Shown here one piece after another: positions 1 through 64,000 of a stretch of DNA of 64,000 bases. Position 1 is the stretch's first letter, and each line of letters starts with the position of its first letter. Origin of the DNA: Atopobium sp. oral taxon 416 (lineage in GTDB: Bacteria > Actinomycetota > Coriobacteriia > Coriobacteriales > Atopobiaceae); assembly GCF_018128285.1 (NCBI RefSeq), contig NZ_CP072380.1, positions 1,798,001-1,862,000 of the forward strand. Reading direction: 5' to 3'. The translations under genes and the position numbers were made by a program. Under the pieces are notes generated by a model that was not told the DNA's origin, did no database searches, and saw nothing but the letters and a program-made list of their open reading frames with translations.

Positions 1-322
1 TGTAGAGCACGCCGTCGCGCAGGTCGACGGTCTGCCCGGCAGTGGCGATCACGCGTTTGATGAGCGTCGTGGAGGAATCATCGGGATCGATAAAGGTGAC
101 GACCTCGCCAGCCTGCGGAGTCCTGAAGTGGTAGCTCAGCTTTTCCCCGATCAGGCGGTCGCCTAACTGGATCGTGTCGAGCATGGAGCCGGAGGGCACC
201 TCATAGATCTCGGCTACAAAGGCCCGGATTGTGAGCGCCGCGGCGACGGCGATACCGATCACGGCAATCCATTCGCCCACTGCACGCGCAGTTGAGACCT
301 CTGTCTTATTGCCGTTCGCCAT
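1..322 (-). CDS. lepB: Signal peptidase I, N-terminal part (cut by left edge)
   Basis: Type I signal peptidase, which removes signal peptides from exported proteins at the outer face of the membrane. Read on the minus strand from the ATG at 322, 107 residues are visible. A cytoplasmic tail is followed by one membrane segment at about residues 16-37. The box PSGSM at 43-47 places the nucleophile serine at 46, and LIKRV at 87-91 places the general-base lysine at 89. The C-terminal part lies beyond the window. The start overlaps the last 17 bases of trmD, so the gene is translated with the rpsP-khpA-rimM-trmD group. Family identity is clear from the two catalytic boxes. Confidence 0.93.
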   Translation of the reverse strand, partial: MANGNKTEVSTARAVGEWIAVIGIAVAAALTIRAFVAEIYEVPSGSMLDTIQLGDRLIGEKLSYHFRTPQAGEVVTFIDPDDSSTTLIKRVIATAGQTVDLRDGVLY

Positions 323-1061
323 GTGCTTTGCCATGCTCCTCCTTCAACTCCGCAAGATAGGCTTGATCCTCCTGAGAAAGTTCTACATTTTCCAACAGAT
401 CCGGGCGCCACTTCAAGGTGCGTTCGAGCGCATTTCTATGTTGCCATGCCGCGATCGCCTCATGGTTTCCGGAGCGCAAAATCTCTGGCACTTCCCGGCC
501 CTCGAAGTTCGCCGGACGGGTGTATTGCTCATACTCCAGAAGCCCGGTCTCAAAGGACTCATCACGGGCGGAATGGGAATCCCCCAGCGCCCCGGGCAGG
601 AGGCGCACGACCGAGTCGATCACCACAAGTGAGGCAAGCTCAGCACCGGTCATAATATAGTCACCGATCGAGTACACCTCATCGGCGAGCTCATAGCAGC
701 GCTCATCCATTCCCTCGTAGCGTCCACAGACAAAGAGGACCCGCCTCTCATGTGAGAGCTTCTCCGCCGCCGCTTGGTCAAAACGTTTGCCGCAGGGTGA
801 AAAAAAGATCACGTGGGGCGGGACCTCGCCCTGCGCAGAGACTGAACGGACCGCCTCGAAGATAGGCTCCGGCTTCATCAGCATGCCCTGCTTGCCCCCA
901 AGGGGGGCATCGTCGACCGTGCGGTGTCGATCATGGGTCCAATCGCGCAGATTGTAGGCATTGAACGAAAAGATATCGCGTTCTAAGGCACGCCCTAGGA
1001 TGGAGGCGTGAATGTATGAATCAAAGACCTCAGGGATTACGGAGATGCAGTCGAATTCCAT
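306..1061 (-). CDS. trmD: tRNA (guanine-37-N1) methyltransferase
   Basis: Methylates G37 next to the anticodon of tRNAs that read CNN codons, which prevents frameshifting, using S-adenosylmethionine. The 251-residue length is normal. The SPOUT (trefoil-knot) core is visible: FVCGRYEGMDERC near residue 110, and YSIGDYIMTGAELA near 131, which forms the knot that binds the cofactor. The C-terminal domain has the usual EVPEILRSGNH. The substrate loop near residue 54 reads GGKQGMLM rather than the common GGGAGMVM. The start codon shares one base with the rimM stop (TAATG), so the two are translationally coupled. Confidence 0.96.
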   Translation of the reverse strand: MEFDCISVIPEVFDSYIHASILGRALERDIFSFNAYNLRDWTHDRHRTVDDAPLGGKQGMLMKPEPIFEAVRSVSAQGEVPPHVIFFSPCGKRFDQAAAEKLSHERRVLFVCGRYEGMDERCYELADEVYSIGDYIMTGAELASLVVIDSVVRLLPGALGDSHSARDESFETGLLEYEQYTRPANFEGREVPEILRSGNHEAIAAWQHRNALERTLKWRPDLLENVELSQEDQAYLAELKEEHGKAHGERQ

Positions 1062-1582
1062 TATTCCTGCTCCCCCGTATCGATCGTGCCTTCCGATACA
1101 TGCACGACGATGGGATCCTCGGGTGGGATCGTAGCCACCACCGAGGGAATTACCGGAATCGTGTACTCATGCTCCTCAGCCCCCACGACCCAGACATCGT
1201 TGGCAGGACCGGTGTAGATCTCTTTGATGGTTCCCAGATCCCCCAGATTGGGATCGGTGACGCGGCGCCTCAACAGATGCTGGGCGTCGTGCAGGTCGAA
1301 GCCTTCGGGCAGGTCCTTCGCATCAGCTAGCAGATAGCGCCCGCGCAGGGGTTCTGAATCACCGAGGCCGTCGATACCGGAGAGCTTGATCTGGTCGCCG
1401 TGCTCCCCGGGTTTGACCGCCACGACCTTACGCCACCGCGGCCCTTTGAGATGCGGTGGTACAACACAGAGCGAGAGCCCCGTATGAATAAGTGAGGGAA
1501 GGCCGTCGGCGGGAACCGCCACGACCTCCCCTCTTCTTCCATGCGTTTTGACGATATACGCTATGACACGATAATCGGGCAT
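1061..1582 (-). CDS. rimM: 16S rRNA processing protein RimM
   Basis: Ribosome maturation factor that binds S19 and helps form the 30S head. 173 residues, normal for the family. The N-terminal RimM barrel is present (residues 5-90, with YIVKTHGRRGEVV in place of the common GxxHGLxGEV), and the C-terminal PRC-barrel follows (LLRRRVTDPNLGDLGTIKEI, near 105-125). It sits in the conserved order rpsP-khpA-rimM-trmD, three bases after the KH gene. Confidence 0.93.
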   Translation of the reverse strand: MPDYRVIAYIVKTHGRRGEVVAVPADGLPSLIHTGLSLCVVPPHLKGPRWRKVVAVKPGEHGDQIKLSGIDGLGDSEPLRGRYLLADAKDLPEGFDLHDAQHLLRRRVTDPNLGDLGTIKEIYTGPANDVWVVGAEEHEYTIPVIPSVVATIPPEDPIVVHVSEGTIDTGEQE

Positions 1583-1585
1583 GTG

Positions 1586-1882
1586 TCAGCCCAACACCTC
1601 AACTTCGACATCTGTTCCGACACGCTGGCCCAGCGCACGCGACAAGGTACGGATAGCCTTGATCGTGCGGCCCCGCCGACCGATGACTCGGCCCGCATCC
1701 GCTTCAGCGCAGCTGACTTCGATCAGGGTGCCCTCATCCGAGTCAGTGACATCAAGCGATACGGCATCCTGGTCATCGACCAGCCCGCACACGATGTACT
1801 CGACCAGATCGGCTACCTTGTCGGAAGGAAGCTCTTCGTCCTTAGCGGTCTGCTCTGTCGGTTCTGTTTTTTCTTCTGCCAT
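1586..1882 (-). CDS. khpA: KH-domain RNA-binding protein (KhpA type)
   Basis: Small single-KH protein of the family found between rpsP and rimM in Gram-positive bacteria. 98 residues, with an acidic N-terminal tail (about 20 residues, rich in E, K and T) followed by one KH domain. The nucleic-acid-binding loop GRRG lies in VIGRRGRTIKAIR near residues 66-78. In Streptococcus and others KhpA works with KhpB (Jag) in RNA binding and control of cell elongation; the partner is not in this window. Five bases separate it from rpsP. Confidence 0.9.
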   Translation of the reverse strand: MAEEKTEPTEQTAKDEELPSDKVADLVEYIVCGLVDDQDAVSLDVTDSDEGTLIEVSCAEADAGRVIGRRGRTIKAIRTLSRALGQRVGTDVEVEVLG

Positions 1883-1887
1883 AGTAG

Positions 1888-2238
1888 CTACTCAGCGTGG
1901 TCAGCATTATCTGCGGCGGCAGCTGCATCCTCTGCAGCCTTCTGAGCCTTAGCCTGAGCCCTCTTGGAAAGCCTCTGCTTCTTCTTAGGTGCCGGTGCAC
2001 CGGTACGGACAATGTCGATCAGGTGGGCAACCGCACTCGAAGGTTGTGCGCCCTGAGCGATCCAAGCGTCAACCTTCTCGAGGTCGAGCTCAATGGTTTT
2101 CGGGTTGGTCAGCGGGTTATAGCGGCCGACTTCCTCAAGGGGGCGACCGTCGCGCTTCTCGCGACCGTCTACAACGACAACACGATAGTATGGATGTTTT
2201 TTGGCTCCGTGACGAGCAAGGCGAATCTTAACTGCCAA
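1888..2238 (-). CDS. rpsP: Ribosomal protein bS16
   Basis: Small-subunit ribosomal protein bS16. The N-terminal 80 residues match the family: [19 protein letters not shown], and [16 protein letters not shown] basic and alanine-rich tail of about 35 residues ([20 protein letters not shown]) extends beyond the usual core and ends in an acidic run, a feature common in high-GC Gram-positives. First gene of the minus-strand operon; a GGAG ribosome-binding site lies just upstream of its ATG. Confidence 0.96.
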
Positions 2239-2315
2239 TGAAAACTCCTCTAGACGCGCGGCTCCGGATATAGGTTGTGAGTTGTGTGAGCCGCTTTATT
2301 TACACACACTGCTAT

Positions 2316-2343
2316 ATATTATGACTTCGCCTGCGCGCTTCAA
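2316..2343 (-). promoter_or_regulatory. Putative promoter of the rpsP-lepB operon
   Basis: On the minus strand TTGAAG (2343-2338) is followed after 16 bases by TAATAT (2321-2316), about 80 bases upstream of rpsP. This fits a sigma-70 type promoter. No other good pair was seen in the 290-base gap between rpsP and the first IS relic. Confidence 0.5.
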
Positions 2344-2529
2344 GGTGCCCTTTCTGTGAATTCTCGGTTCCACCACGCTTCCTCCCCAGAAATATTTACT
2401 AGGTAGATTTCTGTCCCCTGTACACCACCATAGCCCGGCTATTCTGACTCATCGCACTATATTGCACTGAGTCTTGCGTCAACTAAGGTGTCTTCACAGC
2501 TGTAGCTGTAAAGACACGGTTGAGACCTT

Positions 2530-2618
2530 ATGGCTGGCAAGTACGAAAAGCACAAGCGATACGACAGATTGAGCCTTGCGAAAAGAAGCTCCATTGAGCA
2601 TGGGCTAGATGGCGGATT
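2530..2618 (+). pseudogene. IS30-family transposase, N-terminal fragment
   Basis: From the ATG at 2530 the frame reads KHKRYDRLSLAKRSSIEHG, the start of the helix-turn-helix region of an IS30-type transposase (compare the usual RLSLEERxxIExGL pattern). It stops after about 30 codons, where the next IS30 copy begins. It is a different subtype from that copy. No function remains. Confidence 0.55.
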
Positions 2619-3675
2619 AGTATTCTGAGTGCAACAGGATAGTCCCGCTCCACAGAGACGTGACGCGCTTCTGAAGGCTACGACATTGGTTGTCTCAATC
2701 AACGTCGAAAGCTGGAAGGAATGTGCCACTACAAGCATCGTATGCCCACAGGAGAGGAACTGCATAGTCGAGCTGCGTGTGGCACAAGGGAAGCTCCATC
2801 GGATTCATCGCACACAAGATCGGCAGGGACAGATCCAGCGTCTGCCACAAGGCGAGAAAAACGAGCGGCACAAACGCTTTAGCGCCTGTGCGACCCAAAA
2901 GGAGGGCAGCTGCCCGCTCACGGCAGATACAGGCTGAAAAGGAGGCGCTCAGACTCTGCGCTTGCTCATTGTAAGACGAGCGTTGATCCCCAAGCAGACA
3001 GACGACATCTCAGGCTCGAGTATGGTGTCAGCTGCGTCGTTGAGCTTCTCGACTATTCTGCAGGCAGGCCCAGGCCACCACCCTCGAGTTGCCAGGTGTG
3101 CCACCATCTGCGCAGGAAGGGGAAGCGAATCTGCAGCAAGAGGCCTAAGACCCAAGGCAAGGTCGAGATCTCACACAGCCTAAAGGATAGGCCCAAGCAG
3201 GCAGATGTAGGCTCGCACCTCGGTGACTGGGTAGACGACACGCTTATAGAAGTAGGGCCTGTATGCCTGCTTGCGCTTGCCAACAGAGCGTCCAGGCTCC
3301 TTGTCGCGAGAAGATGGCACCACGACAGCGCCGATGTCTTGAAGGCCGAGATCGAACTTTTGCTGGACCGTTCCTTTAAGACAATCACCCCTGAGCGGGG
3401 CAAGCAGTTCGCAGGGCATGCAGGGCTCACAAAGGCCCTTTGAGGCGTGCAGTTCTGCTTCTGCGAGCTACACCACCTATGGCAGAAGCCGACGGTTAAG
3501 AACACTGACGGCCTCATCTGCGAGTTCCTCTTGAAGGGGGCAGACTTTAGCAGGGTAGCAGACGGGGAGGTCCGACATACAGTGGGGCTGATCTGCGACA
3601 GGGCGAGGAAGGTCCTGGAATACAAGACAGCCAACGAGGTCTACAAGGGGATGGTGCGCTCAGTTTGACAATCTG
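2619..3675 (+). pseudogene. Decayed IS30-family element, copy 1
   Basis: Homologous over its whole length to the copy at 36493-37578: both begin ATTCTGAGTGCAACAGGATAG and end at GACAATCTGCCCT. The transposase would start near 2719 (MCHYKH) but the conserved blocks lie in different frames. The C-terminal half is readable from 3230 (DTLIEVGPVCLLALANRAS) through TITPERGKQFAGHAGLTKAL, a TGA near 3440, then FCELHHLWQKPTVKNTDGL to 3668. The catalytic aspartate of the DRGKE box reads E here. The protein cannot be made whole. Confidence 0.8.
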
Positions 3676-3689
3676 CCCTGTCAAGGAAA

Positions 3690-4003
3690 CGCTTGTGGCA
3701 GCCACCGCAGTGCTACTGCGGGCGCATGAGATACACAAACAGAGGTATGCCACTACCACATCCATGTAGCCTATATGGTGAAATACGCACAAACGCTTGC
3801 AGATGAAATGCGGCATCGATATGAGCGAAGAGGATACAGCGCACACAGTTGCCCACATACAAGATAAACTCGCCTGCGGGCTTTCCCCTAAGCAGATAGC
3901 AACTACCTCTCCTGTTCCAGTAGCTGTCTCCACTATCTATCGCTGGGTCCACAGACGGTATAGCTATTATGTCTGCCGTGGACTTAAGGCGATCTGTGGG
4001 CTA
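3690..4003 (+). pseudogene. IS30-type transposase fragment (middle part)
   Basis: A short open stretch (3797-4003) reads AHIQDKLACGLSPKQIATT and then STIYRWVHRRYS, the second helix-turn-helix and the TIYR motif of an IS30 transposase. No N-terminal or catalytic part goes with it. It is followed at 4024 by CTAGGGAAACGA, which matches the outer end of the IS5-type elements at 50118 and 60324, so at least two elements have collided here. Confidence 0.55.
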
Positions 4004-4079
4004 TAGGCCCTTGAATTCCCATTGCTAGGGAAACGACAAAAGGTAAGGCGGCGGTCCATGGAGACCTACAGTGGCGCTT

Positions 4080-4490
4080 GCAGATGCGTTCGTCGGGAGG
4101 GGTCGGCATGGAGCGCTACAGCTATCTTAACATCACCGAGCGGGAGGACATTACGGTTTGCTGGAGGGGCCACAAGGAGGTGAGCCGGATAGCCGCGAGA
4201 TCGGGCGGAATAAGTCAACGGTCTCCAGGGAGATTGCGAGGAACGGCTGGGACGGCGCGCCTACAGGGCCTCGACCGCGCAGTCGAGGGCGAGTACCAGG
4301 AGGTTCGCCTGCAGGCGGCCCAGGGCGCTCGACGACCCCACGCCGCGCTCCCTGGGGGCCTCCCTCATCTGAGACAGGCACTGGTCCTCAGAGCAGGTGG
4401 CGGGCAGGCTGCGCATGGAGCGGCCGAGCGAGGCGGTGAGTAGAAGTGCCACCTACCGCGCCGTGAACGCGGGGGACTTCGACTGCTGTT
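4080..4490 (+). pseudogene. IS30-family transposase fragment (N-terminal, GC-rich)
   Basis: From the ATG at 4108 the frame reads MERYSYLNITEREDITVCW, then after a frameshift near 4160 EIGRNKSTVSREIARNGW, a classic IS30 helix-turn-helix. A later stretch carries RHWSSEQVAGRLRMERPSE and ATYRAVNAGDFD in yet other frames. The catalytic domain is missing. Its GC content is clearly higher than that of the neighbouring IS30 pieces, so it is a separate lineage. Confidence 0.65.
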
Positions 4491-4514
4491 AAAGTCAACC
4501 CCAGGCTTACCGAT

Positions 4515-5155
4515 TTGAGCAATATATCTGCACCAGCCGGGGCAATGGAATCAGCCAGAATCGGTGCCTGCGCCCTCCTTTGAGAGAGGCTAGCTGCAGG
4601 CAGGTCCTTGATCCTGTAGGAGCTTCCCGTGATGCGTATGAGATGGCAGCGGTAGTATAGCCTGTCGGCTATAGCTAAGGCTATAGGCGCATTGCCGAAG
4701 ACGTCGGCCCACATGCTATTCCTACGCTTACCGACGCACCCCTCTTATAGCTTATCGAGACAATCTGGAAGATGAGACCAGTGCCCCCATTGTCGATCTA
4801 CAGGTATCTAAGCTTGTCTGCTATCAGATGCGACAGATGCAAGTAGAAGCGCATCCTGCGCTTAAGCTACCCCCTTGTCTGCCGCCCTCACAAGGTCTTC
4901 GATGGAGATGCTGGTAGCCGATGAACTACTCCAGCCTGCACTGCCTTACGGCCTTAACGCCGTATACGTGGGTAAGGTGCATCTTGCCCCACGCTGGGGT
5001 CCCCGACAACTATCGCGTTCTCGTGTCGGCCCCACCTGTCCCAGCGTGGGCGAGCTCCTCGATGCCGGATGTGGCCACGCTTTGCTGGAAGGACCAATAG
5101 ATGTCCTGAAGTGTCTTCACACAAGGCAAGCTCGCCTTTGCTCTGAGAATTCAAG
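4515..5155 (-). pseudogene. istB-like ATPase relic (IS21 family)
   Basis: On the minus strand a Walker A region NAIVVGDPSVGQ is read near 5040-5000, where intact IstB has GxxGxGKT(H/S). Far downstream, near 4714-4600, the frame reads ADVFGNAPIALAIADRLYY and ITGSSYRIKDL, the IstB C-terminal signature (DRLxHH...GxSYRLK). Frames change several times and stops lie between. No istA is seen. The element abuts, and probably truncated, the sensor kinase piece to its right. Confidence 0.65.
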
Positions 5156-5393
5156 CTCTGTCAACAACCAAGGGACGCCGATCCCGCCTGAGGATCTGCC
5201 CCATCTCTTTGAGCAGTTCTACTGTTCTGACAAGGCGCGCGCCCAGGAGACCGGAGGCTTTGAGTTAGGGCTCACAATCGCTAAGTCGATTGCTGAGACA
5301 CACGGTGGTACGATAGGGGTCACCAGTGATGCAGATCACGGTACTACCTTCACCGTACGTCTCCCTAAGGCCCAAACCCATGACTCAAAATAA
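5156..5393 (+). pseudogene. Sensor histidine kinase, C-terminal remnant
   Basis: The last 75 or so codons of a two-component sensor kinase. Visible are the F box region PEDLPHLFEQFYCSDKAR, a G2 box GGFELGLTIAKSIAETHGG and the terminal strand HGTTFTVRLPKA of the HATPase domain. The dimerisation domain, the phosphorylated histidine and all membrane segments are gone, replaced on the left by the istB relic. In the G box the usual GxGLGL reads GFELGL. The reading frame ends 14 bases inside dinB. It cannot function as a kinase. Confidence 0.8.
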
Positions 5394-6648
5394 GGAATGG
5401 CACGGACGCGCCATAGGACTCCTCGACCTTGATGCCTTCTTCGCCTCCGTCGAAATACTAGACCATCCTGAATGGAGGGGAAAGCCGCTGATCGTTGGCG
5501 GCAGGGCCAAAGATCGTGGGGTTGTCTCGACCGCCTCCTATGAGGCGCGCAGGTACGGCGTGCATTCCGCAATGCCCTCTTCATATGCTGAGCGACTGTG
5601 CCCACAGGCGATTTGGGTCAAACCCCATTTCGACCACTACCGCGCACTCTCACACCAAGTCATGCGACTCATCCTGAATGAGACGCCGCTCGTGGAGCAG
5701 ATGTCAATCGATGAGGCCTATTTCGACGTTACGCCGGGCCGCTATTCCAATGAGGATCCCCGCGCGATCTGCTACCGCCTGATGGATGAGGTAGCTGCGC
5801 TTGGCATCAGCTGCTCAATCGGCCTTTCCACCACCAAGACCATCTCTAAGATCGCTTCAGAAAAATATAAGCCCCACGGCTTTTGCGCTGTAGAACCCGG
5901 CCAAGAACGCGTGTTTTTGGCTCCCCTACCAATCTCCGCGATGAGCGGGATCGGAAAAGCCACCGCAAAGAAGCTCACGACCTACGGGATGCGCACCATC
6001 GGCGATATCGCAGAGGCGGATACCGAAGAATTGACCCGCCTATTAGGCGTGATGGGTCCGCGGCTTAAAATCCGTGCTCAAGGCAAAGACTACAGCCCAG
6101 TCCGTCCAGCAGCAGAGCGCCGGCAGGCCAAATCGATCTCCTCAGAGCGCACCTTTCCGCGCGACCTCATAACGTTTCCCGACCTCCGCTCGGCAGTCAA
6201 AGCCGTCTCAGAGCATACGGGCAGACGATTGCGCGCGGACAATCTGAAGGGTACGACGGTCACGCTCAAACTGCGCTATTCCGACCTTTCCATCCATACC
6301 GCTCAGATGGGGCTCACGGCCCCCACCGACGACAGCCACACCATCGCCGCGGCAGGGCAAAAACTCTTAGAGCAGCTCTGGCACTCCCCACAGCCAGTCC
6401 GCCTTGTCGGTATCGGCATCTCGGGCTTTGACAATCCCAAGCCTCGGCAGCTCCAGCTTCCCCTCGACGGGAAGCAGCTGGACACAGCCGATTCAGCGGA
6501 ACAGGAGCGGGACAACCGGCTCCTTAAAGCCACCGATGATATCCAACGCCGCTTTGGCTCACAGGCACTCTCCTATGGGCGTGACATCCGCCTTAACAAT
6601 TTGGGTTCTCAATCAGACACTGATTCCCCATCAGACCATCGCTATTAG
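5380..6648 (+). CDS. dinB: DNA polymerase IV
   Basis: Y-family translesion polymerase, 422 residues. The start at 5380 was chosen over an upstream in-frame ATG (5326) because the protein homology begins with GLLDLDAFFASVE. The metal-binding aspartates sit in LDLDAFFASVE (residues 15-25) and SIDEAYFDV (near 110). The little-finger domain is present up to residue about 350 (RRLRADNLKGTTVTLKLRYSD). A tail of about 50 polar residues follows. It overlaps the end of the kinase remnant, so it was probably once the downstream gene of that operon. Convergent with rsfS, six bases apart. Confidence 0.94.
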   Translation: MTQNKEWHGRAIGLLDLDAFFASVEILDHPEWRGKPLIVGGRAKDRGVVSTASYEARRYGVHSAMPSSYAERLCPQAIWVKPHFDHYRALSHQVMRLILNETPLVEQMSIDEAYFDVTPGRYSNEDPRAICYRLMDEVAALGISCSIGLSTTKTISKIASEKYKPHGFCAVEPGQERVFLAPLPISAMSGIGKATAKKLTTYGMRTIGDIAEADTEELTRLLGVMGPRLKIRAQGKDYSPVRPAAERRQAKSISSERTFPRDLITFPDLRSAVKAVSEHTGRRLRADNLKGTTVTLKLRYSDLSIHTAQMGLTAPTDDSHTIAAAGQKLLEQLWHSPQPVRLVGIGISGFDNPKPRQLQLPLDGKQLDTADSAEQERDNRLLKATDDIQRRFGSQALSYGRDIRLNNLGSQSDTDSPSDHRY

Positions 6649-6654
6649 TTCTTT

Positions 6655-7035
6655 TTACTCTGCTTTCGTATCCGCGGCCCCTTCGAGGTCCAGCGGCACC
6701 CGTTGGGCGTCTCCCCAGAGATGCTCGAGGCGATAAAACTTTCTGGTCTCGTAGTCGAAGACGTGCACGACGACCGAGCCGTAGTCCATCAGAATCCAAT
6801 GGGAACTCTCTCGGCCCTCGATCGAGTAGGGCTTCTCGTCGCAATTGACTCTGACCTTCTCTTCGATCTCATCGATGATCGAATCCGCCATACGCCTATT
6901 GGCGGCGGTGGCGATCACAAAGTAGTCGCAGACATCGGAGATGCTCCGAAGGTCAAGCATCACAATGTCGGTGGCCTTTTTCTTGTCGGCCGCCATCGCG
7001 GCGACTTTCGCAAGTTCTGTTGAGGTAACACTCAT
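6655..7035 (-). CDS. rsfS: Ribosomal silencing factor RsfS
   Basis: Binds uL14 on the 50S subunit and blocks joining with 30S in starvation. 126 residues; the DUF143 core is clear: KKATDIVMLDLRSISDVCDY, then EGRESSHWILMDYGSVVVHV and FYRLEHLWGDA. Last gene of the nadD-yqeK-rsfS group, with a four-base ATGA overlap with yqeK. Confidence 0.95.
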   Translation of the reverse strand: MSVTSTELAKVAAMAADKKKATDIVMLDLRSISDVCDYFVIATAANRRMADSIIDEIEEKVRVNCDEKPYSIEGRESSHWILMDYGSVVVHVFDYETRKFYRLEHLWGDAQRVPLDLEGAADTKAE

Positions 7036-7676
7036 GGTTGATTCCTTTGTTCCATCATCTCATTATAAATCGTGACTGTACCCGGGTAGAGATAGCGGCC
7101 GGTCCTCACCACATAGACGATGCCTCCGGTAAAGGAAGTCCAATAGAGGTCCGGAAGCGTTACTTTCCCCACCATCTCACGAATATGCTGGATATCTGGA
7201 TGCGCAGTCCGGTAGGGCTCAATACCATCAGCAGTGAAGATAATCATATCAAGTGGGGTCATGTCAGAGGCTCCGATTGTGTGGCGCCCGACCGCCTGCA
7301 GCTCTGCTTGGGTCAGCTCAGGATAACGTACCCGCAGGTCGTTCTCGGCGACAATCCCATGGAGCAGCGGCACTACCTTGGTAAGGGGTACCCCTAGATC
7401 GACCTTCTGCTCGGTCGCCCGCTCGATCAGCTCACCCGGTGTCAGGGCCTTGTCCCAGTCGTGGAGGATTCCCGCAACCCGGGCCGGATAGGGGTCCACC
7501 CCGTAGAGGGTAGCCATGTATTCAGCAGTTTTTGCAACGGACAGGCTGTGCTGCAGCCGGTGCGGCTTCGCCCTGAGCTGGACCTTGATATCGCGCTCCA
7601 GTTTCTCTATCTCTGCGCGCTGTGATGCGGTATAGTCAACCGACACCTCAGGAAAATCCCATGTTTTAGTCGGCAT
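7032..7676 (-). CDS. yqeK: HD-domain Ap4A hydrolase-like protein YqeK
   Basis: Member of the YqeK family, shown in Gram-positives to split diadenosine tetraphosphate symmetrically. 214 residues. The metal site of an HD phosphohydrolase is visible: RLQHSLSVA (first His), GILHDWDK (HD pair) and LLHGIVAE, then RHTIGASDMTPLDMIIFTAD. An extra N-terminal 25 residues precede the domain. Located as usual between nadD (11-base overlap) and rsfS (4-base overlap). Confidence 0.9.
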   Translation of the reverse strand: MPTKTWDFPEVSVDYTASQRAEIEKLERDIKVQLRAKPHRLQHSLSVAKTAEYMATLYGVDPYPARVAGILHDWDKALTPGELIERATEQKVDLGVPLTKVVPLLHGIVAENDLRVRYPELTQAELQAVGRHTIGASDMTPLDMIIFTADGIEPYRTAHPDIQHIREMVGKVTLPDLYWTSFTGGIVYVVRTGRYLYPGTVTIYNEMMEQRNQP

Positions 7677-8340
7677 ACTTACCTGCCTTCGCCCCGTACA
7701 GTTGATGTTTGTGGATATAGCCGGTCACAGAGTCCGGCGTAAGATAACGGAGGGACTGCCCCTTCGCCACCCGTGATCTGAGATAGCTCGAGGAGATCGC
7801 CAACGCGGGGATTTCAAGGTAGATCACGTTGAAGTCGATCCCGGAGTCATCGATTGCCCTGCTCGCCCGGTCCAGGTTGTAGCCTGGCCGCGTCGCGCCG
7901 ACAAAGGTCGCGAGCTTCGCCAGGTCTTCGGAGTGGTTCCACGTGACGATATCTGCGATTGCGTCAGCGCCGGTGATGAAGTAGATCTCCACGTTGTCGG
8001 GATAGTAGTCACGCAAGAGTCTCAGCGTATCGGAAGTGTAGGTAATGCCCGCGCGGTCGATCTCAAAGCGGCTCGGGTAGAAGTGCGGATTGTCTGAGGT
8101 CGCCAGAAGGGTCATCGCGTAGCGGTCCTCACCTGAGGTCACCTTTTTGTGCTGTTTGAACGCGGGTCTCCCTGCTGTCATGAACACCACAATATCCAGA
8201 TCCAGATCAGCATAGGCCTGCTCTGCCGCAACCAGGTGTCCATTATGGATCGGGTCAAAGGTCCCACCCATAATGCCCAGTCGGTAGGTACGGTCCGGAT
8301 TCGTACCCAATATCGGTAAATCGTAGCGCTTATCGGCCAT
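7666..8340 (-). CDS. nadD: Nicotinate-nucleotide adenylyltransferase
   Basis: Makes deamido-NAD from nicotinate mononucleotide and ATP in NAD synthesis. 224 residues. The nucleotidylyltransferase signature GGTFDPIHNGHL lies near residues 25-36, the second motif ISSSYLRSR near 187. The region FITGADAIADIVTW is typical of NadD. About 18 extra N-terminal residues precede the first strand; an internal start (M24) would remove the glycine motif context, so the first ATG is preferred. Confidence 0.95.
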   Translation of the reverse strand: MADKRYDLPILGTNPDRTYRLGIMGGTFDPIHNGHLVAAEQAYADLDLDIVVFMTAGRPAFKQHKKVTSGEDRYAMTLLATSDNPHFYPSRFEIDRAGITYTSDTLRLLRDYYPDNVEIYFITGADAIADIVTWNHSEDLAKLATFVGATRPGYNLDRASRAIDDSGIDFNVIYLEIPALAISSSYLRSRVAKGQSLRYLTPDSVTGYIHKHQLYGAKAGKYAD

Positions 8341-8433
8341 CCGCTGCTTTTCAACTCCCCTGTGTACGACTCACGTACTCGGTGTGTCTCCATCCTACTG
8401 CATTGTGTCTGTATACAGTCCTGATTGCAACCA

Positions 8434-10993
<2,560 letters not shown>

Positions 10994-11065
10994 TCACACA
11001 GGTGAACATGCACCGATCTGAAAGGTTCTCTGAGAAGAACCCTTAGGATCAGCCCATATACATAG

Positions 11066-11092
11066 AAAAAGCGACCACCTCATGATGGCCGC
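11066..11092 (-). terminator. Intrinsic terminator after rpmA
   Basis: On the minus strand GCGGCCATC, a four-base loop ATGA and GGTGGTCGC form a 9-bp stem (with G-U pairs) followed directly by TTTTT. It lies 55 bases after the rpmA stop and upstream of obgE, so it separates the ribosomal protein pair from the obgE operon. Confidence 0.8.
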
Positions 11093-11146
11093 CCATACGC
11101 TTAACTATGCTTTGTTCAGCAATCAAGACACACGAATCCTCAGGCT

Positions 11147-11395
11147 CTAGGCCGTGCGGACATGTACCTTGTGCTTGAGACCCTGCGTGAACTCAACTTT
11201 GCCGTCAGCGAGCGCAAAGAGCGTATCGTCCTTGCCGCGTCCCACATTCTCGCCCGGGACAATGTGGGTACCACACTGACGGACAATAACCTCGCCGACC
11301 TTTACATACTGGCCACCAAAACGCTTGGTACCGAGACGCTGACCACCTGAATCGCGGCCATTACGAGAGGAGCCGCCACCTTTCTTGTGAGCCAT
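11147..11395 (-). CDS. rpmA: Ribosomal protein bL27
   Basis: Large-subunit protein bL27, 82 residues, whose N-terminus reaches the peptidyl transferase centre. It starts [16 protein letters not shown], without the cleaved leader seen in Firmicutes. [22 protein letters not shown] is the family core. Follows rplU in the standard order. Confidence 0.97.
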
Positions 11396-11431
11396 GTCAA
11401 ACCTACCTAACTATTTCAATAAAACGAGTAC

Positions 11432-11740
11432 TTATGCCGGAATCTCCGTTATCTGGAGTTTGGTCAACTGTTGACGATGACCGTTCTTGCGCTGATAGCG
11501 CTTACGCTTCTTGAACTTGAAGACGACTTTCTTCTCACCCTTAAACTGCTCCAGCACCTTTGCGCTAACCTTCTTGCCAAAGAGGGCGCCCTTGTCGACA
11601 ACGATATTTTTGTCATCGTTGAGCATCAGTACATCCAGCGATACTGTGTCGCCCGGCTTTGCGTCGAGTTTCTCGACGTCGATGGTATCACCGTTGGCAA
11701 CCTTGTATTGCTTTCCGCCCGTCGATACGATTGCGTACAT
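11432..11740 (-). CDS. rplU: Ribosomal protein bL21
   Basis: Large-subunit protein bL21, 102 residues. MYAIVSTGGKQYKVANGD at the N-terminus and FKKRKRYQRKNGHRQQLT near the C-terminus are diagnostic. First gene of the rplU-rpmA pair. Confidence 0.97.
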   Translation of the reverse strand: MYAIVSTGGKQYKVANGDTIDVEKLDAKPGDTVSLDVLMLNDDKNIVVDKGALFGKKVSAKVLEQFKGEKKVVFKFKKRKRYQRKNGHRQQLTKLQITEIPA

Positions 11741-11845
11741 GTTTAAAACCCTTCATTGCTGTATTGAGTGCAACAGCTATGTATTCTACTCGCGCTGTAT
11801 TTGACCGTCAATTAAAAAGTAGGAACTACCTGCACAAGGAGTTTT

Positions 11846-11875
11846 AGTATAACATTTTCTCCAACTTTTGATCAA
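11846..11875 (-). promoter_or_regulatory. Putative promoter of rplU-rpmA
   Basis: Minus strand TTGATC (11875-11870), an 18-base spacer, and TATACT (11851-11846). The transcript would have a leader of about 100 bases before rplU, long enough for an L21-type leader structure, which I could not confirm by eye. Confidence 0.6.
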
Positions 11876-11925
11876 AACGATTGACGCATGTGGAAGCGCG
11901 CCCGCTGCAGGTTGAGGCGATCAGC

Positions 11926-12936
11926 CTAATCCAGGGTGATGTACCCCTCTCCATCGTCTTCCACCTCTTCGGTATCGGGCAGCGTGTGATCGAGCGCAAC
12001 GATCACCGGCTCATCCTTCTTTTCCGCCGGTTTGGCTGAGACTGCCGGATTCGGCTCCCCGGTTACTGTCACAAAGAGGTCCTTGAGCTTGCCCAGCTGT
12101 GAGGTGAGATCAACGTTGCCGGTCAGATGTGCCTGGATCGCTTTGCCGTCCGCCAGCGTGCCGCTGTAGGCGATTGCGGCTTTGATGAGCCAGCCGAAGC
12201 CCGGGACCAAGCCAGCCACCGAGCGGGCAATGTAGCGCCAGAAGGTTCCGATACCCACGACACCGACCATATCGATCAGACGCTCGGTACTCATGCTCTT
12301 GCCGTAGGCCCCCATCAGATCGAGGGCGAGCTTCTCCTGCTGCACAACCATGAGCGGGAAATCGGAGCCCGGGATAAACGCAAGGGCACCGACGCCGGCA
12401 TTGGCTGCCGCGCTCTCCTGCATGAGGACCTGAGCGACCTCCTCACGCATGAACGGGAAGTTGGCCGCCAGGCCGATACGGTTGATATTGAGCGCGAGAC
12501 ACTGTGCCAGCTGCTCCTGCACCGTGTTGTAGTCGGTCCCCACCACGGTATCCGCCGCGATCTCTTCCGCCTCATCGAGGGCAGGTAACTCAAGCGCCGT
12601 AGAGGAGATCAGCACACAGGAAACCCCCTGCACCGAGCAGCGGGTCACAATCTGCTTCGCCTTGTCTGTCTGATCCCCCACGAGCACCACCACGAGGCCG
12701 CAGTCAGCGTCCGGGGCAATCTCAGCACGGGAATTGAGGTCCCACACCAGCACTGAGGCGTGAGAGGTCTCCGGGACGAAAGCCTCCTTCACCGCACGGA
12801 TCTGGTCCGGCGTTGAGCCGATGCCCATCAGGATCTCTACCTTGAGCTCTCCTTGGGCTCGTGCATCGGCTGCGCGGGCTGCCTGAAAGATTTCAGCGAT
12901 ACTCTTAAAGGGGATGCTTTGTTTTGTTCGTGCCAT
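11926..12936 (-). CDS. DUF697-type membrane-associated protein of unknown role
   Basis: 336 residues. The N-terminal half resembles a GTPase-like fold without a clear P-loop: EILMGIGSTPDQIRAVKEAF, LVVVLVGDQTDKAKQI. The C-terminal half (about 185-290) has the hydrophobic segments typical of DUF697: STERLIDMVGVVGIGTFWRY and LVPGFGWLIKAAIAYSGT. The last 40 residues are acidic. It lies directly downstream of rodA (30 bases) in the cell-shape block, which hints at a cell envelope role, but its function is not known to me. Confidence 0.7.
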   Translation of the reverse strand: MARTKQSIPFKSIAEIFQAARAADARAQGELKVEILMGIGSTPDQIRAVKEAFVPETSHASVLVWDLNSRAEIAPDADCGLVVVLVGDQTDKAKQIVTRCSVQGVSCVLISSTALELPALDEAEEIAADTVVGTDYNTVQEQLAQCLALNINRIGLAANFPFMREEVAQVLMQESAAANAGVGALAFIPGSDFPLMVVQQEKLALDLMGAYGKSMSTERLIDMVGVVGIGTFWRYIARSVAGLVPGFGWLIKAAIAYSGTLADGKAIQAHLTGNVDLTSQLGKLKDLFVTVTGEPNPAVSAKPAEKKDEPVIVALDHTLPDTEEVEDDGEGYITLD

Positions 12937-12966
12937 AAGCGTTTGACTCCTTTGTATGCAGATCCC

Positions 12967-14199
12967 TTATGCGGGCTTCGTCCGATAGTGGTAGATGGAC
13001 TGCACGAGTCCGACTGCCATGAGCTGCGCCACCATCGAAGAGGAACCGAAGCTGATAAACGGGAGCGGTATACCTGTGATAGGCATGATACCAATGCACA
13101 TTCCCACGTTTTCAAGCACCTGGAAAGACCACATGGCAATCACACCGACCAAGATAAGCTTTGCAAAGATCGGTTCCACTTTCAAGGCGAGGGAGACCGT
13201 CGCCAAAATCATCCAGCCAAAGAGCAGAAGCAGGGTGAGGGCGCCGATGAAGCCGAACTCCTCAGAGAGCAGCGCGAACACAAAGTCGGTGTGCGCCTCA
13301 GGCAGAAAGCCAGAGATAGTCTGGGTCGCATTTGCGATGCCGCGACCGAAGAGCCCACCGGAGCCGACCGCGATCTTGGCCTGCTGCAAGTTGTAGCCGT
13401 CCCCGGTCGGATCCACCGAGGGGTCAACAAAGACGAGCAGGCGGTTCAGCTGGTATTCCTTCATGATATGGGGCATCCCGTCGGTCATGAAACTGAAGAT
13501 CACGAACCAGGTGGCTATAACGATGAGCGCGATCGTCGCTAACACCCACTTGGAATCCGCACCGCCGCAGATAATGATGCAGGCGCCGGTGATCAGGATA
13601 ATGAGGCCGGTGCCCAAGTCCGGCTGCGTCATGATCAAGATGAGGGGAATGAGCAACAAGCCGCAAAGCCGGGCATAGTCCTCAAAGGATTTGATCTTTC
13701 CGTTGTAGTCAGAGGCTGCAGAAGCCAGCATCAGGATCGTCACGAGCTTCGCGAGCTCTGAAGGTTGGAAGCGCACACCCAAACCCGGGATCTGGACCCA
13801 GCCGGTCATGCCCTTAGCGCTGACGCCGATGAAGGGCAGTGAGGGCAGCAGCAGGAGGATCGCATCAATTATGAGGAGCGGGGTGCGCATCGCCGCGAAG
13901 GCGCGGTAGTCGTAGTGCCACAGGAGCGCTGCAAGCGCCAGGCCAATCAGCACGCCGACCACCTGACGGGGCAGGCTCGCTTCGGAGATTGAGAGGGACG
14001 CCGACCACTGGACGACGAGCCCGAAGGCAACGAGCAGAAGCGCCGGGATCAGCTGCGGCAGATAGAAGTTGTTGGAGATCACATTGCCTCTCCGCGTTGA
14101 TCGGTGGGCTCTGCGGGACCGATCGAGCGCGCTCAGGCGCGCCATCAGGCGGTCAAAGCCGCTTGCCTTATTTCTTCTAGTTGTGACTCTGTAGGGCAC
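12967..14199 (-). CDS. rodA: Rod-shape SEDS glycosyltransferase RodA
   Basis: Peptidoglycan polymerase of the elongation complex, partner of PBP2. The GTG at 14199 is chosen because AGGAGG lies six bases upstream; an open frame continues further 5' inside the PBP2 gene but lacks homology. 410 residues with about ten membrane segments. SEDS signatures are present: PDLGTGLIILITG and the conserved C-terminal GIPLPFISFGSSSMVAQLMAVG. Ten bases follow the PBP2 stop. Confidence 0.93.
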   Translation of the reverse strand: MPYRVTTRRNKASGFDRLMARLSALDRSRRAHRSTRRGNVISNNFYLPQLIPALLLVAFGLVVQWSASLSISEASLPRQVVGVLIGLALAALLWHYDYRAFAAMRTPLLIIDAILLLLPSLPFIGVSAKGMTGWVQIPGLGVRFQPSELAKLVTILMLASAASDYNGKIKSFEDYARLCGLLLIPLILIMTQPDLGTGLIILITGACIIICGGADSKWVLATIALIVIATWFVIFSFMTDGMPHIMKEYQLNRLLVFVDPSVDPTGDGYNLQQAKIAVGSGGLFGRGIANATQTISGFLPEAHTDFVFALLSEEFGFIGALTLLLLFGWMILATVSLALKVEPIFAKLILVGVIAMWSFQVLENVGMCIGIMPITGIPLPFISFGSSSMVAQLMAVGLVQSIYHYRTKPA

Positions 14200-14209
14200 C
14201 TCATACCTC

Positions 14210-16249
14210 CTAGCGAGCGCCGGTTGTACTGGTAGCGTCTGAATTGTCAGGCTGGTTCCAAATGGCGCCGAAGACATCACGGACCCCGCGCATTGCGGTA
14301 TTCTCACCGTAGCCGCCGTTGTCGACCACGCAGGCGCAAACGTACTTCGGATCATCGGCGGGTGCGTAGGCGACAAACCAACCGACCGGAGATTGCCCCG
14401 CGACCTCGCCCGTACCGGTTTTGCCGGCGACCGGGACATCGAGGGATTGGTAGTGCTGAATGATGTTGCGGCTCTCCTTGGTGATAACGCCTCTGAGTCC
14501 CCGCTTGACCAACGCGAAGTAGTCAGGCTGCTCAAGGATCTGGTGGGCTACCTCATCTTGGTACTCCAGAACTGTGCCGGCTCCCCCGGGGGCCTGCACC
14601 GATTTCAGGATGTGCGGCCGCCAGATGGTACCTTCCGTCGCGATGCCCGCATAGGCGCAGCACATCTGCAGCGGGGTCACCAGAATGTCTCCTTGGCCGA
14701 TGGAGATGTTCGTCTGGTCTCCGCCGTGCCAGGTCTGCTCATCCTCACTGTAATCCTTGTAGTATTCCTTTTTCCACTCGGCATCCGGCACACGTCCCGA
14801 CGCCTCATAGGGCAGATCGATATTGTAGGGTGAGCCTAAGCCCCAGTAGCGCAGGTGGTCCTGCTGGGCTTCGGGATTGTCGGAATAATAGAAGGCTTTG
14901 CCTATCTCGTAGAAGACGACGTCGCAGGAGTAGGTGATGCCTGACTCGATGGTCATCGTCCCATGCCCGTTATGGTTCCAGCAGTACTGCGGATAGTCGG
15001 CCCCAAAGCCGGTCCACTTGCCGGTGCAGACATAGGTCGAGTTCGGGGTGGCGATCCCGTTGGAGAGCGCTGCAAAGGCCGTGAAGGGCTTGATCGTGGA
15101 GGCGGAGCAATACTGCCCCTGGATCGCCCGGTTCAGCAACGGGTATTCGCTCTGCTCTGAGTTGAGCTCATTCCAGTCATCGTTGGAGATGCCGCCGATA
15201 AAGACGGGGGGAGAGAAGGTGGGCGCTGACGCCATCCCCAAAATCTCCCCGTTGGTACAGTCCATGCACACGATCGCGCCGGTCTTGCAGTCTCTGTAGC
15301 CGGTGTCCACTGCCGCCTTGATCGCACGGGCAAGGCCACTCTCGCAGGCCTGTTGGATCTTGGGATCGAGGGTCAGTACCACATCGGAGCCGCTCTGTGG
15401 GTCGACCGTGGTGGAGTAAGAGGTGACGTTGCCGTTCGCATCGACGTAGACCGTCTGCTCGCCACGCACACCCTGCAGCACCCTCTCATACTGTGACTCG
15501 ACACCAGCCTGCCCCACGGTGTCACCGGAGTGGTACTGGATCGCGTCCTCGCTCGTATCCTCCTGGGAGGCCTCGAGCTGATCGGTCGTGACCGGGCCGG
15601 TGTAGCCGAGCACCTGTCCCGCCATGGATCCAAACGGATAGCTGCGCTGTGTGCGCTGCTCGACCGTGATACCCGGGAAGATATCGGGGTGCTCCTCAAG
15701 GTAGGCCACCACGCGCCGGGAGACATCGACCATCACGGTGCGGTTGGACTGGGTCCCCTCGGCGGTGTCCTCGATTCTGCGCTTGACCGCCATCTTCGGG
15801 ATCCCCAAGAGGTTGCTCAGCAGTTGCAATTCCAGGTCATCGTTTGCCACATCAGCCTGTGCCACCACCGCAAGCGAAGGACGGTTGGTCACGAGCTCGG
15901 TGCCGTCACGGGCCAAAATCCTGCCCCGGGGCGCCATGAGTGAAATCGTCCGTGTGCGGTTCGACTCCGCCTGCTGCGTATATTCATCTGAGGAGATAAG
16001 CTGCATCCCCCACAGGCGTGCGAGCAGCACGCCGATGATACCCCCGGAGAAGATCCCGAGGCCTAAGATGCGGTTTCTGAGGGTCGTGCCACCGGAGTTA
16101 TCCTCCCCGCCGGAAGCCTTCGGGGTGGCGCCGCCGATATCGAAGGTAAAGCGGGCTTCACCGCGAGACAGCAGCAGGATCACGACCGCGACGGCGGCGA
16201 CAATGGCAATGACCAGAATGATGATTTGAGCCAGACTCACGTCGGTCAC
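14210..16249 (-). CDS. mrdA: Penicillin-binding protein 2 (elongation transpeptidase)
   Basis: Class B PBP that cross-links peptidoglycan during elongation with RodA. 679 residues. Two hydrophobic segments (about 7-28 and 62-82) precede the dimerisation domain (APRGRILARDGTELV near 107). The transpeptidase motifs are STIK (in YCSASTIKPFTAF), SYSCD-type TYSCDVVFY and KTGTGE. Start is a GTG at 16249 with only a weak ribosome-binding site, directly after the mreD stop. The first hydrophobic segment is extra relative to many PBP2 proteins. Confidence 0.93.
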   Translation of the reverse strand: MTDVSLAQIIILVIAIVAAVAVVILLLSRGEARFTFDIGGATPKASGGEDNSGGTTLRNRILGLGIFSGGIIGVLLARLWGMQLISSDEYTQQAESNRTRTISLMAPRGRILARDGTELVTNRPSLAVVAQADVANDDLELQLLSNLLGIPKMAVKRRIEDTAEGTQSNRTVMVDVSRRVVAYLEEHPDIFPGITVEQRTQRSYPFGSMAGQVLGYTGPVTTDQLEASQEDTSEDAIQYHSGDTVGQAGVESQYERVLQGVRGEQTVYVDANGNVTSYSTTVDPQSGSDVVLTLDPKIQQACESGLARAIKAAVDTGYRDCKTGAIVCMDCTNGEILGMASAPTFSPPVFIGGISNDDWNELNSEQSEYPLLNRAIQGQYCSASTIKPFTAFAALSNGIATPNSTYVCTGKWTGFGADYPQYCWNHNGHGTMTIESGITYSCDVVFYEIGKAFYYSDNPEAQQDHLRYWGLGSPYNIDLPYEASGRVPDAEWKKEYYKDYSEDEQTWHGGDQTNISIGQGDILVTPLQMCCAYAGIATEGTIWRPHILKSVQAPGGAGTVLEYQDEVAHQILEQPDYFALVKRGLRGVITKESRNIIQHYQSLDVPVAGKTGTGEVAGQSPVGWFVAYAPADDPKYVCACVVDNGGYGENTAMRGVRDVFGAIWNQPDNSDATSTTGAR

Positions 16250-16846
16250 CTAGCGCTTGCGAAAGACATAGTGGCGTGCACGGTTGAGGTCTTTGGTGCT
16301 CAGCGGAGCGGAGTCAATGCCCAGCTTGAGGCCTCCCGAGGGAGATCTCCCCTGCCCCTCAGAGCGGGCGTAGTAGAGGCAGAACGGAATCGAGAAGAGC
16401 CAGGTGAGGAAAAAGGAAGGCAGCGCGCGCATCACAAAGATGTCGACAAAGGAATCTGCCTGCCCTACCAAAGGCATCGCTAGGCTATAGAGCAGCGAGA
16501 CCACAAAGGCTGCCAGCGTACAGCAGGCGAAGGCATTGCGGGGATCGTCACTGATACGGTTGCGGCACTCGGTGCCCAGAAAATAGGAGCTCACGGTCAA
16601 CAGCAGTGCCATCAACCCAATCGGGCTCGTCGCTCCCAGATCGAAGAGCAGGCCGGCGATAAAGCCATAGATGACCCCGGTCGTCCCACCGATGCTCAGG
16701 GCCACAATTGCGGAAAAGATAAAGGCAAAATTGGCATGGCCGGAGGCGATACCGATGAGGGGCGAGACAGCGAGCTGCAGCACAAGGCAGATCAGCCCCA
16801 AGATCAGGATGTCGCGCCGACTTCTGTTCGTATTCGTGATCTGCAT
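16250..16846 (-). CDS. mreD: Rod-shape determining protein MreD
   Basis: Small integral membrane protein of the elongasome, 198 residues, mostly hydrophobic (about six segments: DILILGLICLVLQLAVSPL, then FAFIFSAIVALSIGGTTGVI, and so on). Sequence is poorly conserved in this family; the call rests on hydropathy, size and position between mreC and PBP2. The last 30 residues are basic and likely cytoplasmic. Confidence 0.85.
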   Translation of the reverse strand: MQITNTNRSRRDILILGLICLVLQLAVSPLIGIASGHANFAFIFSAIVALSIGGTTGVIYGFIAGLLFDLGATSPIGLMALLLTVSSYFLGTECRNRISDDPRNAFACCTLAAFVVSLLYSLAMPLVGQADSFVDIFVMRALPSFFLTWLFSIPFCLYYARSEGQGRSPSGGLKLGIDSAPLSTKDLNRARHYVFRKR

Positions 16847-16888
16847 AGCAAATATCTCTAACGTCGAGTTGTCTGTATTGAGAGCACA

Positions 16889-17893
16889 TCAATTGGATGA
16901 GCTGGTATTCGAATTCGTGGTGGTGTCTGACTGGTTATTCGAAGCATTGCGGCCGCCCTCGGGGGAGCTATCCTCATCGAACTTGCCCGTGCTCATGCCT
17001 TCCTGCGCGTCCGCCTCTGCAATATCGTCTGAGGTGGCGGACTGGCCTGAGGTCAGTGAGGTAATCACCAATACCTCTTCGTAGCTTTCCGTCGTGGCAG
17101 CAGGCGTTACACTGATCGTGTAGTAGAGCGCCCCGTCGAGCTTGTCGACCGCCGAGACAGTGCCCAGCGGCAATCCCTTCGGATAGACGCCGCCCAGACC
17201 GCTCGTGACCACCACATCGCCGACGTTGACAGCCTGGTCGGTACGGATCATGTTGAGCGAGAGCGTCCCGTCCGCAGAGCCGTTGAGCATCCCCTGCGCC
17301 CGGCTTTCCTGCACCATCGCAGCGACGCCGGAGTTCGCATCAGCGATCAGGCGAACCGTCGCAGAATCGGCACTCACCTGCGAGATCTGGCCGATCACAC
17401 CTGAGGAGTCGGTGACCGCCATGCCTACATCCAAGCCATCTGCGCTTCCCTTATCGATCGTCACAGTATCCGACCAGGAATCCCTTGAGGCATTGATAAT
17501 GTGGGCAGCGGTGGACTGGAGGTTGTAGCTGTCTTGCAGATCGAGTAAGGCCTGCAGGCGGGTCGCAGTCTCCTGCGACTCCTTCAGCTGGGTATTCTCA
17601 GCCTTCAGCTGTCTGTTCTCACTCTCAAGGTCCTGAAGGGTTGCCTCATCCGCTGTCATGTTGCTCACGGCGTTCCCGATCCCCTGGAAAGGCCGCGACA
17701 CGACGGTGCCGATATAGCTGATCGGCAGGGTGATCGTCTGGTAGAACGAGCGCAGGCCGCCCAGAAACCCGGTGTCTCCCCCACGGGCGCTCACGGTGAA
17801 CAGGATGATCGAGATGGCCACCAAAACGATGGTCAGCCGGCCTCCTGAGGACCCTCGATCATTTCTTTGAAAGCCTGTGTTCATACCCAGCAT
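16889..17893 (-). CDS. mreC: Rod-shape determining protein MreC
   Basis: Bitopic scaffold protein that activates PBP2-RodA. 334 residues: short cytoplasmic start, membrane segment at about 20-40, coiled coil at about 85-115 (LESENRQLKAENTQLKES), then the beta domain (VTIDKGSADGLDVGMAV, VVTSGLGGVYPKGLPLGTV). The final 45 residues are a low-complexity Ser/Asn/Thr tail (SNNQSDTTTNSNTSSSN) outside the known fold. Two bases after mreB. Confidence 0.93.
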   Translation of the reverse strand: MLGMNTGFQRNDRGSSGGRLTIVLVAISIILFTVSARGGDTGFLGGLRSFYQTITLPISYIGTVVSRPFQGIGNAVSNMTADEATLQDLESENRQLKAENTQLKESQETATRLQALLDLQDSYNLQSTAAHIINASRDSWSDTVTIDKGSADGLDVGMAVTDSSGVIGQISQVSADSATVRLIADANSGVAAMVQESRAQGMLNGSADGTLSLNMIRTDQAVNVGDVVVTSGLGGVYPKGLPLGTVSAVDKLDGALYYTISVTPAATTESYEEVLVITSLTSGQSATSDDIAEADAQEGMSTGKFDEDSSPEGGRNASNNQSDTTTNSNTSSSN

Positions 17894-17895
17894 AC

Positions 17896-18939
17896 CTATA
17901 ACCCGGCACTTTGCACAAAGCCGCCTGAAAGCGCATTGGCATCGAGCACCTTCGCGCAGCCGTTGACGACGTTTTCAAGTGCGGTGGGCGAAACATTGAC
18001 CGGGACGCCGGTCTCATCGCGCAGGCGCTGATCGAGACCACGCAGAAGCCCGCCTCCTCCGGTCAGAAGGATACCGTAGTACATCAGGTCAGAAGCCAGA
18101 TCAGGCGGGGTCACATCGAGCGTGTCCTTGACTGCTTTGGTCACCTCGTCGAGAGGCTTATCCAAGGCGCGGCGGATCTCTTCGGATTCGATCCGTACCG
18201 TCTTCGGCATACCGGTCAGAACGTCGCGGCCGTTGACTTCAACGTCCAGCTCTTCTGCCAAAGGTGCCGCGGAGCCGACTTTGATCTTGATGTCCTCTGC
18301 GGTACGCTCACCGATCGAGAGGTTGTAAACGTCACGGACATGCTCGAGGATGGTCCGGTCGAACTCATCCCCAGCGACGCGGATGGACTGAGAGACCACG
18401 ATACCACCCATCGATATTACGGCGACCTCCGTGGTTCCCCCTCCGATATCGACGATCATGGATCCGGTCGGATCCTCGATCGGCAGATCCGCTCCGATCG
18501 CAGCCGCCATCGGCTCTTCGATCAGATAGGCCTGACGCGCCCCTGCCGCAATCGTCGCCTCAAAGACTGCACGCTTCTCAACCGAGGTGACCCCAGAGGG
18601 AACGCACACGACCACGCGGGGCCTGGGCGACCACGGATATTTGCGCTCACGCGCTTTGTCGATAAAGTAGCGCAGCATGACTTCGGTCACGTCAAAGTCA
18701 GCGATCACGCCATCTTTGAGAGGGCGCTCCGCAATGATCGAGCCAGGGGTCCGCCCGATCATGCGCTTTGCGTCCATACCGACAGCAAGCACCCGCTGCT
18801 GTTCCTTATCGATTGCGACAACAGAAGGTTCATTCAGAACGATACCTTCCCCCCGCACAGATACGAGGGTATTAGCGGTGCCGAGATCGATTGCCAAGTC
18901 TCCACCATACTCGCCAAATATAGAATCAAGGAAGGACAT
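17896..18939 (-). CDS. mreB: Actin-like cell-shape protein MreB
   Basis: Membrane-bound actin homologue that guides side-wall synthesis. 347 residues. ATP-binding loops are visible: DLGTANTLV (phosphate 1, near 16), DIGGGTTEVAVIS (phosphate 2, near 164) and LLTGGGGLLRGLD (adenosine, near 292). The N-terminus MSFLDSIFGEYGG is likely the membrane-binding segment. First of the mreB-mreC-mreD-mrdA-rodA run. Confidence 0.97.
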   Translation of the reverse strand: MSFLDSIFGEYGGDLAIDLGTANTLVSVRGEGIVLNEPSVVAIDKEQQRVLAVGMDAKRMIGRTPGSIIAERPLKDGVIADFDVTEVMLRYFIDKARERKYPWSPRPRVVVCVPSGVTSVEKRAVFEATIAAGARQAYLIEEPMAAAIGADLPIEDPTGSMIVDIGGGTTEVAVISMGGIVVSQSIRVAGDEFDRTILEHVRDVYNLSIGERTAEDIKIKVGSAAPLAEELDVEVNGRDVLTGMPKTVRIESEEIRRALDKPLDEVTKAVKDTLDVTPPDLASDLMYYGILLTGGGGLLRGLDQRLRDETGVPVNVSPTALENVVNGCAKVLDANALSGGFVQSAGL

Positions 18940-18992
18940 TATTCCCTATCTTTCATATATCGTTCTGATTCTTACCCAGTGAAACTGACCCT

Positions 18993-20294
18993 TTAACTAT
19001 TGATGTTCGAATCGTAGGACAGCTGGATGTCTGAGACCTTCCAGCTGAGGCCGTCGCGCACCAAGGAGACCGTATACTTCTGATCCTCACCGGAGGAGAG
19101 ATGGGCATTGATGCGGGCGGTGGAATCCTGGGCAGACTGATCGAGCCCCTCGACGGTGACGGAAGCGCCGGAAGGGATAATTGCCTCAATCTGCGTGCGC
19201 TGTGCATCGCTTAGACTGTCGGACAGGTAGGCATCCTCATCGCGGCCCGAGGTCTTCGCAGAGAAAAGCGAAGCGATCACATCGCTCTGGGACGGATAGC
19301 CATATCCACGATAGTAGGCATAGCCGCCGACACCGAGGACGATGGCCAGAATAATCACAATCGTGATCGCGACCTTGCGTCCGGTATGCTTCTCTTTGCG
19401 CTGCTCTTTACGCTTCTTCTTGTCTGCCTTAACGAGGTCCTCCTCAGAGACAGAGAAGAAACCGGACTCATCCGGTGACGGCATCATCTGCCCGGACTTG
19501 CCAAGCGGGTCAAGTGGGTCGTAAGTGTTATCTGCGTTCTTCCCATAGCCTGCGCGCTGCAGCAGTGCATCGGTATCCGAAGGGCTGCTTGCGCTGTTGG
19601 CAGCCACGGAGCGCTTCGCGGCGTCATAGGCAATCTGCATATCGGTGCTCAGACGGTAGGTGCCGTCGGAGGTCGCATGTGCAAACGCATCCACAGCCTC
19701 GCTCATGCGGTTGGCCGCCACATAGGCCATACCGAGCTCCGCGTAGATCGTATTCTGGTTCTCCATCGGGGTGGCGAAGTCGATCGCGGTACGGTAGGCC
19801 TCAACCGCATCAACCGGGCGGTGCAGCTCGATGAAGCTGCGGCCTAACCGACGCAGTGCCAGGGCAGGATCCGGATTATTCTCATCGATTGCCGCGCTGC
19901 GGTAGGCGATTCCCGCATTCTTCGGGTCGTCCTTCACCTCATAGGCCTGACCTAAAGCGAGATATGCCTTGTATTTCTTGTGGTAGTTATCATCGGCCAC
20001 GGCAGCCTGAAGGCTGTCGATCGCGCTGTCGGGGTCATTTTTAGCAAGGTAGGCACGCCCACGGTTTGAGTTCAGCGGGCCAACCCTTCCGTAACTCGTA
20101 TCAGAGAGCGCCTTGGTATAGGCGCCAATCGCATCCCCATAGCGGCCCAGCCTCATGTAGGCGTTACCGAGCATGTGCTCAGCAGCACCGTTTCCGCCTG
20201 CACCGTCAACCGCATTCACGAGCTGTTCGATAGCCCTGTTGAAATCACCTGACTGATAGGCTGCTTTGCCAGCCTGATACGCCTGTTTATCCAC
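18993..20294 (-). CDS. TPR-repeat single-pass membrane protein
   Basis: 433 residues. Residues 1-225 contain about six tetratricopeptide repeats (AYQAGKAAYQSGDFNRAIEQ; MLGNAYMRLGRYGDAIGAY; NRGRAYLAKNDPDSAIDSL; and others). A lysine-rich stretch KADKKKRKEQRKEK precedes one membrane segment (about 307-325), and a 100-residue domain follows with similarity in shape to DUF4878-type export domains. The TPR part is thus cytoplasmic and the tail outside. Sits between the cyclophilin and mreB genes on the same strand, so it may serve the elongation complex; this is inference from position. Confidence 0.75.
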   Translation of the reverse strand: MDKQAYQAGKAAYQSGDFNRAIEQLVNAVDGAGGNGAAEHMLGNAYMRLGRYGDAIGAYTKALSDTSYGRVGPLNSNRGRAYLAKNDPDSAIDSLQAAVADDNYHKKYKAYLALGQAYEVKDDPKNAGIAYRSAAIDENNPDPALALRRLGRSFIELHRPVDAVEAYRTAIDFATPMENQNTIYAELGMAYVAANRMSEAVDAFAHATSDGTYRLSTDMQIAYDAAKRSVAANSASSPSDTDALLQRAGYGKNADNTYDPLDPLGKSGQMMPSPDESGFFSVSEEDLVKADKKKRKEQRKEKHTGRKVAITIVIILAIVLGVGGYAYYRGYGYPSQSDVIASLFSAKTSGRDEDAYLSDSLSDAQRTQIEAIIPSGASVTVEGLDQSAQDSTARINAHLSSGEDQKYTVSLVRDGLSWKVSDIQLSYDSNINS

Positions 20295-20332
20295 CTACAG
20301 CACCTCCACATGCCACAGAAGTTGTATCAGTT

Positions 20333-20887
20333 TTAAGCGTCTTCACCGTTCTCAATCGTAACCGATTCGATCGTGTCGCCTGCGCGCAGGCTCTTCACTA
20401 CGTCGAGTCCCTCAATTGTCTGGCCGAAGACCGTATAGTTCGGATCGAGAAAATGCTGTGGTCCCAAGCAGAAATAGAACTGCGAACCGGCAGAGTCGGG
20501 CATCTGACTCCGTGCCATCGCCAGCGCCCCATCCTCGTGGCTATTGCGGGGATTCACGTCCCACTCGTGCCTGATCGAGTAGCCCGGACCGCCGGTGCCC
20601 GGCATCCCGTGCGGGCCCATCTTGCCCGCGGCGACATCCTCACTGGACATGTCACGCGTATTCGGGTCTCCACCCTGAATCACGAAGTTCGAGACATAGC
20701 GGTGGAACTTGAGCCCATTGTAGAAGCCCTTGTTCGCCAGCTCGCAGAAGTTAGCCACATGGATCGCAGCGCCCTCCCCGTCAAGCTTCACCTTGACGGT
20801 GCCCTTATTGGTCTTGAAGACGGCGATTTCGTCTCCAGTAACCTTATAGTTCGGGGTATAGAGCGCCCCCTTATTGAATAAACCCAT
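20333..20887 (-). CDS. Peptidyl-prolyl cis-trans isomerase (cyclophilin)
   Basis: Cyclophilin-type prolyl isomerase, 184 residues from the ATG at 20887 (AGGAGG five bases upstream; an upstream frame extension lacks homology). FHRYVSNFVIQGGDPN, the catalytic region, and AMARSQMPDSAGSQFYFCL are typical, along with TVFGQTIEGLDVV. No signal peptide, so cytoplasmic. Forty bases upstream of the TPR gene. Confidence 0.92.
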   Translation of the reverse strand: MGLFNKGALYTPNYKVTGDEIAVFKTNKGTVKVKLDGEGAAIHVANFCELANKGFYNGLKFHRYVSNFVIQGGDPNTRDMSSEDVAAGKMGPHGMPGTGGPGYSIRHEWDVNPRNSHEDGALAMARSQMPDSAGSQFYFCLGPQHFLDPNYTVFGQTIEGLDVVKSLRAGDTIESVTIENGEDA

Positions 20888-20984
20888 GAATTCCTCCTGA
20901 AAAGGTTCACAGTACAGCTGAAAATCCAATGTCCAATTCTACCAGCACATAAACCCTTTCACAGTTTCGGCAGAGAGTTTATGG

Positions 20985-22005
20985 GTGAATCCTCATTGCT
21001 AGTGCAACAGCGAGGATTAAAGAACAGCGACCCGGGGTCTCTCGCAATGCGATGGTATCCGCGAAAAACAATCAAAGGAGGCTGCCCTGGGCTGCTACCA
21101 TCATCTTAGCTTAGAGAAGCGAGAAGATGTCCCGCTTTCCCACACTGAAGGCAAAGACACATCCCAAGATTGTCAGAAAGCTACACCGCAACAAGTCGAC
21201 CATAGCTTGTAAGTCTGCAACAAGCTCATGCAACCGGGAAGTATCCGATATACGATACAGAGGCATCTGTTGTACAGGGGCACTGCAACAGGCACAGGCA
21301 GTGAAGTCTCAAAGAGCCTTTGTGCCTGTGTGCAGGACAAGACTGTCAACTGTCAGCTATCACCACAACAGATCACAGGAAGACCCACACTAAAGAAGGG
21401 ATCATCTCCTGTAGCCTGTGCCACGCTCTGCAGAGCTATCAGTGATCGCACACTTAAAGATAGCTTGGTCTTGTACGTATCGAGTTCCCCACGATGTCGC
21501 CGACAGACCTGATAAGGCAGAGGAGCGCTTTAAGGATCAAAGACTGAGAAGGCAGATAGCACACTGTGGGAAAGATAAGGGGCCTTACACTTGTCAGCAG
21601 GAAGCACAAGATACCTAAGCGCTACCTTTTGCACAGACACATACAGCACAAGCTGTAACTGAGACAGGAAAGCTTGCTGTATTTGGTTGTCCTGTCAAGA
21701 CCAGCACACCAAAGAGAGACAAAGAGATCTGCACAGCACAGAGATGTCACACAGACACTGAAAGCTAAGTTTCTCTTCTGTCTGCCTTATCACCTGTGAC
21801 AAAAAGTGAGCGTTGAAAGACAGCTATGGCCCTATCTAAGAGTACCTCCCAAAGTGTACAAGCTTTCCTGATGCCACCTTATCTGAAGTCAGACAGCTCT
21901 ATACGAATGCTACCAACCTAAGACCGAATAGATGCCTCGCTAACAAGACACCCTGGGACGTCTTTCACTTTCAGACATTGCAGTTGGTAGGGGAATTTGA
22001 GGCGG
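20985..22005 (+). pseudogene. Decayed IS30-family element, second subtype (copy A)
   Basis: Begins near CATTGCTAGTGCAACAGCGA and ends near TTGCAGTTGGTAGGGGAATT. Translation in pieces gives GCYHHLSLEKREDVPLSH (from 21091), then SPQQITGRPTLKK near 21370, then AISDRTLKDSL, and finally CLANKTPWDVFHFQTLQL near 21950, i.e. the order of an IS30 transposase broken by many stops and shifts. Its 3' half is repeated at 41935-42460 (inverted) and 61557-62815. Occupies the gap between the cyclophilin and zinc-ribbon genes. Confidence 0.7.
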
Positions 22006-22018
22006 GAAGCTTTAGACA

Positions 22019-23083
22019 TCAGTTAGAGTTATTTGCATCTGAGCCTGCACTATCCGAATTACCGGAATCGCTGGAATTATTTGAATCCGAATCGTTTGAA
22101 TCGCCCGAGTCAGAATCGCTTGAGTCCTTCTCCTGAGGCTTCCAGGAATCATAGTTCTGCTCAAAGAGCGCCTGATACGAGTTCTTCCCATCGTCACGCT
22201 TGGCCGAGTCAAGCCCAAAGAGCACGTCGTCTTTGTCCGTGTCTCCCCCGTTTGCTTTGGCCCAAGCATTCATCAACTCATCCGACCAGTTACGCAGCCA
22301 GTTACCCAGGGTCGTGATGTTGTTGATATCGTCGTTATAGGTGCCGGTCGAGGTGTCGATGTCCTGAATCTTGTTGATCAGGTTGCTCAGGTCGTTGGCG
22401 TCCTGCTGTGCGGTCTGGTACCCCTGCGTATAGTCGGGGTTACGCGAATCGAGGGCATCACGCAGACTCTGCTCACTTGAGTAGAGCTTATCCTTCAGGT
22501 CCCCGAGGTCGGCATAGTAGTTGTTGACCTCCTCAAAGATCTGCTGGTCCCCATTTTTGGTGGCATCGTTGATGTCGCTGTCCTGGCTCGCGAGCTTGCT
22601 GCGCTCCCCCGGAAACCCCGCCATCGACGTATCCGCCGCCTCCGTGGCTTTGAGCGAATAAGGATCCGGGTTCCAAGGCTGCGTGATCAGCAGCACCGCG
22701 CCACCGACCACGATCAAGGCTGCGATAAACGAGACGAGGAACACCCTCCGGCGCGGCATACGCTCATTGGCGGTAGTCGCAGAATAGGGATCCGAGGCTG
22801 CCGGAATCGCGCTCGCCAGATGGGGCTTTTCCTGTTGCTGCTGGAGCTGGACCGCAGCCTTTTCGGCAGGCTGTATCGCCTCTTCCTCAACCGGCATGCC
22901 GCAGTTGGGACACACCGTAGCCCCTTCAGGGATCAGCGCGCCGCAACTCTTGCAGTATCGCTCAGTCTGTATCGCTGAAGCGTCCGGAACCGCTTTCGTC
23001 AGATCTGCGTGGCATGCCGGGCAGATCGTAAGGCCGTCAGCAATGTGTGTTCCACAATATGGGCAAATCAAACCTTCCTCCAA
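22019..23083 (-). CDS. Zinc-ribbon single-pass membrane protein
   Basis: 354 residues. Two zinc ribbons at the N-terminus: CPYCG/CPACH (7-26) and CKSCG/CPNCG (45-63). One membrane segment at about 115-135 (RVFLVSFIAALIVVGGAVLL). The outer part (about 150-315) is helical and may form a coiled coil; the last 35 residues are almost only Ser, Asp and Asn, a low-complexity tail. I do not know the function. Such zinc-ribbon membrane proteins are common in Coriobacteriia and Firmicutes, and may bind a cytoplasmic partner through the ribbons. Confidence 0.75.
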   Translation of the reverse strand: MEEGLICPYCGTHIADGLTICPACHADLTKAVPDASAIQTERYCKSCGALIPEGATVCPNCGMPVEEEAIQPAEKAAVQLQQQQEKPHLASAIPAASDPYSATTANERMPRRRVFLVSFIAALIVVGGAVLLITQPWNPDPYSLKATEAADTSMAGFPGERSKLASQDSDINDATKNGDQQIFEEVNNYYADLGDLKDKLYSSEQSLRDALDSRNPDYTQGYQTAQQDANDLSNLINKIQDIDTSTGTYNDDINNITTLGNWLRNWSDELMNAWAKANGGDTDKDDVLFGLDSAKRDDGKNSYQALFEQNYDSWKPQEKDSSDSDSGDSNDSDSNNSSDSGNSDSAGSDANNSN

Positions 23084-23131
23084 GCCCCGACACAGATGTC
23101 CTGCTCAAAGCCTAACACGAACCTGTGAAGG

Positions 23132-25810
23132 CTACGCAAGCTCTTCCAACACATACGGTAAAATTCCTCCAGCGCAGATGAAGCGTCCCTCACGCGGGGT
23201 ATCCACGCGTACGGTCACCGTGAAGCTCACCTGAGAGTCACCCTGCTTGGTGGCATGAACCTCAACCTTAGACGGATTCGGCAGACCCTTTGAGAGGTCG
23301 ATTGCGTCGACCACGTAGGTCTCGCTGCCGTCGAGCCCCAGGCTCTGAGCATTCTGTCCCCCTTCATACTGCAGCGGGACAATGCCCATACCGATCAGAT
23401 TCGAACGGTGGATCCGCTCGAAGCTCTCAGCGATCACAGCTTTAACCCCGAGCAGCGCAGGACCCTTGGCTGCCCAATCACGGCTGGATCCGGAGCCGTA
23501 CATTTTGCCGGCAAGTACGATCTGTTCGGTGTTATGCTGCTTGTAGTCCATCGCCGCATCATAGATGCTGGTGATCTTTCCGGTCTCAAAGTCACGGGTC
23601 CAGCTGCCGACCTTGCCTTCAGCCAACGCGTTCTCCAGCTTCACGTTCGCGAAGGTACCGCGCATCATCACTTCGTGGTTGCCGCGGCGAGTGCCATAGG
23701 TATTCCAATCTTCCTGCCTCACCCCATGCTCAAGCAGATATTTGGCAGCCGGGGAATCCGGAGCGATCGCGCCTGCCGGGGAGATGTGGTCAGTGGTCAC
23801 AAAGTCACCGAGCAACGCCAGTACACGGGCATCCTTGACCGTTGCGGTGGTCTCTTTGACCGCATCCTCAAAATACGGAGGACGGCGTATATAGGTGGAC
23901 TTTGGATCCCAGGCATACGTATCAGAGGGGACCGCTGGGATGTCCTGCCAGGCCTTTGAGCCCTGATACACATTCTTGTTGGACTGCGCATAGATCTCAG
24001 GCTTTACGACCATCTTTACGACCGACTGGATCTCAGCATTGGTCGGATAGATGTCAGAGAGCATCACAGGCTTGCCGTCAGCGCCAGTGCCTAGCGGATC
24101 TTTGGTTAGGTCGGTATCAAGGGTCCCAGCCAGCGAATAGGCGACGACGAGCGCCGGCTGCATCAGATAGTTCTGCGCGACATCCGGGGAGATTCTGCCG
24201 TCGAAGTTACGGTTACCGGAGAGCGCTGAGGTGAGCTCCATGTCCTGGGCATGCTCGTGCATTCCCGGGGCCAAAGGGCCGGAGTTGCCGATGCAGCTCA
24301 TGCAGCCAAAGCCGCAGACAAAGAAACCGAGGTCTTCAAGCGGTTCGACAAGCCTTGCATCCTTCAGGATCTGCAAGGTCGCATGTGAGCCCGGAGCCAG
24401 GATCTTCTTGACCCAACCTTTCGGCTTGAGGCCGTGCTCGACAGCGTGCCTCGCTAAGAGGCCTGCCGCGATCATCATCGCCGGGTCGGTTGCGGTCGTG
24501 CAGCTTGTGATTGCGGCGATCGCCACTGCGCCGTGCTTGATCTGGTAGGTATGGTTGCCAAGCGTCGCAGTGAACTCGTGGTCAAAGTCAGCGTGGTTGT
24601 GCTCTTTGCTGACCTTCTCAAAACGGGCCGGGAGCTCTGCGAGCGTCACGCGGTTGTGCGGACGGGAAGGTCCAGCCAGGCAGGAATCGATGGTGGAAAG
24701 ATCGAGGGTCAGCGTACGGGCGTAGTGGGCCTGAGGACGGTCCCCAATCATCTGCTGGACCTTAAGGTATCTCTGTGCAAAGGCGATCTCCTTCGGATCG
24801 CGGCAAGTGAGTTTCAAGTAATCGAAGGTCTTATCATCCGCTGGGAAGAGCGTGGCAGTGGCTCCATACTCAGGGGTCATGTTCGCGATGCAGGCACGCT
24901 GGGTAGCGGTCAGGGTCTTGACACCGTCGCCGGTCACCTCAACCAGGGAACCTACGACTTGCGCCTGACGGAGCAGCTGGCAGACGCGCAGGGCCAAGTC
25001 CATGCCGCTCGCACCCTCCGGCAGTTTGCCAGTGAGCTTCAGCTCTACGACTTCAGGTACAAGCATCGAGATCGGCTGGCCTAATGCAGCAGCCTCAGCC
25101 TCGATGCCGCCGACGCCCCAACCCATAACGGAGATACCGTTGACGGTGGTGGTGTGGGAGTCGGTGCCGACGAGCGTGTCGAAGCACGCCATCGTTCCGT
25201 CACCCTTCCACAGCGCGTCGGTGCCCACAACCTTGGAGATGAGCTCCATGTTGAGTTGGTGGCAGATACCGGACCCAGGCGGGATGATCTTGACGTTCTG
25301 GAAGGAGGAGGATGCCCACTTCAGGAAGGAGAAACGCTCAGCGTTGCGCTTGGCCTCGATGTGCTCGTTGGTAACGAGGGCATCCGAAGTGCTCGCTTTG
25401 TCTGCGATGACGGAGTGGTCGACCACAAGCGTACAGGGAACGCGGGGGTTGATCTTGGTCGGGTCCCCACCGCGCTTGGCAAGGGCATCACGCATTGCAG
25501 CGAAGTCGACGAAGACCGGCACGCCGGTGAAGTCCTGGAAAAGGACGCGGGAAGGCATATAGTCGATCTCTTTGCCGGCGTGGCCCTCCTCGGCGGCCTC
25601 GAAGATGCGCAGTGTGGACTCGACCGCCTGCTCGTCGCTGTCGGCGCAGCGGATCACATTCTCAAGCAGAATCACCAACGCGCGCGGGAGTTTCTCCACC
25701 CCGGGGATATCGGAGACGACGATCGCCTGGCGCTGAGTGCCGTCAACGGTTACTGTTTTCGGCTTGCGCGCGGCTGCGATAGCGCTGGAGAAGTCCTTTG
25801 TGACGTTCAT
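23132..25810 (-). CDS. acnA: Aconitate hydratase A
   Basis: Isomerises citrate and isocitrate with a [4Fe-4S] cluster. 892 residues, normal for AcnA. Cluster ligands are in SCTTATDP (near 440) and CGFGCMSCIGNSGPL (near 505). RVLFQDFTGVPVFVDFAAMRD and the swivelling domain GSGSSRDWAAKGP (near 775) are also diagnostic. No other TCA genes are nearby. The first 22 codons overlap the end of the upstream ATPase in another frame (68 bases), which is unusually long; a GAGG lies seven bases before the ATG. Confidence 0.95.
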   Translation of the reverse strand: MNVTKDFSSAIAAARKPKTVTVDGTQRQAIVVSDIPGVEKLPRALVILLENVIRCADSDEQAVESTLRIFEAAEEGHAGKEIDYMPSRVLFQDFTGVPVFVDFAAMRDALAKRGGDPTKINPRVPCTLVVDHSVIADKASTSDALVTNEHIEAKRNAERFSFLKWASSSFQNVKIIPPGSGICHQLNMELISKVVGTDALWKGDGTMACFDTLVGTDSHTTTVNGISVMGWGVGGIEAEAAALGQPISMLVPEVVELKLTGKLPEGASGMDLALRVCQLLRQAQVVGSLVEVTGDGVKTLTATQRACIANMTPEYGATATLFPADDKTFDYLKLTCRDPKEIAFAQRYLKVQQMIGDRPQAHYARTLTLDLSTIDSCLAGPSRPHNRVTLAELPARFEKVSKEHNHADFDHEFTATLGNHTYQIKHGAVAIAAITSCTTATDPAMMIAAGLLARHAVEHGLKPKGWVKKILAPGSHATLQILKDARLVEPLEDLGFFVCGFGCMSCIGNSGPLAPGMHEHAQDMELTSALSGNRNFDGRISPDVAQNYLMQPALVVAYSLAGTLDTDLTKDPLGTGADGKPVMLSDIYPTNAEIQSVVKMVVKPEIYAQSNKNVYQGSKAWQDIPAVPSDTYAWDPKSTYIRRPPYFEDAVKETTATVKDARVLALLGDFVTTDHISPAGAIAPDSPAAKYLLEHGVRQEDWNTYGTRRGNHEVMMRGTFANVKLENALAEGKVGSWTRDFETGKITSIYDAAMDYKQHNTEQIVLAGKMYGSGSSRDWAAKGPALLGVKAVIAESFERIHRSNLIGMGIVPLQYEGGQNAQSLGLDGSETYVVDAIDLSKGLPNPSKVEVHATKQGDSQVSFTVTVRVDTPREGRFICAGGILPYVLEELA

Positions 25811-28199
25811 AGTTTGCCTCAGCTTTCTTTACGGCCCTCATCAAAAGGCCGTTCCCATAGATGTCATGTTGGAAGTGAGTATAGAGACGGTTGAAAAGTA
25901 TACAGGCAAGCGTCCCTACTAGTACAAGATGTATCCCCATCGTCTCTGTGGAGGCCTGAAGGAGGAAAAAGTTTCCAAAAAGCAACGACCCTCCAACAAC
26001 GCCGATCCCCACAGTGACCAAAAGCCCGATGCGCAGGGGTGTCAGTGGCTGCGAGATCCGATAGATGAAAGCGATGCCGACGATGCAGGAGAGCCACACG
26101 CACAGCGTCGACTCCCGTGCAAAGCCCCAGCTGAAGATATCCTCCGCAGCCATCGTCGCCACCACCGCGGCCACGATCGAGATCGAAGCCGGCAGCGACC
26201 TTGTCAGCACATTGACCAAAAAGTCCCCGTGCAGGCGTTCATGGTTCGGCTCCAGAGCGAGCACAAAAGAGGGATAGCCGATAATCAAGCCAGAGATGAA
26301 GGAGATCTGGATCGGCATGAACGGATAGGGAGGGAAAAAGATACTGATCAGGCACAGCACGATCGAGAAGACCGTCTTAACGAGGAAGAGCGAGGCGGAG
26401 CGCTGCAGGTTGTTGATCGAGCGGCGTCCCTCTGCCACGATGTCCGGCAGGTGCGAGAAGTCGTTGTCCGCCAGGACCACCTCAGCCACGTTCCTCGTCG
26501 CAGCGGACCCTGACGCCATCGCTATCGAGCAATCCGCCTTCTTGAGCGCCAGGACATCGTTGACGCCGTCGCCGGTCATAGCGACGGTGTGGCCCTCACG
26601 TTGGAGCTCTTCGATGATGGCACGCTTCTGCTGCGGGGTCACCCGCCCGAAGATGCGCTTGTGCCTGACGACCTTCTTCAATTCCTTCGTGTTGTGGATC
26701 GTGGAGAGGTCAACGCAGCGGTCGGCACCAACCACCCCCACCTGCTTTGCGATCTGCGAGGCGGTCCGGGCGTCGTCACCGGTGATGACGCGGACATTGA
26801 CGCCCTGCCTGGTGAAATACTTGATCGTGTCGGCAGCATAGGGGCGGATCTCATCTTGGATCACGACCAAGCCGAAGGGCCGAAACGAGCCCGTGATGGA
26901 GCCCTCCTTGGTGAAGCCGGACACCTCCCCCACCACAAGGAAGCGTGAAGCCGGCGAATAGTGCTTGCGGATCCTGTAGAGCTTGTTGTAGTCGACCCCC
27001 ATCACGAACTGGCCGGCGCCCAACACGTAGGCGTGCCCGTCTTTGGCGATGCAGCCAGAATACTTGCGCTCCGAGGAGAACGGGACCGTGGCCCGCACCG
27101 CATCGCTGTGCGTCGGGATCTCCTCGACGTAGCTCAAAAGTGCCTTGGCGGTCTCATTCGCATCGGATTCCTGGGAGCGGACGATCAGGGCACAGACTGA
27201 CTCTATCTGCCGTTTGCTCTCATGGTTGAGTGGCACAATATCCTCTACGCTCATTCTGCCTGAGGTGATGGTGCCGGTCTTGTCCAGACAGATCGTATCC
27301 ACACGCGCGAGCGTCTCCACACAGTAACTCTGCTGGATCAGCACTTTCTTGCTACCCAAACGGATCGTGGCGATTGCGATCACCGAGGACGTCAACAGGA
27401 TCAATCCCTGCGGGATCATGGAAACCAGAGCGGCGACCGTGCTCAGAATGGCAGCGTTGATATCCATGTGCTCGAAGAAGACGCTGCGCAGAAAGAGGCC
27501 GACCCCTAAAGGCGGCATCAAAAACGTCGAGAAGCGCACGATCATGTTCAGGGTGTCGCGGATCTGCGATCTGATCGGCTTGATGCATTTGGCCTCAGTA
27601 TTGAGGCGTGCGGCATAGCCCTCCTTGCCCACACGGGTCACGCGGGCCATGAGGCTCCCCGAAGCGACAAAGCTGCCGCTTAAGATTTCGTCACCTTCGC
27701 TCTTCTCGATGCGGTCTGCCTCGCCGGTGAGCAGACTCTCGTCCATCGTAACGGAACCAGCGATGATCTGAGCGTCGGCGGGCACCTGATCCCCGTGGGA
27801 GAGGCTCACAATATCGTCCTGTACAAGCTCGGAGACTGGAACTTCCTGCCGCTTGTGGTCACGGATCACGGCCACGTTCTGTACGGTCATGACCGAGAGC
27901 TTGTCCACCGTGAGCTTGGCGCGCACCTCCTGCACGACGCCCACGATCAGGTTGGCGATCACGATGCCCATAAATAGCAGGTTGCGGTACTCACCGGTGA
28001 AAATGACAAGCGCCGCCAGCACCACATTGACGCCGTTAAAGAGCGTAAAGGTGTGCTCGGCGATGATCTGAGGAATCGTTTTGGTCTTTACGTCAGTGTC
28101 GGAGTTGACCTTACCGGCCTTGACCCGCTGCTCAACCTCTCGTGAAGTAAGCCCGCAAACATCAGGGGTAATTTCCGCTTTTGGCACACAATCTCCCAC
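25743..28199 (-). CDS. Cation-transporting P-type ATPase (CtpE-like)
   Basis: 818 residues. P-type ATPase hallmarks: phosphorylation motif DKTGTIT near 313, TGES-type LLTGEADR near 155, TGDGVNDVLALKKADCSIAM near 565, and hinge region. The membrane ion site reads SMIPQGLILLTS (segment 4). Six N-terminal core and C-terminal segments can be seen. The overall sequence recalls the actinobacterial CtpE group (calcium uptake in mycobacteria) more than heavy-metal pumps, as there is no CPC motif and no N-terminal metal-binding domain. The ion is inferred. The C-terminal 25 residues run into acnA. Confidence 0.85.
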   Translation of the reverse strand: MGDCVPKAEITPDVCGLTSREVEQRVKAGKVNSDTDVKTKTIPQIIAEHTFTLFNGVNVVLAALVIFTGEYRNLLFMGIVIANLIVGVVQEVRAKLTVDKLSVMTVQNVAVIRDHKRQEVPVSELVQDDIVSLSHGDQVPADAQIIAGSVTMDESLLTGEADRIEKSEGDEILSGSFVASGSLMARVTRVGKEGYAARLNTEAKCIKPIRSQIRDTLNMIVRFSTFLMPPLGVGLFLRSVFFEHMDINAAILSTVAALVSMIPQGLILLTSSVIAIATIRLGSKKVLIQQSYCVETLARVDTICLDKTGTITSGRMSVEDIVPLNHESKRQIESVCALIVRSQESDANETAKALLSYVEEIPTHSDAVRATVPFSSERKYSGCIAKDGHAYVLGAGQFVMGVDYNKLYRIRKHYSPASRFLVVGEVSGFTKEGSITGSFRPFGLVVIQDEIRPYAADTIKYFTRQGVNVRVITGDDARTASQIAKQVGVVGADRCVDLSTIHNTKELKKVVRHKRIFGRVTPQQKRAIIEELQREGHTVAMTGDGVNDVLALKKADCSIAMASGSAATRNVAEVVLADNDFSHLPDIVAEGRRSINNLQRSASLFLVKTVFSIVLCLISIFFPPYPFMPIQISFISGLIIGYPSFVLALEPNHERLHGDFLVNVLTRSLPASISIVAAVVATMAAEDIFSWGFARESTLCVWLSCIVGIAFIYRISQPLTPLRIGLLVTVGIGVVGGSLLFGNFFLLQASTETMGIHLVLVGTLACILFNRLYTHFQHDIYGNGLLMRAVKKAEANYERHKGLLQRYRSRAQAENSNR

Positions 28200-28226
28200 A
28201 ACAAGTACTGTCCGTCTTCTTTATTA

Positions 28227-28266
28227 AAGAATAAGTATCCCCAATTAAGAATAAGTATCCCCAATT
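28227..28266. repeat. Perfect 20-bp tandem duplication
   Basis: AAGAATAAGTATCCCCAATT occurs twice head to tail, at 28227-28246 and 28247-28266, in the short gap between the P-type ATPase start and the tRNA gene. Probably a slippage product in the upstream region of the ATPase gene. Confidence 0.9.
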
Positions 28267-28327
28267 ATCCCAAGTCACACTGAAGACGGTTTAAAAAATC
28301 ATATGTTCTATGCACCAGAAAATAAAA

Positions 28328-28404
28328 TGGTGCTCTCGGTGGGGTTCGAACCCACGACCTTTCGCTCCGGAGGCGAACGCTCTGATCCACTGCGCTACGA
28401 GAGC
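28328..28404 (-). tRNA. tRNA-Arg (anticodon CCG)
   Basis: On the minus strand a cloverleaf forms: acceptor GCTCTCG/CGAGAGC with discriminator A and encoded CCA, D arm GCGCAGTGGATCAGAGC, anticodon arm TTCGC-CTCCGGA-GCGAA giving anticodon CCG, and T arm GTGGG-TTCGAAC-CCCAC. Reads the arginine codon CGG. Confidence 0.95.
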
Positions 28405-28568
28405 AACAACACTTAGGCAGTATACCCCTCCTCATATTAATTTGAGAAGTCAAAATAGAGAACTGAGTGGCGTCAGCGCGGAGATACCCCTACACTCTAT
28501 ATATGAGAGTATCATCCAACATGGTTTAATTGAGTGAACTATATCGTATGTCATAAGAGGGTTTCGCT

Positions 28569-29591
28569 ATGATAGCTGTCGTCAAATCGAGCGCCACGCC
28601 CGAGCAGTTGGCTCACTTCGTCACGTGGATTGAGCATCACGGATTCAAGGCCAACGTCTCCAAAGGGGAAAATGAGACCATTGTCGGTATCATCGGCGAC
28701 ACCTCCAAGATCGATCCGTTCCTGATTGAATCGATGGACATTATCGACCATGTGGCGAAGGTCTCCGAACCCTACAAAAAGGCCAACCGCAAGTTCCATC
28801 CTGAGAACTCCGTGATCGACTGCGGCTTCAACGTTAAGATCGGCGCCGGCAACTTCCAGGTGATCGCCAGTGTCTCCACCGACGATGGGAGATCGGTGGA
28901 TAACTTGGCACAGCGCGCCCATAAAGCAGGAGCGGGGCTTCTCACCGCCGATGTCTACAACATGAAGATCTCCCCCTACCTCTACAAGGGGCTACAGCAG
29001 GATAACCTCACCGCGCTCGTCGAGGCAGCCCACGCCGCTCAGCTGCCCGCCGTGGCGGAGATCCTCGACACCCGCGACGTACAGGCCTTCATTGACGCCG
29101 ATATCGACGTCTTCCAGGTGAGCAGCAAGAGTATGGAGGACTATCCGCTGCTGAAAGAGTTGGGCAAAACGCAGAAGCCCGTCATCATCAAGCGCGCTGT
29201 CAGCGCAACGGTCGATGATTGGCTCATGGCCGCAGAGTACGTGATGAGCGAGGGCAATGAGGACGTGATCCTGTGCGAGTGTGGCCTCAAGAGCTCAGAG
29301 CAGCGCTACCGCCGCGTGCTCGACGTCTCCTCGATCGTCGCCGTCCACCAGCTCTCCCATCTGCCGATCATCTGCAACCCCTCCAAAGCCTCCAGCTTAG
29401 CGCGCTATGTGGAGCCACTCTCCCTGGCAGCCTGCGCTACGGGCGCCGACGGCCTTGAGATCGATATCAAGGCAGACAACAGCGGTGATCCCCTCGATGA
29501 GACGGGGCGCGCGGTCGATCTGGACTCTTTTGCTTCGACCATGAAGAAGATTGCTGCGCTGCACGCAACCTTAGGAAAGGCGAGCGAGTAG
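28569..29591 (+). CDS. DAHP-synthase-like protein with degenerate active site
   Basis: 340 residues, shaped like type I DAHP synthase of the AroF/AroA-beta group: a ferredoxin-like N-terminal domain (1-65) and a TIM barrel (about 85-335). The fold-level matches are good (PVIIKRAVSATVDDWLMAAEY; SHLPIICNPSKAS; CATGADGLEI), but the catalytic boxes are changed. AGPCxVE reads ASVSTDD (100-106), so the metal-binding Cys is Ser. RGGxxKPRTSP reads TADVYNMKISP (126-136). CERGIRT reads CECGLKS (236-242). DPSH reads NPSK (270-273), so the metal His is Lys. It is the first gene of the aro operon. It may be inactive and regulatory, or do another reaction. Annotation pipelines will probably call it DAHP synthase. 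Confidence 0.75.
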   Translation: MIAVVKSSATPEQLAHFVTWIEHHGFKANVSKGENETIVGIIGDTSKIDPFLIESMDIIDHVAKVSEPYKKANRKFHPENSVIDCGFNVKIGAGNFQVIASVSTDDGRSVDNLAQRAHKAGAGLLTADVYNMKISPYLYKGLQQDNLTALVEAAHAAQLPAVAEILDTRDVQAFIDADIDVFQVSSKSMEDYPLLKELGKTQKPVIIKRAVSATVDDWLMAAEYVMSEGNEDVILCECGLKSSEQRYRRVLDVSSIVAVHQLSHLPIICNPSKASSLARYVEPLSLAACATGADGLEIDIKADNSGDPLDETGRAVDLDSFASTMKKIAALHATLGKASE

Positions 29592-29593
29592 CT

Positions 29594-30574
29594 ATGGAGA
29601 TGGATAAGAAGATCGTTCCGGGACGCGTCGGCGTCATCGGTCTCGGCCTTATGGGAGGCTCCTTTGCCAAAGCCTTTGCGAAGGCCGGTGTTGAGGTCTA
29701 CGGCTACGACGTCGCAGAAGACGTGATGGAGCAGGCAGAGGTAGAGACGATCGTGGGGCGCCTCACCGACGACGTGATCCCCACCTGTGAGCTCATCATT
29801 ATCGCCTCCTACCCGAAGGCCTGCATCGAGGAGCTCGCCCGCATCGCGCCTTTGGTCTCCGCCGGCGCGATCGTTATGGACACCGGCGGCGTCAAGAAAG
29901 TGATCTGCGATCAGTGCTTCCCAATCGCGGCGAACTACCCCTTCACCTTTGTGGGTTGCCACCCGATGGCCGGCACCCAGCACTCCGGCTTCGCGCACGC
30001 CCGCGCCAACATGTTCCACAACGCACCGCTCGTAATTGTCCCACCGAAGATAGACGACTTTGCTCGACTCGATCTTCTGGAGTGCATGAAGAAACTGATG
30101 AAGCCGGTCGGCTTTGCACGGTTCACACTCACGACCGCCGAAGAGCACGACAAGATCATCGCCTTCACTTCCCAGCTCGCCCACGTGGTCTCCAACGCCT
30201 ATGTCAAGAGCCCTGAAGCGAAGGTCCACGACGGGTTCTCCGCCGGTTCTTACCGAGACCTGACCCGTGTCGCGTGTCTCAACGCCGACATGTGGACCGA
30301 GCTCTTCTTGGACAACGCAGACAACCTGTCCGCAGAGATCGGCTGCCTGATTGAGAATCTTCGAAAGTACAAGATTGCGATCGATGATCGCAATCCGCAC
30401 TACCTGCACGAGCTCCTCGCTGAGGGCGATCGTCGCAAGCGCGAAATTGAGGGAGAGATAGACCATGACAGATACACCAAACGCCACCACCATCGAGGTG
30501 CCAACTACCTCAAAGACCTATCTGTGCCGTGTGGGAGCCCACATCTTGTCCCAGGTCGGAAACATCACCCGTGA
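29594..30574 (+). CDS. tyrA: Prephenate dehydrogenase
   Basis: NAD(P)-dependent oxidative decarboxylation of prephenate toward tyrosine. The Rossmann motif GVIGLGLMGGSFAKAFAKAG is at residues 13-32. The catalytic histidine region reads VGCHPMAGTQHSGFAHA (near 119-135); the helical dimerisation domain follows with HDKIIAFTSQLAHVVSNAY. 326 residues. The last 36 residues run 110 bases into aroB in another frame and read like non-protein sequence (RYTKRHHHRGANY); the ancestral stop was probably just before the aroB start. Two bases after the DAHP-synthase-like gene. Confidence 0.9.
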   Translation: MEMDKKIVPGRVGVIGLGLMGGSFAKAFAKAGVEVYGYDVAEDVMEQAEVETIVGRLTDDVIPTCELIIIASYPKACIEELARIAPLVSAGAIVMDTGGVKKVICDQCFPIAANYPFTFVGCHPMAGTQHSGFAHARANMFHNAPLVIVPPKIDDFARLDLLECMKKLMKPVGFARFTLTTAEEHDKIIAFTSQLAHVVSNAYVKSPEAKVHDGFSAGSYRDLTRVACLNADMWTELFLDNADNLSAEIGCLIENLRKYKIAIDDRNPHYLHELLAEGDRRKREIEGEIDHDRYTKRHHHRGANYLKDLSVPCGSPHLVPGRKHHP

Positions 30575-31574
30575 GACCTGTGGGGGAACCAAAGCCTGCG
30601 TGGTCTCAGAGTCCCACGTGATGCCCCTCTACGGCATGGAGGTGATGGACTCCCTCAAGGCTGCAGGCTACCAGGTGGTCCCTGCGGTCTTCCCTGCCGG
30701 TGAGGCTTCCAAAAACCTCACCACACTCGGTGAGCTGCTTGAGACCGTCGCCAACTACGAGCTTACCCGCGGCGATGTGATCGTCGCCCTGGGCGGCGGG
30801 GTCACCGGTGATGTCGCGGGACTTGTGGCAGCCCTCTATCTGCGCGGCATCAAGGTCGTCCAGGTGCCGACTTCCTTACTTGCAATGGTCGACTCCTCCG
30901 TGGGTGGCAAGACTGCGATCGATATTCCCCAAGGGAAAAACCTGGTCGGCGCCTTCTGGCAGCCGAGCGCGGTGATTGCAGATATCGACTGTTTCAAGAC
31001 GATCCCTCATGAGCTTTTCACCGACTCCTGCGGCGAGGTGATCAAGCACGCAGTATTGGCGGATCTAGAACTGTTCAAGACACTGCAGAAGACACCCCTC
31101 AACTCCGGAGAGCTCGACGAGCGAGCAATGGCGAACATCGTGGCGCGAAACATCCGCATCAAGCGCGATGTGGTCGCCGCCGACGAGCGGGAGCAGGGAC
31201 TGCGGCAGACCCTGAACCTCGGCCACACGATTGGGCACGCGGTTGAAGCAGCTTACCACTTCAAACTCGGCCACGGCAGCTGCGTGGCAATCGGGTTGTG
31301 CGCGATGGCACGAGCTTCCGCAAAGAAGGGCTGGTGCTCTCAGGAGACCGCGCAGGCTATTGAAGACCTCGTCCGCGCCCACCAGCTCCCCTACGATACA
31401 AAGATCGACCACGAGGTGATCGAGGAGTATGCCACCCATGACAAGAAACGCCGCGGTGACTCCATCACGATCGTCGTGCCAACGAAAATCGGCTCAGTGA
31501 CGCTCAGGAAGATCAGCAGAGCTGAGCTGCGTGAGCTTATCGATTTGGGATGCGGATCTGGACGGCAACCATGA
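30465..31574 (+). CDS. aroB: 3-Dehydroquinate synthase
   Basis: Converts DAHP to 3-dehydroquinate using NAD and a metal. 369 residues. ALGGGVTGDVAGLVAALYLRG near 107 is the NAD-binding signature; metal ligands are in the E of CGEVIKHAVL and in NLGHTIGHAVE. The long overlap with tyrA suggests translational coupling. GGGAGAGATAGACC lies in front of the ATG. The stop overlaps the aroA start (ATGA). Confidence 0.95.
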   Translation: MTDTPNATTIEVPTTSKTYLCRVGAHILSQVGNITRETCGGTKACVVSESHVMPLYGMEVMDSLKAAGYQVVPAVFPAGEASKNLTTLGELLETVANYELTRGDVIVALGGGVTGDVAGLVAALYLRGIKVVQVPTSLLAMVDSSVGGKTAIDIPQGKNLVGAFWQPSAVIADIDCFKTIPHELFTDSCGEVIKHAVLADLELFKTLQKTPLNSGELDERAMANIVARNIRIKRDVVAADEREQGLRQTLNLGHTIGHAVEAAYHFKLGHGSCVAIGLCAMARASAKKGWCSQETAQAIEDLVRAHQLPYDTKIDHEVIEEYATHDKKRRGDSITIVVPTKIGSVTLRKISRAELRELIDLGCGSGRQP

Positions 31575-32890
31575 ATGTCACTATCTCTCCTCACGCCCTG
31601 TCGGGCACGATCCCTTCAATCGCCTCGAAGTCGGTGGCGCACCGCATCTTGATCCTGGCGGCGTTGTGCCCCACCGACGCCGAGATCGCCTGCTCGACCA
31701 CCTCGGTCGACATCGACGCCACAATCAGGTGCCTCAACGCGTTGGGGGCAGCGATCACCCCAACTGAAGGCGGCTACCATGTGGCGCCGATTCCGGCAGT
31801 TGAAGAGAGAACCTCCCCGCGCGGGAATATCGGCCGAACGCTCGAGTGCGAAGAGTCCGGCTCGACCCTGCGCTTCCTGCTTCCGGTGGTGGCAGCACTC
31901 GGCTGCGGAGCCCATTTCACGGGGCACGGCAGACTCGCCAAGCGTCCACTCTCCCCTCTCTATGAACTGCTGCAACAGGGTGGTTGCTCACTTTCTCCCC
32001 AAGGCACGTTTCCACTCGACCTATCCGGGAAGCTCCAGTCACACGAGTTCATCCTGTCGGGGAATGTCTCCTCACAGTTCGTCACAGGACTCCTGATGGC
32101 AGCGTCTGTAATGGACGGTCCGGTTAAGATTGTGGTCGCGGAGCCCATCCAATCACGCCCCTATATCGATATCACCCTCAAAGCCATGGCCGACTTCGGG
32201 ATAAAGATCATGAGCACCCCGGTTCTCCACGGTGACAAGGCGTGCGTTGAGTACACCGTCACGCCGACACACACCCCGCTGACCTCCCCTGGCCTGCTCA
32301 CCGTCGAAGGCGACTGGTCCAATGCCGCCTTCTGGCTCTCCGCCGGCGCAATCGGCACCGACTCGGTCTGTGTCACCAACATGAATCTCTCCTCGGTCCA
32401 AGGAGACCGCTACTGTTTGGCCGCGCTTGCACTGTTTGGCGCCCGCATCAACCGGGCACCGGGGCAAGTCAGCGTCTCACACGGCACCTTGAGCCCTGTC
32501 AAAATCGATGTCCACGATATCCCCGACCTTGTCCCGGTTCTCGCAGTCGTCGCCGCCTATGCCCAGGGTGAGACCCGCTTCACCCATGCGGAACGCCTGC
32601 GGCTGAAAGAATCCGACCGCCTCGAGAGCACCGCAGACCTGATCCGCGCGATGGGCGGCGAGGTCGCCACGACTGACTCCGCACTCACGATTGTAGGACA
32701 CGGCGGACTTCACGGGGGCGGCCCGGTCGACGCCGCAAACGACCACCGCATCGCGATGGCAGCTGCAATCGCCGCAACCTGTGCTGAGGAGCCCACGAAG
32801 ATCCTCGGTGCCGAGTGCGTATCAAAGTCGTACCCCAGCTTCTTTGAGGACTTCCAAGCGCTCGGTGGCCTTGTCAAAAAGGAAGTGTGA
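31571..32890 (+). CDS. aroA: 5-Enolpyruvylshikimate-3-phosphate synthase
   Basis: Adds enolpyruvate from PEP to shikimate 3-phosphate. The ATG at 31571 (ATGA overlap with aroB) gives 439 residues. SIASKSVAHRILILAALC carries the N-terminal Lys-Ser pair; ECEESGSTLRFLLPVVAALG is close to the usual NAGTxxR motif (here EESGSTLRF); LKESDRLES and NDHRIAMAAAIA are the later signatures. It has AroA rather than glyphosate-sensitive NAGTAMR form, as is usual for Gram-positive class enzymes. Confidence 0.94.
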   Translation: MNVTISPHALSGTIPSIASKSVAHRILILAALCPTDAEIACSTTSVDIDATIRCLNALGAAITPTEGGYHVAPIPAVEERTSPRGNIGRTLECEESGSTLRFLLPVVAALGCGAHFTGHGRLAKRPLSPLYELLQQGGCSLSPQGTFPLDLSGKLQSHEFILSGNVSSQFVTGLLMAASVMDGPVKIVVAEPIQSRPYIDITLKAMADFGIKIMSTPVLHGDKACVEYTVTPTHTPLTSPGLLTVEGDWSNAAFWLSAGAIGTDSVCVTNMNLSSVQGDRYCLAALALFGARINRAPGQVSVSHGTLSPVKIDVHDIPDLVPVLAVVAAYAQGETRFTHAERLRLKESDRLESTADLIRAMGGEVATTDSALTIVGHGGLHGGGPVDAANDHRIAMAAAIAATCAEEPTKILGAECVSKSYPSFFEDFQALGGLVKKEV

Positions 32891-32893
32891 TCT

Positions 32894-34039
32894 ATGCCCT
32901 CTCATATGGGTACTACACTCACAGTCTCGGTCTTCGGACAGTCACATTCGCCCGCGATCGGCTGTGTGGTCGAGGGGCTTCCCTCGGGAATTTCGATCGA
33001 TATGGATAAACTGCAGGCCTTCATGGCTCGCCGGGCTCCCGGACAGGGAACCTTCACGACGCCGCGCAAAGAGAAGGACATCCCCGAGATTGTCTCAGGG
33101 TTGAACCAGCACGGCACAACCTGTGGGGCACCGCTCGCGGCGATCATCAGAAACACCAACACCCGTTCGGTTGACTACAAGAACATCGCCTCGGTCCCCC
33201 GCCCCGGCCATGCGGATTTCCCCGCCTGGGTCAAGTGGGGTAAGGATCACGATATCGCGGGCGGCGGCCACTTCTCCGGCCGGCTGACCGCGCCACTCTG
33301 CCTTGCCGGGGGTATCGCTCTACAGGTATTGCAGCAGCACGGTGTGGAAATCGCCGCACACTTGAGCTCCGTAGGTCAGATCCACGACGAGCGGCTCTAC
33401 ACCTACAACAACTCCCCCAAGGGCCGAGAAAAGCTCAACCAGCAGATCGAGACGCTGCATGAGCATCCCTACACGTTGCCCACTCTCTCAGAGGTAGCCT
33501 CAAAGCACATGCTCGCTGCAATTGATGAGGCGAGGCGCAACATTGACTCCATCGGTGGCACCATCGAGTGCGCTGTGGCAGGCCTGCCTGCCGGCATCGG
33601 TTCCCCGATGTTCGATGGGATGGAGAACATCCTGGCGCGTGACCTCTTCGGAATCCCCGGTATGAAAGCTTTGGAATTCGGCCGCGGCTTCGATGTGGCC
33701 CGGCTCCACGGTTCTGAAGACAATGACACCTACGCGCTCGACGAGCAGGGTCAGGTCTATCCCACCACCAACAATGCGGGCGGGATCCTGGGCGGCATTA
33801 CGACCGGCGCCGCACTGTCCTTTAGATTGGCTATGAAGCCGACCTCGAGCATCTCGCGGCCACAGCCATCGGTCAATCTTGCTACGATGGAGGGGACAAC
33901 CCTTACAGTGCATGGCCGCCATGACCCGTGCATCGCCGTGCGCGCCGTCCCGGTCGTGGAGGCTGTAGCGGCCCTCGCGTCGCTGGACGCCTGGCTCTCC
34001 TTCCCTCCCCAAAACACTGCGCTCGATACACAAAAGTGA
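32894..34039 (+). CDS. aroC: Chorismate synthase
   Basis: FMN-dependent elimination giving chorismate. 381 residues. The start MPSHMGTTLTVSVFGQSHSPAIG is typical (GxSHG reads GQSHS). RPGHADFPAWVKWG and GGGHFSGRLTAPLCLAGGI are signature 2, and the C-terminal NAGGILGGITTG with RPQPSV confirms it. Four bases after aroA. Confidence 0.95.
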   Translation: MPSHMGTTLTVSVFGQSHSPAIGCVVEGLPSGISIDMDKLQAFMARRAPGQGTFTTPRKEKDIPEIVSGLNQHGTTCGAPLAAIIRNTNTRSVDYKNIASVPRPGHADFPAWVKWGKDHDIAGGGHFSGRLTAPLCLAGGIALQVLQQHGVEIAAHLSSVGQIHDERLYTYNNSPKGREKLNQQIETLHEHPYTLPTLSEVASKHMLAAIDEARRNIDSIGGTIECAVAGLPAGIGSPMFDGMENILARDLFGIPGMKALEFGRGFDVARLHGSEDNDTYALDEQGQVYPTTNNAGGILGGITTGAALSFRLAMKPTSSISRPQPSVNLATMEGTTLTVHGRHDPCIAVRAVPVVEAVAALASLDAWLSFPPQNTALDTQK

Positions 34040-34047
34040 GGTACGCC

Positions 34048-35193
34048 GTGCGTGATCTTCCTGAAGTAAGAAAAGACCTCGACAGCATCGACTCTCAGAT
34101 GATCGACCTATTTCTGCAGCGTATGAAGCTTGCAGATGAGGTCGCTGACTATAAGGCCAAGAACCATCTGCCCATTTTGGACAGAGAGCGTGAACGTGAG
34201 AAGCTCGCCCGCGTCGCAAACTCGGTCCCAATGGAATTCCGTAACTACGCGCAGGTCTTAGAGGGCCTTCTGATGGAAGCCGCACGCGCCAGGGAGTACA
34301 AAGACATCGGCACGATGTCCAATGTTGGCAGCCAAATCTACGAGGCTATCAAGCATGAGCCGAAGCTTTTCCCGCAGCGCGCCAATGTCGCGTGCCAGGG
34401 GGTTGAGGGTGCCTATTCGCAGATCGCCACTGACCGGATCTTCAAGCATCCGACAATCGCCTACTTTGACTCTTTCGAGGGGGTCTTCAGAGCCGTCGAA
34501 GAGGGTTTCTCCCAGTTCGGGGTCCTGCCAGTTGAGAACTCCACCGCCGGCACCGTCAACCAGGTGTATGACCTGATGATGGAGCATCACTTCTCGATCG
34601 TGCGCTCCACCCGCATCAAGATCGACCACAACGTGTTGGCCAAGCCGGGCACCGAGATGGACCAGATCAAGGATATCTACTCCCACGAGCAGGCGATAAG
34701 GCAGTGCCACCGCTTTTTGATCGAGCACCCCTACATCAAGGTACATGCGGTTGAGAATACGGCGATAGCGGCGAGAATGGTCGCGGAGAGCGACCGCGAC
34801 GACGTGGCAGCGCTCTCGAGCCGTGCCTGCGCCGAACTCTACAACCTCAACATCCTGATGCACAGCGTGCAGGACACCGGGAACAACTTCACACGCTTCG
34901 CCTGCATCACCAAGGACCTCACGATCTATCCCGGTGCAGACAGAACCTCGCTGATGCTGATTGTCAACCATGAACCGGGCGCGCTGTACAAGGTACTGTC
35001 ACGCTTCTATGCCCTCGATATCAACCTGGTGAAATTGGAGAGTCGACCGATCCCGGACCGCGACTTCGAGTTCATGTTCTACTTCGATATCGAATGCCCC
35101 GCTGAGGCCCCGGAGTTTGCCACCCTGATCAACTCCCTGGGCGATGTCTGCGAGGAGTTCCGCTATCTGGGGTCATACCGAGAAATCATTTAG
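34048..35193 (+). CDS. pheA: Bifunctional chorismate mutase / prephenate dehydratase
   Basis: P-protein of phenylalanine synthesis. The GTG at 34048 is chosen: GAGG seven bases upstream, eight bases after the aroC stop, and the protein then begins at the chorismate mutase domain; an open frame continues upstream inside aroC. 381 residues: AroQ-type mutase (1-90, RKDLDSIDSQMIDLFLQRMK), prephenate dehydratase (about 105-285, GAYSQIA, ENSTAGTVNQVYDL, GNNFTRFACI) and an ACT domain (about 295-375) with NHEPGALYKVLS and ESRP, the phenylalanine-sensing motif. Feedback inhibition by phenylalanine is therefore likely. Confidence 0.95.
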   Translation: MRDLPEVRKDLDSIDSQMIDLFLQRMKLADEVADYKAKNHLPILDREREREKLARVANSVPMEFRNYAQVLEGLLMEAARAREYKDIGTMSNVGSQIYEAIKHEPKLFPQRANVACQGVEGAYSQIATDRIFKHPTIAYFDSFEGVFRAVEEGFSQFGVLPVENSTAGTVNQVYDLMMEHHFSIVRSTRIKIDHNVLAKPGTEMDQIKDIYSHEQAIRQCHRFLIEHPYIKVHAVENTAIAARMVAESDRDDVAALSSRACAELYNLNILMHSVQDTGNNFTRFACITKDLTIYPGADRTSLMLIVNHEPGALYKVLSRFYALDINLVKLESRPIPDRDFEFMFYFDIECPAEAPEFATLINSLGDVCEEFRYLGSYREII

Positions 35194-35205
35194 GAGCACA
35201 CACCT

Positions 35206-36492
35206 ATGGATACATCCAGACACACCTTCGGCCTGATCGGCCATCCCTTGGGACACAGCTGGTCCCCGCTGATCCACAAACAGTTGGGGTCAACCCCCTA
35301 TGACTTAATCGAGCTGGAACCAGACGAGGTAGAGCCTTTTCTGAAGGAGGGCGACTGGAAGGGGCTCAACGTCACGATCCCTTACAAGGAAAAGGCGGCA
35401 CAGCTCGCAGATGTCACCACCGAGCGCGTCAAGCGCACCGGAGCGGCCAATACCTTGGTTAAAGACAAGAACGGGCGCATTGTTGCGGAGAACACCGACG
35501 TGCTCGGCTTTGAGTATCTACTGGAGCGCTTCTGCACACAGAAACTCTACGCCACCTCTACCAAACAGCTCCTTCAGCACCAGGACGTGTTGGTCTTAGG
35601 ATCTGGCGGAGCGAGCAAGGCGGTCCAGGCGGCGCTAGAGGATCTAAATGTACACGTGAGTGTGATCTCCCGCAGAGGTGAGGACACCTATGCCACGATC
35701 ACCCAAAAACATTCCCACGTCTCCCTGATCGTGAACACCACCCCCGTGGGTATGTATCCTAACTGCCCGAAAAGTCCGCTTGATCAGGAGACCCTCGCCG
35801 CGTTTCCGGAGCTATTCGGCGTGCTCGATGTGGTCTACAATCCCCGGCGCACCAAACTGTGCATGCTGGCAGAGTCGATACACCTACCCTCGGAGTCCGG
35901 CCTCGCGATGCTCATCGCCCAGGCCTTCCATTCAAGCACCCTCTTCCAGGACAAAGACCTCGACGATTCCCTGATTGAAACGATCGAGAATACGATCGTA
36001 CGGGAAACCGAGAACCTGATCCTGATCGGGATGCCCGGTAGCGGGAAGACCTCAACCGGCAAGCACTTAGCGCACCTGCTGCACCGCCCTTTCCTCGATA
36101 TGGACCAGGCGTTCACGATGGAGTTCGGGATCAGCCCTGCCACCTTTATCGAAACAAAGGGTGAAGCGAGCTTCAGAGAATTGGAGACGAGCCTGCTTGC
36201 CAAGAGCGCTTCACGCCCCGGCATGGTCATCTCCTGCGGCGGAGGTGTCGTTACCCGTCCGGAAAACTATGAGCTGCTCCACCAGAATGGCCGTATCATT
36301 ATGCTCAACCGACCTCTGATCGGCCTTGAAACCGATGGGCGCCCCATCTCACAGCGTGACGGGATCGCCAAACTCGCCGAGACGCGCATGCCGCTCTATC
36401 GGGGTTGGGCTGACTTCGTGATCCGCACTACGGGCACGCCCAAGGGTGACGTAGAGGCGATTCTCTCGAGGCTTAAAAGCTCGGCGGATTAG
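35206..36492 (+). CDS. aroEK: Fused shikimate dehydrogenase - shikimate kinase
   Basis: 428 residues with two enzymes in one chain. Residues 1-255 are shikimate dehydrogenase: GHPLGHSWSPLIHKQL, NVTIPYKEKA with the catalytic lysine at 61, ENTDVLGF, and the NADP loop LGSGGASKAVQAAL. Residues 270-428 are shikimate kinase: Walker A GMPGSGKT (275-282), DMDQAF (the DxD pair), FRELE and CGGGVV. The two catalyse steps 4 and 5 of the pathway, so the product can be passed on. The stop is followed within a few bases by an IS30 copy. Confidence 0.95.
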   Translation: MDTSRHTFGLIGHPLGHSWSPLIHKQLGSTPYDLIELEPDEVEPFLKEGDWKGLNVTIPYKEKAAQLADVTTERVKRTGAANTLVKDKNGRIVAENTDVLGFEYLLERFCTQKLYATSTKQLLQHQDVLVLGSGGASKAVQAALEDLNVHVSVISRRGEDTYATITQKHSHVSLIVNTTPVGMYPNCPKSPLDQETLAAFPELFGVLDVVYNPRRTKLCMLAESIHLPSESGLAMLIAQAFHSSTLFQDKDLDDSLIETIENTIVRETENLILIGMPGSGKTSTGKHLAHLLHRPFLDMDQAFTMEFGISPATFIETKGEASFRELETSLLAKSASRPGMVISCGGGVVTRPENYELLHQNGRIIMLNRPLIGLETDGRPISQRDGIAKLAETRMPLYRGWADFVIRTTGTPKGDVEAILSRLKSSAD

Positions 36493-37578
36493 CATTCTGA
36501 GTGCAACAGGATAGCCCGCTGGATGCAAGCGTGGCACACTCCGGAAGGCTACGATGTTGGTTGTCCAAGTCAACGTCGAAAGCTAAAAGGAATGTGCCAC
36601 TACACACATCTTAGCCTACAGGAGAGGAACTGCATAGCCGAGCTGCATGGCACAAGGGAAGGCCAATTGCCTATATCGCGGCAGAGATCGGCAGGGACAG
36701 CTCCAGCGTCTGCCACAAGCTCAAGAGGAACGGCTGGCACGGCCGCTTTAAGGCATGTACTGCCCAAAAGGAGGGCGGATGAGCGCCGCAGGAGATGCAG
36801 GGCGAAAAGGCGGCTTTCAGACCCTGCGCTTACGCAGAAGGTGCGCTTACTCATCATGGACAGACACTGGTCCCTGGAGCAGATAGACTATATCTCAGGC
36901 TCGAGGGTGGCGGCAGGTGCGTCGTTGAGCCTGCCGACTATTCTTACCGGCAGGTCCGTAGCCGCCACGCTCGAGCTGCCGGGATCCGGCCCGCAAGGCC
37001 AGGTGCGGCGCCACCTGCGCAGGAAGGGGAAGCAGGTCTGCAGCAAGAGGCCTAAGACGAGGGGTAAGATCAGGATCTTACACAGCGTAAAGGAGAGGCC
37101 CAAGAGGCCGATGCGAGGTCTCGTCTCGGAGAGGGGGCAGACGACACGCTCGTGGCAGCGGACCCGTGTGCCTGCTCGTGCTTGCCGACAGGGCAGTGAG
37201 GCTGCTTGCCGCGAAGAGAGCCAGCACGTCAGCGGGAGCGTCTCCAAAGCCGAGGTCGGGCTGCTACAGGGACGTCCCCTCGAGACGCTCACCCCGGATA
37301 GGGGCAAGCAGTTCGCAGGGCATACAGGGCTCACAAAGGCCCTGGGAGGCGTGCAGTTCTACTTCTGCGACCCTCACCATCCCTGGCAGAAGCCGACAGT
37401 TAAGAACACCAACGGGCTCCTGCGGGAGTTCTTCCCCAAGGGCACAGACTTCAGCAAGGTCACAAACGAGGAGGTGCAGCATGCGGTAGAGCTGATCTGT
37501 GACAGGCCAAGGAAGGTCCTGAAATACAGGACAGCCAACGAGGTCTTTAGGGAGATGTTGCACTCAGCTTGACAATCT
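36493..37578 (+). mobile_element. IS30-family element, copy 2 (within the aro operon)
   Basis: Homologous to 2619-3675. A single frame from about 36523 to 37572 is open (349 codons) but the conserved blocks are not all in it: HLSLQERNCIAEL (36592 on) and the C-terminal half RPLETLTPDRGKQFAGHTG to TANEVFREMLHSA are in that frame, while EIGRDSSSVCHKLKRNG and parts of the catalytic core (LLVLADRAVRLLAAKR) are in others. So it is frameshifted. FCDPHHPWQKPTVKNTNGL shows the third catalytic block with K where IS30 proteins usually have E. It separates aroEK from the EIIB-aroQ gene. Confidence 0.8.
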
Positions 37579-37770
37579 GCCCTCCAAATAAACGATCTCC
37601 TCACACAATCTACCATAGTACCTGCACAAACAGGTACCGAACTGTGCCGCTGGCACCGGAATAGCACCATTTGGGGTATCCGTTCGGCAAAGCGCCTGTT
37701 TCACCCATAGACTAGAGACATCATATACATATCGAGTTTATTGAATTTTGAATCTCATTGAAGGTTTCCC

Positions 37771-38766
37771 ATGGATGAACAGAGAACAGCCGAGAAGGTA
37801 CTCACAGCTGTAGGTGGAAGAAAGAACGTACTCGACAATATGATCTGCATGACGAGACTGAGGGTGACAGTGAATGACCCGGCGCTTGTGGACAGAAAAG
37901 CACTCAACAGCATCAACTCGGTCTTGGGCATCGCCCAGCGGGGTTCCAACAGCATCGAAGTCGTCTTCGGCCCCAATGTGATCGACCGCATCTTCAAGAG
38001 CTTTACCGACCTCACCCATCTCTCACAGGACATGCAGGTAGAGAGGTCACAGCACCAATCCAAGAAGAGAAGCGAAACGCCCGAAAACAAGCGCTCCTAT
38101 GATATACAGGTCAAAGCGAACACTGAGCGAGCCGCACAGTCCCCGGACAGCGCGAGCATGGATACCGACGATATCGAGCTCTTAGAGCACATGTTTCCCA
38201 ATGCGCAGGCAAAGTCGCAGGCGGAGACAGGCAAACAGGGAACGGTCGCCCACATCCATGCCTCAAAGCTTGTAAATGCACCGGCAGTGGCTGCAGCTAA
38301 ATCTGTCAAATCGACTTCAGAAGGCGAGCGTCTCCTTATTATCAACGGCCCCAACATCAACATGCTGGGTATCCGGGAACCCGACACCTACGGGACGGAC
38401 ACCTTTGCAGATCTGCTCGAGCTCTGCCAGCAGTCCGCTAAAGAAGCGGGCTTCAAAGACTGCCTCTGCTTCCAGTCAAACCATGAGGGGGATATTGTCG
38501 ACCAAATCCAGGACGCTTACTACGTCTTTGATGGCCTGATCATTAACCCCGCTGCCTATACACATACCTCGATTGCGATTCTGGATGCCGTGAAGGCCAT
38601 CAAGATCCCGACGATCGAAGTCCACATCTCCGATGTGCCGGAGCGCGAGAGCTTCCGACAGGTCTCCTATATCAGAGAGGCTGCCTTTGAGACAATTATG
38701 GGACAGGGTATCCAGGGGTACCGCAAGGCGATCTTCGATATGTGGAACCACCTGAAGGCACTCTAG
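37771..38766 (+). CDS. PTS EIIB domain fused to type II 3-dehydroquinate dehydratase
   Basis: 331 residues with two unrelated parts. Residues 5-80 match the glucose-type EIIB domain: TAEKVLTAVGGRKNV, then ICMTRLRVTV with the phosphorylatable Cys at 26, and NSIEVVFGPNVIDRIFKS. A polar, low-complexity linker covers about 85-185. Residues 188-331 are a full-length AroQ: NGPNINMLGIREPDTYGT (Tyr207), QSNHEGDIVDQI, IINPAAYTHTS (Asn259, His265), EVHISDV (Glu283, His285), R296 and GIQGY. All known catalytic residues are kept, so it should dehydrate 3-dehydroquinate to 3-dehydroshikimate. The EIIB part suggests control by PTS phosphorylation. GAAGG lies eight bases before the ATG. Confidence 0.9.
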   Translation: MDEQRTAEKVLTAVGGRKNVLDNMICMTRLRVTVNDPALVDRKALNSINSVLGIAQRGSNSIEVVFGPNVIDRIFKSFTDLTHLSQDMQVERSQHQSKKRSETPENKRSYDIQVKANTERAAQSPDSASMDTDDIELLEHMFPNAQAKSQAETGKQGTVAHIHASKLVNAPAVAAAKSVKSTSEGERLLIINGPNINMLGIREPDTYGTDTFADLLELCQQSAKEAGFKDCLCFQSNHEGDIVDQIQDAYYVFDGLIINPAAYTHTSIAILDAVKAIKIPTIEVHISDVPERESFRQVSYIREAAFETIMGQGIQGYRKAIFDMWNHLKAL

Positions 38767-39359
38767 TGCAGGGTGATCCTAAAACTGCTGAACTCCGTGA
38801 CCAACGTATCGACTCGTACATCCTGCGGACCGATCGGGAGCGGATTGGAGCTTACCTGCATCGAGCGGGCAAGCCCTATTTTTTCACCCATATAGAAAGC
38901 CAAGTACTTATCGTAATAGCCCCCACCGTAACCGACGCGGTAGCCATCGCAGTCGAAGACAAGGCCCGGGACAATGCACACGGACCCCTTCTGCATTTTC
39001 TGGGTCACGATCTTTTTTGTATCGACGTCCGGCTCGAGGATACCCATATAGCTGGGATGGACGTCGGCGAGCGAATCGATCAGATAGAAGTTCATCTTGC
39101 CGCTGTGGCACTTCGGTACCGCGACCTGTTTACCCAGTTTGAGGGTCTTGGTGATGAATCCTTTTGTGTCAACCTCATTGCCGAAGGAGATGTAGCTCAG
39201 AACTAACGGCGCCGCCTGATATTCTTCAAGCTTCATGACACGCTCGCAGATCACCTGGTCGCACCGCTCGCGTTTAACCGATCCTATCGCCCGGCGCATA
39301 ATAATGTAGTGCTGGCGAAGAGAGGTTTTATCTGCATCGGAGCCAGTTGAACTTGGCAT
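38763..39359 (-). CDS. 5-Formyltetrahydrofolate cyclo-ligase
   Basis: ATP-dependent conversion of 5-formyl-THF to 5,10-methenyl-THF. 198 residues. The signature RVGYGGGYYDKYLA (phosphate and folate binding) and CIVPGLVFDCDGYR are clear; FGNEVDTKGF corresponds to the usual EVDT motif. Converges with the EIIB-aroQ gene, overlapping it by four bases at the 3' ends. Confidence 0.93.
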   Translation of the reverse strand: MPSSTGSDADKTSLRQHYIIMRRAIGSVKRERCDQVICERVMKLEEYQAAPLVLSYISFGNEVDTKGFITKTLKLGKQVAVPKCHSGKMNFYLIDSLADVHPSYMGILEPDVDTKKIVTQKMQKGSVCIVPGLVFDCDGYRVGYGGGYYDKYLAFYMGEKIGLARSMQVSSNPLPIGPQDVRVDTLVTEFSSFRITLH

Positions 39360-39544
39360 GCATCGCTACCTTTCTCTTCGTTGCGGGACAAATATGGGCT
39401 GCGGTGACTTATTATCGCAGCCAAAATGAATAAATCGAAGTTAAACTCACACTTTTTTACCTGCTACTATAGTAACTTGTGAGTGCTGAGAAGATAGATA
39501 TACACATTGTATCCGCAGATTTTATTAACGAGGAGTTATATATC

Positions 39545-40600
39545 ATGCCGAATGAAGGAAGTCTAGACGCTGCAGGGAAGCGCTCTGAGCGTATAGCCGC
39601 CGATATCAAAGCGGGGAATGTCGATAACTATACCATGCTGACCGGAGACCGCCCGACCGGCAGGCTTCACCTCGGCCACTATTTCGGGACAATCCGTGAG
39701 CGCGTCCGCCTCCAGAATGCCGGTGTCAACACCAATATCGTGATCGCCGACTATCAGGTGATCACCGATCGTGACACCACTGAGCACATCCAGGACAACG
39801 TGTACAACATGGTGATCGACTATCTAGCCTGCGGGATCGAACCGGACAAGACGATGATCTTCACCCATTCGGCGGTACCGGCGGAAAACCAGCTCATGCT
39901 CCCCTTCCTCTCTCTCGTGTCTGAGGCAGAGCTCGAGCGCAACCCGACCGTTAAGGCCGAGCAGCAGGCTTCCGGCCACGCCTTGACCGGTCTGCTTCTG
40001 ACCTACCCGGTCCACCAAGCCTGCGACATTCTGTTCTGCAAGGGCAACATTGTCCCGGTAGGCAGAGACCAGCTCCCCCATATCGAGACCACCGCTAAGA
40101 TCGCCCGCCGCTTCAACGAACGCTTCCACTGCCACGTATTCCCCGAGGTTACAGGACTCCTCACCTCAACCCAGCTGCTTCCGGGTTTAGATGGCAGAAA
40201 GATGAGCAAGAGCTACGGCAACGCAATCGCCCTCAGCATGACCGCCAAGGAGACTGCAAAACTGATCAGAAAGTCAAAGACCGACTCCCAGCGCACGATC
40301 ACCTACGACCCAATCAGCAGACCAGGCGTCTCCGCGCTGCTCACCACGGCAGGCATCTGCACCGGCCGTGACCCGAAGGATATCGCCACAGAGATCGGCG
40401 ACGGCGGTGCCGGCCAACTCAAAAGGTATACGACCGAGGCTGTCAACAACTACTTCGCCCCGATCCGTGAGCGCCGCGCCAAGTACGAAAAGGACATGGA
40501 CTACGTCAAGGATGTCCTGCACGAGGGCAACAAACGCGCCAACGAGATCGCTCAGAAGACCCTCTACGAGGTGCGAGAAGCAATGGGCATGGTGTATTAG
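39545..40600 (+). CDS. trpS: Tryptophan--tRNA ligase
   Basis: Class I aminoacyl-tRNA synthetase for tryptophan. The ATG at 39545 follows GAGGAG and gives 351 residues, the usual length; an upstream in-frame ATG at 39479 adds a non-conserved leader. GDRPTGRLHLGHYFG carries the HIGH motif (HLGH), and GRKMSKSYGNAI carries KMSKS. No T-box was seen upstream. Confidence 0.95.
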   Translation: MPNEGSLDAAGKRSERIAADIKAGNVDNYTMLTGDRPTGRLHLGHYFGTIRERVRLQNAGVNTNIVIADYQVITDRDTTEHIQDNVYNMVIDYLACGIEPDKTMIFTHSAVPAENQLMLPFLSLVSEAELERNPTVKAEQQASGHALTGLLLTYPVHQACDILFCKGNIVPVGRDQLPHIETTAKIARRFNERFHCHVFPEVTGLLTSTQLLPGLDGRKMSKSYGNAIALSMTAKETAKLIRKSKTDSQRTITYDPISRPGVSALLTTAGICTGRDPKDIATEIGDGGAGQLKRYTTEAVNNYFAPIRERRAKYEKDMDYVKDVLHEGNKRANEIAQKTLYEVREAMGMVY

Positions 40601-40627
40601 GCACCAGCCATCGAGTGCGTACGCCAC

Positions 40628-40664
40628 GGCACTGTGTTACCGCTCAGGCGGCGAGCACAGTGCC
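40628..40664. other. Strong two-part hairpin downstream of trpS
   Basis: GGCACTGTG (40628-40636) pairs exactly with CACAGTGCC (40656-40664), and inside it CCGC pairs with GCGG around the loop TCAG. No T-run follows on either strand, so it is not a standard intrinsic terminator. The rest of the 286-base gap between trpS and argF shows nothing I recognise. Confidence 0.6.
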
Positions 40665-40886
40665 GCTCTGTATATCTCGACCGAGCCTTTGTGGAGATAC
40701 CATCGTACTGTATACGATGCCTCAAAACGCCCGCTCTTTGCTCTGAGGCCGAACCAAACTCGGCACTGTATTCGACACAACCTCAACATGCTGCTCGACA
40801 ACACTACCTTATAGAGAAACCGGCACAGTCAGAAGGCCGCACCGGTCAAGAAAACCACTTACTGCTGTAATGAACGAGGGTAAGAA

Positions 40887-41891
40887 CTAGTCAGGGTCCT
40901 TGAGCGTCGCATACATCACAGCTTTGATCGTGTGCATACGGTTCTCAGCCTCGTCAAAGACCTTGGACTGCGGCCCCTCAAACACCTCGTTACTCACTTC
41001 GAGCTCCGGCAGGCCATACTTCTCGTAAACCTGCTCACTGATCGTCGTGTTACGATCATGGAAGCTCGGGAGACAGTGCATAAAGATCGCATCCGGTGCG
41101 GCTTTCTCCATCACCTGCTTGTTAACCTGATACGGCTTCATGGTCTTAATTCGCTTGGCCCAGAGTTCCTCCGGTTCCCCCATGGAAACCCAAATATCCG
41201 TATAGAGGACTGAGGCGTCCTTGGCACCTTCGTCTACATCCTCAGTGAAGGTGAGGTGCGCACCGGATTGCTTAGCAATCTCCTGGCAGGTCTTGATGAG
41301 CTCAGGCTTCGGCATGCTCTCCTTCGGCCCACAGGCGCAGAAATCGATACCGAGCTTGGCACAGACGACCATCAGGGAGTTTCCAACGTTGTTGCCGGCA
41401 TCCCCCATAAAGGTCAGCTTTCTGCCGCTCAGATCCTCGCCGAAATTCTCCTGCATGGTCATAACGTCGGCAAGCATCTGGGTGGGATGGAACTCAGTCG
41501 TGAGGCCATTCCACACCGGCACTCCGGAGTACTTCGCTAAAGTCTCTACCCGATTCTGACCGAAGCCGCGGTATTCGATTCCATCAAACATACGGCCAAG
41601 CACCAGTGCGGTGTCCTTAAGGGACTCCTTGTCGCCGAGCTGTGAGGTACCTGGAGCCAGGTACGTCACGCCCATGCCGAGGTCATGGCCGCCGACCTCA
41701 AAGGAGCAGCGGGTTCTTGTCGAGGTCTTCTCAAAGATCAGGGCAATGTTCTTACCCTCAAGATAGCAGGTCGACTCCCCTGCTTTCTTTTTCTTCTTCA
41801 GGTCATGGGCGAGCGACAACAGATAGTAGATTTCTTCAGGAGTGAAATCGAGGAGCTTTAAGAAGCTCCTACCTGAGAGATTGACACTCAT
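40887..41891 (-). CDS. Ornithine carbamoyltransferase (probably catabolic)
   Basis: Interconverts citrulline and ornithine plus carbamoyl phosphate. The ATG at 41891 is chosen (GGAGG five bases upstream); 334 residues. The carbamoyl-phosphate site STRTRCSFE, the ornithine loop MHCLPSFHD and FEGPQSKVFDEAENRMHT are present. The length and C-terminal sequence fit the ArcB type of the arginine deiminase pathway rather than ArgF, but no arcA or arcC lies nearby, so anabolic use cannot be ruled out. Confidence 0.9.
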   Translation of the reverse strand: MSVNLSGRSFLKLLDFTPEEIYYLLSLAHDLKKKKKAGESTCYLEGKNIALIFEKTSTRTRCSFEVGGHDLGMGVTYLAPGTSQLGDKESLKDTALVLGRMFDGIEYRGFGQNRVETLAKYSGVPVWNGLTTEFHPTQMLADVMTMQENFGEDLSGRKLTFMGDAGNNVGNSLMVVCAKLGIDFCACGPKESMPKPELIKTCQEIAKQSGAHLTFTEDVDEGAKDASVLYTDIWVSMGEPEELWAKRIKTMKPYQVNKQVMEKAAPDAIFMHCLPSFHDRNTTISEQVYEKYGLPELEVSNEVFEGPQSKVFDEAENRMHTIKAVMYATLKDPD

Positions 41892-41934
41892 ATAAGCCTC
41901 CAATAATTCATTGAGATGTGTATACGTCCTTGAA

Positions 41935-42480
41935 CTCCCCTACCAACTGCAACGTCTGAAAGTGAAAGACTTCTCAGGGTGTCTTGTTAGCGAGGCATCT
42001 GGTGTGGTCTTAGGTTGGTAGCATTCGTATAGAGCTGTCTGACTTCAGATAAGGTGGTATCAGGAAAGCTTGTACACTTTGGGAGGTACTCTTAGATAGG
42101 GCCATAGCTGTCTTTCAACGCTCGCTTTTTGTCACAGGTGATAAGGCAGACAGAAGAGAAACTCAGCTTTCAGTGTCTGTGTGACATCGCTGTGCTTTCC
42201 CACAGCGCTACCTGCCTTCTCAGTCTTTGATCCCTAAATACTCATCTGCCTTATCGGGTCTGTCAGCGATATTGTGGGGAACTTGATACATACCGTGCCT
42301 CTCTTGTCTCACGGCGCCGCCTTCTGCAGTGGTGTCAAAGCTTGTCTGTAGTGACTATGCATGTTGTGCACAAGGTCAAGCTATCTTTAAGTGTGCGATC
42401 ACTGATGGCTCTGTAGAGCGTGGTACAGGATATATTCTCGCCGTTGCACTAGCAATGAGAATTCGCCTCCCTAAGAATAC
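41935..42480 (-). pseudogene. IS30-family relic, second subtype, inverted copy B
   Basis: The minus strand repeats copy A at 20985-22005: it begins TCATTGCTAGTGCAACGGCG (near 42470), jumps straight to the sequence around GCCATCAGTGATCGCACAC, and ends at CCAACTGCAA near 41945. About 400 bases of the middle are missing compared with copy A. No open frame of length remains. It fills the gap between argF and the ABC operon. Confidence 0.7.
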
Positions 42481-42543
42481 AGTAGCGCAACTACGTTACC
42501 GATACATGACAGGGAGACTGTCGGGACTTATCACCATGATTTA

Positions 42544-42578
42544 GCAGGAGCCACACTGTCAACCAGTATGGCTCCTGC
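42544..42578 (-). terminator. Long hairpin after the ABC importer operon
   Basis: GCAGGAGCCATACTG and its partner form a 15-bp stem around TTGAC on the minus strand, with one G-U pair. It lies 32 bases after the last gene of the importer. A U-tract is missing, so it may end transcription weakly or protect the 3' end. Confidence 0.5.
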
Positions 42579-42609
42579 CTCACATCAACGTTTTAAATGG
42601 TTGATCGAC

Positions 42610-43686
42610 CTACAGCGCATGTACATCACTTGGCGTGAAGTTCACCCATGCGTGGTCCCCCACATGGTAGATCTTGTGGTTCTTCGGGTTGTAGTCCTGC
42701 AGCTTCACTAGGGTATCGCCCACGCGTACCTGATAGTTTTGGTAGCTTCCCATGAAGCGTGAGAGCTCCACCGTGCAGCGCAGGATTCCCTCGTCTGCGA
42801 GCTTTGCTGACTCAGGGCGCAGCACCAACACAATCTTTTCTCCCACGGTGTGCCCACCAACATTCTCACAGTCAATCTCGTGGTTCTCGAAGCTTACGAC
42901 GCCACCCTCTCCATCTTTCTTGCTGACGGTACCGCGCAGAAAGTTTGACTCACCGATAAAGTCCGCGACAAACTCATTGATCGGGCGGTAGTACACCTCA
43001 TGGGGCTCACCGATCTGCTGGATCTCACCTCTCTTCATAATGATGATGCGATCTGACAGCGCCATAGCCTCTGACTGGTCGTGGGTCACATAGATGGCCG
43101 TGATCCCCGCCTGCTGCTGTATCTTACGGATCTCGTTTCTCATGTCCACACGCAGCTTAGCGTCCAGGTTGGAAAGCGGCTCATCGAACAACAAGACGCT
43201 GGGCTCAAGGACCAGTGCACGCGCCAGCGCAACACGCTGCTGCTGACCACCGGAGAGCTGGTTGGTCATACGGTCTTCCATACCCTCCAAGCCGACCATC
43301 GCAAGGATGTCTCTGACCTTCTTTTTGATCACGTCTTTGGGAAGCTTTCTGATCTTCAAACCATAGGCCACGTTGTCGAAGATGTTGTAGTGCGGCAACA
43401 AGGCATAGCTCTGGAACACCATCGCTGTATCGCGCTTGTTCGGCGTCAACTCGTTGATCGGCTCGTCGCCTAGATAGATCTGTCCTTCGTTCGGGCTCTC
43501 GAAGCCCGCGATCATACGCAAGATCGTGGTCTTACCGCAGCCGGAAGGTCCGAGAAGCGTTACAAACTCGCCAGGGGAGATATCGACATTCGCATCGTGG
43601 ACCGCATAGAACTCCTTTTTCGTTTTGGGGTCCTGATAGATCTTCGAGAGCTGCTCGAGGCGCACCCCTTTCTTTTCTTTGGCCAT
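42610..43686 (-). CDS. ABC importer ATP-binding subunit (FbpC/AfuC type)
   Basis: 358 residues. Walker A LLGPSGCGKTT, signature LSGGQQQRVALARAL, Walker B VLLFDEPLSNLDAK and the switch histidine THD are complete. A TOBE domain (about 285-358) follows, as in importers of the iron(III), 2-aminoethylphosphonate and hexose-phosphate group. Two bases after the permease gene, third gene of the operon. Confidence 0.92.
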   Translation of the reverse strand: MAKEKKGVRLEQLSKIYQDPKTKKEFYAVHDANVDISPGEFVTLLGPSGCGKTTILRMIAGFESPNEGQIYLGDEPINELTPNKRDTAMVFQSYALLPHYNIFDNVAYGLKIRKLPKDVIKKKVRDILAMVGLEGMEDRMTNQLSGGQQQRVALARALVLEPSVLLFDEPLSNLDAKLRVDMRNEIRKIQQQAGITAIYVTHDQSEAMALSDRIIIMKRGEIQQIGEPHEVYYRPINEFVADFIGESNFLRGTVSKKDGEGGVVSFENHEIDCENVGGHTVGEKIVLVLRPESAKLADEGILRCTVELSRFMGSYQNYQVRVGDTLVKLQDYNPKNHKIYHVGDHAWVNFTPSDVHAL

Positions 43687-43688
43687 AT

Positions 43689-45410
43689 CTACTCCTCCTC
43701 TTCGGCAGAGGCGATCTTAGCGCTGGTACCGAAATGTTTGATGATTGCGTTCATGATGAGCACTGAACCGTACGTGATAATGATCAGGATCGTTGCAAAG
43801 GCGCACGCGATACCGTAAGCGCCCTTCTCTGCGTACTCGTTGATCTGTACCGTGATCATCAGCGTCTGCGGCGTAACTAGCAGGATGACTGCGGAGATTG
43901 CCGTGATGGAGCGGACGAAGGCGGTGACGAGTCCTGAGAGGAAAGAATCTTTGATCAGGGGCAGCGTCACGGTCATGAAGACGTGGAAGCTGTTGGCGCC
44001 CATATCGTAGGCTGACTCCTCAATGGGCGGGTCAATCTGGCGCAACGCGGAGATGCCTGAACGCGTACCGGTCGGCAGTGAGCGGACGATGAAGACAATG
44101 ACCAAAATCGCAGAGGTTCCGTAGAGCCCCTGCAGAAATCCAGTGTGAAACACACCGCTTGAGAAACCACGGATGTAGCCGACGCCCAAAACAGTGCCAG
44201 GCACTGCCATAGCGAGCATAGAAACGGTCTCGATAAAGCCACGACCGTGGAAGCGCCTCTTTACAACCAGATAGGAGATGATCATGGAGAGGATTGCAGT
44301 GATAGGAGCCGCAATGAGTGAGAGTGAGAAGGAGTCCCAGAACGCTTTCGCACCATGATGCAATGTGAACACTTGCTCGAACCACTTAAAGGTCAGTGAG
44401 TAGTCATAGCCCCACGTCTTGAACAGAGCGCCGAAGACAACGCAGACATACATGACTACAACAAAGACTGCGATGACGCCGCAGAGCAGGGAGAGCGGGA
44501 TACGCACGGAATTGTCGGTGATCAGCATACGCTGGCGGGAAGCTTTGCCCGTAAGGGTAGCGGCGCTCTTCCGCTCCAAGACGTACTTCTGAATGATGAA
44601 CATGACCATCGTGATGGAGAGCAAGACGACAGACATTGCGGAGGCGCCTTGTTTATCGTAGGCTCCGGTGATCTGCAAGTAAATCGAGGTTGCAAGCGTA
44701 TCGTAGGAACCACCGATGATCATAGGGTTCGCAAAATCTGCGATGGATTCGATGAACGAGACCAGGAACGCATTGCCGATGCCTGGAAGGATCAGTGGCA
44801 GGGTTACGGTCGTGAAGACGTGCCACCGGGTAGCTCCCATATCGCGGGCCGCCTCTTCCAGTGAAGGGTCGATGTTCTTAAGCAGTCCCCTGAACATCAT
44901 GTAGCAGACCGGAAAGAACGTCAGGATCTGAACAAGAGCGATGCCGCTAAATCCATAGACGTCGTTGTCGTAGATCCCCAGAAGTCCTCGTGTAATTATT
45001 CCGGACTTACCGAAGAGCAAGATCACAGACAGGGACAACACGAAGGGTGGTGACACCACCGGAAGCATTGAGACGAGGCTATAGAGCCACTTCATAAATC
45101 GTGACTCCAGGTTGACATACACTTCCACATACGCGAAAAGCAAGCCGATTAGCGCGGCAAACACACCGACGAATAAACCAAGTGACAATGTGTTCGTAAT
45201 GGCCGTCTCAAAGGAGGGCATTGCCAGAACACGTTGAAAGACTGAAAGGGATATCCCATCATCAGTTACGATACTGTCGACCAGCAGTATTGCCAAAGGA
45301 TACAGAATAAAGAGCGTTAAGAAAGCAATCAGCACAATGATGGTAGTGACGAGGATGGGGTCACCCATCATCTTCTTGCGGTCAAGCTCAGCACTTTGGC
45401 TTGTTGCCAT
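43689..45410 (-). CDS. ABC importer permease with two fused transmembrane modules
   Basis: 573 residues from the ATG at 45410 (GAGGGGG upstream). Twelve membrane segments in two halves, each with its own EAA loop: LEEAARDMGATRWHVFTTVTLP (near 205) and IEESAYDMGANSFHVFMTVTLP (near 480). One gene therefore encodes a complete permease pair, as in FbpB, AfuB and PhnV-like fused forms. It works with the lipoprotein and ATPase on either side. Confidence 0.92.
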   Translation of the reverse strand: MATSQSAELDRKKMMGDPILVTTIIVLIAFLTLFILYPLAILLVDSIVTDDGISLSVFQRVLAMPSFETAITNTLSLGLFVGVFAALIGLLFAYVEVYVNLESRFMKWLYSLVSMLPVVSPPFVLSLSVILLFGKSGIITRGLLGIYDNDVYGFSGIALVQILTFFPVCYMMFRGLLKNIDPSLEEAARDMGATRWHVFTTVTLPLILPGIGNAFLVSFIESIADFANPMIIGGSYDTLATSIYLQITGAYDKQGASAMSVVLLSITMVMFIIQKYVLERKSAATLTGKASRQRMLITDNSVRIPLSLLCGVIAVFVVVMYVCVVFGALFKTWGYDYSLTFKWFEQVFTLHHGAKAFWDSFSLSLIAAPITAILSMIISYLVVKRRFHGRGFIETVSMLAMAVPGTVLGVGYIRGFSSGVFHTGFLQGLYGTSAILVIVFIVRSLPTGTRSGISALRQIDPPIEESAYDMGANSFHVFMTVTLPLIKDSFLSGLVTAFVRSITAISAVILLVTPQTLMITVQINEYAEKGAYGIACAFATILIIITYGSVLIMNAIIKHFGTSAKIASAEEEE

Positions 45411-45486
45411 GAATCCCCCTCTCAACAGGCAACATACAGAAATGTGTCCCCCGCATTCCATCGAGGGACACATCTACAAAATGAGA

Positions 45487-46647
45487 CTAATTGGAATCAT
45501 CAGTCTTGAAACGGCTGTCGCCGCCGCCCAGGGCATTCATAATGTCGGCGACATACTGCTCAGTATTGTTCTTAGCGTCCTCGAAGTCATAGTCCATTAC
45601 ATTGTTGGGATCGAGGCCATACTGATCCACGACGGAAGGCTGCTTCGCGTCGTCGATAACGAGGAACTGGTACGCGCCAACCTCTTGAGCGCGCTCGACA
45701 CACTGTGGTGACAGGGCGTACTCAATCCAAAGCTTTGCGGCATTCTGATGCTGTGCACCATTGAAGATTGCGGTTGAGCCGATCTCATAGGATGCACCTG
45801 AGGAAGGAATCACGAGACCGATGTTTTCATAGCCGTTGTCGACGATTTGATAGATTGCGTCATGCAGAAAGCCAATGCCGACCGTGCATTCGCCGGTGCC
45901 AACGTTCTTAGAGGGGCCAGAGCCGCTCTTCGTATAGACCTGAACGTTCTTGTCCAGATCCACGAGGTACTGGATGCCCTGATCATGTCCATATTTCTGG
46001 ATAACCGTGTTGAGGACAAGCTTTGCGGTACCTGCAGTGTTGTAGTTGGAGGTCCAGATCATACCCTTATACTTTGGATCAATCAGATCTGGCCAATCCT
46101 GCGGTGGATCAATATTCTGACGGTCAAGCTCATCCCTGTTGTAGAAGAAACCGAGGATGCCCTTATAGATGCCGTACCAATTGCCATCGGCATCCCTAAA
46201 CGTACCCGAGATAAGGTGTGAGGCATTGTGTGCTTCGTACGGCTGCAAAAGTCCCTTCTTGGCTGCGACGTTGTAAGGATCTGTCGTTCCGCCGAACCAC
46301 ACATCTGCGGAGGGGTGACCGTTTTCCTCTTCGATCTTTGACTCTACCTCACCGGTCGAGAGGCGCTGATATGAAGTGTCAATGCCAAAGAGATCCTGGA
46401 AATGCTGGGCACATGCAGCAACATGCTGTTCTTCGCAAGACCCGTAGATAACTAACTGGCCATCCTGCTTAGCCGCATCGATCATATCTTGATCTGCAAT
46501 ACGGGACAGGTCGTCAGAGCCTGCGCTTGAGCTTGTGTCGGTATTGTTGCCCCCGGAATCAGAGCCCTGGGAGCACGCGGCGAGGCCGAGCGTTGTGAGT
46601 GCTGCAGCTGAAGTTCCGAGAAAATCTCTACGAGATAAGTTTCTCAT
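45487..46647 (-). CDS. ABC importer substrate-binding lipoprotein (AfuA/FbpA-like)
   Basis: 386 residues from the ATG at 46647 (GGAGGG five bases upstream). The N-terminus LSRRDFLGTSAAALTTLGLAAC has a twin-arginine motif followed by a lipobox (LAAC), so it is probably exported folded by Tat and lipidated. The mature part is a type 2 periplasmic-binding fold: DVWFGGTTDPYNVAAKKGLL, then WYGIYKGILGFFYNRDEL. Such proteins bind Fe3+, aminoethylphosphonate, or sugar phosphates. The tyrosine pair typical of FbpA iron sites was not seen, so the ligand is open. Confidence 0.88.
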   Translation of the reverse strand: MRNLSRRDFLGTSAAALTTLGLAACSQGSDSGGNNTDTSSSAGSDDLSRIADQDMIDAAKQDGQLVIYGSCEEQHVAACAQHFQDLFGIDTSYQRLSTGEVESKIEEENGHPSADVWFGGTTDPYNVAAKKGLLQPYEAHNASHLISGTFRDADGNWYGIYKGILGFFYNRDELDRQNIDPPQDWPDLIDPKYKGMIWTSNYNTAGTAKLVLNTVIQKYGHDQGIQYLVDLDKNVQVYTKSGSGPSKNVGTGECTVGIGFLHDAIYQIVDNGYENIGLVIPSSGASYEIGSTAIFNGAQHQNAAKLWIEYALSPQCVERAQEVGAYQFLVIDDAKQPSVVDQYGLDPNNVMDYDFEDAKNNTEQYVADIMNALGGGDSRFKTDDSN

Positions 46648-47185
46648 GGTGACCCTCCATTTCAATCATGCATACGTTTTATGAACTGTTAATCATCCAG
46701 AAAAGATCCTGTATATCATTTCTTAGTTTCGCATAGAACTTGCTCATATACACCGATGCACCGCCTGATTGGTGTGGTAAAGTTCTTCAGCGGAAAATCA
46801 ACTCGACACCTCATCTCTACAGCAGGCACTATCTTAAAAATGACATATACTTTACTGTGATTCATTCATTTACCTGCTCTGTACACAGCTAGTATCCTCA
46901 GCAATCTGCAAGAACCTGTCTACCTTTCAGCTGATCATCAGATGTATTTCTCCACGTAAATCAGGTCGCTATTTGTATGGTTGAATTAACAATACAGATG
47001 TCGACTGATACATCTGGCTCATGCGCTTGAGGAATACAGAAAAATGACTGAGGACCCCCAGCATAACAGCAGGGATTCCTGTCGCCTCCAAACCGTACAA
47101 TGAGGATGCAAGGTTGATGTATCCGAGAGGGCAAAGAAAGAGATGGTAAAGGGGCATGCAGGCGCTCTGAGCAGGCGCGAATGCG
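46648..47185. other. Gap without recognised gene
   Basis: 540 bases of mixed, AT-richer sequence upstream of the importer operon. On the minus strand a short hydrophobic frame (47157-46969: LGYINLASSLYGLEATGIPA) could be a membrane-protein scrap, but it has no homology I know. The importer promoter must lie in the first 150 bases; several AT-rich hexamers exist and none stands out. Confidence 0.4.
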
Positions 47186-47189
47186 AGAG

Positions 47190-48185
47190 CAAAGAGACAT
47201 TGATGGGCCTTCTGGAGAGGTTCTCAGACGAGGAGTCGTGCGAGGGGAGGCTCTTCGAGGAAGAAGGTCTCCGGCGGCTTTGTCTGCCCGGTGTGCGCCA
47301 ATACGTCCTGCTCGAAGGTCTGAGGCCGCGCGCACAAGTGGCAGTGCACGAAGTGCTTACACTAAGTTCAGCGTGAGCGCAGGGACTATTGATGGAGGGG
47401 ACCCATCTCGAGCTCAGGAAGTGGTTCGTAGGCGATATGGCTTATGTCCACCCAGAAGGCAAGGATCAGCGCCTGCGCCCTGCAGAAGGCAGATAGGCTG
47501 CAGCTTAAAGACGGCAGGGCGGGTCCTTTTAAGGATATACTCGCCTGGGCCAGATCGCAGTGCGTTCAGTGTCCTTGCAGCTGACACACACGAGGTGGAC
47601 GACTTCTATATCGGCGCCAAGGCGGCAGGCAAAAGCGGGCGCGGCACAAAGCAGCAGCCGATGCTTACAGCGGCAGGCAGGGCTGCTGCCCCCTGCGCTG
47701 CGCAAAGGGGTGCTCGAAAGATTGCTGGCGCCAGGTGGGGCATGACCAGCTCTGCCATACATCGAAGATAAGGGCGGATGGCTGGAGCGGCAAAGCTTGC
47801 CGGCCTCTCCTCGTTTTGCGGGCTCGTCTAAAGAAAGTACGACAGAGCGGACGGGGATGCATCCCTTCCCATGGTCCACAGGGTGATATCCACCTTCAAG
47901 GCCTACGTTGAGGGCACCTTCCATGGCCTTTCCAAGGCCCACATGCACTCCTTGCGGACTCACTCAGCTAAAGATACAGCCACAGGGATGTAAGGGATGG
48001 CTGCATGGAGCTGCTGCACGAGATGTGCCTCATCCATGTCTTGCTCTTCGGCATCGCAGCCACCGCGACGGTCCCGCCGAAGATGCCTTCGATCTTGCCT
48101 TAAGCCGCTTACAGTTCAGGGAGCCTAACTATGTTGGAGGTACTCAGCCATTATACAGAAATACTTGTGAGGTAGCTTTCATGCA
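47190..48185 (+). pseudogene. Decayed IS1595-family (ISXO2-like) transposase
   Basis: Pieced together from three frames: LMGLLERFSDEESCEGRLF (47200), then the zinc-ribbon part GGFVCPVCAN, then SQCVQCP-type cysteines, then VDDFYIGAKAAGKSGRGTKQQP near 47590, which is the EVDDxYIGGK motif and first catalytic Asp of the ISXO2 fold. Later parts (CMELLHEMCLIHVLLFG) are out of frame. Many stops; inactive. Confidence 0.75.
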
Positions 48186-48365
48186 CAAACCTGTAACACA
48201 TGTATTCAGCGGCAACCCTCTAAAAAGACGATCTACCTGACATATTTCACTATCACGTCTGCCAAGCTCTCCAAAAAGCAATACACTACAAAGGTTGCTA
48301 GAAAACTCATTTCTCTTTTTATTTTATATTGAATTTAATCCCATTCCGGAAAGGAATATGTATTT

Positions 48366-49709
48366 ATGTCTCCTGCAGAACTCTATATGGAAACTATGCA
48401 CATACGTCGTCTCAGCTACGGTCCTGACGCAATCGCTCAGGATCAGGAAGGCAAAACAGTCTTTGTGAACGGGGGTGTTCCGGGAGATACTGCTGAGGTA
48501 GCAATCACCGATGTGGAGAAGCGCTACTCAAAAGGGCATATCGTAAACATTGTCCAACCCTCAGCTGCCCGCGTTGAGGCGCCCTGCCCCTTTGTCGATG
48601 TCTGTGGAGGTTGCCCCTGGGGCCATATCGTCTACCCCATTCAGCGAGCACAGAAACGCACACAGGTTATCGACTCCCTCGTACGCATTGCTCACATGAA
48701 TGAAGACCGGGCAGGGGCACTCGTGCAGCCATGCTTGACACCGAGCGATTCCTGGGGCTACCGCAATAAGGTTGAGTTGGGGTATCGTGTAGAAAACGGC
48801 AAGGTCACCATCGGAATGCATGCGCGCGGTAACAACAAGTTGATCAAAGTGGATACGTGCCCGCTCATGGCAAAAGAGGCTGCAAAGTTTGTGAAGTCAG
48901 TAACCGGAGCCCTGTCCTATGCTTCACACGGAGATCCGCTGAACCTGTATCGCATCGGGATCCGTACCTCTGAGCGTACACATTCCGTCGAGGTTGCCCT
49001 GTGGGGATCCCCCTCTTCCTTCCCGCGTGCCCGTGTCGGTAAGATTCTCTCCGAGGCAGGACCGATCACCTCAGTGGTGCGTGTCATGACCAAAGGTACC
49101 GCAAAGGCCCGCAAGATAGCCGGTGTCGAGCGTCTTGCTGGTGATGGATACTGGAGTGAGCGTCTCGGTGACAACACCATGTATATCAGCGCCCCCTCTT
49201 TCTTCCAAGTTAATACCAAGGGCGCGGAGACCCTCATTCAAACCGTCCTGCACTATCTAAAGCCGCGGCCGAACGATGTGGCAATGGACCTCTACTGTGG
49301 TGTCGGAACGTTCACCATTCCTCTCGCCCAGAAAGTCTCCTACGTCTATGCAGTCGAAGCCTACGGCCCGGCGGTTAGGGATCTCAGACGCAACCTCAAG
49401 CTGCATCACGTCGACAACGTTGATCCGCAGGGCGGCGACACAGGCCGTGAGTTCCCCCAAGAGGATGCTGATATTATCGTCGTCGATCCCCCGCGCGCAG
49501 GACTGACGGAAGACGTCGTATGCCAGCTCTCAGGGCAGCCTGCCCGTGCAATCGTCTATGTCTCCTGTGATCCGACGACCTTAGCAAGGGACCTGGCTTG
49601 GTTCAAAGAGCAGGGCACCTTCTATGCAGCACAGATCCAACCGATCGATCTGTTCCCCCAGAGCTACCACGTGGAAAGCGTCTGCCTTCTGCTGAGAGGT
49701 CAGGAGTAG
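48366..49709 (+). CDS. 23S rRNA (uracil-C5) methyltransferase, RumA/RlmD family
   Basis: 447 residues, TrmA-like class. N-terminal TRAM domain (10-65), then cysteines CPFVDVCGGCPWGH (near 74-87) that ligate a [4Fe-4S] cluster with a later Cys (VDTCPLM). SAM-binding motifs DLYCGVGTFTIPLA near 315 and VDPPRAGL near 385. VYVSCDPTTLARDL near 408 contains the nucleophilic Cys. Whether it modifies U1939 (RlmD) or U747 cannot be told from sequence alone. Confidence 0.92.
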   Translation: MSPAELYMETMHIRRLSYGPDAIAQDQEGKTVFVNGGVPGDTAEVAITDVEKRYSKGHIVNIVQPSAARVEAPCPFVDVCGGCPWGHIVYPIQRAQKRTQVIDSLVRIAHMNEDRAGALVQPCLTPSDSWGYRNKVELGYRVENGKVTIGMHARGNNKLIKVDTCPLMAKEAAKFVKSVTGALSYASHGDPLNLYRIGIRTSERTHSVEVALWGSPSSFPRARVGKILSEAGPITSVVRVMTKGTAKARKIAGVERLAGDGYWSERLGDNTMYISAPSFFQVNTKGAETLIQTVLHYLKPRPNDVAMDLYCGVGTFTIPLAQKVSYVYAVEAYGPAVRDLRRNLKLHHVDNVDPQGGDTGREFPQEDADIIVVDPPRAGLTEDVVCQLSGQPARAIVYVSCDPTTLARDLAWFKEQGTFYAAQIQPIDLFPQSYHVESVCLLLRGQE

Positions 49710-50117
49710 CCTGCAAAGGAAACCTATACACAAACGAGTTCCCAGAGTTGAAGAAGGAGGTGCATCCATGATCCCGGAGGGCACCCCAAAGGATGGGGTG
49801 TGGCATACTCACAGGAATCTATCGAAAGGGTTCTAGACTACATACGCGATGGTGCGCCAGCAAAGGACGAGCCGCCTGATTCGGTGTGTGTGGCTCTACC
49901 CTCTATGGTTGGATGTGCAGACAGACACCAAATCTTATGCCATATGATCACTCTGTCCATACAAGATACCCTCAACATATGGGATGGGAGACCCTTTAAG
50001 CTGTGCTTTGGCAAGAGGCACATGCTACACGCAAATATGGTATCGGTGAAACTACCATATATGGTTGAAGAAAACGATATCTGGCAGAAGAGCCGATGGA
50101 TGCCGCAGATCCTGATG
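49710..50117. other. Gap with small frames of unknown meaning
   Basis: A hairpin GCACCCC/GGGGTG at 49782-49800 may end rlmD-type transcripts but lacks a T-run. A well-placed GGAGGTG precedes ATG 49768, which opens a 22-codon frame ending at TAG 49836. The longer frame 49800-50132 (MAYSQESIERVLDYIRDG) has no homologue I recognise and is probably chance or an IS scrap. Confidence 0.35.
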
Positions 50118-50841
50118 CTAGGGAAACGCTGATTACTGCCCTATGATGTGCCAGAGGGGACCGACCACACGGTCTTTCTAGGCCGGAATGTAGGAAAAGC
50201 AGGAAAGGATGCTCATCCAGCACGTGCAGGAGCCGCTATCCTTACATCCATCCTGCCCCATGCACCGCAAGAAGGCTCCAAGACGGATCAAGCGACGCTG
50301 GGAGCTGGGAGGTGCAGCCTGCCGGCAAAAGATGCACATGGATAAGGTTTGCAAGGGCGAGAGAGACTCGAGTATACAGGAGATCTTCTCTATCCCCCTG
50401 TAGCGCTTCCTTAAGGGGTCGAAGCGGCGCTTCACGATAAGGAAGGGATGCTCTACCTTTGAGTGGCCAGATGCCTTCCTGGACTCGATGCTTTTTTCGG
50501 CTGAAAGCGCACAGGCAAGGCCTTCTCTAGTCGAAGGCTTCCTTGCAACGCTTTAGCGCACAGATGAGAGGCGTGGGTCTTTATGCGTCCTTAAGGGCGC
50601 TTCGCTATACCTATATAGCCTAAAGTCTGCGCAGCAGAACCTGTCATCTTCCCTTACGAGTGCATGTGCCTGGGATATGTCGGATACATTCTAGGCGATC
50701 GTCTCCACACCATGCACAAGGCCACCTCCGCCGTCCACGCCGATATGCGCCTTGTATCCGATACGCCAGGCTCCCCCTCGTATTATTAAGTGGTAGCTTT
50801 CCTTTACCTGTTCCTGGTAAACGGCTACATTGTCATCAGAT

Positions 50842-50901
50842 GCTGTGGAGTGGTCTTGCTCCCCTACCGCTCGACGGTTTTAGAGGGGCTCCAGCCACAG
50901 C
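50842..50901 (+). ncRNA. Candidate bridge RNA segment of the IS110 element
   Basis: In the left non-coding end, GCTGTGG (50842-50848) pairs with CCACAGC (50895-50901), and inside it CCCCT (50861-50865) pairs with AGGGG (50884-50888), leaving an internal loop. IS110-group elements are known to encode a bridge RNA upstream of the recombinase, with loops that pair with target and donor. This fold and position fit; the exact RNA ends are not known. Confidence 0.45.
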
Positions 50902-51029
50902 CTCTTTACTGCATTGTTGATCAGTTAGATACCGCATGACGGTTTATGTAGAACGAGGATACGATTGGCAGAGAGCCCTGTGGTCTGACGACAGCATCAG
51001 AACAATCAACCGCTTCTTTGATCTTAAAG

Positions 51030-52202
51030 ATGATCTACGTTGGAATCGATGTCGCCAAGGACAAGCACGACTGCTGCATTCTTGGTCCGGACGCTGAAGA
51101 ACTGTTCCCGGTCTTTACCATCCGGAACAATCGTGAAGGCTATGATGAGCTGTTCAGAAGAATCGAGACGGCCTCAAAAGACCTGTCCCAGATAAAAGTA
51201 GGGCTCGAGGCTACCGGCTACTATTCCTACAACATCTTGGGCTCGCTTCTTGATCGAGGCTACCATACCTTTGTAATCAACCCACTTCACACAAATCTTT
51301 ACAGAAAAGGTCAGCGCCTTAGAAAGACGAAAACGGATAAAGTCGATGCCCGCTCCATTGCCGAAATGCTTGTGACTGATAAGACCCTCAGGCCCTACAC
51401 GGATACATCTTACCCCAGCGAAGAGCTGAAGTCATTGACCAGATACCGCTTTGATCTCATCCAGAGGAGAGCGACGCTGAAGACATCCATCACCAGGCTG
51501 GTGAACATCGTATTCCCCAAACTGGAAGGCCTCGTCCCAACGCTTCACATGAACACCGTCTAGCGCCTGCTTGAAGAAATGCCCGGTGCGTCATGTGTTG
51601 CCAATGCCAACCTCACACATCTGAAGTCCCTGCTCTGTGATGCCTCCCGTGGCCGGTATGGCCGAGAGAAGGCGATCGAGATCCGGAATGCGGCCAGATC
51701 CTCTGTCGGATCAGAGATGTCTGTAAGATCCATAGAACTCAAGCAGACGATCCGCCAGATCGATGCCCTGACTGCCGACATCGAAAAAGTAGAAGCTTCC
51801 ATTCGAAAGATTATGGACAAGAGCAGCTCTTCGATCATGACGATTCCCGGCATCAACTACCGGATGGGAGCCATGATCCTGGCCAAGATTGGCGATTTCA
51901 ACCGCTTTGACAATGCGGACCAGATCCTTGCCTATGCAGGCATGTCGCCATCTACCTACCAGTCCGGGCAGTTGACATCCACCTATGCCCATATGGAGAA
52001 ACGAGGCTCCAAATACCTCCGCTTCGCCCTCTTCAACGCCGCTATATACGTCTCCAAGTGGGACGAGCGGTTTGGCCTGTATCTGGCTAGAAAGCGTGCT
52101 GAAGACAAGCACTTCTATGTCGCCCTGTCGCACGTGGCAAAGAAGCTAGTCAGAACCATCTACCGGATGGAGCTGACCCATAGCGAATACCAGGCAGCGT
52201 AA
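51030..52202 (+). pseudogene. IS110-family transposase with one nonsense codon
   Basis: One frame of 390 codons interrupted only by TAG at 51561-51563. The RuvC-like N-terminal domain keeps its DEDD acids: YVGIDVAKDKH (D7), GLEATGYY (E60), and TKTDKVDARSIA (D103, D106). After a helical middle, the Tnp20 domain holds TIPGINYRMGAMILAKIGDF and YAGMSPSTYQSG, where the catalytic serine lies. The stop falls at LHMNTV*RLLEE, where relatives have a sense codon such as Tyr. ATG 51030 is preferred over a TTG four codons earlier. Apart from the stop it looks recently active. Confidence 0.88.
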
Positions 52203-53064
52203 ATCTTACAACCCATAGCCTTTTCTTAGAGCCCTATTCCTGAGACTCTGTTCGTCATGCAGTTTTCAAGGTACTGATCTATCTAAAACACGTCTCCGTG
52301 TTTTATTCGAAAAATCGTAATTTCATGATTGACTTTTAATAGTTAGTCTTTCTTGGACTGGTGCGCTTTAAGGGTTACGCGCATGGTCTTGGTTCTTTGT
52401 TAAGCTTTAAGGCCCAGGTGAAGGTCACATCCACCATGGAGCCGCCTCGCCCCGTGATCCCTGCCTTTTCGAGCTCTAAGTTCAGGTCGTGAAGCATAGC
52501 TTTGCCGAACTCCTTTCGCTTTAAGGCTATGGCGCATCTTCGCAAGTGTCGTAGCATCTGGCACCTGCGCCTGCATGAGGTCTATGTGCACAGAAGCGCT
52601 ACCAGGAGTGGCAATCCAGGATAGCATCCTTAGGTTCCCTCGTCTTAAGAGAGCAAACATTACCTAAAGCAGGATACATCCTAAAGCATCGTCTTTGCAG
52701 CGCGCACATGCCTGACAAGAGCCTGTCAGTGGTAGCTGGTATCTACCAGTGCAATCCAGCTGTCCCACACAACGATTGTATCCATCCGCTCCAGGAATGC
52801 CTCTCGCCGGGTCTTTCTCCTAAGACCTTAGGATTTAAGGTCCTAAAAGCTCATCTATCTGTCCATATCTGTCTTTTGGATATGCTGGAATACGTTGCTG
52901 TAATTATAACATATCCGCAGGCAGATAGGCATCTATGTGGGTATGGGCACTGCGTGGTTCGAGACATTTTAAGCCGATGGCATACAGCGTGTGGCCCCAG
53001 CTACCTCATCGAGCCGAATTAATCATCGTCTCCCTAGATTGTTAGATCTGCAAGTTAGCTAACA

Positions 53065-53104
53065 ATTGACATTCTCGTAAACTGAAGTTTACGAGAATGT
53101 CAAT
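53065..53104. repeat. 40-bp nearly perfect palindrome
   Basis: ATTGACATTCTCGTAAACT (53065-53083), two bases GA, then its exact complement AGTTTACGAGAATGTCAAT (53086-53104). Just to its left is another palindrome, GTTAGCTAAC (53054-53063). It lies between the end of the IS5 relic and the stop of the transketolase C-half gene. There is no T-run on either side. Confidence 0.9.
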
Positions 53105-53171
53105 ATCTCATATAGAGAGGACGGGGTTAATTCCTTGCAGATACATTTTACAGATGTAAGAGCAGTTAAGT

Positions 53172-54110
53172 CTATTTTGCGAACTGTTTGATTGAGGCTG
53201 CAATGCCCTCACCGTCGAGCTGGTATTTGTGCAAGAGCTCTACAGCAGGGCCGGATTCACCAAAGGTGTCTTGCATGCCGAGCTTCTTAACCGGTGTGGG
53301 CATAGTCTCAGAGAGTACGTCACACACAGCAGAACCCAGACCACCGATTACAGAGTGCTCCTCGACCGTGACGACATGCCCCGTCTTCTTAGCAGAGGCA
53401 AGAAGAGTATCCTTATCCAGTGGTTTGGTGGTTGCCATGTTGATAACCTCACAGCTGATTCCTTCATTCTCAAGCTGTTTGGCTGCTTGCAAAGCGGAGG
53501 TAACCATCAAACCGGTAGCTACGACAGTAATGTCGGTGCCTTGTTTCTCTACTGTGGCTTTACCAATCTGGAAATGGTAGTCATCACTGTGGACGGCAGG
53601 GACTGCCAAACGGCCAAGCCTTAAATAGACTGGGCCTTCTGCGTTGTAAGCGGCCTCTACTGCCTGCTTAGTCTCTCTGTCATCCGAGGGGCAAATCACA
53701 GTCATACCCGGGATCACACGCATAAGGGCAATGTCCTCGTTGCACTGATGGGATGCTCCGTCCTCCCCGACCGAGATGCCCGCGTGGGTGGCGCCGATCA
53801 CTACGTGCAGATGGGGATAGCCGATCGAGTTTCTTATCTGATCAAAGGCTCTTCCTGCTGCAAACATAGCAAAGGAGCTTGCAAAGACCTTGTGCCCGGT
53901 AGTTGCGATACCGGCGGCAACACCCATAAGGTTTTGTTCTGCGACGCCCACATCTAAGAAGCGCTCGGGGAACTCCGCCTTGAACAGGCCAGTCTTGGTG
54001 GCAGAGGCTAGGTCTGCATCCATAACTATAAAGTCATCGTGTTTGTGTCCCAGCTCCACCAGTGCCTCGCCGTAGCTTTGACGGGTGGCTTTCTCCAATG
54101 TTTCTGCCAT
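53172..54110 (-). CDS. Transketolase, C-terminal subunit
   Basis: 312 residues: the pyrimidine-binding and C-terminal domains of a transketolase made as two chains. FASSFAMFAAGRAFDQIRN (near 80) and ISVGEDGASHQCNEDIALM (near 115, with the catalytic His and the donor-site residues) are characteristic. Five bases after the N-terminal subunit gene, as usual for split transketolases. Transfers two-carbon units between pentose and hexose phosphates with thiamine diphosphate. Confidence 0.93.
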   Translation of the reverse strand: MAETLEKATRQSYGEALVELGHKHDDFIVMDADLASATKTGLFKAEFPERFLDVGVAEQNLMGVAAGIATTGHKVFASSFAMFAAGRAFDQIRNSIGYPHLHVVIGATHAGISVGEDGASHQCNEDIALMRVIPGMTVICPSDDRETKQAVEAAYNAEGPVYLRLGRLAVPAVHSDDYHFQIGKATVEKQGTDITVVATGLMVTSALQAAKQLENEGISCEVINMATTKPLDKDTLLASAKKTGHVVTVEEHSVIGGLGSAVCDVLSETMPTPVKKLGMQDTFGESGPAVELLHKYQLDGEGIAASIKQFAK

Positions 54111-54115
54111 GTTCC

Positions 54116-54940
54116 TTAAGCCTCCTTTTCAAGCTCAGCCATGGCCTGTGCATACTGCTCATCGTTTGGAGCCTTGCCATGCCAGCCTACTTTGTTCTCC
54201 ATAAACGAGACACCTTTACCTTTGATCGTGTGGGCCACGATGCAGGTAGGAGCTCCCTTTGTAGCTCTGGCTTCCTTGAAGGCGGCTCTCAGCTGATCGA
54301 AGTCATTACCGTTGGTTACTTCCACTACATGGAAGTTGAAGGCTTTGAACTTGTCAGTGATAGGTTGTGCGGAGTTCACCTCACCGATCGTACCGTCAAT
54401 CTGCAGGTTGTTGTTGTCCACAATCACGCAGAGGTTGTCAAGCTTGTGGTTGCCGGCAAGCATTGCTGCCTCCCAGACTTCACCTTCCTCAAGCTCACCG
54501 TCACCCAACAATACATAGACTCTGTAGGTATCTCCCCAGTGTTTGGCGGCATATGCCATACCCACTGCGGCAGAAATACCTTGTCCTAAGGAACCTGTGG
54601 ATATATCCACACCCGGGGTCTCGCTCATATTGGGGTGACCTTGCAGGAAAGAGCCGGTGTGTCTTAAGGTTGTAAGCTCTGACTTATCAAAGTAGCCACG
54701 CTCTGCCAACGCCGCATACAGTCCCGGCGCGCAGTGTCCCTTTGAGAGCACGAAGCGATCACGATCCGGCTTGCGTGGGTTTTTAGGATCGATGTTTTGG
54801 AGTTCTTCGAAATACAGGAAGGCAAAGATATCAGCGGCTGAAAGCGAGCCACCGGGGTGCCCGGACTTGGCTGCGTGGGTGCCTTCAATGATGCCCTCAC
54901 GGATATCGCATGCTACCTTTCTTAACTCAGTATCTTCCAT
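54116..54940 (-). CDS. Transketolase, N-terminal subunit
   Basis: 274 residues from the ATG at 54940 (AAAGGA upstream). The thiamine diphosphate-binding region GDGELEEGEVWEAAMLAGN ... NNN is complete (near 145-180), and TAKSGHPGG-type HAAKSGHPGGSLSAADIF marks the substrate side. Paired with the C-terminal subunit just downstream. Together with the aldolase and PTS genes it feeds an imported sugar into the non-oxidative pentose phosphate pathway. Confidence 0.93.
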   Translation of the reverse strand: MEDTELRKVACDIREGIIEGTHAAKSGHPGGSLSAADIFAFLYFEELQNIDPKNPRKPDRDRFVLSKGHCAPGLYAALAERGYFDKSELTTLRHTGSFLQGHPNMSETPGVDISTGSLGQGISAAVGMAYAAKHWGDTYRVYVLLGDGELEEGEVWEAAMLAGNHKLDNLCVIVDNNNLQIDGTIGEVNSAQPITDKFKAFNFHVVEVTNGNDFDQLRAAFKEARATKGAPTCIVAHTIKGKGVSFMENKVGWHGKAPNDEQYAQAMAELEKEA

Positions 54941-55031
54941 AGCTGTCCTTTCAGGAAAGGGATTTTTGAGATAGAAAGGGGCATGCAGCAGGTAATATAC
55001 ATTGTCCTGGCACATGCCCCTAAAGGGGGAC

Positions 55032-55718
55032 TTACTTAGTGTTGCCCGTGACCTTTGCCCAGTCAGCTGCGAAAAGCTTAAGGCCACGCTCGGTCAGCGG
55101 ATGATACACACAGTTCTTTAGTGCCTTGAAAGGAACCGTTGCGATGTCTGCACCTATGAGTGCTGCCTGCGTTACGTGGTACGGGGTACGAACAGATGCG
55201 GTGATGATCTCAGGTCCGCCTTCCTCATCCCAGTAGCCATATTTGTAGTTGTGGACAGCCGTGATGATCTCACGCAGGTGATTTAGACCATTGTCTCCAG
55301 TATCATCGAAGCGGCCAACAAATGGTGAGATGTAACGTGCTCCTGCGCGTGCTCCAAGCAGTGCTTGTGGCACTGAGAAGACAAGAGTCATATTGACCTT
55401 GATACCCTCTTGTACCAGATAATGGGTTGCAGGAAGAGAGGCCTCAGTGATCGGGAGCTTGACCACGATGTTGTCTGCAAGTGAGGCTAAGCGCTCACCT
55501 TCCTTAATCATGCCCTCAGTGGTCTCAGCGGTGGCCTCAGCAGATACAGGCAGGCCCTTACAGATCTCGCAGATCTTCTTCATGTGGTCCTCAAAGCCTG
55601 CAAGTTTGCCGCCCGCCTTAGCGTATAGTGACGGATTGGTGGTAACACCAGCCAGACACCCCCAGCTTGCTGCCGTCTTGATCTCGTCTAAGTCTGCAGT
55701 ATCGATAAAGAACTTCAT
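55032..55718 (-). CDS. Transaldolase-like / fructose-6-phosphate aldolase (TalC/FSA)
   Basis: 228 residues from the ATG at 55718 (AAAGGA upstream). Starts MKFFIDTADLDEIKTAASWG; the Schiff-base lysine is in NIVVKLPITEASL near 88, and INMTLVFSVPQALLGARAG with SPFVGRFDD follows. The short length puts it in the FSA/TalC group, whose members act as transaldolase or as fructose-6-phosphate aldolase; sequence does not decide. Between EIIB and transketolase genes. Confidence 0.92.
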   Translation of the reverse strand: MKFFIDTADLDEIKTAASWGCLAGVTTNPSLYAKAGGKLAGFEDHMKKICEICKGLPVSAEATAETTEGMIKEGERLASLADNIVVKLPITEASLPATHYLVQEGIKVNMTLVFSVPQALLGARAGARYISPFVGRFDDTGDNGLNHLREIITAVHNYKYGYWDEEGGPEIITASVRTPYHVTQAALIGADIATVPFKALKNCVYHPLTERGLKLFAADWAKVTGNTK

Positions 55719-56092
55719 GACAATTTCCTTTCTGGTTAATTTCATAGTTGTAGTTTCATAGTTGTAGCCTCAAGCCAACCGCATCCTTTTTACGGTTCGC
55801 TCTGCTACACATATGATTGCATCAGTTTGATAGTTACAGTCGCAGTACCTGCGTACTTAGGTGCTCAGATTCATAACAACGTGGTGCTGCTTCTAAAACG
55901 TGTTGGAACTTTACACCATTTCAATGACCAAATACTTGTTGGATGGCTGAGCGGCTAAAATAGCTTTACGGTGTTGAGACACTACGCGTTATCATCTCAA
56001 GGCATACAGCAACATCTTTTTTGGTTCCGGACCCAAAAAGCAAGTGTCTAAGGAAAACCGACCCGGCATACATTGAGACAGCTCAAGGCACC
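55719..56092. other. Gap with a 14-bp tandem repeat
   Basis: The 374 bases between the EIIB stop and the aldolase start contain TTTCATAGTTGTAG twice in tandem (55740-55753, 55754-55767), close to the aldolase ribosome-binding site. No gene is seen. A separate promoter for the aldolase-transketolase part is possible but none is convincing. Confidence 0.5.
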
Positions 56093-56374
56093 TTATTTCA
56101 AACGTTCTGCAAGTTTCTCTTCAAGCTCATTCTTGTCGAGAATGTTATTCAAAATAATCTTCTTCTCATCAGGAATGTCGCTGACAAAATCTTTCAGATC
56201 GCCGCCGACAACAAACAAATCTGCAGCATTTGGGTTGATATCAGAGATGGTAGTGTGATCAACCTCGATTTCCGAATGACCAAGCTTGTTTAAGATCTCT
56301 TCGGCGTTCATACGAACTATTAAGCTTGAGCCCAACCCGGAACCACAAGCGTACATGATCTTGCGAATAGCCAT
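56093..56374 (-). CDS. PTS system EIIB component, ascorbate (UlaB) type
   Basis: 93 residues from the ATG at 56374 (GAGGAGG upstream). MYACGSGLGSSLIVRMNAEE carries the phosphorylated Cys10 in a P-loop-like site, typical of the lactose/ascorbate EIIB fold of UlaB. Different from the glucose-type EIIB fused to AroQ. Works with EIIC and EIIA of this operon. Confidence 0.92.
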   Translation of the reverse strand: MAIRKIMYACGSGLGSSLIVRMNAEEILNKLGHSEIEVDHTTISDINPNAADLFVVGGDLKDFVSDIPDEKKIILNNILDKNELEEKLAERLK

Positions 56375-56664
56375 TGTATCCTCCTCATCCCTTCTCAGCC
56401 ACATAGACCGAGAAACCGACTCTGCCTTGTTAGTGGCAGCTATAACCAAACAGTTCAGACACATCAATCACGGAACATGACAACAAGCAATCAGCACTTC
56501 GAGTAACAGTGTTTCACTGCAATCTATCTGCCGGTCTTCTTCTAAGCTGGCATCCGTATATAAAAGTCCATTCAGATGTCAGCTATGCAACGATCACTAG
56601 AAGCTGACTGTTTATGAGACAATCATTTGCAGATCTTCGTACTTGAAGTTCAAACCCTTGTAGC

Positions 56665-58137
56665 TTACGCCTCTACCACAGCCTTCTTAGGAGCGACGTA
56701 GTTGTAGATGATAGGAATCAAGTAGAGGATCACGCAGATAGCGATCAACACTCCACCCTGAGCGACATTGACAAGGTTGCCGAAGAGAATGGCGATCCAG
56801 GAGAAATCTGCATCGGAGAACGTAGTCCCAACATACCCGAGGGTGCTGAAGACAGGCATTGCGAGCATCGGTAAGAAAGTGATGAGAAGGCCGTGCGCAA
56901 ATGCGCCGACTACGCAACCCTTGATACCGCCCTCAGCATTGCCAAATACTCCAGCGGTGGCGCCACAGAAGAAATGAGGAACAACACCTGGGAGAATGAG
57001 GGCAACCGGAATAAATACATTGATTCCGTTGAGAAGGGCCAGACCAACGAGGCCGCCGACAAAGGAAGAAAGGAATCCGATGATGACTGCATTGGGAGCA
57101 TACGTAAATGCAACAGGGCAGTCCAGCGCTGGTTTTGCACCGGGAACGAGCTTGTCTGCGATACCTTTGAATGCGGGGACAATCTCACCGATGATCAGAC
57201 GAACACCGGAAAGGATGATGTAGACGCCGCCCGCAAAGCTCATGCCGGAAGTCAAAGCCCACACGATCCAGTTTGTCTGGGTTTCGGTGCCGATGTTGAG
57301 CAGCGTACCCAAATTTTTAACGGTCAGGCCATAGGGAGCAAGTAATGCAGTAGCTTCTTCGGCTGAAATGCCTGCAGGAACGATATTGAGAATACCTCTT
57401 CCGACTGCAACGGCTGTGATGATAATAAAGAAGACCATCATGGTAAGGGAGATGGATACAGTAGTATCACGCAGGAAAATAAGACGTTTCGGGAAATTAA
57501 CCTCTTCGGTGCTCTCGCGCTTAGGATCTTTTGCGAAGAGTTTGCCGATCTGACCAGCAAACCAATAACCGATGCCGCCAAAATGACCAAGTGCTACCCC
57601 ATCAGAACCAGTAACCTTACGGAAGGTAACCTGGCAGTAAGCTGGTGAAAGGACCATGATAAGCCCGAGCAAACAACCGCCGGCAATGTAGAGAGGAATA
57701 CCTTCAAGATGTCCTGCTCCGCCGAGAATTACAGCGAGCATACAGGCCATATACAGCGTGTGGTGACCAGTCAGAAAAATATATGGCATCCGTGAAAAGC
57801 GAGCAAGAATGATGTTGAACAACATGCCCAAAGCCATAATGATTGCAGCGCTGGTACCAAAGTTCTGAAGAGCGTCAGCTACAACAGCTTCATTATTTGG
57901 AACAACACCCTGCATGTTAAATGCATAGTTGAAAATCTCACCGAATGCATTTAAGGAACCGGACTGCAGGAATGCAGAACCTGCAGTCAGAACCAGGAAG
58001 CCTACGATGGTTTTGATGGTTCCCTTAACAACGTCTTCTGCTGGTTTACGTTGAAGTACTAAACCAAGCAGAGCCAACAGGCCAACCAGAATGGCTGGTG
58101 TAGACAGAATGTTGACAATAAAGTCAAGAATGGCCAT
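56665..58137 (-). CDS. PTS system EIIC component, ascorbate (UlaA) type
   Basis: 490 residues, about eleven membrane segments. VVKGTIKTIVGFLVLTAGS at the N-terminus and DCPVAFTYAPNAVIIGFLSS in the middle are signatures of the UlaA family. The family takes up L-ascorbate in enteric bacteria, and other sugars or sugar acids elsewhere. No L-ascorbate-6-phosphate lactonase or decarboxylase genes are here, so the substrate is probably not ascorbate. Confidence 0.92.
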   Translation of the reverse strand: MAILDFIVNILSTPAILVGLLALLGLVLQRKPAEDVVKGTIKTIVGFLVLTAGSAFLQSGSLNAFGEIFNYAFNMQGVVPNNEAVVADALQNFGTSAAIIMALGMLFNIILARFSRMPYIFLTGHHTLYMACMLAVILGGAGHLEGIPLYIAGGCLLGLIMVLSPAYCQVTFRKVTGSDGVALGHFGGIGYWFAGQIGKLFAKDPKRESTEEVNFPKRLIFLRDTTVSISLTMMVFFIIITAVAVGRGILNIVPAGISAEEATALLAPYGLTVKNLGTLLNIGTETQTNWIVWALTSGMSFAGGVYIILSGVRLIIGEIVPAFKGIADKLVPGAKPALDCPVAFTYAPNAVIIGFLSSFVGGLVGLALLNGINVFIPVALILPGVVPHFFCGATAGVFGNAEGGIKGCVVGAFAHGLLITFLPMLAMPVFSTLGYVGTTFSDADFSWIAILFGNLVNVAQGGVLIAICVILYLIPIIYNYVAPKKAVVEA

Positions 58138-58208
58138 TAACTCCTCCTTCTTTCTAAACCCGACCTTTTATGCTTAAAGCCATCGCAAACATACCCCCCC
58201 TGTTCGCG

Positions 58209-58673
58209 TTAGCCATCTGCACTAACAGTGAAGTTGACAAAAAAGTTGTAGACATCATCGGCAGTCTCAGCGTTTGCCACACGCCTGATGTTTTCTGCAT
58301 CCGCAAACATCATCGCTAAGATGCGCATGACATCAAGATGGGAATTGGGGTCAGTGGCTGCAAGCGTCACGAGTACGCGGACAGGATCGCCACCTTCTTT
58401 AAAAACGGTACCGTGACGTAAAACGGTTACGGCAAGTTGCTTTTTAAGGGCTCCCTGTTCCGGACGTGCATGAAGAAGTGCCAAATCAGGTACCAGTACG
58501 AAGTAAGGCCCAAGCTCAAGTGCATTGTTGATGATGCCGTCTATATATGCAGGCGTCACGTATCCCCCGTCCACCAGCGGCTGCGCAGCAATATGTACTG
58601 CCTCTTTCCAGTCCTTGCATGAGTCAACAATCTGAACATTCTCTCGTTTGAGCATTTCCTTCATTGCTTCCAT
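58209..58673 (-). CDS. PTS system EIIA component (fructose/mannitol-ascorbate type)
   Basis: 154 residues. The phosphorylated His68 lies in DLALLHARPE, and YVTPAYIDGII and SHLDVMRILAMMF are standard in the EIIA-2 (UlaC/MtlA) domain. First gene of the operon, so it is nearest the divergent regulator at 58993. Confidence 0.92.
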   Translation of the reverse strand: MEAMKEMLKRENVQIVDSCKDWKEAVHIAAQPLVDGGYVTPAYIDGIINNALELGPYFVLVPDLALLHARPEQGALKKQLAVTVLRHGTVFKEGGDPVRVLVTLAATDPNSHLDVMRILAMMFADAENIRRVANAETADDVYNFFVNFTVSADG

Positions 58674-58776
58674 TGAATTCTCCTTTATGTGTATGAATTG
58701 TGGAGCAATACTTCTTTAATTGATAACAAACAAGAACAAGCAGGATCTCTTTTCTGTTTCTCCTTCGAATGACTTT

Positions 58777-58806
58777 ATATTATTCCATATTATTCCAGTT
58801 CTTTCC
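58777..58806. promoter_or_regulatory. Direct repeats in the divergent control region
   Basis: ATATTATTCC occurs twice in a row (58777-58786, 58787-58796) and a weaker third copy AGTTCTTTCC follows. Some 30 bases on, ATTTTCCCCAT and ATGGGAAAAT (58826-58875) form a spaced inverted repeat. All lie in the 319-base gap between the PTS operon and the DeoR-type gene, so they are likely operator sites. Confidence 0.4.
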
Positions 58807-58992
58807 AGATTTATTTTTTATTTTCCCCATATTTATTGTTCCTGGTAGAAATGATCCCTAAAAATGGGAAAATTCTATTACATGAGAAATACGAATGCGA
58901 GCGACGTGATGCAGGGACTAAAGACTCTGCCTAAGTTACGCAAGCAATAAACCTAAACATGGAATCAATGTTGCAAGGAGGTAGGACAGAAC

Positions 58993-60087
58993 ATGTTTCG
59001 CAGCGAAAGACGAAATGAAATCATGTCTCTTATTCGCCGCGATGGGCGTGTGACGGTGACTTCTTTAGCCAGACAGTACGGAATAAGTGAGGATAGTATC
59101 CGCAAAGATCTGCAGGAACTTGCACGCCAGGGTTTCTGTAAGCGTGTGTACGGGGGTGCTGTATTACCTGATGGAGAGGAACCAGAATCAGACATCCAAG
59201 ACGATTCTTATAGCAATGTGCAAATAAACTCGCAAGGGGCTGCATATGCAACTGTTCCCCGCGAAATACCCCATACCCCAAGTTTGCATGATCGTATATC
59301 TCAGTTACGTCATGCAAGATCCGTATACCCAGTCAATGTCAGCCAGAACAACACTGCTAGTCCAAGATCTGATACACAATCCAAAGAGAGTTTGGAAAGT
59401 TGTGCAAATACAGTCCCAACAAGTGAATCCTCTCAGGTGCCATCAGCATCCCAACAGTATTTTTCTGCACAATCAGCGTTTTCACAAACGCCGTCATTTG
59501 ATTCAGCTTCAGAGCAAGCCTTAGCAGAACCAGGCAAAGAAGATCTCGGGCGTATGGCAGTTGCCAGGCGAGCATACTATGAAATCAATGACGGGGATAC
59601 CGTCTTTCTGGATATCTCACGTACGAACATCTATATTGCGCAGCTTATTGCCGCAGGCAACAAACGGGTTATTGTTACCTCAAATATGCTCGATGTATTA
59701 CGTATCTTGTCAAATTTACCTCATGTCACCGCATTGGGCACTGGTGGGTTTTTGAACTCAGAACTTAATGGATTTGTAGGCTCAGCAACCATAAGTCTTA
59801 TAGAGCCGCTTCTCTTCTCCAAAGCTTTTATTGGTGCCAGCGGCATAAACCTTAAACAAAATGCGGTGACTTCAAACGACATTGATTCCGGTGCTACAAA
59901 GGAGCACATCATTCAAAAAGCATCATATAAATTCTTACTTGCTGATGCTGAAAAGTTCAACTATTCAAGTGCCTATCGGTTCGCTTCGATCAATGACTTC
60001 TCTGCCGTCATCACGGATTCAACGGACCCTCACGTATTTGCCAGGCTGCGGAGATTAGCAGTACCTGTACTTAGGGCTGGATCATAA
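58993..60087 (+). CDS. DeoR-family regulator with long polar insertion
   Basis: 364 residues, against about 250 for the family. Residues 1-58 are the DeoR helix-turn-helix (NEIMSLIRRDGRVTVTSLAR, SEDSIRKDLQELARQGFCKR and VYGGAV). Residues about 62-180 are a polar stretch rich in Ser, Gln and Asn with no fold I recognise. The sensor domain follows (RRAYYEINDGDTVFLDISRT, GGFLNSELNGFVGS, KAFIGASGIN, LLADAEKF), with the family's sugar-phosphate pocket. Divergent from the PTS operon, which it most likely represses in the absence of a phosphorylated sugar. AAGGAGG lies upstream of the ATG. Confidence 0.9.
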   Translation: MFRSERRNEIMSLIRRDGRVTVTSLARQYGISEDSIRKDLQELARQGFCKRVYGGAVLPDGEEPESDIQDDSYSNVQINSQGAAYATVPREIPHTPSLHDRISQLRHARSVYPVNVSQNNTASPRSDTQSKESLESCANTVPTSESSQVPSASQQYFSAQSAFSQTPSFDSASEQALAEPGKEDLGRMAVARRAYYEINDGDTVFLDISRTNIYIAQLIAAGNKRVIVTSNMLDVLRILSNLPHVTALGTGGFLNSELNGFVGSATISLIEPLLFSKAFIGASGINLKQNAVTSNDIDSGATKEHIIQKASYKFLLADAEKFNYSSAYRFASINDFSAVITDSTDPHVFARLRRLAVPVLRAGS

Positions 60088-60323
60088 GAGAAACCATGGT
60101 GCTTTTCTTACTCTCTGTTAGACCACGATTGACCTGAGAAGGACCCAATGTTGTCCGAGCCTTTACCTACAATGTATGTCGCCAAACAAAGACATCGAGA
60201 AACGGGAGGACCCGGAAGGACTCAATAATACTGCAGCGGATCGAGAAGATGGGCATCGCGGAAAAGCGTGAGCTCCTAAAGAGGCTGAAGGCCCCCACCA
60301 CTAAGAAGATGGCTCGATCTTTG
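60088..60323. other. Gap with an unidentified transposase-like scrap
   Basis: Between the regulator and the IS5 relic one frame reads LQRIEKMGIAEKRELLKRLK (about 60230-60295), charged and helical. It may be the tail of a lost transposase, but I cannot name the family. Confidence 0.3.
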
Positions 60324-61554
60324 CTAGGGAAACGATGATTAATTCGCCTCGATGAGGTCACTGGGGCTGCACGCTGTATGCCACCGGCTCAAAATGTCTC
60401 GAACCACACAGTGCCCATACCCACATAGATGCCTATCTGCCTGCGGATATGTTATAATTACAGCAACGTATTCCAGCATATCCAAAAGGAAGATATGGGC
60501 AGACAGATGAGCTTTTAGGACCTTAAATCCTAAGGTCTAAGGAGAAAGACCAGGCGGAAGGCACTCCTGGAGCGGATGGATACAATCGTTGTGTGGGACA
60601 GCTGGATTGCACTAGTAGATACCAGCTACCACAGACAGGCTCTTGTCAGGCATGTGCGCGCTGTAAAGACGAAGCATAAGGATGTATCCTGCTTTAGGTA
60701 ATGTTTGCTCTCTTAAGACGAGGAAACCTAAGGATGCTATCCTGGATTGCCACTCCTGGTAGCACTTCTGTGCACGTAGACCTCATGTCTGAGCAGGTGC
60801 CAGATGCTACGACACTTGCGAAGAGGTGCCATAGCCTCGAGCGGCAGGGACTCGGTAAAGCTATGCTTCACGACCTGAATTCGGAGCTCGAGAAGGCAGG
60901 GATCACGGCGCGGGGCGGCTCCATTGTGGATGCGACCTTCACCTGGGCTCTTAAGCTTAACGAAGAACAAAGACCTTGCACGCGACCCTTAAAGCGCACC
61001 AGTCCAAGAAAGGGAAGGAGTGGCGTATCTGATACAAGGCGCATAGCGGCGTGGATGCCGCAGGTGGCCTTGTGCATGGTGTGGAGACGATTGCCTAGAA
61101 TGTATCCGACATATCCTGTGGCACACACACTCGTAAGGGAAGATGATAGGTTCTGCTGCGCAGACTTTAGGCTATATAGGTATAGCGAAGCGCCCTTAAG
61201 GACGCACACACCTCTCATCTATGCGCTAAAGCGTTGCTAAGGAAGCCTTCGACCATAGAAGGCCTTGCCTGTGCACTCTTGTCCGAAAAGGGCATCGAGT
61301 CCAGGAAGGCATGCGTTCGCTCAAAGGCAGAGCATCCCTTCCTTATCGTGAAGCGGCGCTTCGATCCCCTTAAGGAAGCGCTACCGGGGATAGAGAAGAT
61401 GCCTGCACACTCGAGTCTCTCTCGCCCTTGCAAACCTTACCCATGTGCATCTTTTGCCGGCAGGCTGCACCTCCCGGCTCCCAGAGTCGCTTGATCCGTC
61501 TTGGAGCCTTTTGCCGGATTGCGGTGCATGGGGCATTAATCATCGTTTCCCTAG
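60324..61554 (+). mobile_element. IS5-family relic, copy 2
   Basis: Bounded by 20-bp inverted repeats CTAGGGAAACGATGATTAAT (60324-60343) and its exact complement (61535-61554); 1231 bases. The transposase is read in pieces: RRKALLERMDTIVVWDSW near 60555, MFALLRRGNLRMLSWIATPG from 60701, DATTLAKRCHSLERQGLG, ARGGSIVDATF, then after a frameshift YKAHSGVDAAGGLVHGVET, and finally KAEHPFLIVKRRFDPLKE near 61325. This is the IS5 order. Several stops and shifts make it inactive, although the ends are perfect. Confidence 0.85.
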
Positions 61555-61556
61555 AC

Positions 61557-62815
61557 TGTTAGACTGTACTTTATGATACTTAAGCGCTACCGCTTGCACA
61601 GACACATACAGCACAAGCTGTAGCTGAGACAGGAAAGCTTGCTGTATCCGGTTGTCCTGTCAAGACCAGCACACCAAACACAGGCAAAGGGTTTGCACAG
61701 CACAGAGGTGTCACACAGACACTGAAAGCTGATTTTCTGGTTGTGTCGAAAAAAGTGGTGTATAAGAGGGAAGCTACGAGAAGACCATCGCCGGTCCTAG
61801 AATGTCGGTTGCATCGATGACGACACAAGGGAACGACGATGGTCAGCTCAAACAGTATACAGCGTGGGGACCCGCAGCTGAAGGAGGTCCTGCTCGGTTT
61901 CTTAGACAGCGCCTCGAGCCTGTGTAACATGATGAACACCACCATGGCTGCCATACTCAACGAGATCATGTCCATCCAGGCAAACGAGGCGTGCGGGGCC
62001 GAGAGCGGCACTCGCTGCGGCTATCGCGACCGCGGTCGGGACGCTCCCGCTGATGGTGCCCAAGCGACGCTGCGGCTCGTACTTCCCGACCGACCTCTTT
62101 AAGCGCTGCATCGCGCACTGAGTGCGCGCTGGCCGAGATGTATATCACCGCCACCTTCACGCGCAAGGTCGAGAGGGTGGACTCCCTGTCCAAGGACCAG
62201 CTCTTGCGCCTGCGCGCGGTGGTAGAGGATAAGGTGGACGCGTTGCTGGCGAGGGGGTGCTCGCCGCTCCGCTTCGCTTAGCTGTTCCTTAACGCCACCT
62301 ACGTGAGCTGGCGCGTGGGAGGGAGGCCTTCATCGTGGCGATCGGCGTCGGCGACGACGATCAGCGCCACTTCGTGGGGTTCACGTGTGTGAATTCAGAA
62401 AGCTACGCCTCCTGGCGCGGGTTCCTGCAGGACCTCGAGCAGCGCGGAGTGATCATGAAGCTGGCGATTTACAAGTACGAGAGAGCGGCATAAAGTTACG
62501 CCAACGCAGGAGGCTGCCGATATCGAGACTGGCGCAGCCCTACTCTTACACCACAAAACTCGACACAATCGATTTTCTCTTCTGTCTACCTTATTACCCG
62601 TGACAAAAAGCGAGCGTTGAAAGACACCTATGGCCCTATCTAAGAGTACCTCCCAAAGCATACAAGCTTTCCTGATATCACCTTATCTGAAGTCAGATAG
62701 CTCTATACGAATGCTATCAACCTAAGACCACACCAGATGCCTCGCTAACAAGACACCCTGGGAAGTCTTTCGCTCTCAGACATTGCAGTTGATAGGAGAA
62801 TTCAAGAAATAATAG
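61557..62815 (+). pseudogene. IS30-family relic, second subtype, copy C (split)
   Basis: Matches the 3' half of copy A (21605-22000): CAGACACATACAGCACAAGC near 61597, and after the insert GACATTGCAGTTGATAGGAG near 62785. The N-terminal half is missing. It is cut at 61738 by an IS256-type relic and resumes at 62571. The last codons of the old transposase (CLANKTPWEVF-like) can still be read near 62740. Confidence 0.7.
61739..62570 (+). mobile_element. IS256-family (mutator-type) relic with inverted repeats
   Basis: Ends match over about 30 bases: left GGTTGTGTCGAAAAAAGTGG, right (complement) GATTGTGTCGAGTTTTGTGG. Both sides carry the 8-bp target duplication GATTTTCT (61731-61738 and 62571-62578). 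Inside, MVSSNSIQRGDPQLKEVLLG opens a frame at 61840; then a block AEMYITATFTRKVERVDSLS and LNATYVSWRV (usual LDATYxKxR) near 62130-62310 and FLQDLEQRGVIMKL near 62430 are seen in changing frames. At 832 bases it has lost most of the C-terminal half. Confidence 0.8.
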
Positions 62816-62881
62816 AAATCATTGCAGCTTTGGCATACGGTAAAGGTAGGAATTCGATTTACCGACATTGGAGCATACGCT

Positions 62882-63601
62882 ATGGATCTCCCTGAGCAGA
62901 CCTTAATCAGTAACTACAAGAGTGTGCAGCGACGCATCGCAAATGCCTGTGAAAAGGCCCACCGTGACCCGAACGAGGTGCAGCTGCTAGCGGTCAGCAA
63001 GACTCACCCAATTGACGATATCCAAGCCCTCATGAAACAAGGGCAGCGCTCCTTCGGCGAAAACTATGTCCAGGAGATCAACAAGAAGTATGAGTCCTTA
63101 GGCGACACAGTCGACTGGCAGATGATTGGCCACCTGCAACGCAACAAGGTGAGGTATCTGATCGACAAAGTGAGCATTATCCACTCGGTCGACACTGTAA
63201 GATTGGCACAGCAAATTGATAAGGAAGCGGCGAAGCACGACACAGCAGTGGACGTGCTGATGGAGATCAACATCGCGCAGGAGGAGTCCAAGTGGGGCTT
63301 CTCAGAGGCTGAGGCGATCGACGCCGCACAGGAAATCGCTCAGTTCCCCCATGTACATCTGAAGGGAATCATGACCTCAGCACCAATTACCGAAGACCCT
63401 GAGGCCAACCGTCCCTACTTCAAGGGCATGAAACAGCTCGCCCAACGCATCGATGCGGCGCATATCCCAGGCGTCGAAATGAATGCGCTATCGATGGGGA
63501 TGACGAAAGACTTTGAAGTCGCGGTCGAGGAAGGTGCCACAATCGTTCGTATCGGTACCGCAATCTTCGGTGCACGGCACTATGCCAATAAAGACAAGTA
63601 A
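62882..63601 (+). CDS. YggS/PROSC-family PLP-binding protein
   Basis: 239 residues from the ATG at 62882 (GGAG eight bases upstream). Pyridoxal-phosphate homeostasis protein: the PLP lysine is in LLAVSKTHP near residue 36, GENYVQEINKKYESL near 60 and WQMIGHLQRNKV follow, then the phosphate-binding MGMTKDFEVAVEEGATIVRIG near 205-225. It has no known catalytic activity and keeps PLP levels in balance. Often next to cell-division genes in Gram-positives, but not here. Confidence 0.94.
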   Translation: MDLPEQTLISNYKSVQRRIANACEKAHRDPNEVQLLAVSKTHPIDDIQALMKQGQRSFGENYVQEINKKYESLGDTVDWQMIGHLQRNKVRYLIDKVSIIHSVDTVRLAQQIDKEAAKHDTAVDVLMEINIAQEESKWGFSEAEAIDAAQEIAQFPHVHLKGIMTSAPITEDPEANRPYFKGMKQLAQRIDAAHIPGVEMNALSMGMTKDFEVAVEEGATIVRIGTAIFGARHYANKDK

Positions 63602-63637
63602 GCATAAGCAGTCGTTCAATATACGGCATCAAAGGAA

Positions 63638-64000
63638 CTAGGGGCGCGCCTTCTTTAGATGAGCACGCTCTCTGTTTACCGCAACAAAGAAGGCATACTG
63701 CTGCATGATACCCGCCGTGTCCCCATAGGAAGGAAACGGATTGACACCCCCATAGTAGTTCTTGATTATCTTTCCGATCCAAGTGTCGACCGGGCACAGC
63801 GCCGTCCTACCATAGGCAAAGAGTGCCACACAGCTCGCCACCTTGATGCCCACACCCTGAATTGTCTCCAACTGCTCAATCATCTCATCGTCGGGAACCT
63901 GTGCAAGTCCTTGGAGATCAATCTGTCCTGAGCACACCTTCTCAACCGCGTCACGCACATAGGGTGCCCGATAGCCCAACTTTGCTGCGCGCAGGTCTTC
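63638..64000 (-). CDS. HhH-GPD DNA glycosylase (OGG1-like), C-terminal part
   Basis: The 5' end lies beyond the right edge. 120 residues are visible. The helix-hairpin-helix and catalytic site read QLETIQGVGIKVASCVALFA (with the lysine nucleophile in the IKVA segment) and PVDTWIGKII (catalytic Asp), an order typical of 8-oxoguanine DNA glycosylase type 1. LGYRAPYVRDAVEKV also fits that group. Probably removes oxidised guanine from DNA. Converges with the PLP-protein gene, 36 bases apart. Confidence 0.85.
   Translation of the reverse strand, partial: EDLRAAKLGYRAPYVRDAVEKVCSGQIDLQGLAQVPDDEMIEQLETIQGVGIKVASCVALFAYGRTALCPVDTWIGKIIKNYYGGVNPFPSYGDTAGIMQQYAFFVAVNRERAHLKKARP

Follow-up and report, generated by a model that had tools for sequence, protein, structure and literature searches.

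Comparison of genomes across one bacterial family demonstrates, at the level of sequence, that a PTS EIIB module carrying the motif Cys-x-Thr-Arg-Leu-Arg has been inherited along with the aro cluster, and that it is kept under selection even where the type II dehydroquinase (AroQ) to which it was fused is catalytically altered or gone. The gene from which the comparison started, here called EIIB-Aro, lies in a window of 64,000 nucleotides from Atopobium sp. oral taxon 416 (the whole stretch of DNA that was analysed). Retention of the EIIB domain where the AroQ half is dead or absent suggests that this domain has a job of its own, and we hold it slightly more probable than even that EIIB-Aro serves the shikimate pathway as a PTS signal-input protein.

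Table 1. Features of the EIIB-Aro gene and of the aro cluster that precedes it (positions in the window)
Feature	Position	Strand	Remarks
tyrA, prephenate dehydrogenase	29594..30574	+	
aroB, 3-dehydroquinate synthase	30465..31574	+	
aroA, EPSP synthase	31550..32890	+	
aroC, chorismate synthase	32894..34039	+	
pheA: chorismate mutase, prephenate dehydratase, ACT	34042..35193	+	
aroE-aroK fusion: shikimate dehydrogenase N-domain and shikimate kinase, one ORF	35206..36492	+	
Apparently decayed IS30-like element, 26-nt imperfect inverted ends	36483..37581	+	sub-cut-off PF13936 match; "IS30-like" and "decayed" from reading the translation
EIIB-AroQ fusion gene (EIIB-Aro)	37771..38766	+	331 aa, ATG start, intact single ORF
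EIIB domain, glucose/sucrose/MurNAc-type PTS EIIB	37771..38025	+	residues 1-85; PF00367, TIGR01996, NF007152, PtsG EIIB chains
EIIB phosphorylation-site motif C26-M-T-R29-L-R31, codons	37846..37863	+	C/R/R in 131/131 rows
Polar linker	38026..38328	+	about residues 86-186; recurring linker patterns in relatives
AroQ domain, type II 3-dehydroquinate dehydratase	38329..38763	+	residues 187-331; PF01220; Y207 N259 H265 E283 H285 R296

The gene is one intact frame in which, as an earlier note on this DNA had described, an EIIB domain is followed by a polar linker of about 100 residues and a complete type II dehydroquinase (Table 1). Pfam placed PTS_EIIB (PF00367) at residues 9-41 (E 1.7e-11, 43.8 bits against a cut-off of 27) and DHquinase_II (PF01220) at residues 188-321 (E 7.1e-53). 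The assignment of the first domain to the glucose type was borne out as well, PF00367 scoring above its cut-off and a 16-sequence EIIB-Aro profile matching the E. coli PtsG EIIB chains 1o2f_B, 3bp3_A and 1iba_A (E 7e-12 to 2e-11), with the Cys of EIIB-Aro aligned to that of 'ACITRLR' in these chains. With TIGR01996 (60.9 bits) and NF007152 (48 bits) the EIIB part scored far under the whole-transporter cut-offs, as expected for a single domain, and it did not reach the narrower EIIB_glc model TIGR00826 (35.5 vs 45.75). The AroQ part passed NF003806 (175.2 vs 171) and narrowly missed TIGR01088 (165.3 vs 169.85), and the solved structures nearest to it are AroQ chains. Cys26 was found at the position previously given for it, as were Tyr207, Asn259, His265, Glu283, His285 and Arg296, which we take, with the list in the earlier note, to be the AroQ catalytic set.

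Inside the EIIB-Aro ORF no EIIC permease was found by Pfam, and the named neighbours are aro genes, a folate cyclo-ligase gene and trpS. Pfam likewise found no DNA-binding, PRD or EIIB-Gat (PF02302-like) domain in EIIB-Aro or in an AroQ-less relative (L167). A triosephosphate isomerase domain was not matched in EIIB-Aro, NF011497 matching by the EIIB part only (25.4 bits vs a cut-off of 485). The genome that carries the window gave one AroQ match, EIIB-Aro itself, and no match to AroD, the type I dehydroquinase that is unrelated to AroQ; EIIB-Aro should therefore be the sole dehydroquinase there. A frameshift or misassembly peculiar to this assembly is excluded, because the genome is a single contig of 3.0 Mb and the same architecture occurs in 47 named contigs.

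These contigs come from a scan of one genome per species, for which the best 80 of 583 loci were inspected. Among these 80 loci, 47 (L039-L085) are EIIB-AroQ fusions, 32 are AroQ genes without the EIIB motif and one (L086) is cut by the contig start; the whole EIIB domain is present on 46 of the 47 fusion contigs, the other (L076) beginning inside the domain, and the fusion hosts among the best 80 include Olsenella, Atopobium, Lancefieldella, Parafannyhessea and Thermophilibacter. A search with profile A1 found the gene or a remnant of it in 132 of the 140 genomes of the window's own family, which we infer to be Atopobiaceae. Recurrence in related Coriobacteriia, as had been predicted, thus holds for the family alone as far as the matches show: among the matches listed from 396 genomes of the class, no fusion was found outside the family, where the matches start beyond the EIIB portion of the model and are AroQ alone. 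In three draft genomes (G096, G343 and G412) EIIB-Aro was missing but AroC was matched, the aroC-bearing contig of G096 being 6.7 kb long. Five others (G399, G400, G401, G248 and G384; 86, 79, 57, 94 and 86% complete, respectively) have neither EIIB-Aro nor AroC, though an EIIB within a frame of transporter size occurs in every one of them; only one of the five is more than 90% complete, which weakens the argument for a link to the pathway. A tree of the short EIIB domain, rooted at the midpoint, did not group the 132 EIIB-Aro tips as one clade against 10 PTS EIIBs of the window's own genome.

Conservation of Cys26 among homologues had been proposed as a check, and the residue proved invariant: C26, R29 and R31 are kept in all 131 rows of the family alignment that hold this part of the protein. 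As T28, L30, G15, G16 and N19 are just as fixed, the conserved part looks like a phosphotransfer site and not like a bare Cys. Over the domains as a whole, the mean identity between 25 genera is 0.46 for EIIB and 0.68 for AroQ.

In the window, EIIB-Aro closes the aro cluster, with tyrA, aroB, aroA, aroC, pheA and aroEK upstream on the same strand. The IS30-like element separates it from aroEK and the rest of the cluster and is missing at the sister locus L039; the left inverted end of this element overlaps the aroEK stop codon. Across 85 mapped neighbourhood loci, which include some contigs twice, aroK is the next queried upstream gene of the same strand at 83 loci and aroE at one, and at the last (L075) EIIB-Aro stands tail-to-tail with aroK instead of behind it, an arrangement that is a local inversion. 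The gap between aroK and EIIB-Aro has a median of 199 nt (three gaps exceed 1 kb), and the two are likely to share a candidate operon. This position behind aroK or aroE in 84 of 85 loci, together with the absence of the gene from the five genomes without AroC, ties EIIB-Aro to the pathway.

AroD was detected in 24 of the 140 genomes, 15 of which belong to genus g13 and 9 to g25. Of these AroD-plus genomes, 17 show changes among the six AroQ catalytic residues and 4 have lost the AroQ domain, and the EIIB site is intact in 24 of 24. All six AroQ residues are kept in the remaining 3 (G353, G335 and G422), a point against our preferred reading. AroD-minus genomes have all six residues in 105 of 108 cases, the exceptions being G424 and G410, which are 73% and 77% complete and both fall inside the AroD clade, and G403 (L171), where an ambiguous base in the linker interrupts the frame, which was taken as an assembly problem. 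A run of N in the linker of G188 (L173) was taken in the same way. In G336 (L174) and at L071, about 21 AroQ residues around QSNHEG are gone even though the catalytic six are in place, and AroD was not detected; by its six residues, G336 is counted among the 105 AroQ-intact genomes. The AroD of G296, G332 and G353 (L227, L228 and L229) is part of a 577-578-codon open frame, which runs on into a second AroE-like sequence, an assignment made by reading the translation and not by search.

The two domains also part ways when alignment columns are compared. The 13 EIIB columns with at least 98% fixation among AroD-minus rows show 100% retention in the AroD-plus rows, while none of the 45 AroQ columns fixed to the same degree reaches 95% there, their mean retention being 0.56, or 0.67 in the 20 AroD-plus genomes that still have the domain. 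The residues most often lost belong to the lid and the active site (retention in the 24 genomes of 0.04 for R202, 0.12 for H265 and 0.17 for both Y207 and R296), and 16 core AroQ columns, including N259, are kept in all 20 genomes with the domain. This comparison covered 103 AroD-minus and 24 AroD-plus rows, leaving out G424, G410, G403, G411a, G411b, G345, WIN, G343 and G096, of which the last two had no row in the column alignment anyway. Pairwise identity is inverted, with 0.71 for EIIB vs 0.53 for AroQ in g13, and 0.67 vs 0.59 in the AroD-plus members of g25.

The AroQ-less proteins, found in G296, G317, G332, G352 and G424, are 145-162 residues long, carry EIIB at their start and are encoded directly behind aroK. 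Substitution rates were estimated by NG86, which is rough at high dS, and pairs with dS of 0.02 or less, or of 3 or more, were kept outside the medians. Among the three closest of the AroQ-less EIIB proteins, the method gave pairwise values of dN 0.025/dS 0.98, dN 0.011/dS 0.535 and dN 0.036/dS 0.93; these proteins are under strong purifying selection and are not decaying. The dead AroQ domains of g13 are still constrained too (dN 0.052 and dS 1.04 for G193/G367; dN 0.056 and dS 0.90 for G238/G286), and this constraint suggests that they may have a structural use. In the g13 loci L172 and L175-L185, AroQ is without its catalytic lid, His and Arg, core residues are fixed and dN/dS is low in close pairs; from these sequences, the domain seems to be a pseudoenzyme under selection. 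Among the AroD-minus genera, evolution is sometimes faster in EIIB than in AroQ, with dN/dS of 0.35 vs 0.14 in g14 and 0.23 vs 0.17 in g6, and the reverse, 0.16 vs 0.20, in g3. Moreover, in the five AroD-minus sets the AroQ identity equals or exceeds that of EIIB, which again speaks against the reading that we favour.

In a tree of four aro proteins from 36 genomes, the 18 sampled AroD-plus genomes (of 24) and G424 form one clade with a support of 1.0, within which the AroQ-deleted genomes are not one clade. A tree of aroEK with 66 tips recovered the same AroD clade together with G410 (support 0.93) and set five AroD-minus g25 genomes apart. The simplest reading is that AroD was gained once and that AroQ was deleted at least twice. 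Since the AroD-plus genomes form one clade, the contrast between AroD and AroQ represents one origin and not 24 independent ones. A view of AroQ loss as many independent events was rejected, the AroD-plus genomes being one clade in both trees, and a graded series within g25 was dropped because the aroEK tree places the AroD-minus members of that genus in a clade of their own.

Two short patterns, V-x-I and an acidic, LxxLL-like one, recur in the linkers of relatives. They occur in this order in 85 of 121 linkers, compared with a mean of 0.39 and a maximum of 3 in 200 shuffles, the patterns having been chosen after the sequences were seen and a linker having been obtained from 121 of the 131 EIIB rows. 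The linker in the window contains the acidic pattern (..DDIELLEHMF..) and V-x-I only loosely (SYDIQVKA). In the AroQ-less proteins, V-x-I is present in all five, and the acidic pattern in strict form in one of five and in loose form in four of five.

A link of EIIB-Aro to the PTS, as suggested in the earlier note, is plausible, because a glucose-type EIIA (PF00358) occurs in 128 of the 132 genomes with EIIB-Aro (134 of all 140) and because the gene follows aroE or aroK in 84 of 85 loci. No PF00358 EIIA was found in four EIIB-Aro genomes, of which G404, G411 and G424 are 68-85% complete and G159 is 98% complete; the last is an AroD-plus genome that has kept the Cys and has no EIIA_1 match, and is a real point against an involvement of the PTS. 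Twenty-one chosen genomes were examined for PF00367. In the 13 that had been chosen for a single EIIB match in the family profile search, the EIIB-Aro domain is the sole PF00367 match in every case, and each of the 13 has at least one EIIA with both histidines. Overall, 25 of 26 EIIA loci were aligned and both His were present in 25 of 25, two of the loci coming from other genomes and two being the same place. The single-contig genomes G128 and G086 each gave just one EIIA match, which in both is a stand-alone protein.

In the window's own genome, the best match to the fusion profile after EIIB-Aro is the EIIB of an EIIBC at C1:451228 (L155). It adjoins a MupG gene (PF19200, PF05913) and is therefore probably a MurNAc-type PTS; E. 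coli MurP borrows the EIIA of the glucose system. Among the five EIICs without PF00367 that were scanned in this genome, two (L163 and L164) carry another EIIB type, PF02302, and three (L149, L152 and L158) have no B domain in frame. At C1:1105989-1107228 (L002, L156) and at C1:789672-790484, EIIB and EIIC parts lie in separate short frames, one EIIC having an internal TGA; these are apparently broken EIIBC genes.

PEP is a substrate used by both the PTS and the shikimate pathway. The EIIB part is most likely a PTS-charged receiver for the aro pathway, and not just a dimmer of AroQ, with a presumed phosphorylation and output. EI and HPr would charge the glucose-type EIIA, which in turn would phosphorylate Cys26. 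Because no EIIC is attached, the phosphoryl group would not be spent on a sugar, and the ratio of Cys~P to Cys could report PEP supply (PEP:pyruvate). Charged or uncharged EIIB, with its linker, would then adjust flux by binding some other component, either of the pathway itself or of the machinery that expresses it, the linker perhaps being the route by which EIIB acts on that other pathway part. In most species AroQ, being covalently attached, may join the same complex or be modulated too. We would give somewhat less than an even chance to a further proposal, by which a glucose-family EIIB serves as a stand-alone, PTS-charged PEP gauge that was welded to AroQ in the family ancestor; its control function would be separable from the dehydratase, since the AroD lineages keep EIIB beside the aro genes, either free or on a dead AroQ.

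The model put forward in the earlier note, taken in the narrow form that phosphorylation of EIIB affects only the attached AroQ, in its activity or its location, agrees with 105 of 108 AroD-minus genomes carrying the fusion with a full set of six AroQ residues, as well as with the own genome having EIIB-Aro as its single AroQ match and no AroD match. We nevertheless regard it as unlikely, because EIIB and its Cys persist where AroQ is catalytically altered and also where it is deleted (L166-L170), in the latter case with low dN/dS in the measured pairs, so that the model would fit only with a later re-use of the EIIB module. That the Cys serves to tune AroQ is not supported in this form, since the AroD-plus genomes keep EIIB and its Cys although 17 of the 24 have an altered AroQ and 4 have none; tuning of AroQ by the Cys phosphate may also take place, but it leaves the lineages with a dead or missing AroQ unexplained. 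A role of the Cys and the EIIB fold in oligomerisation or redox sensing, without phosphorylation by the PTS, would suit the invariance of the Cys and the oligomeric nature of AroQ. Such a role is reported for the EIIB-like domains of AtxA and RivR, in which the Cys is needed for dimer formation (PMC8560693). The fixation of T28, R29, L30, R31, G15, G16 and N19, which together have the look of a phosphotransfer site, and the presence of an EIIA with both His in 13 genomes without another PF00367 argue against such a role, which we judge quite unlikely.

The EIIB of EIIB-Aro might instead be a working transport domain, serving in trans an EIIC that has no B domain of its own and being merely parked in the aro cluster. 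The phosphotransfer motif with both Arg is kept, the best match in the own genome after the fusion is the EIIB of the EIIBC linked to MupG (L155), and genomes without another PF00367 keep EIIB-Aro, all of which would be compatible with transport. However, its presence follows the aro pathway and not the transporters, the gene being absent from the five AroC-minus genomes with transporter-size EIIB frames and adjoining aroK or aroE in 85 of 85 mapped loci; moreover, two of the five scanned EIICs without PF00367 have PF02302 (L163, L164), and we find this possibility very improbable. A last reading takes the EIIB for a neutral passenger, or puts the fusion down to an artefact of assembly or annotation; it draws on the restriction of the fusion to one family among the matches listed, and is refuted by its occurrence in 47 named contigs, by a gene or remnant in 132 of 140 genomes and by dN/dS of about 0.02-0.04 at dS of 0.5-1 in the three AroQ-less pairs, which leaves it next to no probability.

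EIIB-Aro may be set against several known systems. With the EIIB of E. coli PtsG and MurP (PF00367) it shares the profile, the Cys and the Arg-Leu-Arg phosphotransfer motif, but EIIB-Aro has no EIIC and is fused to a biosynthetic enzyme or stands free in an aro cluster. With AroQ (PF01220, TIGR01088) it shares all six catalytic residues, the AroQ domain in the window being an ordinary one, and it differs by the added N-terminal EIIB and linker and by the degenerate AroQ domains of one clade. The NCBI-named family of triosephosphate isomerase-EIIB fusions (NF011497/PRK14905) likewise joins a glucose/sucrose-type EIIB to an enzyme of central metabolism, but the enzyme differs and the EIIB is at the C end (matched positions 278-352 of 357); no work on the function of this fusion was found in the open-access literature searched. 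In MtlR and the AtxA/Mga group, an EIIB-type domain with a conserved Cys is used for regulation and not for transport, these being EIIB-Gat-like domains in DNA-binding regulators as far as the excerpt of PMC8560693 goes; EIIB-Aro, in contrast, has a glucose-family EIIB beside biosynthetic genes and no DNA-binding domain by Pfam. Neither an EIIB fused to a shikimate enzyme nor an EIIB persisting without that enzyme was found described in the open-access literature searched, and an excerpt of PMC2405797 held no EIIB-enzyme fusion. What is already known are thus EIIB-type domains in regulators (PMC8560693, in excerpt) and the named triosephosphate isomerase-EIIB family; an EIIB on a shikimate enzyme, and its persistence without the enzyme, appear to be new.

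In some aromatic-producing strains the PTS has been removed, with competition for PEP with the shikimate pathway given as the reason in the abstract of PMC2089068. If the proposed function is true, EIIB-Aro would be a naturally occurring link, by phosphotransfer, between the PTS and the shikimate pathway, and hence a direct control point. The AroD-bearing clade makes an odd fusion into a test: as the same EIIB occurs with a live, a dead and no AroQ, its function would be separable from dehydratase activity. If true, the family would also show a route from a transporter domain to a regulator of biosynthesis.
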